Shown: in pieces, positions 1 to 64,000 of the stretch
How positions within the stretch are numbered: position 1 is the first letter of the stretch
How the letters are laid out: every line of letters begins with the position of its first letter
Source of the DNA: Alphaproteobacteria bacterium
Lineage (GTDB): Bacteria; Pseudomonadota; Alphaproteobacteria; Sphingomonadales; Kordiimonadaceae
Direction of reading: 5' to 3'
Assembly (NCBI GenBank): GCA_006226495.1
Contig: SBGU01000023.1
Location: 1-64,000 of the forward strand
Length of the DNA: 64,000 bases
Translations under genes and position numbers: made by a program
The notes under the pieces: generated by a model
The model's input: only the letters and a program-made list of their open reading frames with translations
Told to the model about the DNA's origin: nothing
The model's database searches: none

Positions 1-20
1 CTCAAATCAAATCGTGCCAT
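1..20 (-). CDS. 5' end of a gene running off the window start
   Basis: An ATG on the minus strand at position 20 opens a reading frame that leaves the window after six codons (M-A-R-F-D-L). An AAGGAG ribosome-binding site lies about seven bases upstream of it, which is why I think the start is real. Nothing can be said about the product. Confidence 0.45.
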
Positions 21-105
21 GATCCAAACTCCTTCAGGAGCTTGAATCACAGCAGCACTATTTTGAAAAGCCTTTTATGAGTACAGGACCTAGGGCCGGA
101 AATGC

Positions 106-134
106 AAAAGGGGCGGCCTTGGCCGCCCCTTTTT
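106..134. terminator. Strong bidirectional terminator
   Basis: A perfect GC-rich stem (GGGGCGGCC paired with GGCCGCCCC) is flanked by an A run on the left and a T run on the right, so it can stop transcription on both strands. On the minus strand it follows the XRE regulator that ends at 166. Confidence 0.85.
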
Positions 135-165
135 ATCCTCGCTGTCGTGACCCGGGTTTCGGGTC

Positions 166-357
166 TCATTCCGGAATGAAGATCGCTTCGATGGCACAGC
201 CGAACAAAGCGGCCAGTTTGAAGGCCAGCGGCAGGCTCGGGTCATATTTCCCGGTTTCGATGGCATTCACGGTCTGGCGCGAAACCCCCAGCCGTTCGGC
301 GAGGTCCGCCTGCGACCAGTCGCGCTCGGCGCGCATTACCTTGAGCCGATTGTTCAT
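166..357 (-). CDS. Small XRE-family transcriptional regulator
   Basis: A 63-residue protein that is essentially one helix-turn-helix of the XRE/Cro type; residues about 15-35 (SQADLAERLGVSRQTVNAIE) are the DNA-binding helices. It belongs to the compact YgzD-like group, which bind DNA as dimers. Its ATG overlaps the stop codon of the membrane-protein gene upstream (ATGA), so the two are translationally coupled. A longer frame to 546 exists, but that part only shadows the membrane protein. It probably represses its own operon through the paired operators at 782-831. The signal it responds to is unknown. Confidence 0.88.
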   Translation of the reverse strand: MNNRLKVMRAERDWSQADLAERLGVSRQTVNAIETGKYDPSLPLAFKLAALFGCAIEAIFIPE

Positions 358-737
358 TTGTAGCGCCCCGAAACAAAGGCGCTTGCGATGCCGTAGGTCA
401 GCATCATGGCCGGAAAAATCCAGATGGTCGGCAATGCCGGCAATCCGACCCCTTCCATGAAACCATAAGCAAAGGTGCCGCCACCCACGATCAGAAAGGC
501 AATAGCCAGGGATTCCCCGACGATGCGTTTCTGCAACTCGTCCCACGAGCGGGAGAATACAAGCACCGCCCGCAGCACCAGCACGATTGGCAGCATGGGG
601 ATCAGCGAAATCGGGATCATGACCGCCAGCGGCAGGTCGCTGTCCGCAAAACCCAGGTTGACGCCAAAGATCGCACCGGCATACAGGACCATCGCCACCG
701 TCATATCGCGTTTATATTTTGAAACCGCTGTTGTCAT
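354..737 (-). CDS. Small four-helix membrane protein paired with XRE regulator
   Basis: A 127-residue protein with about four hydrophobic segments (near residues 13-30, 36-56, 74-94 and 101-120) separated by a short charged loop (SRSWDELQKRI). It is an inner-membrane protein with no recognisable enzymatic motif. A strong AAGGAGGA site precedes the ATG. It is the first gene of a two-gene operon with the XRE regulator. Small membrane protein plus small XRE regulator is a recurrent bacterial pairing; I infer that the membrane protein is the regulated effector or a sensor. Its function is not known. Confidence 0.75.
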   Translation of the reverse strand: MTTAVSKYKRDMTVAMVLYAGAIFGVNLGFADSDLPLAVMIPISLIPMLPIVLVLRAVLVFSRSWDELQKRIVGESLAIAFLIVGGGTFAYGFMEGVGLPALPTIWIFPAMMLTYGIASAFVSGRYK

Positions 738-781
738 CGCTGTCCTCCTTCAATGGGCCGTGTCAAGCTCGCCCGTCTAAT

Positions 782-831
782 TGACAAGTTCACTTTACAT
801 TATAAATCCACAATGTCAAGCATACTTTACA
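782..831 (-). promoter_or_regulatory. Tandem palindromic operators of the XRE/membrane-protein operon
   Basis: Two near-palindromes of form TGNNAAG-N4-CTTTACA sit at 782-799 and 814-831. Read on the minus strand, each begins TGTAAAG and ends CTTGTCA or CTTGACA. Their 32-base spacing is about three helical turns, so two dimers would sit on the same face. They lie 45-94 bases upstream of the membrane-protein start and overlap the probable promoter. They are most simply read as autoregulatory sites for the XRE protein. Confidence 0.65.
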
Positions 832-848
832 CAAGGTCGCAGGAAGAA

Positions 849-866
849 CCCCGCCGCAGCGGGGTT
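849..866 (-). terminator. Possible terminator after YcnI gene
   Basis: A six-base-pair GC stem (CCCCGC / GCGGGG, four-base loop) lies 18 bases past the YcnI stop. On the minus strand it is followed only by a broken pyrimidine run (TTCTTCCT), so it is weak. Confidence 0.4.
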
Positions 867-883
867 GCCTGGTTTCCTGTGGT

Positions 884-1426
884 TCAGTGGTGCGCGTGCG
901 CGTCCCCGTCCGGGATCTTGAGGGTCAGGACCGGCGCGGGGTGTTTCAGCGCACCCCAGGCCTGGCCCTTGGCTGGGATCATGGTCCAGTCGGTCTGGCC
1001 GCCATCGCAGGTCTGTGTGACCGGGAAATAGAGCGGCCCGGAAACGTCGGGCAATTTCAGCATCAGGCCGAACTGGTCGACCATATCGTCGCTGAGTGGC
1101 CCCCCGCTCCAGCGCAGGCGCGCGACCCGGTCGGTCATGACCTTGCCGTGCGAGCCGGCCAGTGGTTCCGGCAAGCTCTCGCGGATGATCTCGACAGTCC
1201 AGCCGGCCTTGGGCTGGGGTTTGGCGCTATAGATACCTTCGGGGATTTCAACGGTCACTGCGGTGGTGGCCAGGCCCTCACAGCCGTGGCCGACCCGCAG
1301 TTCGCCAAAATAATAGGCGCCGGGCGCGGCTTCAGGGGTGGCAAACACCACATGGGCCGTCGCGGGTGCGGATACCGGCAGAAGGGCTGCCAGGGTAAAA
1401 ATGCCCACGGCAAAAATGCGATGCAT
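884..1426 (-). CDS. YcnI-like (DUF1775) copper-binding periplasmic protein
   Basis: A 180-residue protein with a signal peptide ending in ATA, so the mature form would start with His (HVVFATPEAAPG). In characterised YcnI-type DUF1775 proteins the N-terminal His, a Glu and a Trp bind Cu(II). Here the body shows the family pattern (GELRVGHGCEG, VTVEIPEG, GWTVE) and the C-terminus adds a short His-rich tail (DAHAHH), a further possible metal ligand. Two ATGs are close together; 1426 has AGGAG at the right distance, while 1432 is too near to it. That AGGAG overlaps the stop of the TonB receptor gene, showing one operon. Likely role: periplasmic copper handling. Confidence 0.85.
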   Translation of the reverse strand: MHRIFAVGIFTLAALLPVSAPATAHVVFATPEAAPGAYYFGELRVGHGCEGLATTAVTVEIPEGIYSAKPQPKAGWTVEIIRESLPEPLAGSHGKVMTDRVARLRWSGGPLSDDMVDQFGLMLKLPDVSGPLYFPVTQTCDGGQTDWTMIPAKGQAWGALKHPAPVLTLKIPDGDAHAHH

Positions 1427-1437
1427 GATCATGCTCC

Positions 1438-3501
1438 TCAGAAACGGTAATTGATGCCGGCAAAGACCGAACGGCCCTCGCCCGGATAAAAGACGGCGGT
1501 GTTGGCGCCCGCGACCGACGCATCGGCCACCGCCCCAAATTCGGGCACATAGGCCTTGTCGGTGAGGTTGCGGGCGTCGATGAAGACCGCCACACCGTCC
1601 ATGAGGCTGACGCCCATATTGAGCGACAGCACGGCATAACCCGGTGCTTTCAGGGTGTTGGCATAATCGACATACACATCCTTCGGCCGCCATTCGACCG
1701 ACGGCGCGATGAAAAACACCCCGTCATGATCGTAATTGAGGCCAAGGCGCAACTGATGTTCGGGCACCACCGGCAGGCGGTTATCGCCGTAGCTGGTGTC
1801 ATCCCGGAATTTGAAATCAGAATAGCTGTAGCTGGTTTTCAGGGTCAGGCTGCCGCCGATCTCTGTGCTTTTCACAAGCTGCCAGTCGAACGCGGCTTCG
1901 ATGCCCCGGTGCAGTGTATCGTCGGCACCCGCCGTTGCGGACGGCAGGCCATAGGCGCCCGCGAAGGTCAGCAGTTCATGCTGCACCCAGGCCTGATAGA
2001 AGGTCACGTCCCACACCAGCGCGCCCTTGCGGCCGCGTGTACCCGCTTCGGCGGTCAGCGCTTCCTGCGGCACGTTGGGCACAAAGCCCGGATAGGGAGA
2101 CTGAACAAGCGCGCCAAAATGCGGCGGTTCGACCGAGCGGGTCAGGTTCGCGAAGACCTGTGCACCGCTTTCCGACTGCCACAGCACACCGACACGCGGC
2201 GCCAGCCAGTCGAAACTGCGGTCATCATTGTTGGCCGCATTCATGTGGTTCACATAGTCACGTGTGGCCCGGCCATACGACGCACCGGCCACCAGCGCCA
2301 GCCGGTCGGTCGCAAAAAAGCGGCCCTCGGCAAACAGGTCAAGACCCGAGGCTTTCTGCCGGCTGTCACCGATCTGGAAGCCGTTTTCGCCACCCGCATT
2401 GGTATGGAGCTGCTGGTCCTGCTGGCCTTGCCGGTACGACAGGCCCCAGAAAAGGTCGGCCCGGTGCCCGGCGATCTCGCCTTCCCAGTCGAACCGGCCA
2501 AAAGCGCCCTGGTTGTCCGATTGCTGGTCGATCACGATCGAAATCGGGTGATGCAGGTCGGTGGTGGTGGCATAGATGCCGCCTTCAAACAGGAGCTGGT
2601 CGTTCAGGCGCCAACGGGTCTGTAATGTTGCGCGGCCCAACTGTTGGTCACGCGCCCATTTGTTGGCGACAACAGCATCGGGAGAGCTTTGCGGGTCGGC
2701 GAGCGCCGTTTCCAGATTGAGCGTACCCGGCACATCCTGATCGATATCGGCACCATAGACGATGAGCCGGACCTCGCGGTCTTCGCCGAAGCTGTAGCCA
2801 AGGTTCACGGTACCACGCACCTGTTCCTGCGATTCCCAGTCGCGGAAACCATCGGACTTCAGGCCATTCGCGGCGACATAGATATCCCAGTTGCCGAACT
2901 CCCTGGCGACCGCGCCCCCCAGGCGCCAGGTGTCGTAGGCACCCCCTTCAAAGCGCAGTTGATAGTCGGATTCCGCGGTGCGGCCCGTGGGGGTGACCAG
3001 GTTGATGGCGCCGCCCAGTTGCGCGCCCCCGAAGCGCAGCGCATTGCCACCCTTGTAGACCTCGATATATCGCGCCCCCATGGGGTCGATCTTCTGGAAG
3101 TCGGAAAAGCCGTCGGCGTCGGCGAACGGCACACCGTCCTGGGCGAACATCACACCACGCTGGTGGTAGGACTGGCCGATGCCCGAGCCCCGGATCGACA
3201 GGCGCGATTCCTCGCCATAACGTTTCTGGGCAACCACGCCCGGCACATCGCGCAGCAGATCGCTGAGCCCCTGTGCCGTGCGGTTTTCATAGGCTTCGTT
3301 GGCGACGATGGCCACAGCGCCCGGTGTGCGCGACAGCCGGGCACGGCTGTCGGCCACCACCAGCGGCTCATCACCCGTCCGGTTGGCGGTTACGATAATG
3401 GTTTCAACATCGCCGCGGTCGGCAGCCGCTTCATCGGCATGCACAGGTGCGGCGGCCCACAGCGCCACAATGGCGGCAGAGCCCTTCAACAGGGATTTCA
3501 T
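1438..3501 (-). CDS. TonB-dependent outer-membrane receptor, probable metal uptake
   Basis: A 687-residue protein: signal peptide about 1-22, TonB box ETIIVTANR about 33-41, plug domain to about residue 175 (RLSIRGSG, AQDGVPF, YIEVYKGGNALRFGGAQLGGAINLVTPTG), then a 22-strand-type barrel ending in a terminal Phe (NYRF), the usual signal for BAM-dependent insertion. It takes a ligand across the outer membrane using TonB energy. The plug resembles FecA-like receptors, but the ligand is better judged from the neighbours: a YcnI copper protein 11 bases downstream and a DUF2946-like protein upstream. Copper is therefore the favoured substrate; this is inference. Confidence 0.85.
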   Translation of the reverse strand: MKSLLKGSAAIVALWAAAPVHADEAAADRGDVETIIVTANRTGDEPLVVADSRARLSRTPGAVAIVANEAYENRTAQGLSDLLRDVPGVVAQKRYGEESRLSIRGSGIGQSYHQRGVMFAQDGVPFADADGFSDFQKIDPMGARYIEVYKGGNALRFGGAQLGGAINLVTPTGRTAESDYQLRFEGGAYDTWRLGGAVAREFGNWDIYVAANGLKSDGFRDWESQEQVRGTVNLGYSFGEDREVRLIVYGADIDQDVPGTLNLETALADPQSSPDAVVANKWARDQQLGRATLQTRWRLNDQLLFEGGIYATTTDLHHPISIVIDQQSDNQGAFGRFDWEGEIAGHRADLFWGLSYRQGQQDQQLHTNAGGENGFQIGDSRQKASGLDLFAEGRFFATDRLALVAGASYGRATRDYVNHMNAANNDDRSFDWLAPRVGVLWQSESGAQVFANLTRSVEPPHFGALVQSPYPGFVPNVPQEALTAEAGTRGRKGALVWDVTFYQAWVQHELLTFAGAYGLPSATAGADDTLHRGIEAAFDWQLVKSTEIGGSLTLKTSYSYSDFKFRDDTSYGDNRLPVVPEHQLRLGLNYDHDGVFFIAPSVEWRPKDVYVDYANTLKAPGYAVLSLNMGVSLMDGVAVFIDARNLTDKAYVPEFGAVADASVAGANTAVFYPGEGRSVFAGINYRF

Positions 3502-3583
3502 GATCTTGTTCCTCCAAGAACAGTCCGGCGGCCACGCTTCGGCAATTGCCGGCGCGGCCAGAATTTATGAAAGGATGGACGGA

Positions 3584-3955
3584 CTAGCGGAGGATGGGGG
3601 GCGCACGGCTGCCAACGGCCCCGGAAGGCAGCACGGATTGTGGTTCGGCCTGCATGGCCGGCACCAGCGAGACAAAGGTACCCACAGGCAGGTAGGCAGG
3701 AATATAGGCAGCGCTGGCAACGGGGGCCGTGGCAGGCGCACAGGCGGCAACACAGTCGCAATTATGGCCCTTGGGCCCGCCCTCGTCGCTTGCCGGCGCA
3801 CCGAAGGCGGAACACCAGCTATCGGCGCCAAAGGCCAGGTGCGCCTCGCTGCCCGCCTGGCCGGTACAACAGGCAAGTGCCAGCCAAAGCTGGGCCAGCA
3901 TCGCGAAGATCGCGAGGTCATGCACCAGGCTGGCGGATGTCCTGAAGTGTTTCAT
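3584..3955 (-). CDS. DUF2946-like cysteine/histidine-rich protein
   Basis: A 123-residue protein with an N-terminal hydrophobic segment (about residues 12-32), a Cys/His cluster in the middle (WCSAFG, then HNCDCVAAC) and a Pro-rich end (APPILR). That arrangement resembles DUF2946 proteins, which commonly accompany copper-responsive TonB receptors, but the match is by eye only. It is the first gene of the apparent operon with the TonB receptor (82 bases downstream) and YcnI. The ribosome-binding site for this ATG is weak, so the start is uncertain; a longer frame to 4033 is possible. Confidence 0.5.
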   Translation of the reverse strand: MKHFRTSASLVHDLAIFAMLAQLWLALACCTGQAGSEAHLAFGADSWCSAFGAPASDEGGPKGHNCDCVAACAPATAPVASAAYIPAYLPVGTFVSLVPAMQAEPQSVLPSGAVGSRAPPILR

Positions 3956-4011
3956 GGAACTGCATCTACGCCGGGGCCGATTTTCCGGCAAGTGCCCATT
4001 TGTCGCACCGG

Positions 4012-4042
4012 CAAAAGAAAACCCCGCCGGCAACGGGCGGGG
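4012..4042 (-). terminator. Terminator of hrcA-grpE
   Basis: A seven-base-pair stem CCCCGCC / GGCGGGG with a short loop lies 27 bases past the grpE stop. On the minus strand it is followed by TTTTCTTTT. It may also act on the opposite strand. Confidence 0.75.
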
Positions 4043-4068
4043 CTTCTTTTGTTCGGTGGCTCGCCGTG

Positions 4069-4644
4069 TCAGGCCGAGGTATCGACCTTCTGGGGTGCGC
4101 CTTTTGCGACACCGACCATGGCGGGCCGCAGAAGCCGGTCCTTGATCACATAGCCTGCGGCCACCACCTGCATCACGCAGCCGGGGGCATGGTCTTCGGT
4201 CGGAACCTCAAACATGGCCTGGTGCAGATTGGGGTCGAACTTGTCGCCCACCGCCGGGTCGACCTTGCGGATGCCATGGCGTTCAAAAATATTCAGGAGT
4301 TCACGTTCGGTCATGCCGACACCGTCGACAAAACCCTTGAGCGCGTCGTCCACCGCTTCGGGCAGGGTGTCCATGGCCCGGCGCAGGTTGTCGCCCACCG
4401 CCAGCATGTCGCGCGCAAAGGCGGTCACGGCATAGGCGCTGGCGTCGGCTTTGTCCTTGTCGGCGCGGCGACGCACATTTTCGGTTTCGGCAACCGCCCG
4501 CAGAAGCCGGTCCTTGAGGTCGGCATTTTCAGCCTGAAGCTTGGCGAGCAGGTCGTCGGCACCCGATGCCGCCTCGGGCGCATCGGTGTGCACGTCGGTC
4601 TCGCCTGCATCATCATGGATGTCGTTTTTGTCTTGTTCGCTCAT
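4069..4644 (-). CDS. grpE: GrpE nucleotide-exchange factor
   Basis: A 191-residue cytoplasmic co-chaperone that releases ADP from DnaK. It has an acidic N-terminal tail (about 1-28), a long coiled coil (about 29-90, LLAKLQAENADLKDRLLRAVAETENVRRR) and the beta domain with the family signature (VDPAVGDKFDPNLHQAMFEVP, then GYVIKDRLLRPAMVGVAKG). Length is normal for the family. It starts 24 bases after the hrcA stop and is co-transcribed with it, as in many alphaproteobacteria; dnaK and dnaJ are 30 kb away at 34282-37457. Confidence 0.97.
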   Translation of the reverse strand: MSEQDKNDIHDDAGETDVHTDAPEAASGADDLLAKLQAENADLKDRLLRAVAETENVRRRADKDKADASAYAVTAFARDMLAVGDNLRRAMDTLPEAVDDALKGFVDGVGMTERELLNIFERHGIRKVDPAVGDKFDPNLHQAMFEVPTEDHAPGCVMQVVAAGYVIKDRLLRPAMVGVAKGAPQKVDTSA

Positions 4645-4667
4645 AAATCTTTACCCAGGTCTTTTTG

Positions 4668-5711
4668 TCATAACAGCCGGCTGACCACCTTGGCGGTATA
4701 GTCCACCATAGGCACGATACGGGCATAATTCAGCCGCGTGGGGCCGATAACGCCGATAACGCCGACAATCTTGTTTGCGCCATTCATATAGGGAGAAACC
4801 ACGAGCGATGAACCCGACAGCGAAAATAAATTATTCTCCGCCCCGATGAACAGCCTGACGCCGCGCCCGTCTTTGGCCAGTTCCATCAGTTTGATCAAGT
4901 CTTTTTTGCGCTCCAGCTCGTCAAAAAGCTGGCGGATACGCTCAAGATCCTCAGCCGCCTGCAGATTGTCCAGCAGGTTGGCGGTGCCCGATACGATCAG
5001 CGACGCCGGCAGGCGGCTGTCATCGACACCGGACCAGACCGCAAGCCCCGCTTCCACCACCCGCGCCGACAGGTCATCCAGCTCGGCCTGATGCGCGGCC
5101 AGTTCACGTTTCACCTGGTTCGAGGTTTCATCGAGCGTGCGGCCCGAAAGCCGGGCATTCAGGTAATTGCCGGCCTGGGTGAGCGCATAGGGCGGCAGGC
5201 CCACAGGCAGCGCAATCATGCGGTTTTCCACCGTGCCATCTTCGGCCACCAGCACCACAAGTGCGCGGTCGGGCGCCATGGCGACAAATTCGATATGCCG
5301 GATCGGCTGTTCTTTCTTGGGCACCATCACCATCGACGCACAGCGCGACAGGCCGGAAAGCGCCCGCGTGGCCTCCCCCAGCATATCCTCGAGCGAGCGC
5401 CCGGTGGCATTGCAGCGCCCCCGGATGCTTTCGCGCTCGTCCTTGGTCAGGTTGCCCATTTCCATAAGGCCATCGACAAAAAAGCGCAGGCCGATATCGG
5501 TGGGGATGCGCCCGGCAGATGTGTGCGGTGCGGCCAGCAGGCCAAGTTCTTCCAGGTCGGCCATGACATTGCGCACAGTGGCGGGAGAAACCGCAATACC
5601 GTCCGCCCGGCTGATGGTGCGCGAGCCAACGGGATCGCCGGTTTCGAGATAAGTCTCGACAATCTGGCGGAAAATCGCGCGGGAGCGTTCATTCAGCGAT
5701 GCAAGGGTCAT
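4668..5711 (-). CDS. hrcA: HrcA heat-inducible transcription repressor
   Basis: A 347-residue repressor that binds CIRCE elements upstream of chaperonin operons. It has an N-terminal winged helix (LNERSRAIFRQIVETYLETG, GSRTISRADGIAVSPATVRNVMADLEELG) and a GAF-like dimerisation core ending in GVIGVIGPTRLNYARIVPMVDYTA. I place the start at 5711 because an AGAAGG site lies seven bases upstream and a promoter just above would leave the alternative ATG at 5729 at the very edge of the transcript. No CIRCE element was seen upstream of hrcA or of dnaK in this window, so its targets lie elsewhere (groESL is usual). Confidence 0.95.
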   Translation of the reverse strand: MTLASLNERSRAIFRQIVETYLETGDPVGSRTISRADGIAVSPATVRNVMADLEELGLLAAPHTSAGRIPTDIGLRFFVDGLMEMGNLTKDERESIRGRCNATGRSLEDMLGEATRALSGLSRCASMVMVPKKEQPIRHIEFVAMAPDRALVVLVAEDGTVENRMIALPVGLPPYALTQAGNYLNARLSGRTLDETSNQVKRELAAHQAELDDLSARVVEAGLAVWSGVDDSRLPASLIVSGTANLLDNLQAAEDLERIRQLFDELERKKDLIKLMELAKDGRGVRLFIGAENNLFSLSGSSLVVSPYMNGANKIVGVIGVIGPTRLNYARIVPMVDYTAKVVSRLL

Positions 5712-5735
5712 GGGCACACCTTCTGTCATGCCCAG

Positions 5736-5764
5736 AATGTAGGAACGGCGGGGCGCGGCGTCAA
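5736..5764 (-). promoter_or_regulatory. hrcA: Sigma-70 type promoter of hrcA-grpE
   Basis: On the minus strand TTGACG (5764-5759) and TACATT (5741-5736) are separated by 17 bases. The predicted transcript would start close to 5729, favouring the ATG at 5711 as the start of HrcA. Confidence 0.55.
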
Positions 5765-5807
5765 TCTCCGCCGCACTGCCCCGCCGCCAGGAGTGGTAAA
5801 CCCGGGC

Positions 5808-6266
5808 CTATTCGGGCTGGAAATCCTTCAGGCAGTTGATCATCCAATAGACGGCGAAGCGGTCCTGGAACATGCCGAAGCGGTGCGCCCAGAAGGTTTC
5901 GGCGATCGGCATGATCACGGTGCCACCTTCTGAGAGCCGGGCGAACACACGCTCGGCTTCCTCCGCCGTCGGCACCTGCAGGGCCACATTCACGCCCTGC
6001 GGTTCCTTATAATGGCCAAACGGGGCGTCGGCGCCCATGATCATGAAACCGTCGCCATTGATCTGGGCATGCATCACCTTGTCGGCCATGGCGGAAAGGT
6101 CCGGTGCCGGGCCGTCACCACAGCCTTCGGGCGCCTCGCCTTCCGGCATCGGCGGCATCTGGCCATAGGTCATCATGGCCGGCGCCGGTGCGCCCAGGAT
6201 ATCAGCATAGAAGGTCATCGCTTCGGCACAATTGCCGTTGAAACCGATATAGGGATTGAGCTGCAT
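5808..6266 (-). CDS. PhnB-like VOC (glyoxalase-fold) protein
   Basis: A 152-residue protein of the vicinal-oxygen-chelate fold. It begins with MQLNPYIGFNGNCAEAMTFYADILG, the opening of PhnB/3-demethylubiquinone-methyltransferase-like proteins, and has the second half-motif (FGHYKEPQGVNVALQV, FWAHRFGMFQDRFAVYWMIN). Such proteins are cytoplasmic; specific functions are mostly unknown. The start at 6266 has AGAGGA eight bases upstream. It is divergent from the MarR gene and one of two GTTGATATCAAC palindromes lies between them, so MarR probably controls it. Confidence 0.85.
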   Translation of the reverse strand: MQLNPYIGFNGNCAEAMTFYADILGAPAPAMMTYGQMPPMPEGEAPEGCGDGPAPDLSAMADKVMHAQINGDGFMIMGADAPFGHYKEPQGVNVALQVPTAEEAERVFARLSEGGTVIMPIAETFWAHRFGMFQDRFAVYWMINCLKDFQPE

Positions 6267-6348
6267 TGTTGTTTCCTCTCGCTTTGTCATGCCCTCGGGC
6301 CCTGCCACGCGTGGGGTGCGCGACTCACCCAGCAAAATCATGTCATAG

Positions 6349-6386
6349 GTTGATATCAACTTATTGACATTTGTGTTGATATCAAC
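6349..6386. promoter_or_regulatory. Two identical palindromic operators between VOC and marR genes
   Basis: The perfect 12-base palindrome GTTGATATCAAC occurs at 6349-6360 and 6375-6386, 26 bases apart. A -35-like TTGACA lies between them (6364-6369), and CATACT at 6386-6391 serves as a -10 with a 16-base spacer. Binding at the second copy would cover the -10 of marR; binding at the first would cover the divergent VOC promoter. Confidence 0.75.
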
Positions 6387-6397
6387 ATACTGGGCGC

Positions 6398-6844
6398 ATG
6401 TCAAAAAAAGAATTGCTGCCGATCGAGATCACCCATCATGTGCGCGACCACTGCCTGTGCATGCATCTGCAACGCGCAGCACGCGCCATGGCCCGTCATT
6501 TTGACGATGCCTTGCGCCCTGTGGGCCTGACCAGCGGCCAGTTTTCGCTCCTGATGTCGCTCAATCGCCCGCATCCGCCAACCCTGGGCGCCGTGGCTCA
6601 ATTGCTGGCGATGGACCGCACCACCCTGACCGCAAACCTGAAACCGCTGCAGCGGCGCGGGCTTGTGGATGTAACGGTGGATGCGGAAGACAAACGCAGC
6701 CGCCGCCTGTGGCTGACCGAAGACGGACGCACCTTGCTCCGGCAAGCTTTCCCGATCTGGCAATCGGCCCATAAATCGGCCGAGGAAATTATCGGTGTTG
6801 GCGATGCAGAAGCACTGCGCCGCAGCCTGGTGGCCCTGTCCTGA
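6398..6844 (+). CDS. MarR-family transcriptional regulator
   Basis: A 148-residue winged-helix regulator. The DNA-binding part spans about 60-110 (PPTLGAVAQLLAMDRTTLTANLKPLQRRGLVDVTVDAEDKRSRRLWLTEDG), including the beta-wing with Asp-Lys-Arg. The ATG has no ribosome-binding site, and the -10 candidate ends seven bases upstream of it, so the messenger is probably leaderless. Target: most likely itself and the divergent VOC gene through the two palindromes in between. The ligand is unknown. Confidence 0.92.
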   Translation: MSKKELLPIEITHHVRDHCLCMHLQRAARAMARHFDDALRPVGLTSGQFSLLMSLNRPHPPTLGAVAQLLAMDRTTLTANLKPLQRRGLVDVTVDAEDKRSRRLWLTEDGRTLLRQAFPIWQSAHKSAEEIIGVGDAEALRRSLVALS

Positions 6845-6941
6845 CCGGCCAGCGGGCTGGCATGCCAAAAGATCGTTAAATCTTTACATATCCTTAACGT
6901 CCGCACGCCAAGAATGAACCGGTCCAGGTGTGAAAGTTCCG

Positions 6942-7760
6942 ATGAAATTCAAGTCCGATGCCATGTCCCGGTTTCTGGTGTTAGCCCTGATGTGTTTCTG
7001 GGCCATACCCGCCCACGCCGCCTGTTCGAAAACCCTGACCTTCGCAACCCTCGACTATCCACCTTATGTGCATTGGGAGAAGGACGGCAGCGCCACCGGG
7101 CTTGATGCCGACATTCTGGCCGCCGTCATGAAACGGGCCGGCTGTACTTACCAGTTCCAGCAGATGCCGTTCAAACGCGCGCTCAGGGCCGTGGCCTATG
7201 GCAACCTGGATGGTATGCCTGCGGTCTCCTTCACCAAGGACCGGGCCGCACAGGCCCACTTCAGCCTGCCGATCCGACACGAAGTCATTGCCGCCTTTGT
7301 GCGCAGCGAAGACACCGCCGATGCCCGGATCAACTCCCTGCCAGCGCTGGTGCGTTCGGGTCGCAAGGTCGGTTATGTGCTGGGCGGCTGGCACGGCGAG
7401 GAGTTCGACGCAGCCATTGCCGGCAACGCACATTTCCGGGATCGGCTGAGCGCCGCCGATGAATTCCTGACCCTGTTCCGCTGGCTCGATAGCGGCCTTA
7501 TCGATGTGGCAGTGGTCGACCTCCTGATCGGCCAGCAGATGGCCCGTGATCATGCCGACCTCCGGCCCATGCAGGCGCTGTCATTCCCGGTCAATGTCGA
7601 CACGCTGCATATCATGCTCAGCAACAAGACCACCAGCGACGCGGATATTGCTGCGCTCAACCGGGCGGTGCTCGACTTCCAGGCGTCACCCGACTATCTG
7701 GCGCTTTTGCGCACCCATGCGCCTGACGACATGGTTTCGGTCATGGCGGTCCAGCGCTAG
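6942..7760 (+). CDS. Periplasmic solute-binding protein, family 3-like
   Basis: A 272-residue protein with a signal peptide (cleavage near AHA-ACSK) and the fold of family 3 extracellular solute-binding proteins: LTFATLDYPPYVHWEKDG, GLDADILAAVMKRAG and the two-lobe pattern through residue 260. No permease or ATPase gene is adjacent, so it is an orphan; such orphans may serve a distant transporter or a sensor. A GTG at 6930 in frame is an alternative start; neither has a good ribosome-binding site. It sits with the VOC and MarR genes between hrcA and rph. Confidence 0.8.
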   Translation: MKFKSDAMSRFLVLALMCFWAIPAHAACSKTLTFATLDYPPYVHWEKDGSATGLDADILAAVMKRAGCTYQFQQMPFKRALRAVAYGNLDGMPAVSFTKDRAAQAHFSLPIRHEVIAAFVRSEDTADARINSLPALVRSGRKVGYVLGGWHGEEFDAAIAGNAHFRDRLSAADEFLTLFRWLDSGLIDVAVVDLLIGQQMARDHADLRPMQALSFPVNVDTLHIMLSNKTTSDADIAALNRAVLDFQASPDYLALLRTHAPDDMVSVMAVQR

Positions 7761-7855
7761 CCTTACCCGCCCCATGCCACCTTCGCCTTTGACCTCTGGG
7801 CCTGTGCGCAGTAGAAGGGGCCTCAAGAAGCGATACCACAAGAAAAGGAAGACGA

Positions 7856-8572
7856 ATGCGACCGAGCGGCCGTGCCCACGACGAAATGCGTAGCCTCGAG
7901 ATGATCCCGGGTTTTGCCAAACATGCCGAAGGCAGTTGCATGGTGAAATTCGGCGACACCCATGTGCTCGTCACAGCCACGTTCGAGGAACGCGGGCCGT
8001 CGTGGCTGCGCGACAGCGGCCAGGGCTGGATCACCGCCGAATATGGCATGCTGCCGCGGTCGACCCATGGCCGCATGAACCGTGAAGCCGCGCGCGGCGG
8101 CCAGTCGGGCCGCACCCAGGAAATCCAGCGCCTGATCGGCCGGGCCATGCGCGCGGTCGTCGACCTGACGAAACTGAAGGAAAAACAGGTTCGGCTGGAC
8201 TGTGATGTCATCCAGGCCGATGGCGGCACGCGCACGGCCTCGATCTCGGGCGCCTATGTGGCGCTGTACCAGTGTTTCCAGTGGATGCTGGACAAGGGCC
8301 ACCTGGACAGCATGCCGTTTAACGACAGCATCGCCGCGGTTTCCTGTGGCATCTATGAAGGCGCGCCGGTCCTGGACCTGGATTATATCGAGGACAGCGC
8401 GGCCCACACCGATGCCAATTTTGTGCTGACCGGCAAGGGCGGCATTGTCGAGATCCAGGGCACCGCCGAGCAGGAGCCCTTCTCGGAAGAAGAATTCCTG
8501 CGGCTTCTGCGCCTGGCGCGCATCGGTTGCGACCAGATCAAATCGGTCCAGAAAAAAGCACTGGGGCTTTAG
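7856..8572 (+). CDS. rph: Ribonuclease PH
   Basis: A 238-residue phosphorolytic 3'-to-5' exoribonuclease that trims tRNA 3' ends. It has the full RNase PH core ([72 protein letters not shown]) and the C-terminal half with [17 protein letters not shown]. An AAGGAAG site precedes the ATG. It begins a same-strand run rph-rdgB-hemW, a conserved alphaproteobacterial cluster, three bases from rdgB. Confidence 0.97.
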
Positions 8573-8575
8573 GCC

Positions 8576-9178
8576 ATGGCGCGGCATTTCGACGGCAACA
8601 AACTGGTGATCGCCAGCCACAACAAGGGCAAGGTACGCGAGATCGGCGAACTGCTGGCACCCTTCGGCGTTGAGACCGTGTCGGTGGCTGACCTCGGCCT
8701 GCCGGAACCCGTTGAAGATGGTGACACTTTCATTGCCAATGCCGAAATCAAGGCTTTGGCTGCCGCCAGGGCCGCGGGCCTGCCGGCGCTGGCCGACGAC
8801 AGCGGGCTTGAAGTTGCGGCCCTTGACGGAGCGCCGGGCATCTATAGCGCGCGCTGGGCCGGCCCCGAGAAGGATTTCACCCTGGCCATGCAACTGGTGA
8901 ACGACCGTGTTGGCGACAATCCGGACAAACGCGCCAATTTCACCTGCGCCCTGACCCTGGCCTGGCCGGACGGGCATGTGGAAAGCTTTGAAGGCAAGGT
9001 GTTCGGCACCCTCACCTGGCCGATGCGCGGCAAAAAAGGCTTTGGCTACGACCCGGTTTTTGTGCCGGAGGGACATGATGTCACCTTCGCCGAAATGGAA
9101 CCGGCCGACAAACATGCCATGAGCCACCGGGCCATGGCTTTCCGGCAACTGATCGATGCCTGCTTCAAAAACGCCTGA
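8576..9178 (+). CDS. rdgB: RdgB/HAM1 dITP/XTP pyrophosphatase
   Basis: A 200-residue house-cleaning enzyme that hydrolyses dITP, dUTP-like and XTP nucleotides to monophosphates, keeping deaminated purines out of DNA. Family signatures are seen: [14 protein letters not shown] (N-terminal), [24 protein letters not shown] (catalytic Asp and metal site), GFGYDPVF and MSHRAMAF near the end. It starts three bases after rph and overlaps hemW by 23 bases, so the three genes form an operon. Confidence 0.96.
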
Positions 9179-10367
9179 TATTACAGCGCCTTCGCTGCCT
9201 GCCAGCGACTTCGAGGGGCCGGCCGCCATTTATGTGCACTGGCCCTTCTGCCTGAAAAAATGCCCTTACTGCGATTTCAACAGCCATGTGCGGGACGAGG
9301 TCTCGCACGATCGCTGGCGCGCGGCCCTCGTGCAGGAAATCCGTTATTTTGCAGGGCTTTACCCGAACCTGCATGCCAGCTCGATCTTCTTCGGCGGCGG
9401 TACCCCGAGCCTGATGGAGCCGGAGACGGTGGCGGCGGTGATCGGCGCCGTAAAAAGCGCCTGGGCGCCGGACCGGGATATCGAGATTACCCTGGAGGCT
9501 AACCCCTCGAGCGTGGAAGCCGGGCGTTTCCGGGCCTACAGGGCGGCGGGCGTGAACCGGCTTTCCATGGGAATCCAGTCGCTTAGGGATGATGCCCTCA
9601 AGTTTCTCGGCAGGCTGCACTCAGTGGATGAAGCCCTGAAGGCCCTTGATGTCGCGCGAGACAACTTTGGCCGTGTCAGCTTCGACCTCATCTATGCCCG
9701 GCCCGAGCAAAGCCTGATGGACTGGCGGCAGGAACTGTCGGAAGCGCTGGCCTTTGGCACCAGCCACCTGTCCCTCTATCAGCTAACCATCGAAGAAGGC
9801 ACGGCTTTTTACCACCAGTACAAACGCGGCCAGTTCAGCCTGCCGGATGAGGACGAAGCGGCGGCGCTGTTTGACCTGACGGCGGAGATGACCGAAAGCG
9901 CCGGCCTGCCGGCCTACGAAATATCGAACCATGCCCGCAAGGGTCAGGAATCACAGCATAATCTGGCCTACTGGCAGGGTGATTTTTATGTCGGTATCGG
10001 CCCCGGCGCCCACGGCCGGGTGCCGGCGCCCCAATATGGCGCGGCCACCGCACAGGCGCAGATCAAACGGCCGGAAGACTGGCTGCAGGCGGTCGAAACC
10101 CACGGCCACGGCACCCAGACGGTCGAGCATGTGGATGCCGGTGACCGTTTTGTCGAAGCGCTGATGATGGGATTGCGGCTCCGTGAAGGTGTTGACATCG
10201 GCAACAACTCGGCCCGTTTTGCTGTTGCATCTGCAACAATTCTGGATGAAAGCGCGCTTGAAAATCTGATCGCCAGCGGTCATCTGGCGCGCGACGGCAA
10301 TCGCATCCGCCTGACCGACACCGGCCGACCGCTCCTCAATTACCTTCTTGGGAAGCTGATCGCCTGA
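9156..10367 (+). CDS. hemW: HemW, radical-SAM haem chaperone
   Basis: A 403-residue protein formerly annotated as oxygen-independent coproporphyrinogen oxidase-like. The radical SAM [4Fe-4S] motif [10 protein letters not shown] lies at about residues 31-40, after YVHWPF. Later come [47 protein letters not shown] and a HemN-like C-terminal domain. HemW binds haem and delivers it to respiratory enzymes. The ATG at 9156 lies inside rdgB; the first 20 residues before the core are poorly conserved in such proteins, so a later start is possible. Its 3' end overlaps the convergent lipoprotein gene by 32 bases. Confidence 0.95.
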
Positions 10368-11724
10368 GGGCGCGCAGGCTGTAGCCGAACGCCGGGAAGG
10401 CGCCCGGTGCGGCATCCACCACCCTGAAACCACCCTTCTGGATTTCGAGCACGGCCAGTTCGCGTTCGTTGGTGCCGTCCGGCAGCAGCCGGAACAGGCC
10501 GTCGAGACCGACAAAACCGCGGTCGTCGGTCAGCCGGTCGAGGCTGAAGGGTTCGTCGCCCGGCTCGCCGGTCCAGTCGCGCGCCAAGGCGGCCACAAGG
10601 CTCATGGCATCATAGGCAAGCGTTGTGATGCGCGGCGGGTCGATATCATACAGGTTTTTGAAACGCGCCAGGAATTTGGCCGGCGCTTCGGGCGCGGGAG
10701 CCGCGAACCAGGCGCCCTGCAGGGGCGGTTCACGCACCAGGCTCGGGTCATTCCAGAGGCCGGTCCCGACAAATTTCACCGTAGCCGGATCGATCTCGTA
10801 AAAAGGCAACAAGGGGGCGACCGTGCGCAAGAGCGAGCCACCTTCCGGCAGCATCACCACATCATAGGGCACGGGATCAAGGGTCTCGCTTTTTTCCAGC
10901 CGGTCGGCGATTTCGTCGGTGGTATCGTCGCGGAGCGAACGCAGATAATCGATCTCGCCCTTCAGCGCGCGGGTGCGGGCATCATAATTGGCGAGGCGTT
11001 TCACCGGGTTGAACACAGAATCCGGGTCGGCGGGATAGCGTTCCATGGCGGTGACCCGCCCGCCACCGGCGCTGACCGCATCACCAAAAGCCGCGCGCAC
11101 CCGGTCGCCATAAAGGCCGTCCGGCAACAGCGCTGCATAACGCCGCTTGCCCTGGTCGAGGGTGAAATCGATCACGCGCTGCACTTCGGCTTCCGGCATG
11201 AAACCCAGGATGAAACGGCCCGGCGCCGCCACCTGCGCGTCGTTCGAAAAGCCGAGGAGCGGGATCTTGTGGCGGGCAAGCACAGCACCCGCGGCTTCGA
11301 CATTATCAGCCAGCAAGGGGCCGATGACGATGCGGGCCCCGGCCTTCACGGCCTGTTCGGCGGCATCGGCGGCTTCAGCGGGTTCGGCGCGGGTATCGAA
11401 GGGCAGCAGAACCAGCCGCGGGTCGTAGGCATCGAACAGCGCCATGGTCGCGGCTTTGAGAAGCGCGTCGCCCGCGTCGCGCTCTGGCCCCGACAGCGGC
11501 AAGAGGATCGCCACCTTCAGGGTGCCCTTCGCGGGCGTGGTCAGGCTTTCCTGTGCGGGTTCGTCCCCTTGGCCCAGTTGCTGAGGCTGGCTGGAATGCG
11601 GGCGGTCCGGCGCCTTGATGCGCACAGCGGGTTTTTCCCCGTCACCACCACAGGCGGCAAGGCTCAGGCTCACGGCAAAAATGGCGAGCAATCTGGTTAA
11701 ATCTCTGATGCCTCTTGCAACCAT
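10336..11724 (-). CDS. Penicillin-binding protein activator (LpoA/LppC-like) lipoprotein
   Basis: A 462-residue lipoprotein with a lipobox (SLSLAACGG, Cys about residue 25), a low-complexity linker, then a periplasmic-binding-protein-type fold (LKVAILLPLSGPERDAGDALLKAATMALFDAYDPRL, RIVIGPLLADNVEAAGAVLARHKIPLLGFSND) through the end. That is the LppC / penicillin-binding protein activator family often placed before rsmI in proteobacteria. In gammaproteobacteria LpoA stimulates PBP1A; in alphaproteobacteria the role is inferred. It is divergent from rsmI and convergent with hemW, overlapping it by 32 bases. Confidence 0.85.
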   Translation of the reverse strand: MVARGIRDLTRLLAIFAVSLSLAACGGDGEKPAVRIKAPDRPHSSQPQQLGQGDEPAQESLTTPAKGTLKVAILLPLSGPERDAGDALLKAATMALFDAYDPRLVLLPFDTRAEPAEAADAAEQAVKAGARIVIGPLLADNVEAAGAVLARHKIPLLGFSNDAQVAAPGRFILGFMPEAEVQRVIDFTLDQGKRRYAALLPDGLYGDRVRAAFGDAVSAGGGRVTAMERYPADPDSVFNPVKRLANYDARTRALKGEIDYLRSLRDDTTDEIADRLEKSETLDPVPYDVVMLPEGGSLLRTVAPLLPFYEIDPATVKFVGTGLWNDPSLVREPPLQGAWFAAPAPEAPAKFLARFKNLYDIDPPRITTLAYDAMSLVAALARDWTGEPGDEPFSLDRLTDDRGFVGLDGLFRLLPDGTNERELAVLEIQKGGFRVVDAAPGAFPAFGYSLRALRRSASQEGN

Positions 11725-11843
11725 ATGCAGCCTTGGTGTTTTGTGGCCTTGGGCCGGTCCGGTTTCGATCGCGCAAAATTACCCGGGCGCACCCTATCGG
11801 GAAACACCCAAACTGTAAATCACCGTAACTGTGGAAGCAAAAG

Positions 11844-12716
11844 ATGGCTGAAATCAGATGCACCCAAAAAATCGGCCCCGGCCTTTATGTGGTGGCAACC
11901 CCCATCGGCAACCTTGCTGACCTGTCGACCCGTGCCCGCCATGTGCTGGAGAATGTCGACCTGATCGCCTGCGAGGATACGCGGGTCAGCGGCATGCTTC
12001 TGACCAGTTACCTGATCAAAAAGCCGCTGGTGCCCTATCACGACCATAATGCCGCCCGCGAACGCCCGAAACTCTTGGCCGCCATCGCGGAAGGCAAGGC
12101 CGTGGCGCTGATATCGGACGCCGGCACCCCCCTGATTTCCGACCCCGGTTACAAGCTGGTGGCCGAAGCCCAAGACGCCGGCCATTATGTCACCGCCATT
12201 CCGGGCGCCTGTGCCGCCATCACCGCGCTATCCATGGCCGGCCTGCCGACCGACCGGTTCATTTTCCTGGGTTTCCCGCCAGTGAAAACCAAGGCCCGGC
12301 AGGACTGGTTCACCGCCGAAGCCGGCCTTGAGGCCAGCCTGGTGTTTTATGAAAGTGCCAAGCGCCTGCCGGACTGTATGCAGGATGCCTTCACCGCCCT
12401 GGGCCCCCGCCCCGCCGCCGTGTGCCGGGAACTGACCAAGAAGTTCGAGGAAGTGCGCCGTGGCACGCTCGAAGAACTGGCGGCACACTATGCCGAAGCC
12501 GGCGCCCCCAAAGGCGAGGTGGTTGTGGTGATCGGTGGTGCCGAACATTATAAGTCGTCCGAGACAACTGAACTGGAAACCACCCAGATTCTTAAAGTGG
12601 CACTTGAACATATGAGTGTGAAGACAGCCGCCGCCTTTGTGGCGGAATTGACGGGTGCGCGCAAAAAAGACGTTTATAACCAGGCGCTTGAGCTTTCCGG
12701 CGCAAGCGGCGCATGA
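11844..12716 (+). CDS. rsmI: RsmI, 16S rRNA (cytidine-1402-2'-O)-methyltransferase
   Basis: A 290-residue tetrapyrrole-methylase-fold enzyme that methylates the ribose of C1402 in the ribosomal P site. It shows [62 protein letters not shown] and [16 protein letters not shown] near the end. GGAAG precedes the ATG. Its stop overlaps the yraN start (ATGA), and the order rsmI-yraN-gshB with the divergent PBP activator is conserved. Confidence 0.97.
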
Positions 12717-13075
12717 GCGAAAGCCGCAAAGACGCCGAGAGGCGCGGCCGCCGGGCCGAAAGCCTGGCCGCCTTGTGGCTCAGGCTCAAGGGTTACCGCA
12801 TCGTCGCGCGCCGGTTCCGGGGTCGCACGGGGGAACTGGACCTGATTGCCCGGCGCGGAAGCCGCATTGCCATCATCGAAGTGAAGGCCCGGCCATCGGT
12901 CACGCTCGCCCTTGAGGCCATCACCGCCCACCAGCGCCGGCGCATCGAACGCGCGGCTGAAGAATGGCTGGCCCGGCAGCACTCAGGCGCCTTTTCACTG
13001 AGGTTTGATGTGATTGCCATTGTACCAGGGCGCCTGCCAACCCATATCATGGACGCCTGGCGCCCATCGGCGTAA
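12713..13075 (+). CDS. yraN: YraN family (UPF0102) putative endonuclease
   Basis: A 120-residue protein with a PD-(D/E)XK nuclease core: [19 protein letters not shown], then [21 protein letters not shown], where the Asp and the Glu-x-Lys are the expected metal and catalytic residues. The family is widespread and its biochemical role is not settled. It is translationally coupled to rsmI through ATGA. It lies 57 bases upstream of gshB. Confidence 0.93.
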
Positions 13076-13132
13076 AAGACATCAGGGACAACCCGTCGCC
13101 ATGCGTTCGGCGAACAGACAACAGAGGCCTTT

Positions 13133-14095
13133 ATGACAGCACAGAACCTCAAGGTCGCGGTCCAGATGGACCCGATGCATGGCATCAATATCGACGGCGA
13201 CAGCAGTTTTGCGCTTTCCCTTGAGGCCCAGGCCCGCGGGCACGAGCTGTGGCATTATCTGGTCGATGACATGAGCTACCGCGACGGGCGGGTGTATGCC
13301 AGGGCCCACCGCATGATCGTGCGCCGCGAAAAGGGCAATCATTACAGCTTCGGCGACACGGAAACGGTCGACCTGTCGGACATGGATGTGATCCTGATGC
13401 GGCAGGACCCGCCGTTTGACATGGCCTATATCACCGCCACCCACATGCTGGAGCTCATTCACCCGAAAACCCTGGTGGTGAACGACCCGGTGTCGGTCAG
13501 GAACGCGCCCGAGAAGCTGTTTGTGACCAAATTCCCGGACCTGATGCCGCCGACCCTGATCACCCGCCGCCTGGATGAAGTGAAGGCCTTCCGCGCCGAG
13601 CATGGCGAGATCGTCATCAAGCCGCTGTTCGGCAATGGCGGCGAGGGTATTTTCCACCTGAAAGAGGACGATTCCAACCTTTCAAGCCTGATGGAAATGT
13701 TCCTGGAACGCACGCGCGAGCCGGTGATGGTGCAGAAATTCCTGAAGGAAGTGCGGGGCGGCGACAAACGCATCATCCTGATCGACGGCGAACCGCTGGG
13801 CGCCATCAACCGCGTGCCGGCGAAGGGCGAGATTCGCTCGAATCTGGTGGCGGGCGGCACGGCGGAGAAAACCGAGCTGACCGACCGCGAACGCGAGATT
13901 TGTGAACGGCTGAAGCCGGAACTCAAAAAACAGGGGCTGGTTTTTGTCGGCATCGACGTGATCGGCGGCTGGCTCACCGAAGTCAATGTCACCTCCCCCA
14001 CCGGCATCATCGCCGCCAACCGCTTCGGCGGCCTGAAACTGGAAGCCGACATCTGGAACGTGATCGAAGCCAAGGTCGCGAAGGCCAGGGGCTGA
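13133..14095 (+). CDS. gshB: Glutathione synthetase
   Basis: A 320-residue cytoplasmic ATP-grasp enzyme joining gamma-glutamylcysteine and glycine. Features: [20 protein letters not shown] at the N-terminus, the [16 protein letters not shown] loop, LPTLITRR-type ATP-grasp entry at about 140, GNGGEGIF as the glycine-rich loop and [10 protein letters not shown] near the end, all typical of proteobacterial GshB. AGAGG precedes the ATG. It closes the rsmI-yraN-gshB run and is followed by a long gene-free stretch. Confidence 0.97.
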
Positions 14096-14225
14096 ACGGG
14101 CAGAAGCGGCGGGGCCTTGATGGCCCTGACCAGCCACACCGGTACGTCATCCCGGTGATACAGGGTTGGCGCCCACACCACCTGATCCCGGAATCAAGTC
14201 TACTGGATTTGCACTTCGCCCCACG

Positions 14226-14256
14226 TCCTGCCCTTCGACAGGCTCAGGGCGAACGG
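14226..14256 (+). repeat. Interspersed REP-like repeat, copy 1
   Basis: It contains CCTTCGACAGGCTCAGGGCG, the core seen again at 14420, 20504, 56978 and 57030. This sequence type is common in intergenic DNA of alphaproteobacteria and other proteobacteria; translated, it gives FALSLSKG-like peptides that often contaminate gene predictions. Confidence 0.85.
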
Positions 14257-14419
14257 CGTCGCGGGGTCACAGCCACGGGGCTTATAGTGTGCCACACCGG
14301 CCTTACCAGCCACACCAGGAATGTCGCTGCCCCTGGGAACGCACAATTTAATCTATATATTACTGATAGTTAGTGAAGGCTTGGCTCGACCAGCAATACC
14401 CTGCCATCCTAAACACCGT

Positions 14420-14447
14420 CGTTCGCCCTGAGCCTGTCGAAGGGCAG
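14420..14447 (-). repeat. Interspersed REP-like repeat, copy 2 (inverted)
   Basis: Inverse orientation of the same core (GTTCGCCCTGAGCCTGTCGA onward). Together with copy 1 it could pair into a long hairpin with a loop of about 160 bases. Confidence 0.85.
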
Positions 14448-14547
14448 GATGACAGGGCGAAGGTCAGGCCCCAGCATGATATTGCTGCCCCTGACCAGAG
14501 GGCCGGAGCATCATAGGGTACAGATCGCCCTGATAGATGTCGCATAG

Positions 14548-14570
14548 ATTCCGGGGTCAAGCCCCGGAAT
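14548..14570. repeat. Perfect short hairpin repeat
   Basis: ATTCCGGGG and CCCCGGAAT are separated by TCAAG. This 'CCGGGGTCAAGCCCCGG' type is a frequent intergenic element in alphaproteobacteria. A decayed relative (CCCGGAATCAAG) lies at about 14188. Confidence 0.7.
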
Positions 14571-14639
14571 GACAATGAGGTGGTATGGGGGAGCACAGAT
14601 AGCTGAGTTTTAACACAACTATCTGTTTCTAAATAGCTT

Positions 14640-15548
14640 TCAGAAACCGCAAACGCCGAGTTTGCTGCAGAGTTCGTCCAGTTCCTCGAGCGTTTCGTAA
14701 GCAATTACCACACGGCCGCCCTCGCCTTCATGGTCGATGGAGACCTTGAGGCCGGTGGCGGCGCTCAGGTCTTTCTCAAGGGCCACGGTATCGGCGTCCT
14801 TTTTCTTGGCCCCACCGCTGCCGCCCGGGCGCGGTTCGCGTTTGACCCGGCCTTTGGCTTCATTGGCGAGCGCTTCGGTCTGGCGCACGCTCAGGCCTTC
14901 GGCGACCACACGTGCGGCAAGGCCGGCGGGGTCGTCAGCACCGATGAGCGCACGGGCATGGCCCATGGAAATCTCGCCGGCGTCGACCATATTCTGCACT
15001 TTTTCGGGCAGACCCAGAAGCCGCATCAGGTTGGTGACATGGCTGCGGCTTTTGCCGACAATTTCTGCCACCGCCTCCTGCGTATGGCCAAATTCTTCCA
15101 TCAAGCGCTTGAAAGCAATGGCTTCTTCAATCGCGGTCAGGTCCTGGCGCTGGATGTTTTCGATGATCGCGATTTCGAGGACTTCGGCGTCCGTCAGGTC
15201 GCGCACCACCACCGGCACTTCATGGATGCCGGCCTTCTGCGACGCGCGCCAGCGGCGTTCACCGGCGACGATCTGGTATTTGTTCGGGCCGATTTCCCGC
15301 ACCAGGATCGGCTGCAGAAGGCCCTTTTCCTTGATCGACGCCGCAAGCTCGGCGAGCGCGGTTTCATCGAACCGGTGGCGCGGCTGTGCGGCGTTGCGTT
15401 CCAGGAACTCGATCGGCAGCAGGCGGCGGCCCGACGGTGCGGCACCCGGTGCGCCGGTGTCCGTGTCGTCTGCCTGAAGCGCCGGGCGGTCGTCGGCCAG
15501 CAATGCGGACAGGCCTTTGCCGAGGCCCTTGCGTGGGGTTTTTACCAT
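14640..15548 (-). CDS. parB: ParB chromosome-partitioning protein
   Basis: A 302-residue CTP-dependent DNA clamp that loads at parS. Domains: N-terminal ParA-interacting segment (RKGLGKGLSALLADD), CTPase/N-terminal domain with ERNAAQPRHRFDE, GLLQPILVR and GERRWRAS, helix-turn-helix (about 150-200, IAFKRLMEEFGHTQEAVAEIVGKSRSHVTNLMRLLGLP) and a C-terminal dimerisation domain. It lies 34 bases after parA in the operon mnmG-rsmG-parA-parB. Its binding sites are the four parS copies at 16710-19451. Confidence 0.97.
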   Translation of the reverse strand: MVKTPRKGLGKGLSALLADDRPALQADDTDTGAPGAAPSGRRLLPIEFLERNAAQPRHRFDETALAELAASIKEKGLLQPILVREIGPNKYQIVAGERRWRASQKAGIHEVPVVVRDLTDAEVLEIAIIENIQRQDLTAIEEAIAFKRLMEEFGHTQEAVAEIVGKSRSHVTNLMRLLGLPEKVQNMVDAGEISMGHARALIGADDPAGLAARVVAEGLSVRQTEALANEAKGRVKREPRPGGSGGAKKKDADTVALEKDLSAATGLKVSIDHEGEGGRVVIAYETLEELDELCSKLGVCGF

Positions 15549-15582
15549 AAGAACTTACCCTAAGTTATTGTTTTTATTTGAT

Positions 15583-16380
15583 TTATGCAGCCGCTTTGCG
15601 GTCGCGGCCCAAAACTTCCCGCGCGAGGCGGATATAGGCCTGGCTGCCAACACAGCGGTGGTCATACAGAAGCGCCGGTTTGCCGTGGCTCGGTGCTTCG
15701 GAGATGCGCACATTGCGCGGGATAACGGTTTTATAGACCTTGTCGCCCAGATAGTCGCGCACATCGCCCGCTACCTGGTCCGACAGGTTGTTGCGCTTGT
15801 CGAACATGGTCAGCACCACACCATTGATGGAAAGGTGCGGGTTAAGGCTCGCACGCACCTGCTCAACGGTTTTGAGGAGGAGGCTGAGGCCTTCAAGCGC
15901 AAAAAACTCGCACTGCAGCGGCACCAGCACCGAATCGGCCGCCACGAGGGCATTGATGGTCAGCAAGGACAGGGACGGCGGGCAATCGATCAGCACATAA
16001 TCGTAAGTATCGCGCGCAACGGCCTTTTCCATGGCATAACGCAGGCGGAAATTGCGGTGCGGCAGCTCTGCGAGTTCAAGATCGGCACCGGACAGGTCAA
16101 CGGTGGACGGAATGATGCTCAGGTTCGGCACTTCCGTGGGCATGACAGCGTCCTCGAGGGGCGCAGCGCCCAGAACCACGTCATAGGAGGTGATTTCGCG
16201 GGCCGACCGGTCGATGCCGAGGCCCGTGCTGGCGTTGCCCTGCGGGTCCAGATCCAGAACCAGCACCCGTTTCTTGACCGCGGCCATGGCGGTGGCAAGG
16301 TTGATGGCCGTCGTCGTTTTACCGACTCCGCCCTTCTGGTTGGCAACCGCAATGATATGTGCACCAGCCCCGTGCTGCAT
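15583..16380 (-). CDS. parA: ParA chromosome-partitioning ATPase
   Basis: A 265-residue Walker-type ATPase with the deviant Walker A motif KGGVGKTTTAINLA (about 16-29), Walker A' DLDPQGNASTGLG and Walker B YVLIDCPPSLSLLTINAL. ParA binds DNA as an ATP dimer and moves the ParB-parS complex. A GGGAG-rich stretch precedes the ATG. It follows rsmG by 50 bases and precedes parB by 34, in the standard alphaproteobacterial order. Confidence 0.97.
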   Translation of the reverse strand: MQHGAGAHIIAVANQKGGVGKTTTAINLATAMAAVKKRVLVLDLDPQGNASTGLGIDRSAREITSYDVVLGAAPLEDAVMPTEVPNLSIIPSTVDLSGADLELAELPHRNFRLRYAMEKAVARDTYDYVLIDCPPSLSLLTINALVAADSVLVPLQCEFFALEGLSLLLKTVEQVRASLNPHLSINGVVLTMFDKRNNLSDQVAGDVRDYLGDKVYKTVIPRNVRISEAPSHGKPALLYDHRCVGSQAYIRLAREVLGRDRKAAA

Positions 16381-16430
16381 TCCCCGTCACTCCCTGTGGG
16401 TGGGCAAAGAAGTGCCCTAAATTCAGTCTT

Positions 16431-17054
16431 CTAGCGCTTTTTTATACCGGAAAGCCTGAGGACCACCCCACCCGTGTCCGACAGGCTCTTGTACCGGTTA
16501 ACGGTCATCTTCCAACAGCTTGCAGCTTCGGTCAATTCCTCATCCGCGCCTTCCCCCTTCAGGAGCCACATTTCCGTGGTCTCGCCCAGGAACGGCGCCG
16601 CCCAGTTCATCAGTTGCAGCACCCGCGCACAGGCGCGGGAAGTGACGATATCGACCGGAAACGGCGGGATTTCCTCAATGCGCACATTGTGAATGGTCGC
16701 GTCAGCCGATGTTTCACGTGAAACCTGGTTCATAAAAATGCATTTGCGGCCGTTGGCTTCGACCATATGCGCCTGCCCCACGCCCATAACGGCGAGCACC
16801 AAAGCCGGGAAACCGGCGCCGGAGCCGATGTCCAGCATGGTCAGCTTGCGGTCGCCATAAACGCTGTGCAGATGTCTGGCCATCTGGGCCGAATCGAGGA
16901 AATGGCGGCGCCACATGTCATCCAGGGTCGAATTGGCGACCAGGTTCTTGGCTTTCTGCCATTTGGCCAACAGGCCGGCATAGGTTTCAAGCCTGGCGAG
17001 TGTTTCACGTGAAACACCGGTGTCGGCGGCAAACTCTTGAGGGCCGTAAGGCAT
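16431..17054 (-). CDS. rsmG: RsmG, 16S rRNA (guanine-527-N7)-methyltransferase
   Basis: A 207-residue SAM-dependent methyltransferase (GidB). The SAM motif is LDIGSGAGFPALVLAVMG (about 72-90) and the acidic post-motif residue is in MVEANGRKCIFM. Two parS sites lie inside the coding sequence; read in this frame each encodes V-S-R-E-T (about residues 13-18 and 111-115). It starts 16 bases after the mnmG stop, in an operon with mnmG, parA and parB. Confidence 0.97.
   Translation of the reverse strand: MPYGPQEFAADTGVSRETLARLETYAGLLAKWQKAKNLVANSTLDDMWRRHFLDSAQMARHLHSVYGDRKLTMLDIGSGAGFPALVLAVMGVGQAHMVEANGRKCIFMNQVSRETSADATIHNVRIEEIPPFPVDIVTSRACARVLQLMNWAAPFLGETTEMWLLKGEGADEELTEAASCWKMTVNRYKSLSDTGGVVLRLSGIKKR
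16710..16725. other. parS: parS site 1 (inside rsmG)
   Basis: TGTTTCACGTGAAACC matches the 16-base parS palindrome at 15 positions (last base differs). ParB nucleation site. Confidence 0.85.
17001..17016. other. parS: parS site 2 (inside rsmG)
   Basis: TGTTTCACGTGAAACA, a perfect 16-base parS palindrome, at the 5' end of the rsmG coding sequence. Confidence 0.93.
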
Positions 17055-17070
17055 ACGGGACTGGCTCCGC

Positions 17071-18942
17071 TCAGGCTGCGTGGCGTTTTTTGATATGGCC
17101 CAGGATCAGGGTCAGCGCCGCCGGCGTTACCCCGGCGATGCGGGCTGCGGCACCAAGCGTGGTCGGGCGCGCGGCCTTGAATTTCTCGCGCATCTCATTC
17201 GACAGGCCGGTGATGCCGTCAAAGTCGAGGCTTTCCGGGATCGCCAGTTGTTCGTCGCGCCGGAAGGCAACAACATCTTCCTGCTGGCGTTCCAGGTAAC
17301 CCTGGTACATGGCATCGATTTCAAGCTGGGCCGCGATCTCGGGCGACACGCTACCCAGCTCGTCCGGCCAGATTGCCTGAAGACGCGCAAAGTCGATATC
17401 GTTGAATGCGAGCAGAGTTTCGCCGGTACGGCGGATACCATCCTGATTGATCTTCAGGCCAAATTTGGCGGCTTCGTTGGGGGTCAGCGACAGGCTGCGC
17501 AGCGTGGCGCGCCCTGCTTCCAGTGCAGCCTTTTTGGCGGCAAAAGCTTCGGCACGTTCGGCCTTCACAAGACCAATACCCTCGCCCTTCTCTGTCAGGC
17601 GCTGGTCGGCATTGTCGGCACGCAACAAGAGGCGATATTCCGCCCGGCTTGTGAACATGCGGTAAGGCTCGCGCGTGCCCTGGGTCACCAGGTCGTCGAT
17701 CATCACCCCGATATAGGCATCGGCACGGTCAAGGATGAAAGGTGTCTCGGCGCCAGACGTGGCAAGTGCCGCGTTGGCGCCGACCATCAGGCCTTGCGCC
17801 GCCGCTTCCTCATAGCCCGTGGTGCCGTTGATCTGGCCGGCCAGATACAGGCCTTCAGCCCGGCGTGTCTCCAAGGTCGGTTTCAGTTCCCGCGGGTCGA
17901 TGAAATCATATTCGATGGCATAACCCGGCCGGATGATGGTGACATTCTCAAGCCCCGGGATCGAGCGGATCAGCCGCTCCTGCACCTCTTCGGGCAGGCT
18001 CGTGGAGATGCCATTCGGATAGACCGTATGGTCGTCCAGCCCTTCGGGTTCCAGGAAAACCTGATGGCTGGTCTTGTCGGCAAAACGCACGACCTTGTCT
18101 TCGATCGACGGGCAATAACGCGGGCCGCGGCTTTCGATCTGGCCGGAATACATGGGCGCCCGGTGCAGGTTTTCCCGGATCACCGCATGGGTTTCTTCGG
18201 TGGTGCGGGTCATGTAACAACTGATCTGCGGCACCGTGATTTCGCGGGTCAGGAAGGAAAAAGCCACCGGCGGATTGTCGCCCGGCTGTTCTTCACATTT
18301 CGACCAGTCGATGGTGCGGCCATCGAGGCGCGCAGGCGTGCCGGTTTTCAACCTCCCAAGCTCGAAGCCAAGCCCCATCAGGGTATCCGACAGGCCCATG
18401 GCCGGCGCTTCGCCAACCCGGCCGGCGGGGATCTTTTTCTCGCCGATATGGATCAGGCCGCGCAGGAAGGTGCCGGTGGTCAGGATCACGGCGCCTGCCC
18501 TGATTTCGCTGCCATCGGCGCACACGACACCACAGACACGCGCACGCTCGCCCGAACGGTCGACAATCAGATCTTCGACCGCGGCCCCCAGAAGGTCGAG
18601 ATTTTCGTAACCCCCGAGCAAAGCCTGCATGGCTTCGCGGTACAGCTTGCGGTCGGACTGGCAGCGCGGGCCCTGCACGGCAGGTCCCTTGCGCTGGTTC
18701 AACAGCTTGAACTGGATGCCCGAGGCATCGGCCACCCGGCCCATGATGCCATCAAGCGCATCGATCTCGCGCACCAGATGGCCCTTGCCCAAACCGCCGA
18801 TCGCCGGGTTGCAGGACATCTCGCCAATAGTCTCAAGCTTGTGGGTGACGAGCAGGGTCTTGGCGCCCACGCGCGCAGACGCCGCTGCCGCTTCACAGCC
18901 GGCATGGCCACCACCGATCACAATGACATCATATACCGTCAT
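17071..18942 (-). CDS. mnmG: MnmG (GidA), tRNA U34 modification enzyme, FAD subunit
   Basis: A 623-residue FAD protein that, with MnmE, adds carboxymethylaminomethyl to U34 of tRNAs. The dinucleotide motif is [14 protein letters not shown] (about 6-19); other signatures are [39 protein letters not shown] and [18 protein letters not shown] start at 18942 (M-T-V-Y-D-V) because residues upstream are not family-like; 18954 and 18975 are alternatives. It heads the operon mnmG-rsmG-parA-parB and lies downstream of mnmE on the same strand, separated by a terminator and parS site 3. Confidence 0.95.
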
Positions 18943-18975
18943 GCCTGCATCCATTCGCTCGGGACAGGGAAACAC

Positions 18976-18999
18976 AAAAAGAGGCCCCGGAAGGCCCCT
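18976..18999 (-). terminator. Terminator between mnmE and mnmG
   Basis: On the minus strand AGGGGCC-TTCCGG-GGCCTCT forms a seven-pair stem (one G-U) followed by TTTTTG. It lies 106-129 bases past the mnmE stop and 34 bases before the mnmG start. Confidence 0.6.
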
Positions 19000-19069
19000 A
19001 ACAGCGGTGTCTATAATAGAGAACGGACTTTAAGTCAAAGTTAAGCAGGGCGCGGTTTTTGCGCAGCAG

Positions 19070-19085
19070 TGTTTCACGTGAAACA
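19070..19085. other. parS: parS site 3 (between mnmG and mnmE)
   Basis: TGTTTCACGTGAAACA, a perfect parS palindrome, intergenic, 20 bases past the mnmE stop. Confidence 0.93.
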
Positions 19086-19104
19086 TGGCTCGCGCCAGTC
19101 CACC

Positions 19105-20460
19105 CTATTTCCCGATACAGAAGTCCGAAAAGACCACATCGAGCACATCTTCGACCCCGACCCGGCCGGTGATGCGGCCGAGCGCACGGGCGGCCATGCG
19201 CACGTCTTCGGCGGCGAGCACGGCATCGATGCCGGCGTTGCTGTCGAAGCGGGTCAGATGCTCGACTGCATCCTCGAGCGCCTTGCGGTGGCGGAGGCGG
19301 GTGAGCGACGGTGTCTCACGCGGAGCCATGGCGTCGCGTACATGCTCGGTCAGGCGGTCGAACAATTCGTCCAGGCCATGGTCAGCTTTCGCGGAAATCG
19401 CCGCGACCCCGAGCATGCCACCCGGCACGTCCGATTGTTCCACGTGAAACATGGGCACCCTGTCCGTCTGGGTCACGACGATCAGCGTGCGGTCATCGGC
19501 ATGATCGGTGAGGGTCGCCGGCAGGCGCGGCCAGTCGTCGGCGCGCACCAGCAACAGTTTCAGGTCGGCATCGCGCGCCTTGGCGAGCGCGCGGCGGATG
19601 CCTTCCTGTTCGATGGCGCCACCGCCTTCGCGCACACCCGCTGTATCGATCAGCCGCACCGGGAAACCGGCCAGGTCAAGCTGTACCTCGATACTGTCGC
19701 GCGTGGTGCCGGCCTCGTCCGACACGATGGCGACGTCTGAGCGCGCCAGCGCATTCAATAGCGTGGACTTGCCGGCATTGGGTTCCCCCAGAATGACGAT
19801 GCGGAAACCCTCTCTGAGGGCTTCGCCGCGACGTCCATCCACAAGATGTTGTGTAATATCGTCACGAAGACGCAATATTTGCGGCCTGACGGCACCCGCG
19901 ATGCCTTCGGGCAGGTCTTCGTCCGGAAAATCGATATCAGCTTCCAGATGCGCGAGATGGCCGACCAGCCGGCCGCGCCAATCCTCGTACAAATCCTTCA
20001 GGGCGCCGTCCATCTGCCTGAGCGCCTGCTCGCGCTGTGCGGCGGTCTGGGCATGAATGAGGTCGTTCAGGCCTTCGGCTTCGGTGAGGTCGAGCTTGCC
20101 CTGTTCAAACGCCCGGCGCGAAAATTCCCCGGGCTCGGCGGGGCGCAGACCGGGAATGGATGCGAGGGTTTCGATGACCCCGGCGACCACGGCCCAGCCG
20201 CCATGCAGATGCAGTTCCACCACATCCTCGCCAGTGAAACTTGCCGGTGCCTTGAAGGCAATCACCAAAGCCTGGTCGAGCCGTGCCCCGGTCGCGGGGT
20301 CACTCAGCAGCCGCACCGATGCCAGGCGTGGTGCGGGCACCGCCTTACCGCTCAGCCGTTCAAGTGCCATGAAGGACGCCGGGCCCGACAGGCGCACCAC
20401 CGCCACACCGGCCACACCGGCGCCGCTTGAAAGGGCAAAAATCGTGTCGGTACTGCTCAC
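19105..20460 (-). CDS. mnmE: MnmE (TrmE), tRNA modification GTPase
   Basis: A 451-residue GTPase partnering MnmG. The N-terminal folate-binding domain starts TDTIFALSSG; the G domain has GEPNAGKSTLLNAL (P-loop), DEAGTTRD (switch) and TQTD; the protein ends FCIGK, the conserved C-x-G-K tail. I set the start at a GTG at 20460, with GAGG five bases upstream. An in-frame ATG at 20508 and a longer frame to 20616 exist, but they read through a copy of the interspersed repeat (giving FALSLSKGR), so they are unlikely. parS site 4 lies inside the gene. Confidence 0.93.
   Translation of the reverse strand: MSSTDTIFALSSGAGVAGVAVVRLSGPASFMALERLSGKAVPAPRLASVRLLSDPATGARLDQALVIAFKAPASFTGEDVVELHLHGGWAVVAGVIETLASIPGLRPAEPGEFSRRAFEQGKLDLTEAEGLNDLIHAQTAAQREQALRQMDGALKDLYEDWRGRLVGHLAHLEADIDFPDEDLPEGIAGAVRPQILRLRDDITQHLVDGRRGEALREGFRIVILGEPNAGKSTLLNALARSDVAIVSDEAGTTRDSIEVQLDLAGFPVRLIDTAGVREGGGAIEQEGIRRALAKARDADLKLLLVRADDWPRLPATLTDHADDRTLIVVTQTDRVPMFHVEQSDVPGGMLGVAAISAKADHGLDELFDRLTEHVRDAMAPRETPSLTRLRHRKALEDAVEHLTRFDSNAGIDAVLAAEDVRMAARALGRITGRVGVEDVLDVVFSDFCIGK
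19436..19451. other. parS: parS site 4 (inside mnmE)
   Basis: TGTTCCACGTGAAACA fits the degenerate parS consensus TGTTNCACGTGAAACA exactly. Read in the mnmE frame it encodes M-F-H-V-E-Q. Confidence 0.88.
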
Positions 20461-20503
20461 AGCAACCTCATCATCCAATGGCACGTCGGCCCACTCATCG
20501 CGT

Positions 20504-20538
20504 GTCATCCTGCCCTTCGACAGGCTCAGGGCGAACGG
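20504..20538 (+). repeat. Interspersed REP-like repeat, copy 3
   Basis: GTCATCCTGCCCTTCGACAG onward to AACGGTG, the same core as copies 1 and 2, located between mnmE and ogt. It has been read by an overlong mnmE frame. Confidence 0.85.
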
Positions 20539-20642
20539 TGTAGAAACGGCAGGCACCTTCATGCGCCGTTTCCGCTTGCGCCCGGCCTTCTGACACAATA
20601 GCAACAGGGGATGCAAGCGCCATCCTAATCGGAGATTTTCCC

Positions 20643-21134
20643 GTGCCGCAATTGTCCATGCATACGCCGGTGATCGATATCACCCTCACGGAAATCGATG
20701 GCGCCATCATCGCGGTTGACTGGGGCTGGAGCCCGTTCCAGGAACCGAGCGACCTGCTTCGTGAAGCCAAGCGCCAACTGGACCTGTATTTCGATGGCGA
20801 GCTGACCAGCTTCGACCTGCCGCTGCAGCCCATGGGCACACGCCACCAGGAAAAGGTCTGGCAGGCCATGCGCGAGATTCCGTATGGCGAGGTGCGCAGC
20901 TATGGCGAGCTTGCGGCTTCCATCGGGTCAGCGGCGCAGGCAGTGGGCACGGCCTGCGGGCGCAACCCGCTGCCGATCCTGATCCCCTGCCACCGGGTCG
21001 TGGCGTCAGCCGGCAAGCTGGGCGGTTATTCGGGCGACGGCGGGCTTTATACCAAACGCGCACTTCTGGTTCTGGAAGGTGCGCTGACGGTCGAAGAAGG
21101 CATGGCCCTTGAGCAATCGGGCGCGCTTGACTAG
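20643..21134 (+). CDS. ogt: Methylated-DNA-[protein]-cysteine S-methyltransferase
   Basis: A 163-residue suicide DNA-repair protein that takes the methyl group from O6-methylguanine onto its own Cys. The active-site motif PCHRVV and the preceding helix-turn-helix (VGTACGRNPLPILI) are present at about residues 110-125; the N-terminal half is the usual RNase H-like domain. The GTG start at 20643 has GGAG eight bases upstream, which I prefer to the ATG at 20658. No Ada-type regulatory domain is present. Confidence 0.95.
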   Translation: MPQLSMHTPVIDITLTEIDGAIIAVDWGWSPFQEPSDLLREAKRQLDLYFDGELTSFDLPLQPMGTRHQEKVWQAMREIPYGEVRSYGELAASIGSAAQAVGTACGRNPLPILIPCHRVVASAGKLGGYSGDGGLYTKRALLVLEGALTVEEGMALEQSGALD

Positions 21135-21146
21135 GCTGCACTCAAC

Positions 21147-21198
21147 CCCATGTCAGGGTTAGGGCCCATGTCAGGGTTAGGCCCATGTCAGGGGTGGG
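21147..21198 (+). repeat. Three tandem 17-18 base repeats
   Basis: The unit CCCATGTCAGGGTTAGG occurs at about 21147, 21165 and, with two changes, 21182. It fills the gap between ogt and the dienelactone hydrolase gene. Each unit contains an ATG, which produces false start sites upstream of the hydrolase. Confidence 0.8.
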
Positions 21199-21250
21199 CT
21201 TTCGGACCGCAGGATTTCCAACATACCTTTCACCACACGGGAGACAGACC

Positions 21251-21955
21251 ATGGCTGACTATATCGACATTCAGGCGACAGACGGCAGCGGCAGCTTCAA
21301 GGCCTATGTGGCCAAACCCGTCGGTGGCACCGGCCCAGCCATTGTGGTGATCCAGGAAATTTTCGGCGTGAATGCCGGCATGCGCCAGATTTGCGATGAA
21401 CTGGCCATGGAAGGTTATATCGCCATCTGCCCCGACCTGTTCTGGCGCCAGCAACCCGGGGTCGATATCACCGACCAGTCCAAGGAAGAATGGGACCAGG
21501 CCTTCAAATTGATGCAGGGTTTCGACCACACGAAGGGCATGGAAGACCTGAAAGCCACCGTGGCGGTTGCCCGCAGCATCGAGGGCGCGACCGGCAAGGT
21601 TGGCGCCATGGGCTATTGCCTGGGCGGTTTGCTGGCCTACCGCACGTCCGCCAACACCGATGTGGATGCCGCCGTCGGTTATTATGGGGTCAGCATCGAT
21701 ACCATGCTCGGTGAAGCCGCGGGCATCAACAGCCCCCTGATGCTGCATATCGCCGAAGAAGATGGTTTTGTCGACAAGGCCGCACAGGAACGCATCAAGA
21801 AGGGCCTTGCCGGCAACACGCATGTGAGCATCCATTCCTATGCCGGGGTCGACCATGCGTTTGCGCGCCCGAACGGTGTGAACTGGAACGCCGAGGCGGC
21901 GACCCTGGCGAACAACCGCACCGCCGCCTTTTTTGCCGAACACCTGAAAGGTTGA
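21251..21955 (+). CDS. Dienelactone hydrolase family protein
   Basis: A 234-residue alpha/beta hydrolase. The nucleophile is Cys in GYCLGG (about 122-127), as in carboxymethylenebutenolidase, with acid and His supplied by the C-terminal region (EEDGFVDK, AGVDHAFARPN). The IQEIFGVNAGMRQICDELA segment is the DLH opening motif. GGGAG lies about six bases before the ATG. It is followed by a quinone reductase and a hydrolase on the same strand; the physiological substrate is unknown. Confidence 0.9.
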   Translation: MADYIDIQATDGSGSFKAYVAKPVGGTGPAIVVIQEIFGVNAGMRQICDELAMEGYIAICPDLFWRQQPGVDITDQSKEEWDQAFKLMQGFDHTKGMEDLKATVAVARSIEGATGKVGAMGYCLGGLLAYRTSANTDVDAAVGYYGVSIDTMLGEAAGINSPLMLHIAEEDGFVDKAAQERIKKGLAGNTHVSIHSYAGVDHAFARPNGVNWNAEAATLANNRTAAFFAEHLKG

Positions 21956-21962
21956 TGGCGCC

Positions 21963-22937
21963 ATGAGCATGGCAATCCGCTTTGGCAAAACCGGTGGGCC
22001 CGAGGTTCTGGAATGGGCCCGGCGTGATGTTGCGGCCCCCGGCCCCGGTGAAGTGCGCCTTCGCCACACGGCCATCGGTGTCAATTATATCGACACCTAT
22101 CACCGTACCGGGCTTTACCCTGTGCCCCTGCCCGCCGTGCCGGGGCTTGAGGCCGCCGGTGTGATCACCGCCGTCGGCGACGGTGTCAGCCAGTTCAAGG
22201 AAGGCGACCGGGTCGCCTACCCCGCCGGCCCGTTGGGTGCCTATGCCGAAGAACGGCTGATGCCGGCACAGCGCCTTATGCACCTGCCGGACGATGTGGC
22301 GGATGATGTCGCTGCCGCCCTGATGCTGAAGGGCTGCACGGTTGAAATGCTGGTTGAACGCCTGTACCGGGTCACGCCCGGTGAAACGGTCCTGTGGCAC
22401 GCGGCCGCCGGCGGCATCGGCACCATTGCCTGCCAGTGGCTGAGTGCACTTGGTGTCACGGTCATCGGCACCGTGGGCAGCGAAGACAAGGCCGAAATCG
22501 CGCGCGCGAACGGCTGCACGCACACGGTCCTGTACCGGGACGAAGACTTCCAGGCCAAGGTGATGGACATCACAGACGGCAAGGGCGTGCCCGTGGTGTA
22601 TGACAGTGTCGGCAAGGCGACGTTCGAAAAGTCGCTCAATTGCCTGAGCCGGCGCGGCATGATGGTCACCTTCGGCAACGCCACCGGCCCGGTGCCGGCG
22701 GTCGAACCCGGCCTGTTGGCCAAAAAGGGCTCCTTGTTCCTCACCCGCCCCACGCTCATGGATTATGTCGCCACCCGCGAAGACCTGATCATCTCGTCCC
22801 GCGCCGTGTTCTCGCGGCTGGCCACCGGCATATTGAAGCCGGCCATCAACCAGCGTTTTGCGCTCAGGGACGCCGCGGACGCGCACCGGGCGCTTGAAGC
22901 ACGGGAAACCAGCGGCCAGACTGTGCTGTTGCCCTGA
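21963..22937 (+). CDS. NADPH:quinone oxidoreductase (zeta-crystallin-like)
   Basis: A 324-residue zinc-independent medium-chain dehydrogenase/reductase. N-terminal GroES-like part: RHTAIGVNYIDTYHRTGLYPVPLPAVPGLEAAGVITAVGDGV. Rossmann part: WHAAAGGIGTIACQWLSALG (NADPH site). These match Qor-type single-electron quinone reductases. It begins seven bases after the dienelactone hydrolase and is followed by an alpha/beta hydrolase, so the three are likely one transcript. Confidence 0.93.
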   Translation: MSMAIRFGKTGGPEVLEWARRDVAAPGPGEVRLRHTAIGVNYIDTYHRTGLYPVPLPAVPGLEAAGVITAVGDGVSQFKEGDRVAYPAGPLGAYAEERLMPAQRLMHLPDDVADDVAAALMLKGCTVEMLVERLYRVTPGETVLWHAAAGGIGTIACQWLSALGVTVIGTVGSEDKAEIARANGCTHTVLYRDEDFQAKVMDITDGKGVPVVYDSVGKATFEKSLNCLSRRGMMVTFGNATGPVPAVEPGLLAKKGSLFLTRPTLMDYVATREDLIISSRAVFSRLATGILKPAINQRFALRDAADAHRALEARETSGQTVLLP

Positions 22938-22953
22938 TGCCGGAAGCGCGCAG

Positions 22954-23658
22954 ATGACAGGTGATTTGCCGCTTTATCTGGTGCCCGGCACCATGTGTGA
23001 TGGACGCCTGTGGCAACCGGTCACCGCGCGCCTGCCCGGGCGGGAAACCCTGTTGGCCGATTATACGGCGGCAGACAGCCTTGCGGGCATGGTGGATGCC
23101 GTGCTCAAGGGCGCCCCGGCGCGCTGCCATCTGGTCGGTTTTTCGCTGGGGGGCTATCTGGCGCTGGCAGCGGCCCTGAAGGCGCCTGAACGCTTCCGGA
23201 CTATCACCGTCATCGCGGCCTCGCCTTACGGCCTCCATGACGCGGAAAAAACGCTCCGGCGCCAGAATGCCGGCCTCCTCGCCCAGGCGCGTTACCGCGG
23301 TATGTCATCGGCCCGGCTGAAGCAGTTTGTGCACCCGGACCATCTGGCAGACGTCAGCATCACCGATACCATCCGGCAGATGGAAATGGACCTCGGGCAG
23401 GACATACTCCTGCGCCAGCTCACCGCCCCCATCGAACGCCCGGATCTGTCGGCCGACCTCGCCACCCTGCCCGCGCCTGTGCATTTCATCATGGCCGAAG
23501 ACGACGCCATGGTGCCCATCAGCGCCATCGAAACCCTCGCAGCCAAGGTGCCAGCCATCAAACTGCACCGGATCAAAGCCTCCGGCCACATGATCCCGCT
23601 CGAAGCACCGGATGCCCTGGCGGCAATTCTGGATCAGATTACCGTTGAGGTATGTTGA
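22954..23658 (+). CDS. Alpha/beta hydrolase
   Basis: A 234-residue serine hydrolase fold: LYLVPGTMCDGRLWQPV, nucleophile elbow GFSLGGYLAL (Ser about residue 69), acidic residue in AEDDAMVP and His in ASGHMIPLEAP. The short lid region suggests a small ester or lactone substrate, which cannot be named. GGAAG precedes the ATG at 22954; a longer frame from 22858 overlaps the quinone reductase and is rejected. The stop is one base before the next start. Confidence 0.9.
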   Translation: MTGDLPLYLVPGTMCDGRLWQPVTARLPGRETLLADYTAADSLAGMVDAVLKGAPARCHLVGFSLGGYLALAAALKAPERFRTITVIAASPYGLHDAEKTLRRQNAGLLAQARYRGMSSARLKQFVHPDHLADVSITDTIRQMEMDLGQDILLRQLTAPIERPDLSADLATLPAPVHFIMAEDDAMVPISAIETLAAKVPAIKLHRIKASGHMIPLEAPDALAAILDQITVEVC

Positions 23659-23659
23659 G

Positions 23660-24319
23660 ATGAAATCAACGCTGGAAAAAGTGGTTTGTCTGGCACCCTT
23701 GGCACTGTTTGCCCTCATTTTTTCTCAGACTGACAGAGACTATTTTCCACCCCAAACCTGCAAGGTCCTGACAGATATTGTCTGCAGTTGGTACCAAAAC
23801 TCATTGAAGGTAGCGGGTGAGCCATCGCTTTATCAGATGTCCAAATCTGAGCCATCGGCCCGTACATACCGCTTTTTGTGGCTTCGGAGCTCTGGCTCGT
23901 CCGTGTCGTTTCGTATCAGCTTCGATAGCGTTGGCAATGCCAGTCTTGAAACACGGGAATTTACCGAAGATGGCCAGCTAACGGATACCGACGGCAACCC
24001 ATTGCCCGCACAGGTGCTTTATTCTGATACCCTCACCTTCAAAGCAGGCGAGCTTGCAGAATTTGAAGAATTGGCAAACGTACTGGCACCCTGCTTCGAA
24101 ATCGGGGGATTGGCAGACCTTAGAGGTTTCGACGGCTCGGAATGGTTCGTTGAGGCCAATATTGACGGGGACTATCGCGCCCTGAGCCGTTGGTCACCGC
24201 TGTCAGGCATAACGTCAGAATCTAGTGACCCTGTCAGCAAAAAGGTCGATCAGGCCATGTACAATTTTGGCAGCGAACTGATGCGGTTGAGCGGACGCAA
24301 GTTTGATTCCGTCTACTGA
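23660..24319 (+). CDS. Hypothetical protein with signal or anchor, AT-richer than neighbours
   Basis: A 219-residue protein I do not recognise. It begins with a hydrophobic segment (about 8-22, VVCLAPLALFALIFS) that may be a signal peptide or anchor, followed by a soluble domain with three Cys (33, 41, about 154). Base use differs from its neighbours: two sampled 60-base lines have 28 and 30 G+C, against roughly 40 in flanking genes. It is coupled to the hydrolase upstream (start two bases after its stop) and ends exactly where the convergent acetyltransferase ends. Transfer is possible. Confidence 0.7.
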   Translation: MKSTLEKVVCLAPLALFALIFSQTDRDYFPPQTCKVLTDIVCSWYQNSLKVAGEPSLYQMSKSEPSARTYRFLWLRSSGSSVSFRISFDSVGNASLETREFTEDGQLTDTDGNPLPAQVLYSDTLTFKAGELAEFEELANVLAPCFEIGGLADLRGFDGSEWFVEANIDGDYRALSRWSPLSGITSESSDPVSKKVDQAMYNFGSELMRLSGRKFDSVY

Positions 24320-24808
24320 CTAGACATCCAGCCGGTAAAACCGCGTATCCACCGCCATGCGCGGGAAGCTTTCCGGCAGGTCGGCAACATCGACCCGAGT
24401 GAAACCGTTCTTTTCATAGAAGCGGTGGGCGGCGAGGAATTTGGCGGTGGTGCCCAGGAGGATGGTGTTCATGCCGCGCGTGCGGGCGTGGGTGAGCAGA
24501 TGGTCCAGAAGGGCCTGGGCGACACCATGGTCGCGGCCGCGATAACCGGCGGCGACAAACATCTTCCTGAGCGCGCCTTGGCCTGCGCCGATATCCTTCA
24601 TGCCGATGGTGCCGACGATATGGCCATCCGCCACGGCAACCCAGAATCCACCATCGCGCGACTGGTAGAAGCCTTCAATATCGGCAAGGTCCGGCTGATC
24701 CTCGTAAGAGATATCGATGCCAAATTCGGTGCGCTGGATCGGTACGATCAGGTCGCCGATGGCGGTTTTGTCAGACGGTGTCGCCGCGCGGATTTCAAGG
24801 CTGTGCAT
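24320..24808 (-). CDS. GNAT-family N-acetyltransferase
   Basis: A 162-residue acetyl-CoA-dependent acetyltransferase. Motif A is KMFVAAGYRGRDHGVAQALLDHLLTHAR, whose R-G-R-D-H-G loop binds the acetyl-CoA pyrophosphate; motif B region is AAHRFYEKNGFTRV. The target is unknown. Its stop codon abuts that of the convergent hypothetical gene. The start is just left of the rho terminator. Confidence 0.9.
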   Translation of the reverse strand: MHSLEIRAATPSDKTAIGDLIVPIQRTEFGIDISYEDQPDLADIEGFYQSRDGGFWVAVADGHIVGTIGMKDIGAGQGALRKMFVAAGYRGRDHGVAQALLDHLLTHARTRGMNTILLGTTAKFLAAHRFYEKNGFTRVDVADLPESFPRMAVDTRFYRLDV

Positions 24809-24825
24809 CCGGTGTCGCCTTCATG

Positions 24826-24857
24826 AAAAAGGGCCTGCCATTATCTGACAAGCCCTT
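24826..24857 (-). terminator. Terminator of rho
   Basis: On the minus strand AAGGGCTTGTCA pairs with TGGCAGGCCCTT (12 pairs including two G-U) around GATAA, followed by TTTC. It lies 28 bases after the rho stop. Confidence 0.8.
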
Positions 24858-24884
24858 GATTTCATTTAACTAAGATCATTCACC

Positions 24885-26141
24885 CTAGTTATTCATGCTG
24901 GTGAAGAACTCGTCGTTGTTCTTGCTTTCCTTGAGCTTGCCAAGGAGGAATTCCATCGCATCGACGGTGCCCATGGGTGTGAGGATACGGCGCAGGACCC
25001 ACATTTTCGACAGGATGCCGGCGTCGACCAGCAGCTCCTCTTTCCGGGTACCGGATTTGAGGATATCGATCGCCGGGAACACGCGCTTGTCGGCCACTTT
25101 GCGATCCAGGATGATCTCGCTGTTGCCGGTGCCTTTGAATTCCTCGAAGATCACCTCGTCCATGCGGCTGCCGGTGTCGATGAGCGCGGTGGCGATGATC
25201 GACAGCGAACCGCCTTCCTCGATGTTACGCGCGGCACCGAAGAAACGTTTCGGGCGCTGGAGCGCGTTGGCATCCACACCACCTGTCAGCACCTTGCCGG
25301 ACGACGGCACAACGGTGTTGTAGGCGCGTGCGAGGCGGGTGATGCTGTCCAGCAGGATCACCACGTCCTTGCCGTGTTCCACCAGGCGCTTGGCCTTTTC
25401 GATCACCATTTCGGCAACCTGCACGTGGCGCGAGGCGGGTTCGTCGAAGGTGGAGGATACCACTTCGCCCTTCACGCTGCGCTGCATGTCGGTCACTTCC
25501 TCCGGCCGTTCGTCGATCAAGAGCACGATCAGGTAACATTCCGGATGGTTGGCGGTAATCGACTTGGCGATATTCTGCAGCAGGACGGTTTTACCGGTCC
25601 GCGGCGGTGCGACGATCAGCGCACGCTGGCCCTTGCCGATGGGGGCCACCAGGTCGATCACGCGCGGGGACTTGTCCTTCACGGTGGGATCGTCGGGGTC
25701 CAGCTTCAGACGCTCATCCGGATACAGCGGGGTCAGGTTGTCGAAATGAACCTTGTGTTTGGTACGTTCCGGCTCATCGAAATTGATCTTGGAGACCTTG
25801 AGGAGGGCAAAATAGCGCTCGCCGTCCTTGGGCGCGCGGATCTGGCCTTCGATGGTGTCGCCGGTCCGAAGCGCAAAACGCCGGATCTGGCTCGGGCTCA
25901 CATAAATGTCGTCAGGGCCGGGCAGGTAGTTTGCCTCGGGGCTGCGCAAGAATCCGAAGCCATCCGACAGGATTTCGATCACGCCACCGCCCATGATTTC
26001 GACATCATCCTCAGCCAATTGCTTGAGGATGGCGAACATCATGTCCTGTTTGCGCATACTGGATGCGTTTTCGACGCCGGTTTCCTCGGCAAGCGAAAGA
26101 AGGTCCGCTGGGGTCTTTTTCTTGAGATCCTGAAGATGCAT
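24885..26141 (-). CDS. rho: Transcription termination factor Rho
   Basis: A 418-residue hexameric RNA helicase, the usual family length. N-terminal Rho domain about 1-45 ([20 protein letters not shown]), RNA-binding OSB fold about 50-125 ([31 protein letters not shown]), then RecA-like core: Walker [16 protein letters not shown], Walker [18 protein letters not shown]-loop GGVDANAL. I take ATG 26141; a GTG at 26156 would add five residues. It is followed by its own intrinsic terminator. Confidence 0.98.
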
Positions 26142-26380
26142 GGGATCGTCCAACACTGTTGATTAGATGGGATTTTCCGGATTATTGGCCCTGGGCTGAC
26201 ACCCAAAGCAGGGAAATAGCTGTTATCGCTTCGACTATTCTAAAACCGGCAATCTGTGGGAATTGTTGATTGAAATGCGGGAGCCAGAAAGCCCAAGCCC
26301 CCACAGGCTAACATTTTAACCCCCGCTGTCAAGCGAATAGCGGTTGTTGGCGGCCCCGCGCACAGGCGCCAAGGCCCGGT

Positions 26381-26830
26381 TCAGAAGGCTTTCGGCACCA
26401 CCAGCAGCACGATGATGATGATGAAAACCGCCGGCACTTCGTTGATACGGCGGAAATAGGTTTCGCTCTTCGGTCGTTCACCGCGCGCAAACGCCTTGCG
26501 GTATTTGGACAGGGCACCATGGAAACCGGACAGGATGACCACCATCAACAGTTTCACATGCAGCCAGCCACCGGCGCCGAAGCCGATGTTGAACACAAGC
26601 GCGAGGCCCAGAAGCCAGGCCATCGTCATCGCCGGGTTGATGATGATACGCAGCAGGCGCCTTTCGCGCTCGATCCATTTCCGGTCCTCATCCGACCCCG
26701 GCGCGCATTGGCAATGATAGGCAAAATAGCGCGGCAGCATGAACATGCCGGCCATCCAGAAAATCACGAAAATGATGTGGAACGCCTTCACCCACAGGTA
26801 TGCGCCACCCAGCCAGCCTTCCGTTCCCAT
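26381..26830 (-). CDS. hemJ: HemJ protoporphyrinogen oxidase
   Basis: A 149-residue inner-membrane protein of the UPF0093/HemJ family that oxidises protoporphyrinogen IX late in haem synthesis. Four hydrophobic segments are visible; the conserved His lies in VKAFHIIFVIFWMAGMFMLPRYF and the conserved Lys in GGWLHVKLLMVV. It lies 23 bases after hemE on the same strand, so two haem-synthesis genes are co-transcribed, with rho next. A 239-base gap to rho shows no gene. Confidence 0.95.
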   Translation of the reverse strand: MGTEGWLGGAYLWVKAFHIIFVIFWMAGMFMLPRYFAYHCQCAPGSDEDRKWIERERRLLRIIINPAMTMAWLLGLALVFNIGFGAGGWLHVKLLMVVILSGFHGALSKYRKAFARGERPKSETYFRRINEVPAVFIIIIVLLVVPKAF

Positions 26831-26853
26831 GTTTCAGTCCCCCTCTGTCGTGT

Positions 26854-27885
26854 TTACCGACGGAATTGTTTGATGGTGTCGCTCAGAAGCGCCACATGTT
26901 CGGGCGGCGTTTCCGGCACGAAGCCGTGGCCCAGGTTGAAAATATGAGCGCCGCCCTTGAGGGCATCAAGGATACGATTGGCCTCATCCACCATCGGCTG
27001 GCCGCCCGCAACCACCATATGCGGGTCCAGGTTGCCCTGCACACAGACTTTGCTCTGCACCTGTTCGCGCGCCCAGGAAAGCGGCACACCGGTATCGAGG
27101 GAGACGGCATCCACACCCGTGGCCTCGACAAATTTTGGCAACAGGGCCCCGGCCAGGCGCGGGAAACCGATGATCGGCGTCTCCGGGTGTTTGGCCCGCA
27201 CTTTTTCAACGATGGCTTTCGTGGGTTCGATCACCCATTTGTCGAACGCGGGTTCCGGCAGTGCCGCCGACCAACTGTCGAAAATCTGCACGGCATCGGC
27301 ACCGGCGTCGATCTGGCGGATCAAATACTGGCTGGTGGCATCGACCAGCATATCGAGGATACGGCCAAACAGGTCCGGGTTACCGTAGCCGAGCTGGCGC
27401 GCAGCCGCATGGTCCTTGCTGCCCGATCCTTCGATCATGTAGGTGGCCACCGTCCAGGGCGCGCCCGCGAACCCAAGCAGGGTCACCTCTGCAGGCAAAG
27501 CCGATTTCAGCATCGAAACCGTTTCATAAACGGGCCCCGCGCGGTCATGGAACGTGTCGGTGGACAAAGCCCTGTAGGTGGCTTCGTCATTCACGGCCTT
27601 CAGCCGCGGGCCATGGCCGGCTTCAAACCAGACTTTCTGGCCCAGGGCATCGGGCACCACCAGGATGTCGGCAAACAGGATGGCGCCGTCCATGCCGTAC
27701 CGCCGGATCGGCTGCAGGGTAACCTCGGCCGCCTTCCTGGGGCTGTAGCAGAATTCCATGAAGGAGCCCGTGGTGGCCCTGACTTCCCGATATTCCGGCA
27801 GATAACGTCCGGCCTGGCGCATGAACCAGAAAGGTACACGTTCACCCGGGTTTCCCCTGAGAGTCTCGAGAAGTATTTTTGTCAT
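26854..27885 (-). CDS. hemE: Uroporphyrinogen decarboxylase
   Basis: A 343-residue enzyme that removes four carboxyls from uroporphyrinogen III. Signatures: PFWFMRQAGRYLPEYREVR (substrate loop), GFAGAPWTVATYMIEG, QIFDSWSAALP and the family's end GHGFVPETPPEHV. ATG 27885 has AAGG upstream; the longer frame to 28041 runs into the origin region and is rejected. It flanks the predicted oriC, as in Caulobacter and Rickettsia. Confidence 0.97.
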   Translation of the reverse strand: MTKILLETLRGNPGERVPFWFMRQAGRYLPEYREVRATTGSFMEFCYSPRKAAEVTLQPIRRYGMDGAILFADILVVPDALGQKVWFEAGHGPRLKAVNDEATYRALSTDTFHDRAGPVYETVSMLKSALPAEVTLLGFAGAPWTVATYMIEGSGSKDHAAARQLGYGNPDLFGRILDMLVDATSQYLIRQIDAGADAVQIFDSWSAALPEPAFDKWVIEPTKAIVEKVRAKHPETPIIGFPRLAGALLPKFVEATGVDAVSLDTGVPLSWAREQVQSKVCVQGNLDPHMVVAGGQPMVDEANRILDALKGGAHIFNLGHGFVPETPPEHVALLSDTIKQFRR

Positions 27886-28315
27886 GCGAAAGAACCTTGA
27901 GTTACGGGTACAAACCGGGCCACGAGGCGAAGCCCCTCTACACATATAAGTATATAATAAGAAATGGTAGTTGTTGTTTATGCCTGTGAATCCTGTGGAT
28001 AACAACTTATCCACAGTCTTGTTAACAATAACAGCCGACACGTTGCCGCATCATGAATTTTGTGAATAAAACTTTGGATTAGGCGCGGGTTAGCATCGGG
28101 AATCGTTGGCTTTTTGCGGGCCGGGCGCCCTTCATATAGCTGTGGATAACGGGGATAACACCAAAATACGGGGTTTTCCCAGGACGGTTTTCCCCTATGG
28201 TTTGTTCTGTGGACAGACAAAACAAATTTATGGACAATATGTTTCCGGATTGGGGGCAAGTGCACCTGCGCGGTTTTCAACCGGTTTGCCAACAAGTTAT
28301 CCACAGGCTATTCCC
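27886..28315. other. oriC: Predicted chromosomal replication origin (oriC)
   Basis: A 430-base gene-free, AT-richer stretch between hemE and the dikinase regulator, the position of oriC in Caulobacter and Rickettsia. Five exact matches to TTATNCACA: 27994-28002 (minus), 28007-28015 (plus), 28061-28069 (minus), 28141-28149 (minus), 28297-28305 (plus); near matches at 28208-28216 and 28228-28236. An AT block at 27941-27966 is a candidate unwinding element. Two GGTTTTCCC direct repeats lie at 28172-28194. Gene direction flips across it: mostly minus to the left, plus to the right. Confidence 0.85.
27941..27966. other. AT-rich candidate DNA-unwinding element
   Basis: Almost pure A/T (CACATATAAGTATATAATAA and following bases), about 30 bases left of the first DnaA box pair. 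It could alternatively be the hemE promoter; both roles can coexist. Confidence 0.5.
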
Positions 28316-29173
28316 ATGAGTCTTCCCCCGGCTGAACGCCACCAAACACAGGAATTCCACCTGCACCTTGTGTCCGATTCCACGGGCGAGACCCTGGAAG
28401 CCATCGTGTCCGCCGCGCTGGTGCAGTTCGAAGGCGTGAATGTACACAAACATTACTGGCCGCTGGTGCGGTCTTCCATGCAGATGGAACGGCTGATGGA
28501 AGACATCCGCGAGGACCCGGGGCTGATCATGTATACGATCGTGAACCCCAAGATCCGCGATGCTTTGGAAGAAGGCTGCATGGCGGCCAACCTGCCGGTG
28601 CTGTCGATCCTGGACCCGGTCATCAACCTTCTGGGGTCCTATTTTGGCGTGCAGGCGTCGCACAAGTCTGGGCGCCAGCATGCCATGGACACCCATTATT
28701 TCGAGCGCATCGACGCCCTGCATTTCACCATGGCGCATGACGATGGCCAGCTTGTGGAAGATGTGCCGCAGGCGGATATCATCCTGGTGGGTGTGTCGCG
28801 GTCGTCAAAAACACCGACCAGCATTTACCTGGCCAACAAGGGCTATAAAACCCTGAACGTGCCATTTGTGCCGGGCTGCCCGATGCCGCCCGAACTGGAC
28901 GCCAACCATGGCAAGTTTGTCGTTGGCCTGACCGCGAGCCCGGACCGGCTGGTGGCCATCCGCACCAGCCGCCTGCGTTCGATCCATGAAAGCGAAGTGG
29001 CGGACTATAACGACCTCGACCATATCCTGGACGAGATCAAGGAATGCCGGCGCTATTGCACCCAGCGTGGCTGGCCGATCATCGATGTGACCCGTCGTTC
29101 GATCGAAGAAACGGCGGCAGCCATCCTGAACCGCTACCACCTGTGGCTTGAAGCCAAGATGAAACAGGTCTGA
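28316..29173 (+). CDS. ppsR: Pyruvate,water/phosphate dikinase regulatory protein (DUF299)
   Basis: A 285-residue bifunctional ADP-dependent kinase and Pi-dependent phosphorylase that switches PEP synthase or pyruvate,phosphate dikinase. Motifs: FHLHLVSDSTGETLEAI at the start, the P-loop-like GVSRSSKTPTSIYLANKGYK (about 160-180) and SRLRSIHES. The family is the 'RP001' gene next to oriC in Rickettsia. I use ATG 28316, just past the last DnaA box; the longer frame from 28106 crosses the origin. Next gene maf begins five bases on. Confidence 0.95.
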   Translation: MSLPPAERHQTQEFHLHLVSDSTGETLEAIVSAALVQFEGVNVHKHYWPLVRSSMQMERLMEDIREDPGLIMYTIVNPKIRDALEEGCMAANLPVLSILDPVINLLGSYFGVQASHKSGRQHAMDTHYFERIDALHFTMAHDDGQLVEDVPQADIILVGVSRSSKTPTSIYLANKGYKTLNVPFVPGCPMPPELDANHGKFVVGLTASPDRLVAIRTSRLRSIHESEVADYNDLDHILDEIKECRRYCTQRGWPIIDVTRRSIEETAAAILNRYHLWLEAKMKQV

Positions 29174-29178
29174 CTGAT

Positions 29179-29778
29179 ATGGCGGAAAAACTGGTTCTAG
29201 CCTCCGCCAGCAAAACGCGGGCGGACATGCTGGCCCGCGCCGGTGTTGATGCGGCCACCGATCCCGCGCTTGTGGATGAAGACGGCATCAAGGAAACCTT
29301 GCTGGCCGAACACGCGCCCGCGCGCGACATCGCGGACGCGCTGGCGGAAACCAAGGCGCGTAACGTTTCCTGGCGCCATCCTGGCGCGCTTGTCCTGGGG
29401 GCCGATCTGCTGCTTGTGAAAGATGGCGAGATTTTTTCGAAAGCCCGCACCCGCGACCAAGCGGCGGCCAAACTGAAAGCCCTGTCGGGCGGCGAACATC
29501 TGCTGATTGCCGCCGCCGTGATCTGCCGGGACGGCAGTCCGATCTGGCGCACCATCGACCAGGCCCGCCTGACCATGCGGCCGCTGTCGGATGCTTTTAT
29601 CGAAAGCTATCTGGACCGGGTGGGTGATGCCGCCTACCGCAGCGTCGGCTGTTACGAGCTTGAAGGCCTGGGTGCCCAGTTGTTCAGCCGGGTGCAGGGC
29701 GACTTTTTCACCATTCTCGGCCTGCCGCTGATCCCGGTGCTTGACTATCTGCGCCGGGTGGGGATGGTGCCGGTATGA
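29179..29778 (+). CDS. maf: Maf-like nucleotide pyrophosphatase
   Basis: A 199-residue house-cleaning pyrophosphatase of the Maf/Ham1 superfamily, which hydrolyses non-canonical or modified nucleoside triphosphates. The motif LVLASASKTRADMLARAGV opens it; later VLGADLLLVKDGEIFSKARTRDQAAAKL and the end GLPLIPVLDYLRR match. It overlaps aroE by four bases (ATGA), in the cluster regulator-maf-aroE-coaE-dnaQ that flanks oriC in many alphaproteobacteria. Confidence 0.93.
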   Translation: MAEKLVLASASKTRADMLARAGVDAATDPALVDEDGIKETLLAEHAPARDIADALAETKARNVSWRHPGALVLGADLLLVKDGEIFSKARTRDQAAAKLKALSGGEHLLIAAAVICRDGSPIWRTIDQARLTMRPLSDAFIESYLDRVGDAAYRSVGCYELEGLGAQLFSRVQGDFFTILGLPLIPVLDYLRRVGMVPV

Positions 29779-30626
29779 ACGAAGATTTCAAAAAGGCCGC
29801 CGTGATCGGCTGGCCGATATCCCAGTCCCTGTCGCCCCTCATTCACCGGCACTGGATGCAGACGGTTGGCATGAAGGGCGGTTACGAGGCCATTGCGGTC
29901 GAACCCGCAGACCTGCGCTTGGCAGTCGCACGGCTGCGGGATGAAGGCTATGCCGGTTTCAATGTCACCGTGCCGCACAAGGAAGCCATCCTGCCGCTTC
30001 TCGACAAGCTGGCGCCGCTTGCGCGCCAGATGGGCGCGGTCAATACCGTGAAGATCGAGGCGGATGGCAGCCTGACCGGCTTCAACACTGACGGTATCGG
30101 GCTGGTTACACACCTGAAAACCATGGCGCCCGGCTGGCCCAAAGACAGGCCGGCCCTTATTCTGGGGGCGGGCGGTGCCGCGCGCGCGGCGGCCCTGGGC
30201 CTCATGCTCGAGGAACTGCCTTTTGTCATGATCACGAACCGCACCCGCGAAAAGGCCGAGGTTATCGCCCGCGAGATCGGTCGCGGCCGCATGACCGTGG
30301 TCGACTGGGCCGACCGGGCATCGGCGGTTGGCGCCGCCGGCCTTGTGGTCAATACCACCACACTGGGCATGGCCGGCCAGCCGCCGCTCGAGCTTGATCT
30401 TGCCGCCGCCGCGCCGGATACGGTGGTCTATGACATTGTCTACAAACCGCTGGAAACACCGCTGCTGGCCGCGGCGCGGGCCCGTGGCCTCAGAACCGTC
30501 GACGGGCTTGGCATGCTGGTGCACCAGGGGGCTGCGGCCTTCAAGATATGGTTTGGCCACGAGGTCGGTCTCGACGAAGGCTTGCGTACCCTGTTGCGCG
30601 CCCGGCTCGGGGAGCAGGCGGCATGA
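29775..30626 (+). CDS. aroE: Shikimate dehydrogenase
   Basis: A 283-residue NADP-dependent enzyme reducing 3-dehydroshikimate to shikimate. Substrate side: [18 protein letters not shown] and [11 protein letters not shown] (catalytic Lys). Cofactor side: [14 protein letters not shown], then [11 protein letters not shown]. Conserved GFNTDGIGL follows. It is coupled at both ends: start overlaps maf, stop overlaps coaE. Confidence 0.96.
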
Positions 30627-31216
30627 AGATCGTCGGCCTCACCGGCTCTATCGGCATGGGCAAAAGCGAAACTGCAAAAATGTTCGCGGCCCTTGGTGTG
30701 CCGGTGTTCGACGCCGATGCCACCGTGCATGCGCTGCAGGCCAGGGATGGCCGCGCCATCCCGGCAATCGAGGCGGCTTTTCCAGGGGTGGTGACAGACG
30801 GCGTGCTGGACCGCGGCAAGCTGGGCGCCATCGTGTTCGCTGACCCCGAGGCCAAAAAGCGGCTTGAGGCGATCATGCATCCGATGGTGGCCGAAGAACG
30901 CGTCGGCTTTTTTGAAGCGGCGGAAAAATCGGGCGCCCGTTTTGTGGTCCTCGATATCCCGCTTCTGTTCGAAACCGGCGGCAACAAGGGCTGCGACAAG
31001 GTGGTGGTGGTATCAGCGCCCGCCGATATCCAGCGCGCGCGTGTGTTGGCCCGACCCGGCATGACCGCGGAAAAATTCGACCATATCCTCGCGCGCCAGG
31101 TGCCGGACCATGACAAGCGCGCTGGTGCCGACTATATTGTCGACACCAGCCAGGGGCTAGACCATGCCCGGGCGCAGGTGCAACAGATTGTCAGGGAACT
31201 GGAAGGCAGGACATGA
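30623..31216 (+). CDS. coaE: Dephospho-CoA kinase
   Basis: A 197-residue P-loop kinase for the last step of CoA synthesis. P-loop [28 protein letters not shown], then [10 protein letters not shown] and [21 protein letters not shown]. The start at 30623 has GGAG upstream and overlaps the aroE stop (ATGA); a frame from 30548 would lie within aroE. Its stop overlaps the dnaQ start. Confidence 0.96.
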
Positions 31217-31887
31217 GCGGACGCGAGCTGATTTTTGATACCGAAACCACGGGCTTCGACCCGATGACCGGCGACCGGCTCATCGAAATCGGCCTTGTGG
31301 AGATGGTCGACAAGATCCTGACCGGCAGCAACTATCATGTCTATGTGAACCCGGACCGCGAAGTGCCGGAAAGTGCGGTCAAGGTGCATGGCATCACCAC
31401 CGATTTCCTGAAGGACAAACCGCGCTTCAGCGAAGTGATGGACGATTTTCTCGCCTATGTCGGGTCCGACAGTGTGCTGGTGGCCCACAATGCCGACTTC
31501 GATATGCGCTTCATCAACTGGGAACTGGAAAACGCGGGCCGGCCGATCATCCATCCCAAGCGTTTCATCGATACCCTCGCCATCGCGCGCACCAAATTCC
31601 CGGGCCAGCCCAACAGCCTGGATGCGCTGTGCAAGCGTTTTGCCGTGTCGAACACGCACCGTACCCTACACGGCGCGCTTCTTGACGCTGAAATCCTGGC
31701 CGATGTCTATGTGGAACTGCTGGGCGGGCGGCAGGCCGGCCTTGACCTGGCGGTCGACAATGGCGCAGCCATGGAAACCCGCGTGCGCAAGGCGCGTGAA
31801 CGCCGGCATTTCCCGGTCAGCGAGCAGGAACTGGCGGCCCACGCCGAATTCATGGCCAAGTTTCCGAACCCGATCTGGAACGCCTGA
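31213..31887 (+). CDS. dnaQ: DNA polymerase III epsilon subunit (proofreading exonuclease)
   Basis: A 224-residue DEDDh exonuclease: Exo[22 protein letters not shown], Exo[19 protein letters not shown], Exo[20 protein letters not shown]. It associates with the polymerase core to remove misincorporated bases. The C-terminal tail likely holds the polymerase clamp-binding or alpha-binding segment. It ends the cluster right of oriC; no terminator is evident downstream. Confidence 0.97.
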
Positions 31888-31991
31888 CACGCTGCATCCA
31901 AAAAAGAACCGAGCCGGGGCATTGACCCGCCACCGAACGGTCTTACCTCATGCATGCGCACTGTCTCAACGCGCAAGGAGAGGGACCAAAC

Positions 31992-32372
31992 ATGTTCAGC
32001 CATATCATGCTGGGGGCAAACGATATTGCCCAATCCAAGGAATTCTATGACGCGACCATGGCCGCACTGGGCCACCGCCCGGGTGTGATTGACGAAAAGG
32101 GCCGCTGTTTCTATTTCGAAAAGACCGGCGTGTTTTCGCTTTCGAAGCCGATCGACGGCCAGCCGGCAAGTTGCGGCAACGGCAGCACCATCGGTTTTGT
32201 CGCCGACAGCCCTGAAATGGTCGATGCCTGGCATGCGGCTGGCCTGGCCCATGGTGGCAAGGCCATCGAAGACCCGCCGGGTGTGCGTGAAGGCGGTGGC
32301 AAAAAATTGTACCTCGCCTACCTGCGCGACCCGTCCGGCAACAAGGTCTGCGCATTGCACCGCATGGGCTGA
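31992..32372 (+). CDS. VOC (glyoxalase-fold) protein
   Basis: A 126-residue single-domain VOC protein: FSHIMLGANDIAQSKEFYDATMAALG and the second half with YLAYLRDPSGNKVCALHRMG. These bind a divalent metal; the substrate here is unknown. AAGGAG lies ten bases before the ATG; a longer frame from 31950 is not supported. It ends 14 bases before a strong terminator shared with the convergent signal peptidase genes. Confidence 0.9.
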   Translation: MFSHIMLGANDIAQSKEFYDATMAALGHRPGVIDEKGRCFYFEKTGVFSLSKPIDGQPASCGNGSTIGFVADSPEMVDAWHAAGLAHGGKAIEDPPGVREGGGKKLYLAYLRDPSGNKVCALHRMG

Positions 32373-32385
32373 AATGCAGGATGAC

Positions 32386-32416
32386 AAAACCCCCGATCAT
32401 GGTCGGGGGTTTTTGT
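32386..32416. terminator. Bidirectional terminator
   Basis: AAAACCCCCGA and TCGGGGGTTTT form a long perfect stem around TCATGG, with A and T tracts outside. It serves the VOC gene on the plus strand and lepB paralog 2 on the minus. Confidence 0.87.
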
Positions 32417-32417
32417 T

Positions 32418-33146
32418 TCAGCGGATTTCCATGAAGCTGCGGTCGGTACTATCGCCGGGGGCACAGTCCTGATCCTTGCCTTCGGTGCATTCGTGGGTGC
32501 TGTAGGTGATGCGCAGGGCCTTGCCGGTGATATAGGCGGCCTTCACATAACCCATATTGTTCAGGATGCGGCTGTCTGCCGAGCCATCCCGGTTGTCGCC
32601 CATCATGAAATAATGGCCCTGGGGCACGACATACAGTGCGGTATCGTCATACCGGCCCCGGTCGGTTTCTTCATAGATGCGGTGGGTCACGCCGTCCGGC
32701 AGGGTTTCGTCATATTCCTTCACCCGCCGCTCGTACCCCTGGTAATTGGTGTAGGCAAGTGCGCGGATGCTGGTGCGCGGCACCACGGTGCCATTGATAT
32801 AAAGCCGGCCGGCCTTCATCTGCACCGTATCGCCCGGCAGGCCGATCACCCGCTTGATCACGTCTTTCTTGTCGCGGTCCGGCAGGTGGAACAATGCGAT
32901 ATCGCCGCGCTCGGGCAGGCTCGCGAACAGGCGGTCGGTGCCCAGGAATTTCGGGCTGAACATCACCGAATAGCGGTTATAGCCGTAGGAAAACTTGCTG
33001 ACCATGATGCGGTCGCCGACCTCGAGGGTCGGCTCCATGCTGCCGGAGACGATGTTGTAGCTGCCCCAGCCCGCAGTGGTGAAGACGACATAACAGCCGA
33101 AGACAGTCAGGATATCGATGGCAAACCGGCGGATAGTCTTGCCCAT
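32418..33146 (-). CDS. lepB: Signal peptidase I, paralog 2
   Basis: A 242-residue membrane serine-Lys peptidase cutting signal peptides in the periplasm. One membrane segment (about 9-25), then nucleophile Ser36 in VSGSMEPTL, general-base Lys in VIKRVIGLPGDTVQMKAG and box GDNRDGSADSRILNNMGYV. It lies 14 bases after the paralogous gene at 33161-33913, with which it shares most of its sequence. It lacks the cytosolic N-terminal extension of that copy. The tandem pair most likely arose by duplication. Confidence 0.93.
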   Translation of the reverse strand: MGKTIRRFAIDILTVFGCYVVFTTAGWGSYNIVSGSMEPTLEVGDRIMVSKFSYGYNRYSVMFSPKFLGTDRLFASLPERGDIALFHLPDRDKKDVIKRVIGLPGDTVQMKAGRLYINGTVVPRTSIRALAYTNYQGYERRVKEYDETLPDGVTHRIYEETDRGRYDDTALYVVPQGHYFMMGDNRDGSADSRILNNMGYVKAAYITGKALRITYSTHECTEGKDQDCAPGDSTDRSFMEIR

Positions 33147-33160
33147 GCGCTATGCCCCGG

Positions 33161-33913
33161 TCAGCGGATGATATTGAAGAAGCGGCCCAGCGGCACACCC
33201 AGCGGGCAGAAGATATCCTTGCCCTGGTCGCAGTCATACAGGCTGAAGGTGGTGATATCGGCACGACCCACAAGATATTCGTGTTTCACATAACCCATGT
33301 TGTTCAGGACCCGGCTGTCGGCTGAGCCGTCCCGGTTGTCGCCCATCATGAAATAATGGCCTGACGGCACGACATAGAGATCGGTCTTGTCATATCGGCC
33401 CCGGTCGGTTTCTTCATAGATGCGGTGTTTCACGCCGTTCGGCAGGGTTTCTTCATATTCCTTCACCCGGCGCTGGAAACCTTCATAGTTGGTGTAGTTC
33501 ACATCTCGGATGAAGCTGCGATCGACAATGATGCCATTGATATAAAGCCGGCCATCCTTCATCTGGACCGTGTCTCCCGGCAGGCCGATCACCCGCTTGA
33601 TGAAATCGGCATTGTCGCGGTAGGGCAGGGTGAAGACCACCACATCACCGCGCTCGGGCGTGTCGTCGAAGATGCGTTTCTCAAGGGGCACGCTGTCGAA
33701 CGGGAAGGAATAGCGGTTGTAGCCGTAGGCAAGTTTGGAGACAAAAATCCGGTCGCCGACCTCAAGCGTCGGTTCCATGCTGCCGGACGGAATGTGAAAG
33801 CTGCCCCAGCCGAAGGTCGTGAACAGAAGATAAAAAAGGATAATGATGCCAAGGTCTTTAAGGAGGGCGACACCCTCGCTTTTTTTACCGGACCCGCCGG
33901 TTTCTTCTGCCAT
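33161..33913 (-). CDS. lepB: Signal peptidase I, paralog 1
   Basis: A 250-residue signal peptidase: membrane segment about 17-33, Ser45 in IPSGSMEPTL, Lys in FIKRVIGLPGDTVQMKDG, box GDNRDGSADSRVLNNMGYV. I start at 33913, with a purine-rich site upstream; the frame to 34000 has Gln-rich nonsense. It precedes paralog 2 by 14 bases. The gene is divergent from dnaK. Confidence 0.94.
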   Translation of the reverse strand: MAEETGGSGKKSEGVALLKDLGIIILFYLLFTTFGWGSFHIPSGSMEPTLEVGDRIFVSKLAYGYNRYSFPFDSVPLEKRIFDDTPERGDVVVFTLPYRDNADFIKRVIGLPGDTVQMKDGRLYINGIIVDRSFIRDVNYTNYEGFQRRVKEYEETLPNGVKHRIYEETDRGRYDKTDLYVVPSGHYFMMGDNRDGSADSRVLNNMGYVKHEYLVGRADITTFSLYDCDQGKDIFCPLGVPLGRFFNIIR

Positions 33914-34281
33914 GTTACCCGCCCTTGCCTGAAGGTCTTTTGCTTGTTGTCGCTGCTGCTGTCTTTGGCCGGAGTTTAGCCGCCACCGGCCCATTTTCAA
34001 TGACAGAATCGTCGCAGGGTCAAAATTCGCCTGTTGGCACGATTGCCGGAATGGCGCGGCGGTCCTGGCCCGTAACAGGCAAAAGATTGTGCGGCAAAGG
34101 CAAAATTTATGGCTGCGCGCCCTTGCGGCGCTTCGCGCGCAACCCTATATAGGCGCTGAAACAGGCAGTTAACCGGATGTTTTGGTAACTGCTTCTAAAT
34201 GAAATAACGCTAACCCAAAGAGGCTGCAAACGGGTGCCAGACGGGCCCAGGCAGTCGGCTGCAAAAGGGAAGAGGTATAAA
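33914..34281. other. Intergenic region between lepB and dnaK
   Basis: A 368-base divergent promoter region. It holds the RpoH promoter of dnaK at 34122-34153 and about 128 bases of dnaK leader. No CIRCE element and no gene were seen. Confidence 0.7.
34122..34153 (+). promoter_or_regulatory. dnaK: RpoH (sigma-32) promoter of dnaK
   Basis: CTTG at 34122-34125 and CCTATATAGG at 34144-34153, 18 bases apart, match the alphaproteobacterial RpoH consensus CTTG-N17/18-CYTATNTNNG exactly. A leader of about 120 bases would follow before the dnaK ATG. Confidence 0.8.
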
Positions 34282-36204
34282 ATGGGTAAAGTAATCGGTA
34301 TCGACCTCGGCACCACCAACTCGTGCGTCGCCATCATGGACGGGTCCAAACCTAAAGTCATCGAAAACTCCGAAGGCGCGCGCACCACGCCGTCGATCGT
34401 CGGTTTCACCGGCGACGGCGAACGCCTTGTCGGCCAGGCCGCAAAACGCCAGGCGGTCACCAACCCGACCGACACCCTGTTTGCGATCAAGCGCCTGATC
34501 GGTCGCACCTTCGACGACCCCACCACGCAAAAAGACCTGAAGATGGTGCCTTACGACATCATCAAGGCCTCGAACGGTGATGCATGGGTTCAGGCCAAGG
34601 GCGAAAAATATTCCCCGAGCCAGATCTCGGCCATGATCCTTCAGAAGATGAAGGAAACCGCCGAAAGCTATCTCGGCGAAACCGTCGACCAGGCCGTGAT
34701 TACCGTACCCGCCTACTTCAACGACGCCCAGCGCCAGGCAACCAAGGATGCCGGCAAGATCGCGGGCCTTGAAGTGCTGCGCATCATCAACGAGCCGACC
34801 GCTGCCGCCCTCGCCTATGGCCTGGAGCGCGAAGACGGCCACACCATCGCCGTGTTCGACCTTGGTGGTGGTACCTTCGACGTGTCGATCCTCGAAATCG
34901 GCGACGGTGTGTTTGAAGTGAAGTCGACGAACGGTGATACGTTCCTCGGCGGTGAAGACTTCGACATGCGCCTGGTGGATTACCTGGCCGCCGAATTCAA
35001 GAAAGAAAACGGCATCGACCTCAAGGGCGACCGCATGGCGCTTCAGCGCCTGAAGGAAGCTGCCGAAAAAGCCAAGATCGAGCTGTCGTCCTCGCAGCAG
35101 ACCGAAGTCAACCTGCCGTTCATCACCGCAGATGCCACCGGTCCGAAACACCTGCAGATCAAGCTGACCCGCGCCAAGCTCGAGAGCCTGGTTGAAGACC
35201 TGATCAAACGCACCCTCGAGCCCTGCAAAAAGGCTTTGAAGGACGCTGGTCTTGCCGCTGGTGAAATCGACGACGTGGTTCTGGTCGGTGGCCAGACCCG
35301 GATGCCGAAAATCCAGGAAGTGGTGAAGGAATTCTTCGGCCGCGAGCCCCACAAGGGTGTGAACCCGGATGAAGTGGTTGCCATGGGCGCCGCCATCCAG
35401 GCCGGTGTTCTGCAGGGCGATGTGAAAGACGTTCTGCTCTTGGACGTGACCCCGCTGTCCCTGGGTATCGAAACCCTTGGCGGTGTGTTCACCCGCCTCA
35501 TTGAACGCAACACCACGATCCCGACCAAGAAGGCCCAGGTTTTCTCGACCGCCGAGGACAACCAGGGCGCCGTGACCATCCGCGTGTTCCAGGGTGAACG
35601 CGAAATGGCTGCGGACAACAAGCTTCTTGGCCAATTCGACCTGGTCGGCATTCCGCCGGCACCGCGTGGCGTGCCGCAGATTGAGGTTGCCTTCGATATC
35701 GACGCCAACGGCATCGTGAATGTGTCCGCCAAGGACAAGGGCACCGGCAAGGAACAGCAGATCCGCATCCAGGCTTCGGGTGGCCTGTCTGACGCCGACA
35801 TCGAACGCATGGTGAAGGACGCCGAAGCCAACGCGGAATCGGACAAGAAGCGCAAGGAACTTGTCGAAGCCAGGAACCAGGGCGAAGCCCTCGTGCATTC
35901 GGCCGAGAAAAACGTCGCCGAGCATGGCGACAAGGTTTCGGCGGACGACAAGAAAGCCATCGAAGCGGCGATTGCCGACCTGAAGACCGCGCTTGAAGGT
36001 GACGATCCAGACGCCATCAAGCAGAAGTCGGAAGTTCTGGCACAGGCCAGCATGAAGCTGGGCGAGCAGATCTACAAGGCGAGCCAGGAAGATGGTTCGG
36101 CCGCTGGCGCCCAGGAAGCCAAAGCCGAAAGCAAACCTTCGGGCGACGACGCAGACGATGTTGTCGATGTGGACTTCGAAGAAGTCGACGACAACAAGAA
36201 ATAA
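34282..36204 (+). CDS. dnaK: Chaperone DnaK (Hsp70)
   Basis: A 640-residue ATP-dependent chaperone. ATPase domain: [13 protein letters not shown] (about 4-16), [53 protein letters not shown]. Linker [13 protein letters not shown] (about 387-400), substrate-binding domain, and a C-terminal lid ending in the acidic [15 protein letters not shown]. Length is typical. GAGG precedes ATG 34282; a frame from 34234 is rejected. It works with DnaJ just downstream and GrpE at 4069. Confidence 0.99.
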
Positions 36205-36233
36205 GGTGGCTGCCTGACGCCCGCATAACACAC

Positions 36234-36266
36234 GGCGCCGCCTCCAGCACTGGGGGCGGCGTCCTT
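36234..36266 (+). terminator. Hairpin between dnaK and dnaJ
   Basis: An 11-pair GC-rich stem (GGCGCCGCCTCC with GGGGGCGGCGTCC) is followed by a short T-containing run (TTATAT). It could reduce readthrough into dnaJ or stabilise the dnaK message. Confidence 0.5.
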
Positions 36267-36311
36267 ATATAGACGGTAGCGGCAGGCCAACAGATTTCAC
36301 GGAGACCGTCT

Positions 36312-37457
36312 GTGTCCCAGCAAGATTATTACGAACTTTTGGAGGTTGGCCGCGACGCTGATGATGCGACGCTGAAGAAGGCCTACCGCAAGCTCGCGAT
36401 GCAATATCACCCGGACCGCAATCCGGGCGACGAAGCCGCCGAGAAAAAATTCAAGGAAATCAACCAGGCCTATGATGTCCTGAAGGACAAGGACAAACGG
36501 GCCGCCTACGACCGCTATGGCCATGAAGCCTTCGAGCAGGGCATGGGCGGCGCGCGGGGTGGTGCCGGTGGTGCCGGTTTCGATTTTTCCGACGTGTTCG
36601 AGGAATTTTTCGGCGACTTCATGGGCGGTGGCCGTCGGCGCGGCGGTGGTGGCAGGGGCCCGCAGGCCCAGCGCGGCGCCGATCTGCGCTTCAATATGGA
36701 AATCACGCTCGAGGATGCCTATAACGGCAAGACCGAGCAGATCACCATCCCGACCTCCGTGCCGTGCGAACCCTGTGAAGGTTCCGGCGCCGAACCGGGC
36801 TCGGCCCCTGAAGTGTGCGACACCTGCGGCGGCGCTGGCAAGGTACGCGCGACCCAGGGCTTTTTCATGGTGGAACGCACCTGCCCCAAATGCCATGGCA
36901 GCGGCCGCATCATCGTGAACCCGTGCAAAAGCTGCCGGGGCGCGGGCACCGTGCGCAAGGAAAAGACCCTTCAGGTCAAGATCCCCAAGGGGGTCGAGGA
37001 AGGCACGCGCATCCGGCTTTCGGGCGAAGGCGAAGCCGGCAGCCGTGGTGCGCCGCCGGGCGACCTGTATATTTTCCTGACCATCCGGCCGCACAGCCTG
37101 TTCAAGCGCGAAAGCGACATGCTCTATTGCCAGGTGCCGATCCCGATGTCGACCGCCACGCTTGGCGGCAATATCGATGTGCCGACCATCGAGGGCAAAC
37201 GCGCCCGCATCAAAATTCCCGAAGGCACCCAGTCGGGCCGGCAGTTCCGCCTCAAGGGCAAGGGCATGCCGGAACTGAACGGCGGTTTTGTCGGCGACAT
37301 GATCATCGAAACCGTGGTCGAAACCCCGGTCAACCTGACCAAACGCCAGCGTGACCTGATGGAAGAGTTCGCGGCTGAAGGCGGCGACACGGTTTCGCCG
37401 CGTTCGCAGGGTTTCTTCGCCAAGGTGAAGGACCTGTGGGACGACCTGACCGAATAG
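36312..37457 (+). CDS. dnaJ: Chaperone DnaJ (Hsp40)
   Basis: A 381-residue type I co-chaperone. J domain 1-70 with HPD at 33-35; Gly/Phe-rich linker about 75-118 ([12 protein letters not shown]); four zinc-finger repeats [32 protein letters not shown] (about 150-210); C-terminal substrate domains. The start is a GTG with GGAG eight bases upstream. It delivers substrates to DnaK and stimulates its ATPase. A terminator lies 24 bases past the stop. Confidence 0.98.
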
Positions 37458-37481
37458 GCCGGACCCGGAACCATAGCGAAT

Positions 37482-37511
37482 AAGGCCCGCCCGGTGTGGC
37501 GGGCCTTTTCA
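37482..37511. terminator. Terminator of dnaKJ
   Basis: AAGGCCCGCC pairs with GGCGGGCCTT around a six-base loop, followed by TTTTC. It also lies 15 bases past the convergent cupin gene. Confidence 0.83.
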
Positions 37512-37525
37512 TTTCCGGGCGCCCG

Positions 37526-38032
37526 TCAGGCCTCGCCGGTTTCGCCGTCCCAATATTCGACGAACGTGCCGGGCAGGAACTTGCGGATGCTGGTGTCTGT
37601 TGCCTGTCCGCCCGGGGCCATGCCGCCGAACACCCCCACCTTGCCGGTCCCGGGATAAACCACCACATCCACCGGTTCCATGGTCGAAAAACACAGATAG
37701 TCGACCGGCGCATCCGACAGGTTCGCAAGCTGGTGCGCGACCGCAGTGCCGCGCGGCAGGGTGACATAATCACCGTCCGTCAATGTATGCGGTTCGCCGT
37801 CGACCATGAGGGTCAGTTCCCCCGACAGCACATAGATGGCTTCATCATTGCCATAATGATAGTGCGCGGGGCAGGGCCGGTGGCCGGGCTCGAGCCGGTA
37901 GCGGCTGCAACCCAGGTTGCAGGGGTCGGCGTTTGCGGTCAGGTGGCGGCGTTTGATGCTGTAATGGCCGGGGCCTTCCGTGGTGGCCCAGGCGATCTGG
38001 TTGCTGCGGGCAATACGCGGGGATTGGGGCAT
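37526..38032 (-). CDS. Cupin-domain protein
   Basis: A 168-residue single cupin: metal-binding His and Glu in HRPCPAHYHYGNDEAIYVLSGELTLMVDG and the second motif GDYVTLPRGTAVAHQL. Binding of a metal by these residues is expected of the fold; no substrate can be named. An AGGAAGG site precedes the ATG. It lies 41 bases after the TetR gene on the same strand, so TetR and cupin are likely one transcript. Confidence 0.88.
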   Translation of the reverse strand: MPQSPRIARSNQIAWATTEGPGHYSIKRRHLTANADPCNLGCSRYRLEPGHRPCPAHYHYGNDEAIYVLSGELTLMVDGEPHTLTDGDYVTLPRGTAVAHQLANLSDAPVDYLCFSTMEPVDVVVYPGTGKVGVFGGMAPGGQATDTSIRKFLPGTFVEYWDGETGEA

Positions 38033-38073
38033 GGTCTGTCCTTCCTGTCAGCCGGGGCGTGCGGCCCGGGCCT

Positions 38074-38691
38074 TCAGGATAGATAGGACGAGATCATGCG
38101 TGCAAGTTCCTCGATCAGTTGTTCGGCCAACTGTTCGTCGTCTTCCTCGATGGCCTGGTCCACCAGGATCGAGATGGTCATGGTCAGGGTGCGCATCACC
38201 GCGGGCGGGCTGACCACATCCAGGCTGACACCCGATTTCATCAGGGAGCCGGCGATCAGTTCGTCGATATGGCTATCGAGGCCCGGTGTCACTTCCCACA
38301 GGGAATGGCTGTGGTTGGCCCAGCGCGTCAGCGGCCGGAAGGTCGGGTGTGCGCGTGCGGCGGCCCAGAAGGTTTCCAGAAGGGTGTGGTTGACCACCTC
38401 GAAGGACAGGCTGCCGTCGCCCGGCAGGCTCTCGAGCTTGTCGGCCACCACCTTGATAACAGCATCATAGGCGACGCCGTAAAGCTGGGTCAGGATATCG
38501 TCCCGGTCGGAAAAATATTGATAGACGGAGCCCACGGGAATGCCGGCATCACGTGCGATGGCGGTGGTGGTGATATTGTCCGGCCCTTCCGCAATCAACA
38601 GCTTTTCGGTTGCCGCCAGTATGGCTTCAACCCGTGCTTTTGCCCGCGCCTGTTTGGGCATTTTTTTTGTTGCTGCGATTTTGCCTGCCAC
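38074..38691 (-). CDS. TetR-family regulator
   Basis: A 205-residue one-component repressor. N-terminal helix-turn-helix (about 15-60: RVEAILAATEKLLIAEGPDNITTTAIARDAGIPVGSVYQYFSDRDDILTQLY) and an all-helical ligand domain. I set the start at a GTG at 38691, which has AAGGA six bases upstream; the frame to 38838 crosses the divergent promoter region. It faces the beta-helix gene at 38878 and probably controls that gene and its neighbours. The ligand is unknown. Confidence 0.9.
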   Translation of the reverse strand: MAGKIAATKKMPKQARAKARVEAILAATEKLLIAEGPDNITTTAIARDAGIPVGSVYQYFSDRDDILTQLYGVAYDAVIKVVADKLESLPGDGSLSFEVVNHTLLETFWAAARAHPTFRPLTRWANHSHSLWEVTPGLDSHIDELIAGSLMKSGVSLDVVSPPAVMRTLTMTISILVDQAIEEDDEQLAEQLIEELARMISSYLS

Positions 38692-38761
38692 GCCTGATCC
38701 TTTAGCGGAACCCCCATACCGGGCTTGCCATAGCCAAGTGTGCAATACAAGCGCCAAAAAA

Positions 38762-38787
38762 TGAAACGATTTCACTTTCTCTTGACG
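38762..38787. promoter_or_regulatory. Possible TetR operator and promoter between TetR and beta-helix genes
   Basis: TGAAA-CGA-TTTCA at 38762-38774 is a palindrome with a three-base centre; a TTGACG -35-like box follows at 38782-38787, pointing at the beta-helix gene. No good -10 was found. The palindrome is a candidate operator only. Confidence 0.35.
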
Positions 38788-38877
38788 AACCGGTGGCCCT
38801 TCGGCACTGTTTTGCACATGGAAGTGACTTGCCCGCATTTATGCCCAGGCTGGGTGCGCGGGCGCAGGGGGAAAAAG

Positions 38878-40137
38878 ATGAAGAAACTGTTTGGGGCGGC
38901 TGCTGCCGCCATGATGTTGGGTTTCGGGGTTGCCGCTACGGCATCCGCGGCGGATGGCGCGGTCGTGACCGTCGAAGCCGGCGAAGGTTTCCAGGAGCGC
39001 CTGCAGGAAGCGCTGATCCTGGCCGAGCCTGGCAGTGTGATCGAAGTTGGCGCCGGCCGATTCGAAATGACCGGCGGCCTGTCGATCGATGTGCCGAACC
39101 TGACCCTCAAGGGTGCAGGCAAGGACGCCACCGTTTTCAGCTTCAAGAACCAGGTCAGCGGCTCCGAAGGCCTGCTGATCACCTCTGACGGCGTGCGGGT
39201 TGAAGGCTTCGCGGTGGAAGACACTCCGGGCGACGGCATCAAGGCCAAGGGCGTCGATATCATCTCCATGGTCAATGTGCGCGTTGAATGGACCCGGGGC
39301 CCGAACGCCGAAAACGGTGCTTATGGCCTGTATCCCGTACAGTCGAAAAACGTGCTGGTGGACGGCGTTGTTGTAAAGGGTGCCTCGGACGCCGGCATTT
39401 ATGTCGGCCAGAGCCAGAACATCATCGTGCGCAACAGCCGCGCCGAATATAATGTCGCCGGCATCGAAATCGAAAACTGCTATTTCGCCGATGTGTATGA
39501 CAATGTGTCGACCCACAACACCGGTGGTATCCTGGTGTTCGACATGCCCAGCCTGCCGCAAAAGGGTGGCCATTCGGTCCGCATCTTCAACAACAAGTCG
39601 GTCGATAACGATACGCCGAACTTCGCGCCTGAAGGCAATATCGTCGCCACCGTGCCCATGGGCACCGGCATCATGGTGACCGCAAACCGCGATACCGAGA
39701 TTTTTGGCAACGAGATGAGCGGCAACCCGTCGGTGAATGTGCTGCTGGCCTCCTACCCGCGCGAACACAACGACCCGACCTACAATCCGCTGCCGCGTGC
39801 CGTTTATGTGCATGACAATATCTACGGCAAATCCGGCTATGCGCCCGACAAGCTGATCAAGAAGCTGATCGAACCGCGCACCGGCCTGCCTATCCCTGAT
39901 ATCATCTGGGACGGTGTTACCGACGGTTTCTGGTCGGCCATGTTCGGCCCCAGCGACAAGGACGGTATCTTCATCCGTGAAAAGGAAGGCACCACCTTCG
40001 CCAACCTGCAGTTTGCCAAGGACCATATCCTGCCCTGGGGCGCGTCTGCCGATTTTGATATCGAGGATTATGCCGGTTCGATCCCGGGCTGGGACCCCGT
40101 GGTGCTGCCGCAGGATCAGGCCGCGCAGTCGCGCTGA
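38878..40137 (+). CDS. Secreted parallel beta-helix protein (TIGR03805-like)
   Basis: A 419-residue periplasmic protein: signal peptide about 1-24 (cleavage near ASA-AD), then a right-handed beta-helix with repeated turns such as NLTLKGAGKDATVFSF, GVRVEGFAVEDT, NVLVDGVVVKGASDAGIYVGQS and NIIVRNSRAEYNVAGIEIEN. I recall one family (TIGR03805) of this type that is regularly found next to HNE_0200/SO2930-type proteins, exactly as here. Function unknown. AGGGGG precedes the ATG at 38878. It is divergent from TetR. Confidence 0.85.
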   Translation: MKKLFGAAAAAMMLGFGVAATASAADGAVVTVEAGEGFQERLQEALILAEPGSVIEVGAGRFEMTGGLSIDVPNLTLKGAGKDATVFSFKNQVSGSEGLLITSDGVRVEGFAVEDTPGDGIKAKGVDIISMVNVRVEWTRGPNAENGAYGLYPVQSKNVLVDGVVVKGASDAGIYVGQSQNIIVRNSRAEYNVAGIEIENCYFADVYDNVSTHNTGGILVFDMPSLPQKGGHSVRIFNNKSVDNDTPNFAPEGNIVATVPMGTGIMVTANRDTEIFGNEMSGNPSVNVLLASYPREHNDPTYNPLPRAVYVHDNIYGKSGYAPDKLIKKLIEPRTGLPIPDIIWDGVTDGFWSAMFGPSDKDGIFIREKEGTTFANLQFAKDHILPWGASADFDIEDYAGSIPGWDPVVLPQDQAAQSR

Positions 40138-40151
40138 CGGAGGGTTCGTTC

Positions 40152-41210
40152 GTGCGTTTTCTGTTCTTGTGTAAAATCTGGGTCCTGACCGCGCTGGCGC
40201 TTCTGGCGGTGCCGGCCGGCGCGGCGGAACCCGTCAATGACGCAGCGCTGATGGCGGCGCGGCCGGCACGGGCCCTGTCGGACTATAACCTGTTCACGGA
40301 CGGCAGGCTGCAGGCCCCGAATGTGGGTGTGGTGCCCTACGATCTGGCCACACCGCTGTTCACCGACTATGCCCACAAATACCGCTTCATCTATGTGCCC
40401 AAGGGCCAGGTGGCGCAGTATGACGACAAGGAAGTGATGCAGTTCCCGGTTGGCAGCGTGCTGATCAAGACCTTCGCCTATCCGGTCGATTTTTCGAAAC
40501 CCGACCAGGATGTGCGGCTGATTGAAACCCGGCTCCTGATCCATCAGGAAAAGGGCTGGAACGCCTGGGCCTATATCTGGAACGAGGATATGTCGGATGC
40601 ACGGCTGGCCGTGGCCGGCGGCACCATCCCGCTTAGCTGGACCGACGAGGCCGGCACGGTGCGCAGCACCAGCTATATCGTGCCCAACAAGAACCAGTGC
40701 AAGGGTTGCCACAGCTTCAACCATGATTTCACGCCCATCGGGCCCAAGGCCCGCAACCTGAACCATGATTTCGACTATGGTACGGGGACTGAAAACCAGA
40801 TCGCGCACTGGCAATCGGCGGGCATCCTGACCGGTGTTCCGGCCAATGTACCCGCCGTGCCGCGCTGGGACGATGTGTCCGCGCCGCTGGAAAAACGCGC
40901 GCGGGCCTATCTGGATGTAAACTGCGCCCATTGCCACCGGCTTGAAGGCCCGGCATCGACCTCCGGCCTGTTCCTGGTGTGGGACGAAAAGAACCCGACC
41001 ACATGGGGTTACAAAAAACGCCCGGTGGCCGCGGGCCGCGGCTCTGGCGGGCTTGATTATGACATCATGCCCGGCCACGGCGACCAGTCGATCGTGATTT
41101 TCCGCCTGCAATCAACCGACCCAGGTATTATGATGCCTGAAGTTGGCCGCACCATGGTGCATGACGAAGGTGTGGAACTTTTGAGGGAATGGATCAACAC
41201 GCTTCACTAA
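40152..41210 (+). CDS. SO2930/HNE_0200-type protein with two CxxCH haem motifs
   Basis: A 352-residue secreted protein: signal peptide about 1-25 (PAGAAEP), then two c-type haem sites CKGCH (183-187) and CAHCH (258-262), with a Met-rich segment IMMPEVGR (about 327) that could supply an axial ligand. Two haems suggest electron transfer or an oxidoreductase in the periplasm. The GTG start has GGAGGG upstream, 14 bases after the beta-helix gene, so they are one operon with the TonB receptor downstream. No known enzyme name applies. Confidence 0.83.
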   Translation: MRFLFLCKIWVLTALALLAVPAGAAEPVNDAALMAARPARALSDYNLFTDGRLQAPNVGVVPYDLATPLFTDYAHKYRFIYVPKGQVAQYDDKEVMQFPVGSVLIKTFAYPVDFSKPDQDVRLIETRLLIHQEKGWNAWAYIWNEDMSDARLAVAGGTIPLSWTDEAGTVRSTSYIVPNKNQCKGCHSFNHDFTPIGPKARNLNHDFDYGTGTENQIAHWQSAGILTGVPANVPAVPRWDDVSAPLEKRARAYLDVNCAHCHRLEGPASTSGLFLVWDEKNPTTWGYKKRPVAAGRGSGGLDYDIMPGHGDQSIVIFRLQSTDPGIMMPEVGRTMVHDEGVELLREWINTLH

Positions 41211-41269
41211 TTCATTTGTTCAGAGTGCTGGAGAGGACAAGTGCCCGCACCCACGGGGGGAGAGCGGGC

Positions 41270-41323
41270 CGGTCGGACCGACCGTCAAGCCCGGAACAGG
41301 AACCGGACGGGTCGGGACCCGAC
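41270..41323 (+). promoter_or_regulatory. Two perfect GC palindromes in the leader of the TonB receptor
   Basis: CGGTCGG-A-CCGACCG at 41270-41284 and GTCGGG-A-CCCGAC at 41311-41323 lie in the 136-base gap before the receptor, centres 40 bases apart. They share GTCGG/CCGAC arms. They may be protein-binding operators or RNA hairpins. Confidence 0.5.
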
Positions 41324-41346
41324 ATTCAACAGGGAGGGGGATTCCC

Positions 41347-44076
41347 ATGAGCACCATCCAACTATCGAAGGGCCTGCTGATTGGCGCCAGTGCCGTCGCA
41401 CTTCTGACCGGTGCCCCGGTCATGGCCCAGGACGAAGGCACCACCACGGTCTCGCTTGAGGAGATTGTGGTCACGGCGCAGAAACGCGAACAGTCCGCAC
41501 AGGATGTTCCGATTGCGCTCAACGCCTTTTCCGGCAATTTCCTTGAAACCATCGCCGCCGAAGACCTGCGCGATATCTCGGCCTACACACCCGGCCTTGA
41601 AGTCAGTGGTGTCACGCAGCCAAGCTTCAGCATCCGCGGCGTGCAGACCAGCGATTTCGGTGTCGGCACCGACCCGGCGGTTGGTGTGTTCATCGACGGT
41701 GTTTACGCCTCGCGCTCGGGTGCCGGGGTCATCTTCTTCTCGGATATCGACCGGGTCGAGGTGCTGAAAGGCCCGCAGGGCACCCTGTTTGGCCGTAACA
41801 CCGCCGCCGGTGCCATTTCGGTCATCACCAAAAAACCGAACATGGACGAAACCGAAGCGCGGGTGAAACTCCGCTATGCCCGGTTCGACCAGAAACAGTT
41901 CGACGGCATGCTGAACCTGCCGCTGGCCGACAATATCGCCATGCGCGCCAACCTCCTGATCAACACCGCCGATGGTTATGTCGACGATGCGGTCACCGGC
42001 GAGGATTATGGCCGCGAACATAATGTCACCGGCCGTGTGCAGTTCCGCTGGGAACCTAGCGACCGCACGGCCTTCAACCTGGCTTACGAGTTCGACCATA
42101 CCAAACAGGATGAAGACAAACCCGTGATCGGTGTTGCGGACGGCAGCCTCAGGGCCCCTGTGGGTGCCCAGACCGTTGGCGACCTGCCGGGCCATGGTGA
42201 TTTCCTCGAGGCCATCGCACCGCTCTTTGGCCTGCCGATCGACAAGAACACGTCCCTGTCGACCCTTTACGGTATTCCGCTGCAGGCCATCTATGGCGGC
42301 TTCTCGGCCTTCGGTTATACGCCGTCGAACCCCAACGCCGACTGGAATTTCTTCCGCGATGGCTCCAGCGTCGGTGGCGCCAATCCGTTTGGCCCGACCG
42401 CCCTTGATGCCGGTACCGGCAATGGTGAAGAAAACCGCGATCTGGACGGCTTCAGCCTCAATATCACCCACGATTTCGACTGGGCGACCCTGACCTCCAT
42501 CTCGGCCTACAAACATTTCACCACCAACAACCTTGAAGATGAAGACGGCACCAACGACGTCAATTTCTATTTCGACACCAACAACCTCGAGGAAAACGAC
42601 CATTTCTATCAGGAACTGCGCCTCAACGGTGTGTCGGGCCGGCTGACCTGGACCGTGGGTGGCAGCTATTATTGGGAAAAGGCCAAGCAGCAGTCGCAGA
42701 CCCATGCCTCGATGGATGCCATCGACACGCTTCTCTATAACATCGGCGTAACACCGGGTGTGCTGGCCGCCAGCTTCAACCCGATGGACGGCATCAACAC
42801 CTGCGAAAGCGCCTTCCTGGATTCGCTGGGCGGTTTTGTCAGCTTCAACAACCTGCCGCTCAGTTGTTTCGACCCCAGCCTGCCGGACCTGTCGCTTGAA
42901 GCCATCGCCAACCTCGGGCTCACCAGCATGAACGGTCGCACCTGGACCGAAACCATGTATGGCGAAGGCAAATTCACCGCCTATGCCGCTTTTGCAGATG
43001 TCACCTATGCGCTGACGGACAGGCTGAACCTGACCGCGGGCCTCAGGTACACCCACGACAGCAAAAGCTGGGAATGGTATAATGGCCTTCGCGAAGTCAG
43101 CGGGTATGACCGGCTGAGCATCCCGGGTGTCGGCAACCTGGCGGACATCCAGCAACAGATCCTGACCGGCATCTTCCAGCAGTTCATCGGGCCGACCGCG
43201 TCGGGTGATATCGTGTTCGATGTCGGCGGGCTCGAGGGTGTGGCCTTCGAGCGCAAGGCAAGCTGGAACAACGTCAGCCCGCGCCTCGCCCTCGATTACC
43301 AGCTCAGCGACGACGCCATGGTCTATGCCTCCTGGGCGCGCGGCTACAAGGCCGGCGGTTTCAACACCGTCGAGGTCAACAGCTATTTCGACAATGAAAG
43401 TGTCTGGAACGTCGAACTGGGCCTCAAGTCCCAGTGGTTCGACAACCGGGTGCGCTTCAATGCCTCGGTCTGGAAATACAAATATAACGACAAACAGTCG
43501 ATCCGGCTTGCCGACGTCGACGACAGCAGCGTGCCGCGCTACATCACCGAAAACCAGGATGTGTCGGGCAAGGGTGTCGATATCGAGCTGCTGTGGGCCC
43601 CGGTTGCCGGCCTCCGCCTGTTCGCGAACGGCGGTTACCAGGATGTGGTCTGCACCGACAATTGCCGCCTGGCCGAGCCGGGCGACCCCACCGGGGTTCC
43701 CTCGACCCGCGTCTCGTTTGGCGGTGACTATACGTTCGCACTGGGCGGTGATGCCGGCATCATCACCCTGCATGCCGACCATAACTATACCAGCGCAACG
43801 CGGGAAAACGCCAACTGCCTCGACAATATGTCCTGCGGTACCGTCGTCTGGGGCAATGGCACCTGGGAAACCGGCAAGGCCGAAAACTTCACCAACGCCC
43901 GCATCACCTGGTCGGATGCCGACGATGCCTTCAGCGTTTCGCTGTTTGCGCGCAACATTTTTGGCAACCGTTATGCCTCGGGCGCCGGTGGCCTGACCAT
44001 CGACACATTCGGTACGCCGGAGTCGGATCTCAACGATCCGTCCACCTATGGTATCGACCTGACGATGAATTTCTGA
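41347..44076 (+). CDS. TonB-dependent outer-membrane receptor
   Basis: A 909-residue receptor: signal peptide about 1-27 (APVMA-Q), TonB box about 36-46 (LEEIVVTAQKR), plug with FSIRGVQTSDFGVGTDPAVGVFIDGVYASR and VLKGPQGTLFGRNTAAGAISVITKKP, then a large barrel ending MNF. The length and plug resemble receptors of Sphingomonad and Caulobacter type that import large or hydrophobic compounds. It follows the beta-helix and diheme genes, and a terminator lies just after it, so the three may form one transcription unit. The ligand cannot be read. Confidence 0.9.
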   Translation: MSTIQLSKGLLIGASAVALLTGAPVMAQDEGTTTVSLEEIVVTAQKREQSAQDVPIALNAFSGNFLETIAAEDLRDISAYTPGLEVSGVTQPSFSIRGVQTSDFGVGTDPAVGVFIDGVYASRSGAGVIFFSDIDRVEVLKGPQGTLFGRNTAAGAISVITKKPNMDETEARVKLRYARFDQKQFDGMLNLPLADNIAMRANLLINTADGYVDDAVTGEDYGREHNVTGRVQFRWEPSDRTAFNLAYEFDHTKQDEDKPVIGVADGSLRAPVGAQTVGDLPGHGDFLEAIAPLFGLPIDKNTSLSTLYGIPLQAIYGGFSAFGYTPSNPNADWNFFRDGSSVGGANPFGPTALDAGTGNGEENRDLDGFSLNITHDFDWATLTSISAYKHFTTNNLEDEDGTNDVNFYFDTNNLEENDHFYQELRLNGVSGRLTWTVGGSYYWEKAKQQSQTHASMDAIDTLLYNIGVTPGVLAASFNPMDGINTCESAFLDSLGGFVSFNNLPLSCFDPSLPDLSLEAIANLGLTSMNGRTWTETMYGEGKFTAYAAFADVTYALTDRLNLTAGLRYTHDSKSWEWYNGLREVSGYDRLSIPGVGNLADIQQQILTGIFQQFIGPTASGDIVFDVGGLEGVAFERKASWNNVSPRLALDYQLSDDAMVYASWARGYKAGGFNTVEVNSYFDNESVWNVELGLKSQWFDNRVRFNASVWKYKYNDKQSIRLADVDDSSVPRYITENQDVSGKGVDIELLWAPVAGLRLFANGGYQDVVCTDNCRLAEPGDPTGVPSTRVSFGGDYTFALGGDAGIITLHADHNYTSATRENANCLDNMSCGTVVWGNGTWETGKAENFTNARITWSDADDAFSVSLFARNIFGNRYASGAGGLTIDTFGTPESDLNDPSTYGIDLTMNF

Positions 44077-44100
44077 TCGGGTCCTTCAGAAAAAAAGACC

Positions 44101-44132
44101 AAGGCCGGGTTCTGCCCGGCCTTTTCTTTTTT
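44101..44132 (+). terminator. Terminator of the beta-helix/diheme/TonB unit
   Basis: AAGGCCGGG pairs perfectly with CCCGGCCTT around TTCTG, followed by TTTTCTTTTTT. It is 24 bases past the receptor stop. Confidence 0.9.
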
Positions 44133-44179
44133 GCGCGCACCGTGTTAGCTAACGGAAACAGATACAAGGAACGACACGG

Positions 44180-44974
44180 ATGGCGGATATGGTGAAAGTT
44201 GGAATCCTCGGCTGCATGGGCCGCATGGGCCGGGCGCTGACGGAATCGGTGCTTGAGAACCCGGCCACGATGCTGGTTGCCGGCAGCGAGGTCGAGGTCC
44301 ATCCCATGATCGGCCAGGTCGTGCCCGGCACCGATGTCGAAATTCTCAATGCCTCGGCGCGTGTGTTCGCCGCCGCTGATGTGGTGCTGGATTTCACCCC
44401 GCCCGGCAATACCGCCGCCCACGCCGCCCTGGCCGCCGAAACCGAGACCGCCTATATCGTCGGCACCACCGGCCTCTCTGACATGGACCATGCCGCGCTC
44501 GATATGGCCGGCCAGGCCGCCGCCATCGTGCAGGCCGGCAATTTTTCGCTGGGTGTGAACCTCCTGATGGCCCTGGTGCGTGACGCCGCAAAAGCGCTGG
44601 ACGACACATGGGATATCGAAGTCGTGGAAGCCCACCACCGGCACAAGATCGACGCACCGTCTGGCACCGCGCTGATGCTCGGTGAAGCGGCGGCAGAAGG
44701 TAGAAATGTTGCACTTGCAACAGTTCGCACGCCCGCGCGCGAGGGCCTGACCGGTGAACGCATTCCCGGCAGCATCGGCTTTTCCGCGATCCGGGGAGGT
44801 GGTGTGATCGGCGATCATGATGTGATTTTCATGGCCGGCAGCGAACGGTTGACCCTGTCGCACCGGGCCGAAAACCGGCGCCTGTTCGCGGACGGTGCCG
44901 TGAAGGCGGCCCTGTGGGCGGTGGCCCAGAAACCTGGCCGTTACGACATGCAGCATGTGCTGGGCCTTGGCTGA
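44180..44974 (+). CDS. dapB: 4-hydroxy-tetrahydrodipicolinate reductase
   Basis: A 264-residue NAD(P)H-dependent enzyme of lysine and diaminopimelate synthesis. Dinucleotide motif VGILGCMGRMGRAL, then DFTPPGNT, GTTGLSDMDH, and the catalytic signature EVVEAHHRHKIDAPSGTALMLGEA. AAGGAACG precedes the ATG. It leads a plus-strand run with DUF350 and protease genes. Confidence 0.97.
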   Translation: MADMVKVGILGCMGRMGRALTESVLENPATMLVAGSEVEVHPMIGQVVPGTDVEILNASARVFAAADVVLDFTPPGNTAAHAALAAETETAYIVGTTGLSDMDHAALDMAGQAAAIVQAGNFSLGVNLLMALVRDAAKALDDTWDIEVVEAHHRHKIDAPSGTALMLGEAAAEGRNVALATVRTPAREGLTGERIPGSIGFSAIRGGGVIGDHDVIFMAGSERLTLSHRAENRRLFADGAVKAALWAVAQKPGRYDMQHVLGLG

Positions 44975-45001
44975 AACACGGGCCAACGAGGGGGGACCAA
45001 G

Positions 45002-45415
45002 ATGGAAGACATTCTGCTGACAGCCTGGCGCGGCCTGCCGGTTTTCATGGTGCATTCAGCCGCCAGCCTTTTGATCCTGATCGCCGGCATCGCGGTTTAT
45101 GTGCGCATCACCCGGCACGACGAAATCGCGCTCATCCGCGCCGGCAACACGGCGGCGGCCCTGTCGCTGGGCGGTGCCATGATCGGGCTGTCGCTGCCGC
45201 TTGCCTTCTCATTGGCGGCGTCGGTGTCGCTTGTCGACCTCCTGGTCTGGGGCGTGGTCGGGCTTCTGTTCCAACTGGCCGCCTTCCGCCTGATGGATAT
45301 GTTCCTCAAGGACCTGTCAGAGCGTATCGAGGCTGGCGAAATGGGCGCCGCCATTATCCTGGTTTCCTTCAAGCTTGCCACCGCCATCATCAACGCGGCG
45401 GCCATCGCCGGCTGA
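45002..45415 (+). CDS. DUF350-domain inner-membrane protein
   Basis: A 137-residue membrane protein with four hydrophobic segments (about 12-33, 45-68, 75-98, 115-135), matching DUF350: a conserved GNTAAALSLGGAMIGLSLPL helix pair. DUF350 proteins are small membrane proteins of unknown function, frequent beside glutathionylspermidine-type or PspA/YjfL genes. It lies 27 bases after dapB and 16 bases before a membrane-anchored protease. Confidence 0.85.
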   Translation: MEDILLTAWRGLPVFMVHSAASLLILIAGIAVYVRITRHDEIALIRAGNTAAALSLGGAMIGLSLPLAFSLAASVSLVDLLVWGVVGLLFQLAAFRLMDMFLKDLSERIEAGEMGAAIILVSFKLATAIINAAAIAG

Positions 45416-45431
45416 GGCAGGGCAGGTGCGC

Positions 45432-46247
45432 GTGCGCCGGTTCGAAGTGCCGCTGTATGTTTTTGTGCTGGCCTTTTTTGTCATCCGCTTCGCAGGCGAC
45501 GACGATGGCGGCGACCGCCGGCCCCTGCCCGAAAGCCCGGAGCGCATTGTGCCGGTGCCGGACGTGGGCGACCTGCCGCCCAGCGACGAACGGGCGGTTT
45601 GGGTCGACCTGGAAACCAAGGTCCAGAACGGCGTCGGCACCGGTTTTGCGATCCTGGACGGCGCCACCTATATCACCGCCCGCCATGTGGTGGACGGCTG
45701 CGCCGAGGTCTATCTGGTCAGCGGCCCGCAGGGCCAGCCCAAGGCGCGCCGGGTTGATATCGAACACAATCGCGATTTTGCTGTCCTGAAGGTTGGTCTG
45801 CCGCACCGCAATACCGTGGCTCTGTCGGAAACCGTGCCGCACCGGGGCGACGAAGGTTATATGGTCGGCTTCCCGCAGGCCAAACCGGCGGATGTGCGCG
45901 CCACCGTAATCGGCACCACCGAAATGCGTTCGCGCGGGCGGTATGACGCGCGGGAGCCGGTGCTGGCCTGGGTCGAACGCGAACGCCGGCCCGATTTCAC
46001 CGGCGCCCTGTCCGGCATTTCGGGCGGGCCTGTCTTCAACGCCGACGGCAATGTCATTGGTACCGTGGTCGCGGGGGCACCGCGCCGGGGCCGGGCCTAC
46101 AGCACCCACCCGCATGTGTTCGCGGAAACCGGCATGATGGAATCAGGCAACCTGCACCGCACCTTCAACCCGCAGAATTTCGATGAAATCGGCAAGGAAT
46201 ACCGCGCCAACGGCGCCGTGGTCCAGGTTTACTGCAAGGTGCAGTAA
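45432..46247 (+). CDS. Membrane-anchored trypsin-like serine protease
   Basis: A 271-residue protein with an N-terminal anchor (about 6-20), a Pro/Asp-rich linker and a chymotrypsin-fold domain: His85 in TARHVVDGC, Asp115 in NRDFAVLK, Ser197 in SGISGGPVF, all in order. No PDZ domain is present, unlike DegP. I start at GTG 45432, with an AGG site upstream; a longer frame from 45375 overlaps DUF350. The pairing with DUF350 suggests a membrane process. The substrate is unknown. Confidence 0.85.
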   Translation: MRRFEVPLYVFVLAFFVIRFAGDDDGGDRRPLPESPERIVPVPDVGDLPPSDERAVWVDLETKVQNGVGTGFAILDGATYITARHVVDGCAEVYLVSGPQGQPKARRVDIEHNRDFAVLKVGLPHRNTVALSETVPHRGDEGYMVGFPQAKPADVRATVIGTTEMRSRGRYDAREPVLAWVERERRPDFTGALSGISGGPVFNADGNVIGTVVAGAPRRGRAYSTHPHVFAETGMMESGNLHRTFNPQNFDEIGKEYRANGAVVQVYCKVQ

Positions 46248-46250
46248 ACC

Positions 46251-46772
46251 TCAGCGGCCCTTGAGCGGCGCCATGGCCCGCCACAGTTTTTCCGCCAGCG
46301 ACCGGCGTTCGGCTGCGGTCAGGAACGCGCCCACCTGCAGCCGTTCGCCGTGCGAGGAAAACACCAGCATATTGTCGTCGCCGCCTTCGGTGGCCACCAG
46401 CTTGACCTGCACCCAATAGGGATCGAAGCGCCAGCTTTCGGCGCTGCCGTTCGGCTGCACGCGGGTGACGATCAGGTCTTTTGCACTCAGGCGGATATTT
46501 TCATGCAGTCGCGCCTGCCGGTAGCTCAGGTGAAACGCCAGCCACAAGGCCAGGATGTCGATGGTGACAAAAATCACCACCGGCCAGGCGCCCACGGCAA
46601 AAAACCTGAAAGCGGCAATCAGGCACAAGAGCAAAAGCCCTGCGATCATGCGGTTATAATGCCGCCGGCTCAGCGACCGGTGCGGATAAAGGGTGGCGCC
46701 AAACAGTTTCTCGGGCGCCGGATCGGGTTCAGGCGCCGTTTGGCTGTTGTGGGTGTGTGACCGTTCGTGCAT
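46251..46772 (-). CDS. DUF2244 membrane protein
   Basis: A 173-residue integral membrane protein with two central hydrophobic segments (about 43-60 and 63-84) and a soluble C-terminal half (WRFDPYWVQVKLVATEGGDDNMLVFSSHGERLQVGAFLTAAER), the DUF2244 pattern common in alphaproteobacteria. No function is known. It ends three bases after the convergent protease gene stop and lies 13 bases after the monooxygenase gene. Confidence 0.85.
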   Translation of the reverse strand: MHERSHTHNSQTAPEPDPAPEKLFGATLYPHRSLSRRHYNRMIAGLLLLCLIAAFRFFAVGAWPVVIFVTIDILALWLAFHLSYRQARLHENIRLSAKDLIVTRVQPNGSAESWRFDPYWVQVKLVATEGGDDNMLVFSSHGERLQVGAFLTAAERRSLAEKLWRAMAPLKGR

Positions 46773-46785
46773 GAAGTGCAGTCTA

Positions 46786-48006
46786 TCACGAACCGGGCCG
46801 CTGCCCCTTCAGGAGTTTCGGCAGCTCGCCGACGGTGCCCCGCGCGTGCGCCATGAAAAAATTCTTCAGGGGCGGGATTTCGTTCACCACCGCAAGGCCG
46901 ACATCGCGGGCCAGGCGCACGGGCGCGATATCGTTTGAAAACAAACGGTTCAATATGTCGGTGACCGCATAAAGGGTCGTATTGTCGGTATGGCGCCAGC
47001 GGGCATAACGGTCCAGCACATCAGGCGCGCCGATATCAAGGCCGGCGTGGGCCGCGTCGGCCAGCACCTCGATCATCGCCGCCACGTCCCTCAGGCCCAG
47101 GTTCAGGCCCTGTCCGGCAATCGGGTGGATGCCATGGGCGGCGTCGCCCAACAAGGCCAGCCGCTGGTCGGTATAGCGGTCGGCATATTCGAGGGTCAGG
47201 GGGTATGACCAGCGCCCGCCGATCACCTTCACGTCACCCAGGAAATCACCGACCCGGCGCCGGACTTCGGCTTCAAACGCCCGGTCCGACAGGCCCATGA
47301 TTGTGGGCACCAGATGTTCCTTTTCGGTCCAGACCAGCGAGGCGCGGTTGCCGGTCAGCGGCAGGATCGCAAAGGGGCCCGACGGCAGGAACCGTTCATG
47401 GGCGATGCCGCAGTGGCTGAATTCATGTTCGATGGAACAGACGATGCCCTGCTGGCGATATTTGAAATGGCTGGTGCCGATGCCGGCGTGGGCTCGCACG
47501 ATGCTGTTGCGGCCGTCCATGCCCAACAAGAGGGACGAGGTCAGCACATGGCCGCTTTTCAGGCTGACGGTTACCTTGCCGGCGCTGCGCTCGATCGATG
47601 TCACCTCATCCGGCGCATAAAGCCGGATACCGTCCATTTCCTCAAGCCGCGCGAACAGCGCGATGCGGGTGTGGCGGTTCTCGACCATGTTGCCCAGGGG
47701 GCCTTCGCCCAGCGCGGTATGATCGAAATGCAGGTGCATCAAGGACGGGCCGTCGGTGACCCGGATTTCAAGGATCGGCTGCGCATAGGGCTGCATATGT
47801 TTCCAGATGCCAAGCGCCTCGAGCATCTGGCAGGTCGCAAAGGCAAGCGCACTGGCGCGGCCGTCATATTTCGCCGCTGTCAGGTCGCCCTTGGGCGCGC
47901 GGTCGATCAGGCCGACCGAAAAACCCTGGGCCGCAAGGCCGATGGCCGCGGTCATGCCCGCAAGGCCGCCGCCGATGATGGTGATATCGTGATGCGCTTC
48001 GGTCAT
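46786..48006 (-). CDS. UbiH/UbiF/VisC-family FAD monooxygenase
   Basis: A 406-residue flavoprotein of the UbiH type: FAD motif ITIIGGGLAGMTAAIGLA, RASALAFATCQMLEALG, mid region GMDGRNSIVRAHAGI, and FAD-ribityl motif GDAAHGIHPIAGQGLNLGLRDVAAMIEVL. These hydroxylate the ring of ubiquinone precursors. Which position it modifies cannot be read from sequence. It is followed by DUF2244 on the same strand, and is divergent from ftsK across a 209-base gap. Confidence 0.92.
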   Translation of the reverse strand: MTEAHHDITIIGGGLAGMTAAIGLAAQGFSVGLIDRAPKGDLTAAKYDGRASALAFATCQMLEALGIWKHMQPYAQPILEIRVTDGPSLMHLHFDHTALGEGPLGNMVENRHTRIALFARLEEMDGIRLYAPDEVTSIERSAGKVTVSLKSGHVLTSSLLLGMDGRNSIVRAHAGIGTSHFKYRQQGIVCSIEHEFSHCGIAHERFLPSGPFAILPLTGNRASLVWTEKEHLVPTIMGLSDRAFEAEVRRRVGDFLGDVKVIGGRWSYPLTLEYADRYTDQRLALLGDAAHGIHPIAGQGLNLGLRDVAAMIEVLADAAHAGLDIGAPDVLDRYARWRHTDNTTLYAVTDILNRLFSNDIAPVRLARDVGLAVVNEIPPLKNFFMAHARGTVGELPKLLKGQRPGS

Positions 48007-48215
48007 GTGCCGTCTCCGTTCGGACCCATCTAGGACGATTGGGACCGCCCTGTCCAGTGCCAGACTGACGCAGCAAGGTGCTATCTGTAGGGTGCCATGA
48101 AATCGCCGCTCTTGTCCTTAACCCTCGAAGCGCATTAAAGTGGGCGCCACGCGAACAGGACAGGAACATAAGCGGCCGGACATCATGATCCGGTAGCCCG
48201 AGGGAGCAGGTATCA

Positions 48216-50666
48216 GTGCCGGCACGCAAACAGGCGGTTGCAACACCCAAAAAGTCGACCAAAAGCAAGGCGCAGGCACCGATCCTGCCGCCGGCCTTTG
48301 TGTTGTTCATGAAAAGCACCGGATGGCGCACCCTGGGCCTGACCCTGTTTGCGCTGGCAATTGCGCTGGTGCTGTCGCTCGCAAGCTATAACCGCGCCGA
48401 CCCGACCATCAACAACCAGTCCTATGCCGAGGTGGCCAACTGGCTGGGCAGCGCGGGCGCCAATGTCGCCGACGTGCTGATGCAGACGCTGGCTTTGGCC
48501 GCCTACCTCTTGGCGCTGCCTGTGGCCCTTTGGGGAATCAAGCTGATGCGCCTCAAGTGGCTGCCCATGTTCTGGCTCAACCTCGCCATGCTGCCGGTCA
48601 GCCTGATTCTGCTGGCCGTGGCCATGAGTGTGGTGGCGCCTTCGGGTGATTTTGTCGAACAGGCGGGCTATGGCGGTGCCCTGGGGCAGGAACTCTATGG
48701 CTTGATGATCCGGCTGATGGGCGGTTTCGTGATTCCCAACTGGGTTTACGGCGTGGTCTTTGCGGTGCTTGGCCTGCCGCTTTATGCCTTTTCCTTTGCG
48801 CTCAACCGCGCGGAATGGGTTGCCATCGGTCGTTTCATCACCATGGTGGGCCGGGCCATCTGGCGTGGCATCCGCGCCGTGCTGGCGGGCCTTGCCGCCC
48901 TGGTGCGCGCCACCGCCGGCCTGTTCGCCCGCCGCGAACGGTCGCTAGATGATGATGACGATTATGTGCCGGCGAAAAAACCCCGCGCCCCGCGTGCCGC
49001 CAAGGCCCGGGCTGAGGAAGCAGACGAAGGCCCGGCTCTGGTCGCGGAACCTTTCCTGCCCAAACGGGTCAAGACCCAGGCCAAACCGGAAAAAGGCCGG
49101 CGCGAAGGCAAGGAAGCCCAGATCAAGCTGGACTTTGGCGACGCAAACGGCTTTGCCCTGCCCGCCCTCGACCTGCTGGCGCCGCCGCCGCCGCCTGAAA
49201 AGATCGGTCGCATCAGTGAAGAGGCGCTGGAACAGAACGCCCGCATGCTGGAAGGCGTGCTGGACGACTTTGGTGTGCAGGGCGACATCAATGATGTGCG
49301 CCCGGGCCCCGTGGTCACCCTTTATGAGCTTGAACCCGCGCGCGGCACCAAATCGGCCCGTGTGATCGGCCTCGCCGACGATATCGCCCGCTCGATGAGT
49401 GCGATTTCCGCCCGTGTCGCCGTGGTGCCCGGCCGCAATGCCATCGGTATCGAACTGCCGAACGCCGACCGCCAGACCGTGTTCCTGCGCGAACTGCTGG
49501 CAAGCCGCGATTATGAAGGCACCAAGGCGCGCCTGCCCATCGTGCTGGGCAAGGATATCGGCGGCGTACCGATTGTGGCCGACCTTGCGTCCATGCCCCA
49601 CCTGCTGGTTGCCGGTACCACGGGTTCCGGTAAATCGGTGGGCGTGAACACCATGATCCTGTCGCTTCTCTATCGGCATGGGCCCGAAAGCCTCCGCTTC
49701 ATCATGGTCGACCCCAAGATGCTCGAGCTTTCCATTTATGACGGTATCCCGCACCTCTTGACCCCCGTGGTGACCGAAGCCAAAAAGGCCGTGGTTGCGC
49801 TCAAATGGGCGGTCCGGGAAATGGAAGAACGCTACCGCAGCATGTCGAAGCTCGGGGTGCGCAACCTGGCCGCCTTCAACAAGCGCATCCAGGAAGCCCG
49901 TGAAAATGGCGAACGCCTGACCCGTCAGGTGCAGACCGGGTTCGACAAGGAAACCGGCCAGCCGGTGATGGAGGAACAGGAGTTCGACTTCCAGCCGCTG
50001 CCCTTCATCGTCATCGTGATCGACGAGATGGCGGACCTGATGCTGGTGGCCGGCAAGGATGTGGAAGCCACGATCCAGCGCCTGGCGCAAATGGCGCGGG
50101 CCGCCGGCCTGCACCTGATTACCGCAACCCAGCGTCCGTCGGTGGATGTGATCACCGGTACCATCAAGGCCAACTTCCCGACCCGGATCAGTTTCCAGGT
50201 GACCAGTAAGATCGACAGCCGCACCATTCTGGGTGAACAGGGCGCCGAACAGCTTCTGGGCATGGGCGACATGCTCTTTATGGCCGGGGGTGGCCGCATC
50301 ACCCGCGTGCATGGTGCTTTTGTTTCGGATAACGAGGTCGAGCGCATCGTCAGCCACCTGAAAAAACAGGGCGCGCCCGACTATCTGCAGGAAGTGACAG
50401 AAGAACCTGAAGAAGGTTTTGACAGTCCGTTCATCCCCGGTCCATCCGGCGGCGGCAATGATGACGAAAGCCTTTATGACCAAGCGGTCAATATCGTGCT
50501 GCGCGACCGGCGGGCGTCCACCAGCTACATCCAGCGGCGCCTGAAGGTCGGGTACAACAAGGCCGCCTCGCTGATCGAGGAAATGGAACAGCAGGGGGTG
50601 ATTTCCGCCCCCAACCACAAGGGCCAGCGCGAAGTGCTGGTGCCTGAACGCGAAGAAGAATTTTAA
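48216..50666 (+). CDS. ftsK: DNA translocase FtsK
   Basis: An 816-residue inner-membrane DNA pump working at the division septum to move chromosome ends to dif. N-terminal membrane segments about 34-54, 80-100, 110-135 and 160-185; a charged low-complexity linker about 240-310; motor with Walker A LLVAGTTGSGKSVGVNTMIL and Walker B FIVIVIDEMADLMLVAG; C-terminal gamma winged helix (VLRDRRASTSYIQRRLKVGYNKAASLIEEMEQQGVI). The start is a GTG with GGGAG upstream. lolA follows 20 bases later, a conserved pair. Confidence 0.97.
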   Translation: MPARKQAVATPKKSTKSKAQAPILPPAFVLFMKSTGWRTLGLTLFALAIALVLSLASYNRADPTINNQSYAEVANWLGSAGANVADVLMQTLALAAYLLALPVALWGIKLMRLKWLPMFWLNLAMLPVSLILLAVAMSVVAPSGDFVEQAGYGGALGQELYGLMIRLMGGFVIPNWVYGVVFAVLGLPLYAFSFALNRAEWVAIGRFITMVGRAIWRGIRAVLAGLAALVRATAGLFARRERSLDDDDDYVPAKKPRAPRAAKARAEEADEGPALVAEPFLPKRVKTQAKPEKGRREGKEAQIKLDFGDANGFALPALDLLAPPPPPEKIGRISEEALEQNARMLEGVLDDFGVQGDINDVRPGPVVTLYELEPARGTKSARVIGLADDIARSMSAISARVAVVPGRNAIGIELPNADRQTVFLRELLASRDYEGTKARLPIVLGKDIGGVPIVADLASMPHLLVAGTTGSGKSVGVNTMILSLLYRHGPESLRFIMVDPKMLELSIYDGIPHLLTPVVTEAKKAVVALKWAVREMEERYRSMSKLGVRNLAAFNKRIQEARENGERLTRQVQTGFDKETGQPVMEEQEFDFQPLPFIVIVIDEMADLMLVAGKDVEATIQRLAQMARAAGLHLITATQRPSVDVITGTIKANFPTRISFQVTSKIDSRTILGEQGAEQLLGMGDMLFMAGGGRITRVHGAFVSDNEVERIVSHLKKQGAPDYLQEVTEEPEEGFDSPFIPGPSGGGNDDESLYDQAVNIVLRDRRASTSYIQRRLKVGYNKAASLIEEMEQQGVISAPNHKGQREVLVPEREEEF

Positions 50667-50686
50667 AAGAAGGCGGACCACAGCCC

Positions 50687-51421
50687 ATGACGGCAAGGAC
50701 GATGTTTGGAGTAACTCTGGCGCTGATGCTGGCCTTACCGGCAAACGCACAGGATCAGGCTGGCCAGCAAACGGCTGCGCAGGATCAGGAGGCGCTGCCC
50801 CCGGTCGAGGAACAGGCGGTGGATACGTCGGTGGGCGACAAGAACCTCGCCGCGCTCCGGCAAATCCAGGACTATATGGACGGTGTGAAAAGCCTTGAGG
50901 CCGATTTCATGCAGCGCGCCAACAATGGCAATGTCGCGCGCGGCACCCTTTATATGGAACGCCCGGGCAGGATTCGTTTCGAATATGCGGACGATGTGCC
51001 GTTCCTGGTGGTGGCCGACGGCAAGACCCTGAATTTTGTCGATTATGAAGTCGGCCAGGTGACCAAATGGCCGGTCAAGGACACACCGATGCTGGCGCTT
51101 CTGGGCTCGTCCTTCGATCTCGCCAGCGTCAACGCCCATATCGAGGTGGAACCGCAGGGCATCCCGGGGCTTATCGCGCTCAGCGCGCTTGACCCCAAAC
51201 AGCCGGAACTGGGCAGCATCACCATCTATTTCAAACAAGTGCCCACCCGGGCTGACGGTTCGGATGCGTCCCTGTTGCTGCAAAGCTGGCTGGTGACCGA
51301 CGCCAAGGGCGAACGCACCTATGTGGAAATCTCCAACAGCATCGTGAACCCCGCGCTCAAGGACACGCTCTGGACCTTCGAGGACCCGCGCGGCCTGAAA
51401 CGCCGCCGCGGCGTGCGCTGA
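50687..51421 (+). CDS. lolA: LolA, outer-membrane lipoprotein carrier
   Basis: A 244-residue periplasmic protein that ferries lipoproteins from the LolCDE complex to the outer membrane. Signal peptide about 1-21 (PANA-QD). The LolA core shows LRQIQDYMDGVKSLEADFMQRANNGNVARGTLYMERPGRIRFEY and DTLWTFEDPRG near the end. A Gln-rich spacer after the signal is unusual but not rare. It lies 20 bases after ftsK, the usual alphaproteobacterial order. Confidence 0.94.
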   Translation: MTARTMFGVTLALMLALPANAQDQAGQQTAAQDQEALPPVEEQAVDTSVGDKNLAALRQIQDYMDGVKSLEADFMQRANNGNVARGTLYMERPGRIRFEYADDVPFLVVADGKTLNFVDYEVGQVTKWPVKDTPMLALLGSSFDLASVNAHIEVEPQGIPGLIALSALDPKQPELGSITIYFKQVPTRADGSDASLLLQSWLVTDAKGERTYVEISNSIVNPALKDTLWTFEDPRGLKRRRGVR

Positions 51422-51530
51422 CGTTCCATAATCACGAGCGGTTGAATTGGCGCCTTCCCGGCGCCTTTCCCCTTGCGCCGCCGGGGCCAAGGCGTTAGGC
51501 CTTTGGCTCAGGTGGGAGGAACCGACAGAC

Positions 51531-52142
51531 ATGAGCCAGGACCAGCATTCCGACGAAACGGATTTCGACGACGCGCTCGACGACCTGTTCGACGAATTCC
51601 CGAGCCTGCGCCTCGTCGCACCCTTCCTGGCACTGGCTGAAAATGTGCGCTGGTTCCGGGGGCTTGGTGAATTGCCGGATGCCCGCACCGCCAACCTGGC
51701 GCGCGAATATGCCGCCGCCCTTGGTTTCCCGGATGCCGAACCCGCGTTTCTGGGTGACTGGGCCGAAGCGGCCGAGGCGGCGGAAAGTGCGGACTATAAC
51801 AGTCCGGCCTGGGAGGCGGAGGAACAGCTCCGCGCCGCGCTGACTGCCGATGTGCTGGAGGTTATCGACGAACAGACGCTTGAACTGGTGATGACCCATG
51901 TCGTCCAGTCGGTGTCCGAAGCCATCGAAGCGGCGGTCGAAGAAGCGGCGGACGACCTGCGTGTCGCGGACGAAGAATTCATGAATGCGGCCTTTGGCGC
52001 CGCGGTGCAGGCCTGTTACCTGGCGGCCCTTGTGGCCATGGCGGGCGCGGATGAAGACCATCCCTTTACGCTCCGTTTCCAGTTGTTCGAGCGCGGCCGC
52101 TGGCCCCTCGGCATCGTCGGCAACAGTTTCCTGATTTTCTAG
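51531..52142 (+). CDS. Acidic hypothetical protein
   Basis: A 203-residue protein with many Glu, Asp and Ala residues and no signal peptide or metal motif; much is probably helical (AEAAEAAESADYNSPAWEAEEQLRAAL and SVSEAIEAAVEEAADDL). I do not recognise a family. GGGAGG precedes the ATG at 51531; a longer frame from 51447 is less likely. It lies between lolA and xthA on the same strand. Confidence 0.75.
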   Translation: MSQDQHSDETDFDDALDDLFDEFPSLRLVAPFLALAENVRWFRGLGELPDARTANLAREYAAALGFPDAEPAFLGDWAEAAEAAESADYNSPAWEAEEQLRAALTADVLEVIDEQTLELVMTHVVQSVSEAIEAAVEEAADDLRVADEEFMNAAFGAAVQACYLAALVAMAGADEDHPFTLRFQLFERGRWPLGIVGNSFLIF

Positions 52143-52162
52143 TAGGGCAAGGATACGTGACC

Positions 52163-52945
52163 ATGCGGCTTATTACCTGGAACATCAATTCGGTGCGCGC
52201 GCGCCTGCATCTGGTCAGCGACCTGATCAAGACCTACGAGCCCGATGTTTTGTGCCTGCAGGAAACCAAGGTGCAGGACCATATGTTCCCGCGCGAGTTT
52301 TTCGCCGAACACGGCATGCCGCACCTGGCGATCCGCGGCCAGAAAAGCCACCATGGTGTTGCCATCGCCTCGCGCATCAAGTTCGAGGACAGTTTCCATA
52401 TCGACTGGTGCGACATGGGTGACGCGCGCCATATCGCGGTCAAGCTGCCGTCAGGGCCGATCCTGCATAATTTTTATGTGCCGGCGGGCGGCGATGAGCC
52501 CGACCCGGCCATCAACGACAAGTTTGCCCACAAGCTGCGCTTCCTGGATGAGATGACCGACTGGTCCACCGGCCTGAAAGACCCGTCCATCGTGGTGGGT
52601 GATCTCAATATCGCGCCCTATGAAGCCGATGTCTGGAACCACAAGGCGCTTCTGAAAGTGGTGTCGCACACGCCGGTTGAGACCGATGGCATGCTGAAGC
52701 TGATGAAAAGCCACGGCTGGGTCGATGTCATGCGCCAGTTCACGCCGATGGACGAAAAGCTTTATAGCTGGTGGTCCTACCGCGCCAAGGACTGGTCCGC
52801 CGCCGACAAGGGCCGCCGGCTCGACCATGTCTGGGTCAGCCCCGCGATCAAGGACCGCCCGGTGGCCATGCAGGTGATCCGCGATGCCCGCGGCTGGGAA
52901 AAAGCTTCGGACCACGCGCCCGTGATGGTGGATTTCAAATTCTAG
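52163..52945 (+). CDS. xthA: Exodeoxyribonuclease III
   Basis: A 260-residue AP endonuclease and 3'-exonuclease for base-excision repair. Signatures: LITWNINSVRARL, LCLQETKVQDHMFP, VVGDLNIAP, RLDHVWVS and SDHAPVMVDF. All catalytic Asp/Glu/His appear. I use ATG 52163, with AAGGA nine bases upstream; GTG 52157 would be too close to it. Confidence 0.95.
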   Translation: MRLITWNINSVRARLHLVSDLIKTYEPDVLCLQETKVQDHMFPREFFAEHGMPHLAIRGQKSHHGVAIASRIKFEDSFHIDWCDMGDARHIAVKLPSGPILHNFYVPAGGDEPDPAINDKFAHKLRFLDEMTDWSTGLKDPSIVVGDLNIAPYEADVWNHKALLKVVSHTPVETDGMLKLMKSHGWVDVMRQFTPMDEKLYSWWSYRAKDWSAADKGRRLDHVWVSPAIKDRPVAMQVIRDARGWEKASDHAPVMVDFKF

Positions 52946-52969
52946 GCTGACGGCGAAAGGGCAAGGGCC

Positions 52970-53815
52970 ATGGCAGGCGGTTATCATATCGAAACCATGG
53001 ATGCGGCGGATGTCGCGACCGCAATCGCCTGGGCCGCACGCGAAGGCTGGAACCCGGGCCTCAATGACGCAGAAACCTTCTTTGCCGCCGATCCCACCGG
53101 CTTTTTCAAAGGTGTGCTGGACGGCGATATCGTCGCGACCGGCAGCGCCGTCATCTATGACGACAGTTTCGCCTTCTGCGGCCTTTATATCGTGGCGCCC
53201 GATAGGCGCGGGCAGGGTTATGGCCTCGCGCTCACCAAAGCGCGGCTGGCGTATGCCGGCGACCGCAATGTCGGCATCGATGGCGTGCTTGAAAATGTGC
53301 GGCTTTATGAACGCATCGGGTATGTGCCCTATTATGAAAACTGCCGCTTCGAAGGCCGCGCGGTCGCACCCGTCGTGGTCTCGAACCATGTTGTGCCCAT
53401 CCAGGCCAGCGACTGGGACCAGATCCGCGCCTATGACCGCCAGTGTTTCCCCGCGCACCGGGATGCTTTCCTGAAAGCCTGGCTCGGGCAGGGTGACGCG
53501 CGTGCGGTCTGTTATGTGGAAGACGGCCTGGTGCGGGGCTATGCGGTCCGCCGCCGCTGCCAGATGGGCCACAAGGTCGGGCCGCTGTTTGCGGACAATC
53601 GCGATATCGCGGAAGCCCTGTTCGATGCCCTGCAGGCCGACATTGCAGGCGAGGCCATCATCCTCGACACGCCGGAAAACAATGCCGATGCGGTCGCCAT
53701 CGCCACCACGCGCGGCATGACCAAGGTGTTCGCCACCGCGCGCATGTACCAGAAGGGCCTGCCGCCCCTCGCCTACGACAAGATTTTCGGCATCACCAGT
53801 TTTGAACTGGGCTAG
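52970..53815 (+). CDS. Two-domain GNAT acetyltransferase
   Basis: A 281-residue protein with a GNAT domain in the first half (FCGLYIVAPDRRGQGYGLALTKARLAYAGDRNVGIDG; the R-R-G-Q-G-Y loop binds acetyl-CoA) and a second GNAT-like domain after residue 140 resembling the YitH/HolE C-terminal domain (IQASDWDQIRAYDRQCFPAHRDAFLKAWL). Such tandem forms acetylate unknown small molecules or proteins. Confidence 0.85.
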   Translation: MAGGYHIETMDAADVATAIAWAAREGWNPGLNDAETFFAADPTGFFKGVLDGDIVATGSAVIYDDSFAFCGLYIVAPDRRGQGYGLALTKARLAYAGDRNVGIDGVLENVRLYERIGYVPYYENCRFEGRAVAPVVVSNHVVPIQASDWDQIRAYDRQCFPAHRDAFLKAWLGQGDARAVCYVEDGLVRGYAVRRRCQMGHKVGPLFADNRDIAEALFDALQADIAGEAIILDTPENNADAVAIATTRGMTKVFATARMYQKGLPPLAYDKIFGITSFELG

Positions 53816-53849
53816 TATCAGTGATCGCAGCACCAACCCGAGGTAAATA

Positions 53850-54410
53850 GTGGAACGGGGTACGAAGGATAAAGTCCGCATTCTATATTCGGTACGAGAC
53901 CTTCAAATGGCATTGTCGGCAGCCGATTTTTTGCTCGGCTACGATGAACAGGAAAAATACTGTATCGAGGACTTGCGTAGGTTCAAATGCTTTGAAACGA
54001 CGCTGGTAATTTCTTACGCACGACCGTTCTCCAACACACGCGGCCGGTTTCCAAGATTTTCGTTTGATCTAATAGGTATGCAGCTCGATAGTCGTCAGCA
54101 AGCTTGCCACAACGAACTTATTGAACTCAGGGATGGCGCTTTTGCTCATTCGGATAAACGGATGATGCAAATGTCTTCTGCTTTTTTGACAATAGAATCG
54201 ATCGGCAACAAAGAGCCTGTCAATTTTTCACTTTTGAGGTGGGTGGAGAGGCCATTAATTGTGGGCGAAAAGCTGCATATGACTATCGAACTGATAAAGG
54301 CAGTTATCAGGCATATTGTGAGCAGCGAGTTCCCTAAAATGCAAAGCAATCCAGAAGATTACACGTTTCACCTCGACTATCATTCCCAATCAAGTACCTC
54401 TGACGAGTGA
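53850..54410 (+). CDS. AT-rich HEPN-like hypothetical protein
   Basis: A 186-residue protein with no recognised family. Residues 94-100 read R-D-G-A-F-A-H, an R-x5-H motif of the type that forms the active site of HEPN RNases, followed by SD (AHSD), a pattern common in AbiU2/AbiV-like HEPN proteins. The start is a GTG with GAGG seven bases upstream. Base use is foreign: sampled 60-base lines have 28 and 22 G+C, against 41 in the gene before. It stands alone between chromosomal genes. Confidence 0.6.
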   Translation: MERGTKDKVRILYSVRDLQMALSAADFLLGYDEQEKYCIEDLRRFKCFETTLVISYARPFSNTRGRFPRFSFDLIGMQLDSRQQACHNELIELRDGAFAHSDKRMMQMSSAFLTIESIGNKEPVNFSLLRWVERPLIVGEKLHMTIELIKAVIRHIVSSEFPKMQSNPEDYTFHLDYHSQSSTSDE

Positions 54411-54426
54411 GATAGCCTTGGTGAGG

Positions 54427-55122
54427 TTACGCACTCAGCCCCTGCAGGCTGTAGCCGCCGGGTTCGGTTACCAGAAGGCGGGCCATGTTGGGCTGGGGTT
54501 CGATTTTCTGCCTGAGCCGGTAGACATGGGTTTCGAGCGTATGGGTGGTGACACCCGAATTATAGCCCCACACTTCGGTCAGCAGTTCTTCGCGGCCCAC
54601 GGCCTTGCCGCTGGCGCGGTACAGGTATTTCAGGATCGCGGTCTCCTTTTCGGTCAGGCGCACCTTCTTGCCTGACGCGCGTTCCTCCAGCACCTTGGCG
54701 GACGGGCGAAACTGATAGGGCCCGATCTCGAACACCGCATCTTCGCTTTGTTCATACTGCCGGAAATGGGCACGGATACGGGCCAAGAGGACCGTGAAGC
54801 TGAATGGTTTGGTGACATAGTCGTTGGCGCCGGCATCCAGGCCCAGGACCGTGTCGGCGTCCGAGACATTGCCGGTCAGCATGACGATGGGCACGCTGAT
54901 GCCGTTCTTGCGGATGCGCTTGCACAGTTCGCGGCCATCCATGTCCGGCAGGCCGACATCAAGGATGATCATATCCACCTGGTTGCCGGCGAGAAACGCC
55001 AGGGTTTCGGCGGCATTGCCGCGTTCCACGGTGGTGAATTCGTCACACAGCGCAAGCTGTTCGGCCAGTTGTTCCCGGAGGTCAACATCGTCGTCAACAA
55101 GCAGCAGCTTCCTGGCGGCCAT
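54427..55122 (-). CDS. CenR-like OmpR-family response regulator
   Basis: A 231-residue regulator: receiver domain with LLLVDDD (acidic pocket), phospho-Asp in ILDVGLPDMDG, Thr in MLTGN and Lys in YVTKPF; then a winged-helix DNA-binding domain (VRLTEKETAILKYLYRASGKAVGREELLTEVWGYNSGVTTHTLETHVYRLRQKIE). The linker EQSEDAVFEIGPYQFRPSAKVL is typical of CenR, an alphaproteobacterial envelope regulator; I rate this likely, not proven. No partner kinase is adjacent. Confidence 0.82.
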   Translation of the reverse strand: MAARKLLLVDDDVDLREQLAEQLALCDEFTTVERGNAAETLAFLAGNQVDMIILDVGLPDMDGRELCKRIRKNGISVPIVMLTGNVSDADTVLGLDAGANDYVTKPFSFTVLLARIRAHFRQYEQSEDAVFEIGPYQFRPSAKVLEERASGKKVRLTEKETAILKYLYRASGKAVGREELLTEVWGYNSGVTTHTLETHVYRLRQKIEPQPNMARLLVTEPGGYSLQGLSA

Positions 55123-55327
55123 TCCTTATTCTCCTCGGCGTCCCACGTTGTTTTTGGTCTGGAGCATTACCCAAACCCGGGGCCCAGAACCTTGCCTTCA
55201 GTATGAGCCTTGCAGCCCTATATATGAAGAGGAAACAATATTTCTCCTCACGGCCAGTCACATTTGTTTGATGTTGGCGTGGGGGTGCGGTCGATTCCCC
55301 TGCTGACAAAGGCGAAAATTCCCCTAT

Positions 55328-56431
55328 ATGAAGGGCATGGAAACTTTGGATCGGACCCTCCTGAGCCTTGAACGTGCGGCAGACGACCTGCGCCGCGGCT
55401 GCCCCGCCGTGGTGGCGGATGATGCCGCCGGCCTTGTGCTTCTGCCGGCTGAGCTGGCCAACACCGCGGCCCTTGCGGCCTTCGACAGCATCGCGGCGGA
55501 CAGTTTTGTCATGCTGACCAACAACCGCGCCGCCACCCTGAAAGTGGCGGGCGAGGACTGGGCCGTGGTGCGGCTTCATCGCCCCACATGGATGACAGCG
55601 GCGGATATCGTCGCGGTCGCCGATCCGACCCTCGATCTTTCAAACCCGCTCAAGGGCCCGTTCCAGCGCATCAACCATGCCGACACAGCGACTGACCGCG
55701 CGGCAGTGAAGCTGGTGAAATGGGCGCGGCTTCTGCCCGCCGTCATTGCGGCGGACGTGGCGGATGCGGCATCCTTCGCCGCCGAGCATGGCCTTGCGCT
55801 CGTGAAAGCCGACGACGTGCTGGCGGCGGACTATAGCCAGGCGTCGGCGCTCCGGCAGGTGGCATCGGCGCGGGTGCCGCTGGCGGGGGCGGAAAACACC
55901 CGGCTTGTCTCGTTCCGGCCTTTGGCGGGTGGTGTCGAACATATCGCCATCGTGATCGGCGACCCCGGCCGGCGCGACCCGGTCCTGACCCGTATCCATA
56001 GTGAATGTTTCACCGGCGACCTGTTGGGGTCGCTGAAATGTGACTGCGGGGAACAATTGCGCGGTGCCATCAAGGCCATCGAACAGGCGGGTGGCGGTGT
56101 GCTGTTGTATCTGGCGCAGGAAGGCCGGGGCATCGGCTTGATCTCGAAACTGAAGGCCTATGCCTTGCAGGACCAGGGCTATGATACGGTCGACGCCAAC
56201 ACGCGCCTCGGTTTCGATGTTGATGAACGTATCTTTGCACCGGCTGCCGAAATGCTGAAGGCGCTGGGCTTCAGATCGGTGAAGCTGATGACCAACAATC
56301 CGAACAAGGTGGAAGGCCTTGCGGGCTTTGGCATCACGGTCACCGAACGGGTGGCGCATGCGTTTCCCACCAACCCGCATAATGAAGGCTATCTGGCGAC
56401 CAAAAAAAGCCGGACCGGCCATCTGCTCTGA
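55328..56431 (+). CDS. ribA: GTP cyclohydrolase II with degenerate N-terminal domain
   Basis: A 367-residue protein whose second half (from about 190) is RibA: zinc Cys set in HSECFTGDLLGSLKCDCGEQL, GVLLYLAQEGRGIGL, LGFDVDERIFAPAAEMLKALG and KLMTNNPNKVEGLAGFGI. The first half resembles RibB (dihydroxybutanone phosphate synthase) but without its catalytic acidic stretch, as in several alphaproteobacteria. It starts riboflavin synthesis from GTP. The L,D-transpeptidase-like gene begins eight bases after its stop. Confidence 0.93.
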   Translation: MKGMETLDRTLLSLERAADDLRRGCPAVVADDAAGLVLLPAELANTAALAAFDSIAADSFVMLTNNRAATLKVAGEDWAVVRLHRPTWMTAADIVAVADPTLDLSNPLKGPFQRINHADTATDRAAVKLVKWARLLPAVIAADVADAASFAAEHGLALVKADDVLAADYSQASALRQVASARVPLAGAENTRLVSFRPLAGGVEHIAIVIGDPGRRDPVLTRIHSECFTGDLLGSLKCDCGEQLRGAIKAIEQAGGGVLLYLAQEGRGIGLISKLKAYALQDQGYDTVDANTRLGFDVDERIFAPAAEMLKALGFRSVKLMTNNPNKVEGLAGFGITVTERVAHAFPTNPHNEGYLATKKSRTGHLL

Positions 56432-56439
56432 GGCAGGCC

Positions 56440-56961
56440 ATGGCGGTCTGGACCGTGAGCACCGACCCGGCTGATGCCCGCAAGGGCCGGGTGCGCGGGC
56501 CGCTGTTCGACGAACCCTGCGCGCTGGGCCGGGGTGCAATGGTGCCTGAAAGCGCCAAACGCGAAGGCGACGGCGCCACGCCCATGGGCAGCTTTCCGTT
56601 CCGGCGTGTCTTCTATCGCCCCGACCATCAAGAACGGCCGCTGACCGTGCTGCCGTGTGATCCGCTGTCCGCCGACCTTGGCTGGTGCGACGCACCGGAT
56701 GACGCGCGTTATAACCAGCTTGTGCGCCTGCCCTATGGTCCCAGCCACGAAAAGATGTGGCGCGATGATGCGCTCTACGACCTCGTGCTGGTGATCGGCC
56801 ATAATGACGACCCGCCGGTCGCCGGTATGGGCAGCGCCATCTTTGTGCATGTGGCCCGGCCGGGTTTTACCCCCACCGAAGGCTGTGTGGCGCTGGAAGC
56901 GCCAGCGCTCCGGCGCCTGTTGCGCCAGCTTCGCCCCGATGATGTGCTGAAAATCGGCTGA
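56440..56961 (+). CDS. L,D-transpeptidase-like protein without signal peptide
   Basis: A 173-residue YkuD-domain protein: catalytic motif His137 and Cys149 in HVARPGFTPTEGCVAL, with GATPMGSFPFRRVFYR upstream as in the small YafK/ErfK-like group. Such enzymes crosslink peptidoglycan or anchor proteins. This copy lacks a signal peptide or anchor (the start is MAVWTVSTDP), so how it reaches the periplasm is unclear; an unusual start upstream is possible. It lies eight bases after ribA. Confidence 0.85.
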   Translation: MAVWTVSTDPADARKGRVRGPLFDEPCALGRGAMVPESAKREGDGATPMGSFPFRRVFYRPDHQERPLTVLPCDPLSADLGWCDAPDDARYNQLVRLPYGPSHEKMWRDDALYDLVLVIGHNDDPPVAGMGSAIFVHVARPGFTPTEGCVALEAPALRRLLRQLRPDDVLKIG

Positions 56962-56977
56962 ACCCGGCCCGGCATCC

Positions 56978-57005
56978 TGTCTTTCGACAGGCTCAGGACG
57001 AACGG
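56978..57005 (+). repeat. Interspersed REP-like repeat, copy 4
   Basis: Contains GTCTTTCGACAGGCTCAGGA, a diverged form of the repeat at 14226 and 20504. It faces copy 5 at 57030. Confidence 0.8.
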
Positions 57006-57029
57006 GGTTTTCCTGGTCCGTGGTTCCAA

Positions 57030-57059
57030 CGTTCGCCCTGAGCCTGTCGAAGGGCAGGG
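57030..57059 (-). repeat. Interspersed REP-like repeat, copy 5 (inverted)
   Basis: Begins CGTTCGCCCTGAGCCTGTCG. Copies 4 and 5 are inverted and 24 bases apart, so RNA across them can fold into a stem of about 25 pairs, possibly a terminator or attenuator for the flanking genes. Confidence 0.8.
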
Positions 57060-57081
57060 CCGGGGGCTGTGCATAAAGCCG

Positions 57082-57753
57082 TCAGCGATAGTCGCGCGCA
57101 CCAAAGATGGCGGTGCCGACCCGGATGTCGGTCGCGCCCATGGCGGCGGCGAGGGCATAATCGCCGCTCATGCCCATCGACAGGCGCGCAAGGCCAAACC
57201 GGCGCGCAAACTTGCGCATCAGGGCAAAATGCAGGCTGGGGTCATCGTCTGCCGGCGGAATGCACATCAGGCCGACAACATCGAGGCCGAGGCTTTTTGA
57301 GGTCTCAAGCAGCGCGGGCAGGTCTTCGACCATGCAGCCGCCTTTCTGGTCTTCGCGGCCGGTATTGACCTGGAGATAGACCGGCAGCTTCTTGCCCTGT
57401 TTGTCCATCTCTGCCGCCAGCGCACGGGCCAGCTTCTCCCGGTCGACCGACTGGATGCAATCGAACAGTTCAACGGCCTTCGCGGCCTTGTTGGTCTGCA
57501 GGCCGCCGATCAGGTGCAGTTCCACATCCGGATAGTCTGCTTTAAGCGCGGTCCAGCGCTCTTCCGCTTCCTGTACCCGGTTTTCACCAAACACCCGCTG
57601 GCCGGCTTCAAGGGCGGCACGCACGCGGTCTTCCGGCTGCACTTTCGAGACCGCAATCAGGCGCGGCTGGTTCTCCGGCATGTCGGCATGGGCGCACATG
57701 CGGGCAACCTCGTCACGGACGGCGGCAATATTGGCGGCGACATCGGATGTCAT
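57082..57753 (-). CDS. yggS: YggS-type PLP homeostasis protein
   Basis: A 223-residue pyridoxal-phosphate-binding TIM-barrel protein of the PLPBP family. The Lys that holds PLP is in RLIAVSKVQPEDRVRAAL; later GENRVQEAEERWTAL and RLSMGMSGDYALAAAMGATDIRVGTAIFGARDY match the family. Role: PLP and amino-acid homeostasis. I use ATG 57753, with AAAGG upstream, instead of 57777. Confidence 0.93.
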   Translation of the reverse strand: MTSDVAANIAAVRDEVARMCAHADMPENQPRLIAVSKVQPEDRVRAALEAGQRVFGENRVQEAEERWTALKADYPDVELHLIGGLQTNKAAKAVELFDCIQSVDREKLARALAAEMDKQGKKLPVYLQVNTGREDQKGGCMVEDLPALLETSKSLGLDVVGLMCIPPADDDPSLHFALMRKFARRFGLARLSMGMSGDYALAAAMGATDIRVGTAIFGARDYR

Positions 57754-57825
57754 GGCAGAACCTTTCAGGCGGGGCATTCATCAAACCAGTATGGCACAGG
57801 CCACCCTATGTGATAAGGAACCGGC

Positions 57826-58425
57826 ATGGTCAAGCCCGCACATAAAGAAGCCTCGATGAAAGCCGATGCCCTGCGCATTGCCGCCGGGGTCGAGCGGCTG
57901 GTCTTCATCACCGACCAGGCCCGTGTGCCGGACCCCGAAACCGTGTGCCGGCGCCTTGGGCCCCAGGATATCGTGATCTGCCGGGACTATGAGCATGCCG
58001 ACCGGCGCGCGCTGGCGCGTATGCTCAGGGCGGTCACGGCGGAACGCGGCCAGACCCTGTTGGTCGCGGGCGATGAAAATCTTGCGAAGGCCGTGGGTGC
58101 GGACGGGTTGCATTTGCCCGGGCATTTGCTGGGCCGCATGCAGGGGCGCCCGGCCTTCGGCTTTGTCAGCGCCGCCTGCCACACCAAGCCGGACCTTGTG
58201 AAGGCGCGGCGGCTTGGGCTTGATCTCGCGCTCCTGTCGCCGGTGTTCCCGACCGAAAGTCATCCTGACGCGCGCACCCTTGGCACCTTGCGCCTTGCGG
58301 GGCTGGTGCGTGACGCGGGTGTGCCGGTGGCGGCGCTTGGCGGCATCACGCGCAAGACCGCGCTTGGCCTGAAGGGCATCAAGCTTGCCGCGATTGCCGG
58401 CATCGGCTGTTTTCTGGAAATCTGA
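57826..58425 (+). CDS. Thiamine phosphate synthase-like protein
   Basis: A 199-residue TIM-barrel protein of the ThiE/TenI type: RLVFITDQARVPDPETVCRRL, then GADGLHLPGHLLGRM, ALLSPVFPTESHPDARTLGTL and PVAALGGITRKTAL. The Arg and pyrophosphate-binding features of ThiE are partly altered, as in TenI-like forms, so thiamine synthesis is not certain. AAGGA precedes the ATG. It stands alone, divergent from yggS. Confidence 0.8.
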   Translation: MVKPAHKEASMKADALRIAAGVERLVFITDQARVPDPETVCRRLGPQDIVICRDYEHADRRALARMLRAVTAERGQTLLVAGDENLAKAVGADGLHLPGHLLGRMQGRPAFGFVSAACHTKPDLVKARRLGLDLALLSPVFPTESHPDARTLGTLRLAGLVRDAGVPVAALGGITRKTALGLKGIKLAAIAGIGCFLEI

Positions 58426-58452
58426 GGAAACCGGCGCCTGCCGGGACCCGGC

Positions 58453-59334
58453 CTAGAACTTCAGGCGACCGCCCAGGAAGATCATCTGCGACTTTTCACC
58501 GGCCGACGGATCAAGCATCAGGCGGTTGCCATAGTCGTAATACCGCACGCCGCCCTGCACGCCCATACGGTCGGTCAGGCGGTAGCTGGCGCCCAGTTCA
58601 ACCGAGATGATATTGCGGGCTTCGTTTTCGATGCCATACAGGTCGGCACCTTCCTTGTATTCGCTGAGCGACAGGCGCGCCGACCAGCTTGACGCCTGAT
58701 AGGAGAAACCGACGTCATAACCCGACAGGTCGCCTTCAAACAGATTGGTCTGGCGCATCACAGAGGCGTCGAGGCCGAAGCCAAGGTAACCGACCGACAG
58801 GCCGACATTATACTGGCGCTCGGCCAGATCGAGATTGGTATCGCCAAAGCCGGTGGTGGCCGGCAGGCCCTGCATCGACAGGCGGTAGGCGCTTTCGATC
58901 GCCACCTCGAAGCCGCGGTCATGGCTGCCCGGCTGGCCGCCGAAGGTCATGCCCATGCGGTTGGTGGCGCCAAACAGGTCCTGGCCATAGGAGCCGCGCA
59001 CGGTGCCGTTCGGCGACAACAGCGAGGAAAAGTCCGGGCGGGCATTCAGGCCGGCCATGCCGTCCGTGCCGCCGCCGGTCTGGTCCCGAAGGTAAAGGAA
59101 GCCATTGTCGCGGTTGCCCGAGGGGGCGCGCAGGCTGAGTTCCAGGTCTTCGGGATTGGCGGTTTTGCTGTCCTTGTGCTCGCCCTTCAGTTTCGCCATC
59201 TGTTCGGCGATGAAAAGGTCGAGGCTCTGCAGGAAGCCGGAGGATTCAAAACGTGTCTTTTCGTCCGCCACGGCTGCCGTGGAGGTGCTGGCCATCAGAA
59301 GGCCGACAATCGCGATTTTAGACATACGTTTCAT
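58453..59334 (-). CDS. Outer-membrane beta-barrel protein
   Basis: A 293-residue protein: signal peptide about 1-24 (STAAVA-DE), a short coil, then alternating amphipathic strands with aromatic ends (SVGYLGFGLDASVMRQTNLF, DVGFSYQASSWSARLSLSEYKEG, VQGGVRYYDYGNRLML) and a terminal Phe (GGRLKF). Pattern is that of porin-like general bacterial porins. Substrate is unknown. The start is 59334 (or 59325); longer frames are rejected. Confidence 0.82.
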   Translation of the reverse strand: MKRMSKIAIVGLLMASTSTAAVADEKTRFESSGFLQSLDLFIAEQMAKLKGEHKDSKTANPEDLELSLRAPSGNRDNGFLYLRDQTGGGTDGMAGLNARPDFSSLLSPNGTVRGSYGQDLFGATNRMGMTFGGQPGSHDRGFEVAIESAYRLSMQGLPATTGFGDTNLDLAERQYNVGLSVGYLGFGLDASVMRQTNLFEGDLSGYDVGFSYQASSWSARLSLSEYKEGADLYGIENEARNIISVELGASYRLTDRMGVQGGVRYYDYGNRLMLDPSAGEKSQMIFLGGRLKF

Positions 59335-59598
59335 CGTTCCATACCGACTCGCCGTCGCATATTTACCCATATGGTATTGAATCTCTGTGACACTATGCAA
59401 GACCGGTGGCAAAATTGAGATGACCTGTGGCGCACGCGCCACGATTTGAACGTTTTTCTGTCTGGTCAGCGCCACTTCCGCCCGCTATAACCCGCTTACA
59501 GCTCGGGTAAAGTGCGATCCGACACACCGGCAACGGGTAATGGTCGCACCGCGCGTAAAACGACTCTCGGGCAACAAAACGAATCTGAAGGGTATGGC

Positions 59599-60033
59599 AT
59601 GCGAATTTTAACCCGGTCTTTGCTGGTCTTGTCTGTTGGTCTGGCACTCGGCGCCTGTAGCATTTTTGGTGGCGGCAAGGACAAAGCGGACATTGCGCCC
59701 AAAACCACGGCACTCGGCGTAAACGGCTATCTGTGGCAGGCAGCCCTGGACACCCTGTCCTTCATGCCGCTTGATAAGGTCGAGCCGGCGGGCGGCATCA
59801 TCACCACGGATTGGCGGTCGACCCCGGAAACCCCGAATGAGCGGTTGAAGCTGACTGTACGGTTCCTGTCGCAGGACCTCAGGTCCGACGCCGTGAAGGT
59901 CGCGGTGGTGCGCCAGGAAAAACAGGACGGCAACTGGGTAACCCTGCCGGTGCAGGCGGCGACCGAACTGAAGGTCGAAGAAGCCATCCTGGCCCGGGCC
60001 CGCATGCTGAAGGTCGCCGAACGGCAGAAATAG
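59599..60033 (+). CDS. DUF3576 lipoprotein
   Basis: A 144-residue lipoprotein with lipobox ALGACS (Cys about residue 20) and a soluble domain TTALGVNGYLWQAALDTLSFMPLDKVEPAGGIITTDWRSTPETPNERLKLTVRFLSQDLRSDAVKV, the DUF3576 pattern restricted to alphaproteobacteria. It is placed before leuS-lptE-holA, an alphaproteobacterial order linked to the envelope. AAGGG lies about seven bases before the ATG. Function is not known. Confidence 0.9.
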   Translation: MRILTRSLLVLSVGLALGACSIFGGGKDKADIAPKTTALGVNGYLWQAALDTLSFMPLDKVEPAGGIITTDWRSTPETPNERLKLTVRFLSQDLRSDAVKVAVVRQEKQDGNWVTLPVQAATELKVEEAILARARMLKVAERQK

Positions 60034-60059
60034 GGCCAGTCCGGCCAGCCTGAACATGT

Positions 60060-60087
60060 GCCGGGTCCGCGTGGCCCGGCCCTTTGT
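60060..60087 (+). terminator. Weak hairpin between DUF3576 gene and leuS
   Basis: GCCGGG pairs with CCCGGC around a nine-base loop, followed by CCTTTGTTGTT. The T tract is broken, so readthrough into leuS is likely. Confidence 0.4.
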
Positions 60088-60110
60088 TGTTGAAAATCGA
60101 GAAAGAAACC

Positions 60111-62674
<2,564 letters not shown>

Positions 62675-62675
<1 letters not shown>

Positions 62676-63169
62676 TGCGGATGCTTGCGCGCATAACCGC
62701 CCTCATGGCCAGCCTGTGGCTGGCCGGCTGCGGGTTCACGCCGCTCTATGAAGCGGGCGGCTCTGCCGATGACATGCGCGCAAAACTGTCCGGTATCGAG
62801 GTGGCGCCCATTGCCGACCGCCTTGGCCAGGTCATGCATAACCAGTTGGTGCAGCGCCTGAACAGCGACGGCAATGCCGAATACCAGCTTGTGGTCACCC
62901 TTGACCAGTCGACGGAAGGTTATGGTTTCCGCCCGGACGCTGCGGCGACCCAGGAACAGATGACCATCACCGCCCATGTGGCGCTGGTGTCGCTCGTGGA
63001 CGACAAGACCCTGTTTGCCGACGACATGCGTGTGCGCACGTCCTACGACCTGGTGCTGTCGGACTTTGCGACCGTCACCCAGCGCGAGGATTCGGCCCGC
63101 CGCCTGGTGCTTGACCTCGCTGAACGTATCCACCGCCGTCTGGCGCTCTATTTCTCGAAAACCGGTTAA
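62675..63169 (+). CDS. lptE: LptE, LPS-assembly lipoprotein
   Basis: A 164-residue lipoprotein with lipobox WLAGCGF (Cys about 19), followed by TPLYEAGG, the opening of alphaproteobacterial LptE. It plugs LptD in the outer membrane and helps insert lipopolysaccharide. It overlaps leuS by one base and lies 21 bases before holA; leuS-lptE-holA is the conserved order. Confidence 0.92.
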
Positions 63170-63190
63170 GGCCGGTTTGGGGGCGCGCAC

Positions 63191-64000
63191 GTGAAGGTCA
63201 CACCACGCGATATCCCGTCTGTCCTGAAGGCGATCGACCCCAAAATGCGGGCCGTGCTGGTCTATGGTCGCGACGAAGGTCTGGTGCGTGAACGCGCCGA
63301 GAAGATCGGCAAGCAGATCTGCCCCGACCTGTCGGACCCGTTCCAGGTTGCCCGTCCGACCATCGAGAATGTCAAAGCCGAACCGTCGGTGCTGCTGGAT
63401 GAAGTCGCGGCGCTGTCGATGATGGGCGGGCGCCGCCTGGTGCGGCTTGAGAATGTCGGCAACGAGGTTACGGACGCCGTGAAGCTGGTGACCGAAAGTG
63501 AGCTCGGCGACGGGCTTCTGGTCATCACCGCGGGGGACCTCAAACCCACATCATCGCTCAGGAAGCTGATGGAAGGCGCCAAGAAGGGCCTGGCCATCGC
63601 CTGCTATGAAGACAGCGCGCAGGACCTGATGGGCCTTGTGCATCAGGTGCTGTCGGAAGCCAGCATGACCGCGACCCAGGATGCGGTCTCCTATCTTGTC
63701 GACAACCTGGGCAGCGACCGCATGATCAGCCGCGCCGAACTGGACAAGCTGGTGCTCTATATGGGCAAGGGTCCGGCGCAGGTTACCATATCGGACGCCA
63801 AGGCGTGCGTGGGTGACACGGCGGCCCTGGGCCTCAGCCAGATTGCCGAGGCGGTGACCGCCGGCAACCTGAAGCAGCTTGAACGCCAGCTTGAACGCGC
63901 CTGGATCGCGGGCGAAAGTGCCATTGCCATCGTCCGCACCCTGCAGAACCGCATGATGCGTCTGCATCTGGCGCGCGGCCATATGGACACGGGCATGAAC
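63191..64000 (+). CDS. holA: DNA polymerase III delta subunit, 3' truncated by window end
   Basis: The frame begins with GTG at 63191, after a G-rich site, and stays open for 270 codons to the window end. Residues such as MRAVLVYGRDEGLVRERAEKIG, MMGGRRLVRLENVGN and YLVDNLGSDRMISRAELDKLVLYMG are typical of HolA, the wrench that opens the sliding clamp. Downstream part is outside the window. Confidence 0.93.
   Translation, partial: MKVTPRDIPSVLKAIDPKMRAVLVYGRDEGLVRERAEKIGKQICPDLSDPFQVARPTIENVKAEPSVLLDEVAALSMMGGRRLVRLENVGNEVTDAVKLVTESELGDGLLVITAGDLKPTSSLRKLMEGAKKGLAIACYEDSAQDLMGLVHQVLSEASMTATQDAVSYLVDNLGSDRMISRAELDKLVLYMGKGPAQVTISDAKACVGDTAALGLSQIAEAVTAGNLKQLERQLERAWIAGESAIAIVRTLQNRMMRLHLARGHMDTGMN

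Follow-up and report, generated by a model that had tools for sequence, protein, structure and literature searches.

A hemE-type chromosomal replication origin of a Kordiimonadaceae bacterium and a conserved module that may open it

The described origins that are closest to the locus analysed here are situated beside hemE. In Caulobacter crescentus the origin, Cori, lies between hemE and a COG1806 gene and contains an AT-rich region and DnaA boxes, including weak TCCCC-type sites and moderate G-boxes; comparable hemE-type origins, whose AT-rich gap is about 400 bp long, are those of Rickettsia prowazekii and its relatives (PMC1914354). A literature search for a Kordiimonas replication origin found none. 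The way in which DnaA enters single-stranded DNA comes from DnaA-trio work (PMC8287927, PMC10721633, PMC10316083). The basal unwinding system (BUS) of B. subtilis comprises two tandem boxes (DnaA-boxes 6/7, with the stronger on the outside), a short spacer and 3′-GAT-5′ triplets (DnaA-trios) 5′ of the boxes, which guide DnaA onto single-stranded DNA (PMC8287927). As the structure from B. subtilis shows, Asn187 contacts the middle A of the trio, and Arg202 together with Glu228 contacts the G; the change of A to T or G lowers the activity, while A to C does not (PMC10721633). DnaA of T. maritima needs TAG repeats (PMC10316083). The published trio rule asks for a middle A in at least three triplets (NAN), and its authors suspected that deviant trios without this A stand behind part of the 15% of origins missed by the rule.

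The present locus was studied in a window of 64,000 nucleotides, which is the whole stretch of DNA analysed, from a 4.32-Mb draft genome. An earlier note had placed an origin here, in the hemE position known from Caulobacter and Rickettsia, and both boundary genes, hemE and COG1806/ppsR, were confirmed (Table 1). The gap reaches from the hemE start codon (27885, minus strand) to the ppsR ATG (28316, plus strand) and genes diverge on both sides of it, as had been claimed, with parB, parA, rsmG, mnmG, mnmE, rho, a hemJ-like gene and hemE on the minus-strand side and ppsR, maf, aroE and coaE on the plus-strand side; hemE and ppsR are divergent neighbours in 56 of the 60 genomes of the class that were examined. 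All five exact TTATNCACA boxes reported previously were found within the 430 gene-free bases, a clustering beyond chance, given 0.62 such boxes expected per 64 kb (maximum 2) in dinucleotide shuffles. Only one more occurs in the window, at 57068, and the draft genome contains 32, with the 5 of the gap included. The AT-rich block said to lie beside the boxes is present as well: the 40-mer at 27942, at 20% G+C, ties for the lowest value of the window, the G+C content of the gap being 46.5%. The four parS sites mentioned in the note were recovered at 16710, 17001, 19070 and 19436, about 8.4–11.2 kb from the gap, and constitute the sole canonical (TGTTTCACGTGAAACA-like) cluster of the whole draft genome; parS sites are also close to the origin in two complete chromosomes of the same genus, G012 and G007.

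Table 1. Features of the assigned origin and its surroundings (positions in the window; a dot marks features without strand).
Feature	Position	Strand	Evidence or family conservation
parS cluster, four sites, by parA/parB	16710..19451	.	also next to the origin in two relatives
hemE, left boundary gene	26854..27885	-	TIGR01464, 401.8 bits
Assigned oriC, without genes, flanked by hemE and ppsR in divergent orientation	27886..28315	.	box cluster; skew minimum of two complete relatives located at this gap
AT-rich block where unwinding presumably begins	27942..27967	+	AT-rich block at the same place in 24/24 family origins
DnaA-trio-like triplets TAG TTG TTG TTT ATG, relaxed middle base	27968..27982	+	T and G family columns at 3-bp spacing, 16-23/24 each
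CC clamp between triplets and boxes	27983..27984	+	C at the two positions in 20/24 and 23/24, respectively
Weak DnaA box GGATTCACA (plus strand TGTGAATCC), abutting the next box	27985..27993	-	TGTGAA or near form in 24/24
DnaA box TTATCCACA, left member of the face-to-face pair	27994..28002	-	exact match
DnaA box TTATCCACA, right member of the pair, 4 bp from the left one	28007..28015	+	exact match
DnaA box TTATTCACA	28061..28069	-	exact match; TGTGNATAA at the same place in 10/24 family origins
DnaA box TTATCCACA, then GGGGATAAC (W-box-like, 28151)	28141..28149	-	exact match
TCCCC, Caulobacter W-box-like weak site	28191..28195	+	family enrichment
DnaA box TTATCCACA adjoining the ppsR start	28297..28305	+	22/24 origins have a TTATCCACA at the ppsR end
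ppsR (COG1806/DUF299), right boundary gene	28316..29173	+	NF003742, 330.5 bits

Since the genome is a 60-contig draft, GC skew was computed on sampled and contiguous stretches of G012 and G007, so that the minimum was read in two complete relatives and not on the draft genome itself. A skew minimum elsewhere on the chromosome had been named in advance as evidence against an origin here, and in both relatives the minimum falls at the hemE gap. In G012 less than 30 bp separate the cumulative minimum (437,842, in contiguous sequence) from the hemE start codon (437,871), which the gap immediately precedes; in G007 the minimum (549,449) is about 200 bp from the start codon at 549,633. In 20 samples over 3.85 Mb of G012 the skew is negative up to 405 kb, then near zero or above it as far as 2.33 Mb, and negative afterwards; one further sign change is found near the opposite side of each chromosome, at 2.33–2.50 Mb (G012) and 2.42–2.90 Mb (G007). 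The skew of the window itself is weak, its minimum (24,040) lying about 4 kb off the gap. In the two records dnaA starts at base 58 (G012) and base 40 (G007), thus both are numbered from dnaA, and base 1, which is 438 kb and 549 kb away from the respective skew minimum, is not the origin. The position of the origin is thereby fixed for a genus whose two complete chromosomes are counted from another place.

Because the position, the boxes, the AT-rich block, the parS cluster, the divergent genes, the conservation in 24 genomes and the skew minima of the relatives agree, the gap is almost certainly the chromosomal origin, and the boxes, the skew minima at hemE and the nearby sole parS cluster make it an ordinary alphaproteobacterial hemE-type oriC, of a known kind. 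Boxes adjoin both start codons, as they also would if the cluster titrated DnaA or formed a DnaA-regulated promoter region of hemE/ppsR while the true origin lay elsewhere; this reading is left with next to no probability by the skew minimum of two complete relatives at the gap, by parS in the vicinity and by the conserved AT-rich and triplet block.

With Cori the locus shares the boundary genes, an AT-rich region and DnaA boxes that include weak TCCCC-type sites; it differs in having perfect TTATNCACA boxes, not only moderate G-boxes, and in having no CtrA site and, in the window, no IHF consensus match. The TCCCC motif, which we take to be the core of the Caulobacter W-boxes, occurs 51 times in the 24 family origins vs 21.5 ± 3.8 times after shuffling, that is 2.4 times more commonly. 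The boundary genes, DnaA boxes and a gap of similar kind are shared also with R. prowazekii and related hemE-type origins, from which the locus is set apart by a much more G+C-rich genome and, again, by having no match to the IHF consensus. The latter (WATCAN5WTR) is matched 6 times in the family vs 7.1 expected, which is no enrichment, although the consensus is loose and real bending by IHF or HU is possible.

The absence of a TTAA-N7-TTAA CtrA site from the gap, noticed earlier, was confirmed and extended: none of the 24 family origins has an exact site, and sites with one mismatch (6 in all) are fewer than in shuffles (17.9). The genome does encode CtrA, with 75% identity to a Caulobacter query, as well as GcrA and a RAMA-domain protein (CcrM-like); a Caulobacter-type origin controlled by CtrA through degenerate sites could be imagined on this ground, and the counts of exact and one-mismatch sites render it very unlikely. 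According to a review, Caulobacter and possibly Rickettsia are the only cases in which CtrA sites are seen in the origin (PMC4468827), hence their absence is ordinary. The suggestion that control may differ from Caulobacter therefore agrees with the missing sites, but this is the usual state and does not set the origin apart. Among 80 named alphaproteobacterial hemE loci, the exact site was observed beside hemE only in Cohaesibacter and Hyphomonadaceae (L098, L102, L104, L113). Regarding GANTC (CcrM-type) sites, 12 are present in each of the near-identical gaps L016 and L017 vs 0–4 in the other family origins; a general enrichment in the family (63 vs 31) was dropped, as 24 of the 63 come from these two genomes.

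The family alignment of the gap, made of 22 sequences and two from an anchor search, adds a new detail. All 24 origins have in common a probable opening module, which on the plus strand reads: AT-rich block, three to four triplets that begin with T and end with G, CC, a TGTGAA weak box, a TGnGGAnAA tandem box, 4 bp and a facing TTATCCACA. A GANTC site (27988) falls in the weak box of this genome. The module layout can be recognised at many other alphaproteobacterial hemE-side gaps. A scan with the family position matrix was used only for the extent of the module, because the triplet columns make it circular; a search with the boxes alone is the cleaner check, and it picked a wrong site in part of 100 sequences. 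The box pair that had been singled out is indeed face to face with a four-base gap. As a notable arrangement it stood in part: 20 of the 24 origins have an exact right box at this spacing, but the left one is exact in only 3 and degenerate (TGnGGAnAA) in most relatives. Both are exact in this genome only (1/24), and the perfect palindromic pair is thus unique among the 24.

One may ask if this module corresponds to the BUS. Both have tandem boxes of which the outer is the stronger, a C/G spacer that is short and within the published range, and at least three triplets on one strand, 5′ of the boxes. Unlike in B. subtilis, the middle base is A or T and not A (the triplets of the window being TAG TTG TTG TTT), and the pair is accompanied by a third box, which faces it at a distance of 4 bp. 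Among 96 family triplets taken in a fixed register from the 24 origins, TAG is present 39 times, TTG 23, TGG 10 and others 24, and the T/G register match is 7.33 of 8 vs 4.16 ± 0.17 in shuffled sequences; in L024 TTG is repeated four times. In 44 sequences from other alphaproteobacteria, selected for their box score, A stands in the middle of the triplet 45 times, T 36, G 18 and C once. As the middle base may be A or T, the published rule, re-implemented here, catches the conserved site in only 3 of the 24 family origins (the near-identical L016 and L017, and L021), and the window is not among them.

The T-centred trio works poorly in B. subtilis (PMC10721633), therefore a different nature of the triplets is conceivable. 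They might represent an AT-rich spacer or the hemE leader, with the origin opened by E. coli-like ssDUE recruitment via TTGT: TTGT, which E. coli DnaA binds (PMC10316083), is present wherever TTG triplets stand in tandem, and E. coli DnaA is likewise without Asn at the position in question, where it has Gln. The triplets nevertheless keep the 3-bp register directly beside the tandem boxes, at a spacer length known from the literature, and the most frequent of them is TAG, which makes such a reading unlikely, though its share is far from negligible. The assignment of an unwinding module to this origin is, in turn, probable.

The DnaA of this organism, aligned to 8btg, has Phe in place of Asn187 and Lys in place of Arg202, with Glu228 and Glu183 kept. 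The same differences from B. subtilis extend to all 57 readable alphaproteobacterial DnaA sequences, which have Phe (26) or Tyr (31) at Asn187 and Lys at Arg202, while T. maritima DnaA retains Asn at the former position. Such a pattern in the sequences suggests that the loss of Asn187 may relax the recognition of the middle base. Alphaproteobacterial DnaA might then read a relaxed trio code, T-W-G and not T-A-G, through an aromatic residue instead of the adenine-contacting Asn187; the code is plausible, not proven, and the tie to this residue is tentative, being less certain than the module and a little more doubtful than believable. The change is class-wide, hence the link rests on one evolutionary contrast, between a single class and two or three distant species whose trios were defined with a middle A, and the retained Glu183, which may also touch the A, counts against it. 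If true, the relaxed code would mean that the recognition of single-stranded origin DNA has changed in a whole lineage, as seen through the origins of this family, which provides a concrete, aligned case of deviant trios with a matching change in DnaA.

From this arrangement we infer the following order of events. The strong boxes would be occupied by DnaA first. The tandem pair at 27985-28002, backed by the facing box at 28007-28015, may seed a DnaA oligomer, which would extend towards hemE onto the plus-strand triplets TAG-TTG-TTG-TTT and capture their bases, thus opening the AT-rich block at about 27942-27967, where the helicase would be loaded. The remaining boxes and the weak GGGGA sites could set the amount of DnaA that is required. 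The middle base (A or T) would probably be read loosely across the class, perhaps owing to Phe/Tyr in place of Asn187, with the contacts to G (Lys for Arg202, Glu228) kept.

A 16-bp palindrome, TGTTGCACGTGCAACA, which is close to parS but different from it, was also observed in this genome. It occurs in seven exact copies on seven contigs with unrelated flanks (C6:22419, C30:24735, C32:55134, C36:29192, C49:60823, C52:12397 and C57:73325). Only one of 25 relatives has a copy, and a degenerate one is located in the window at 44707-44722.
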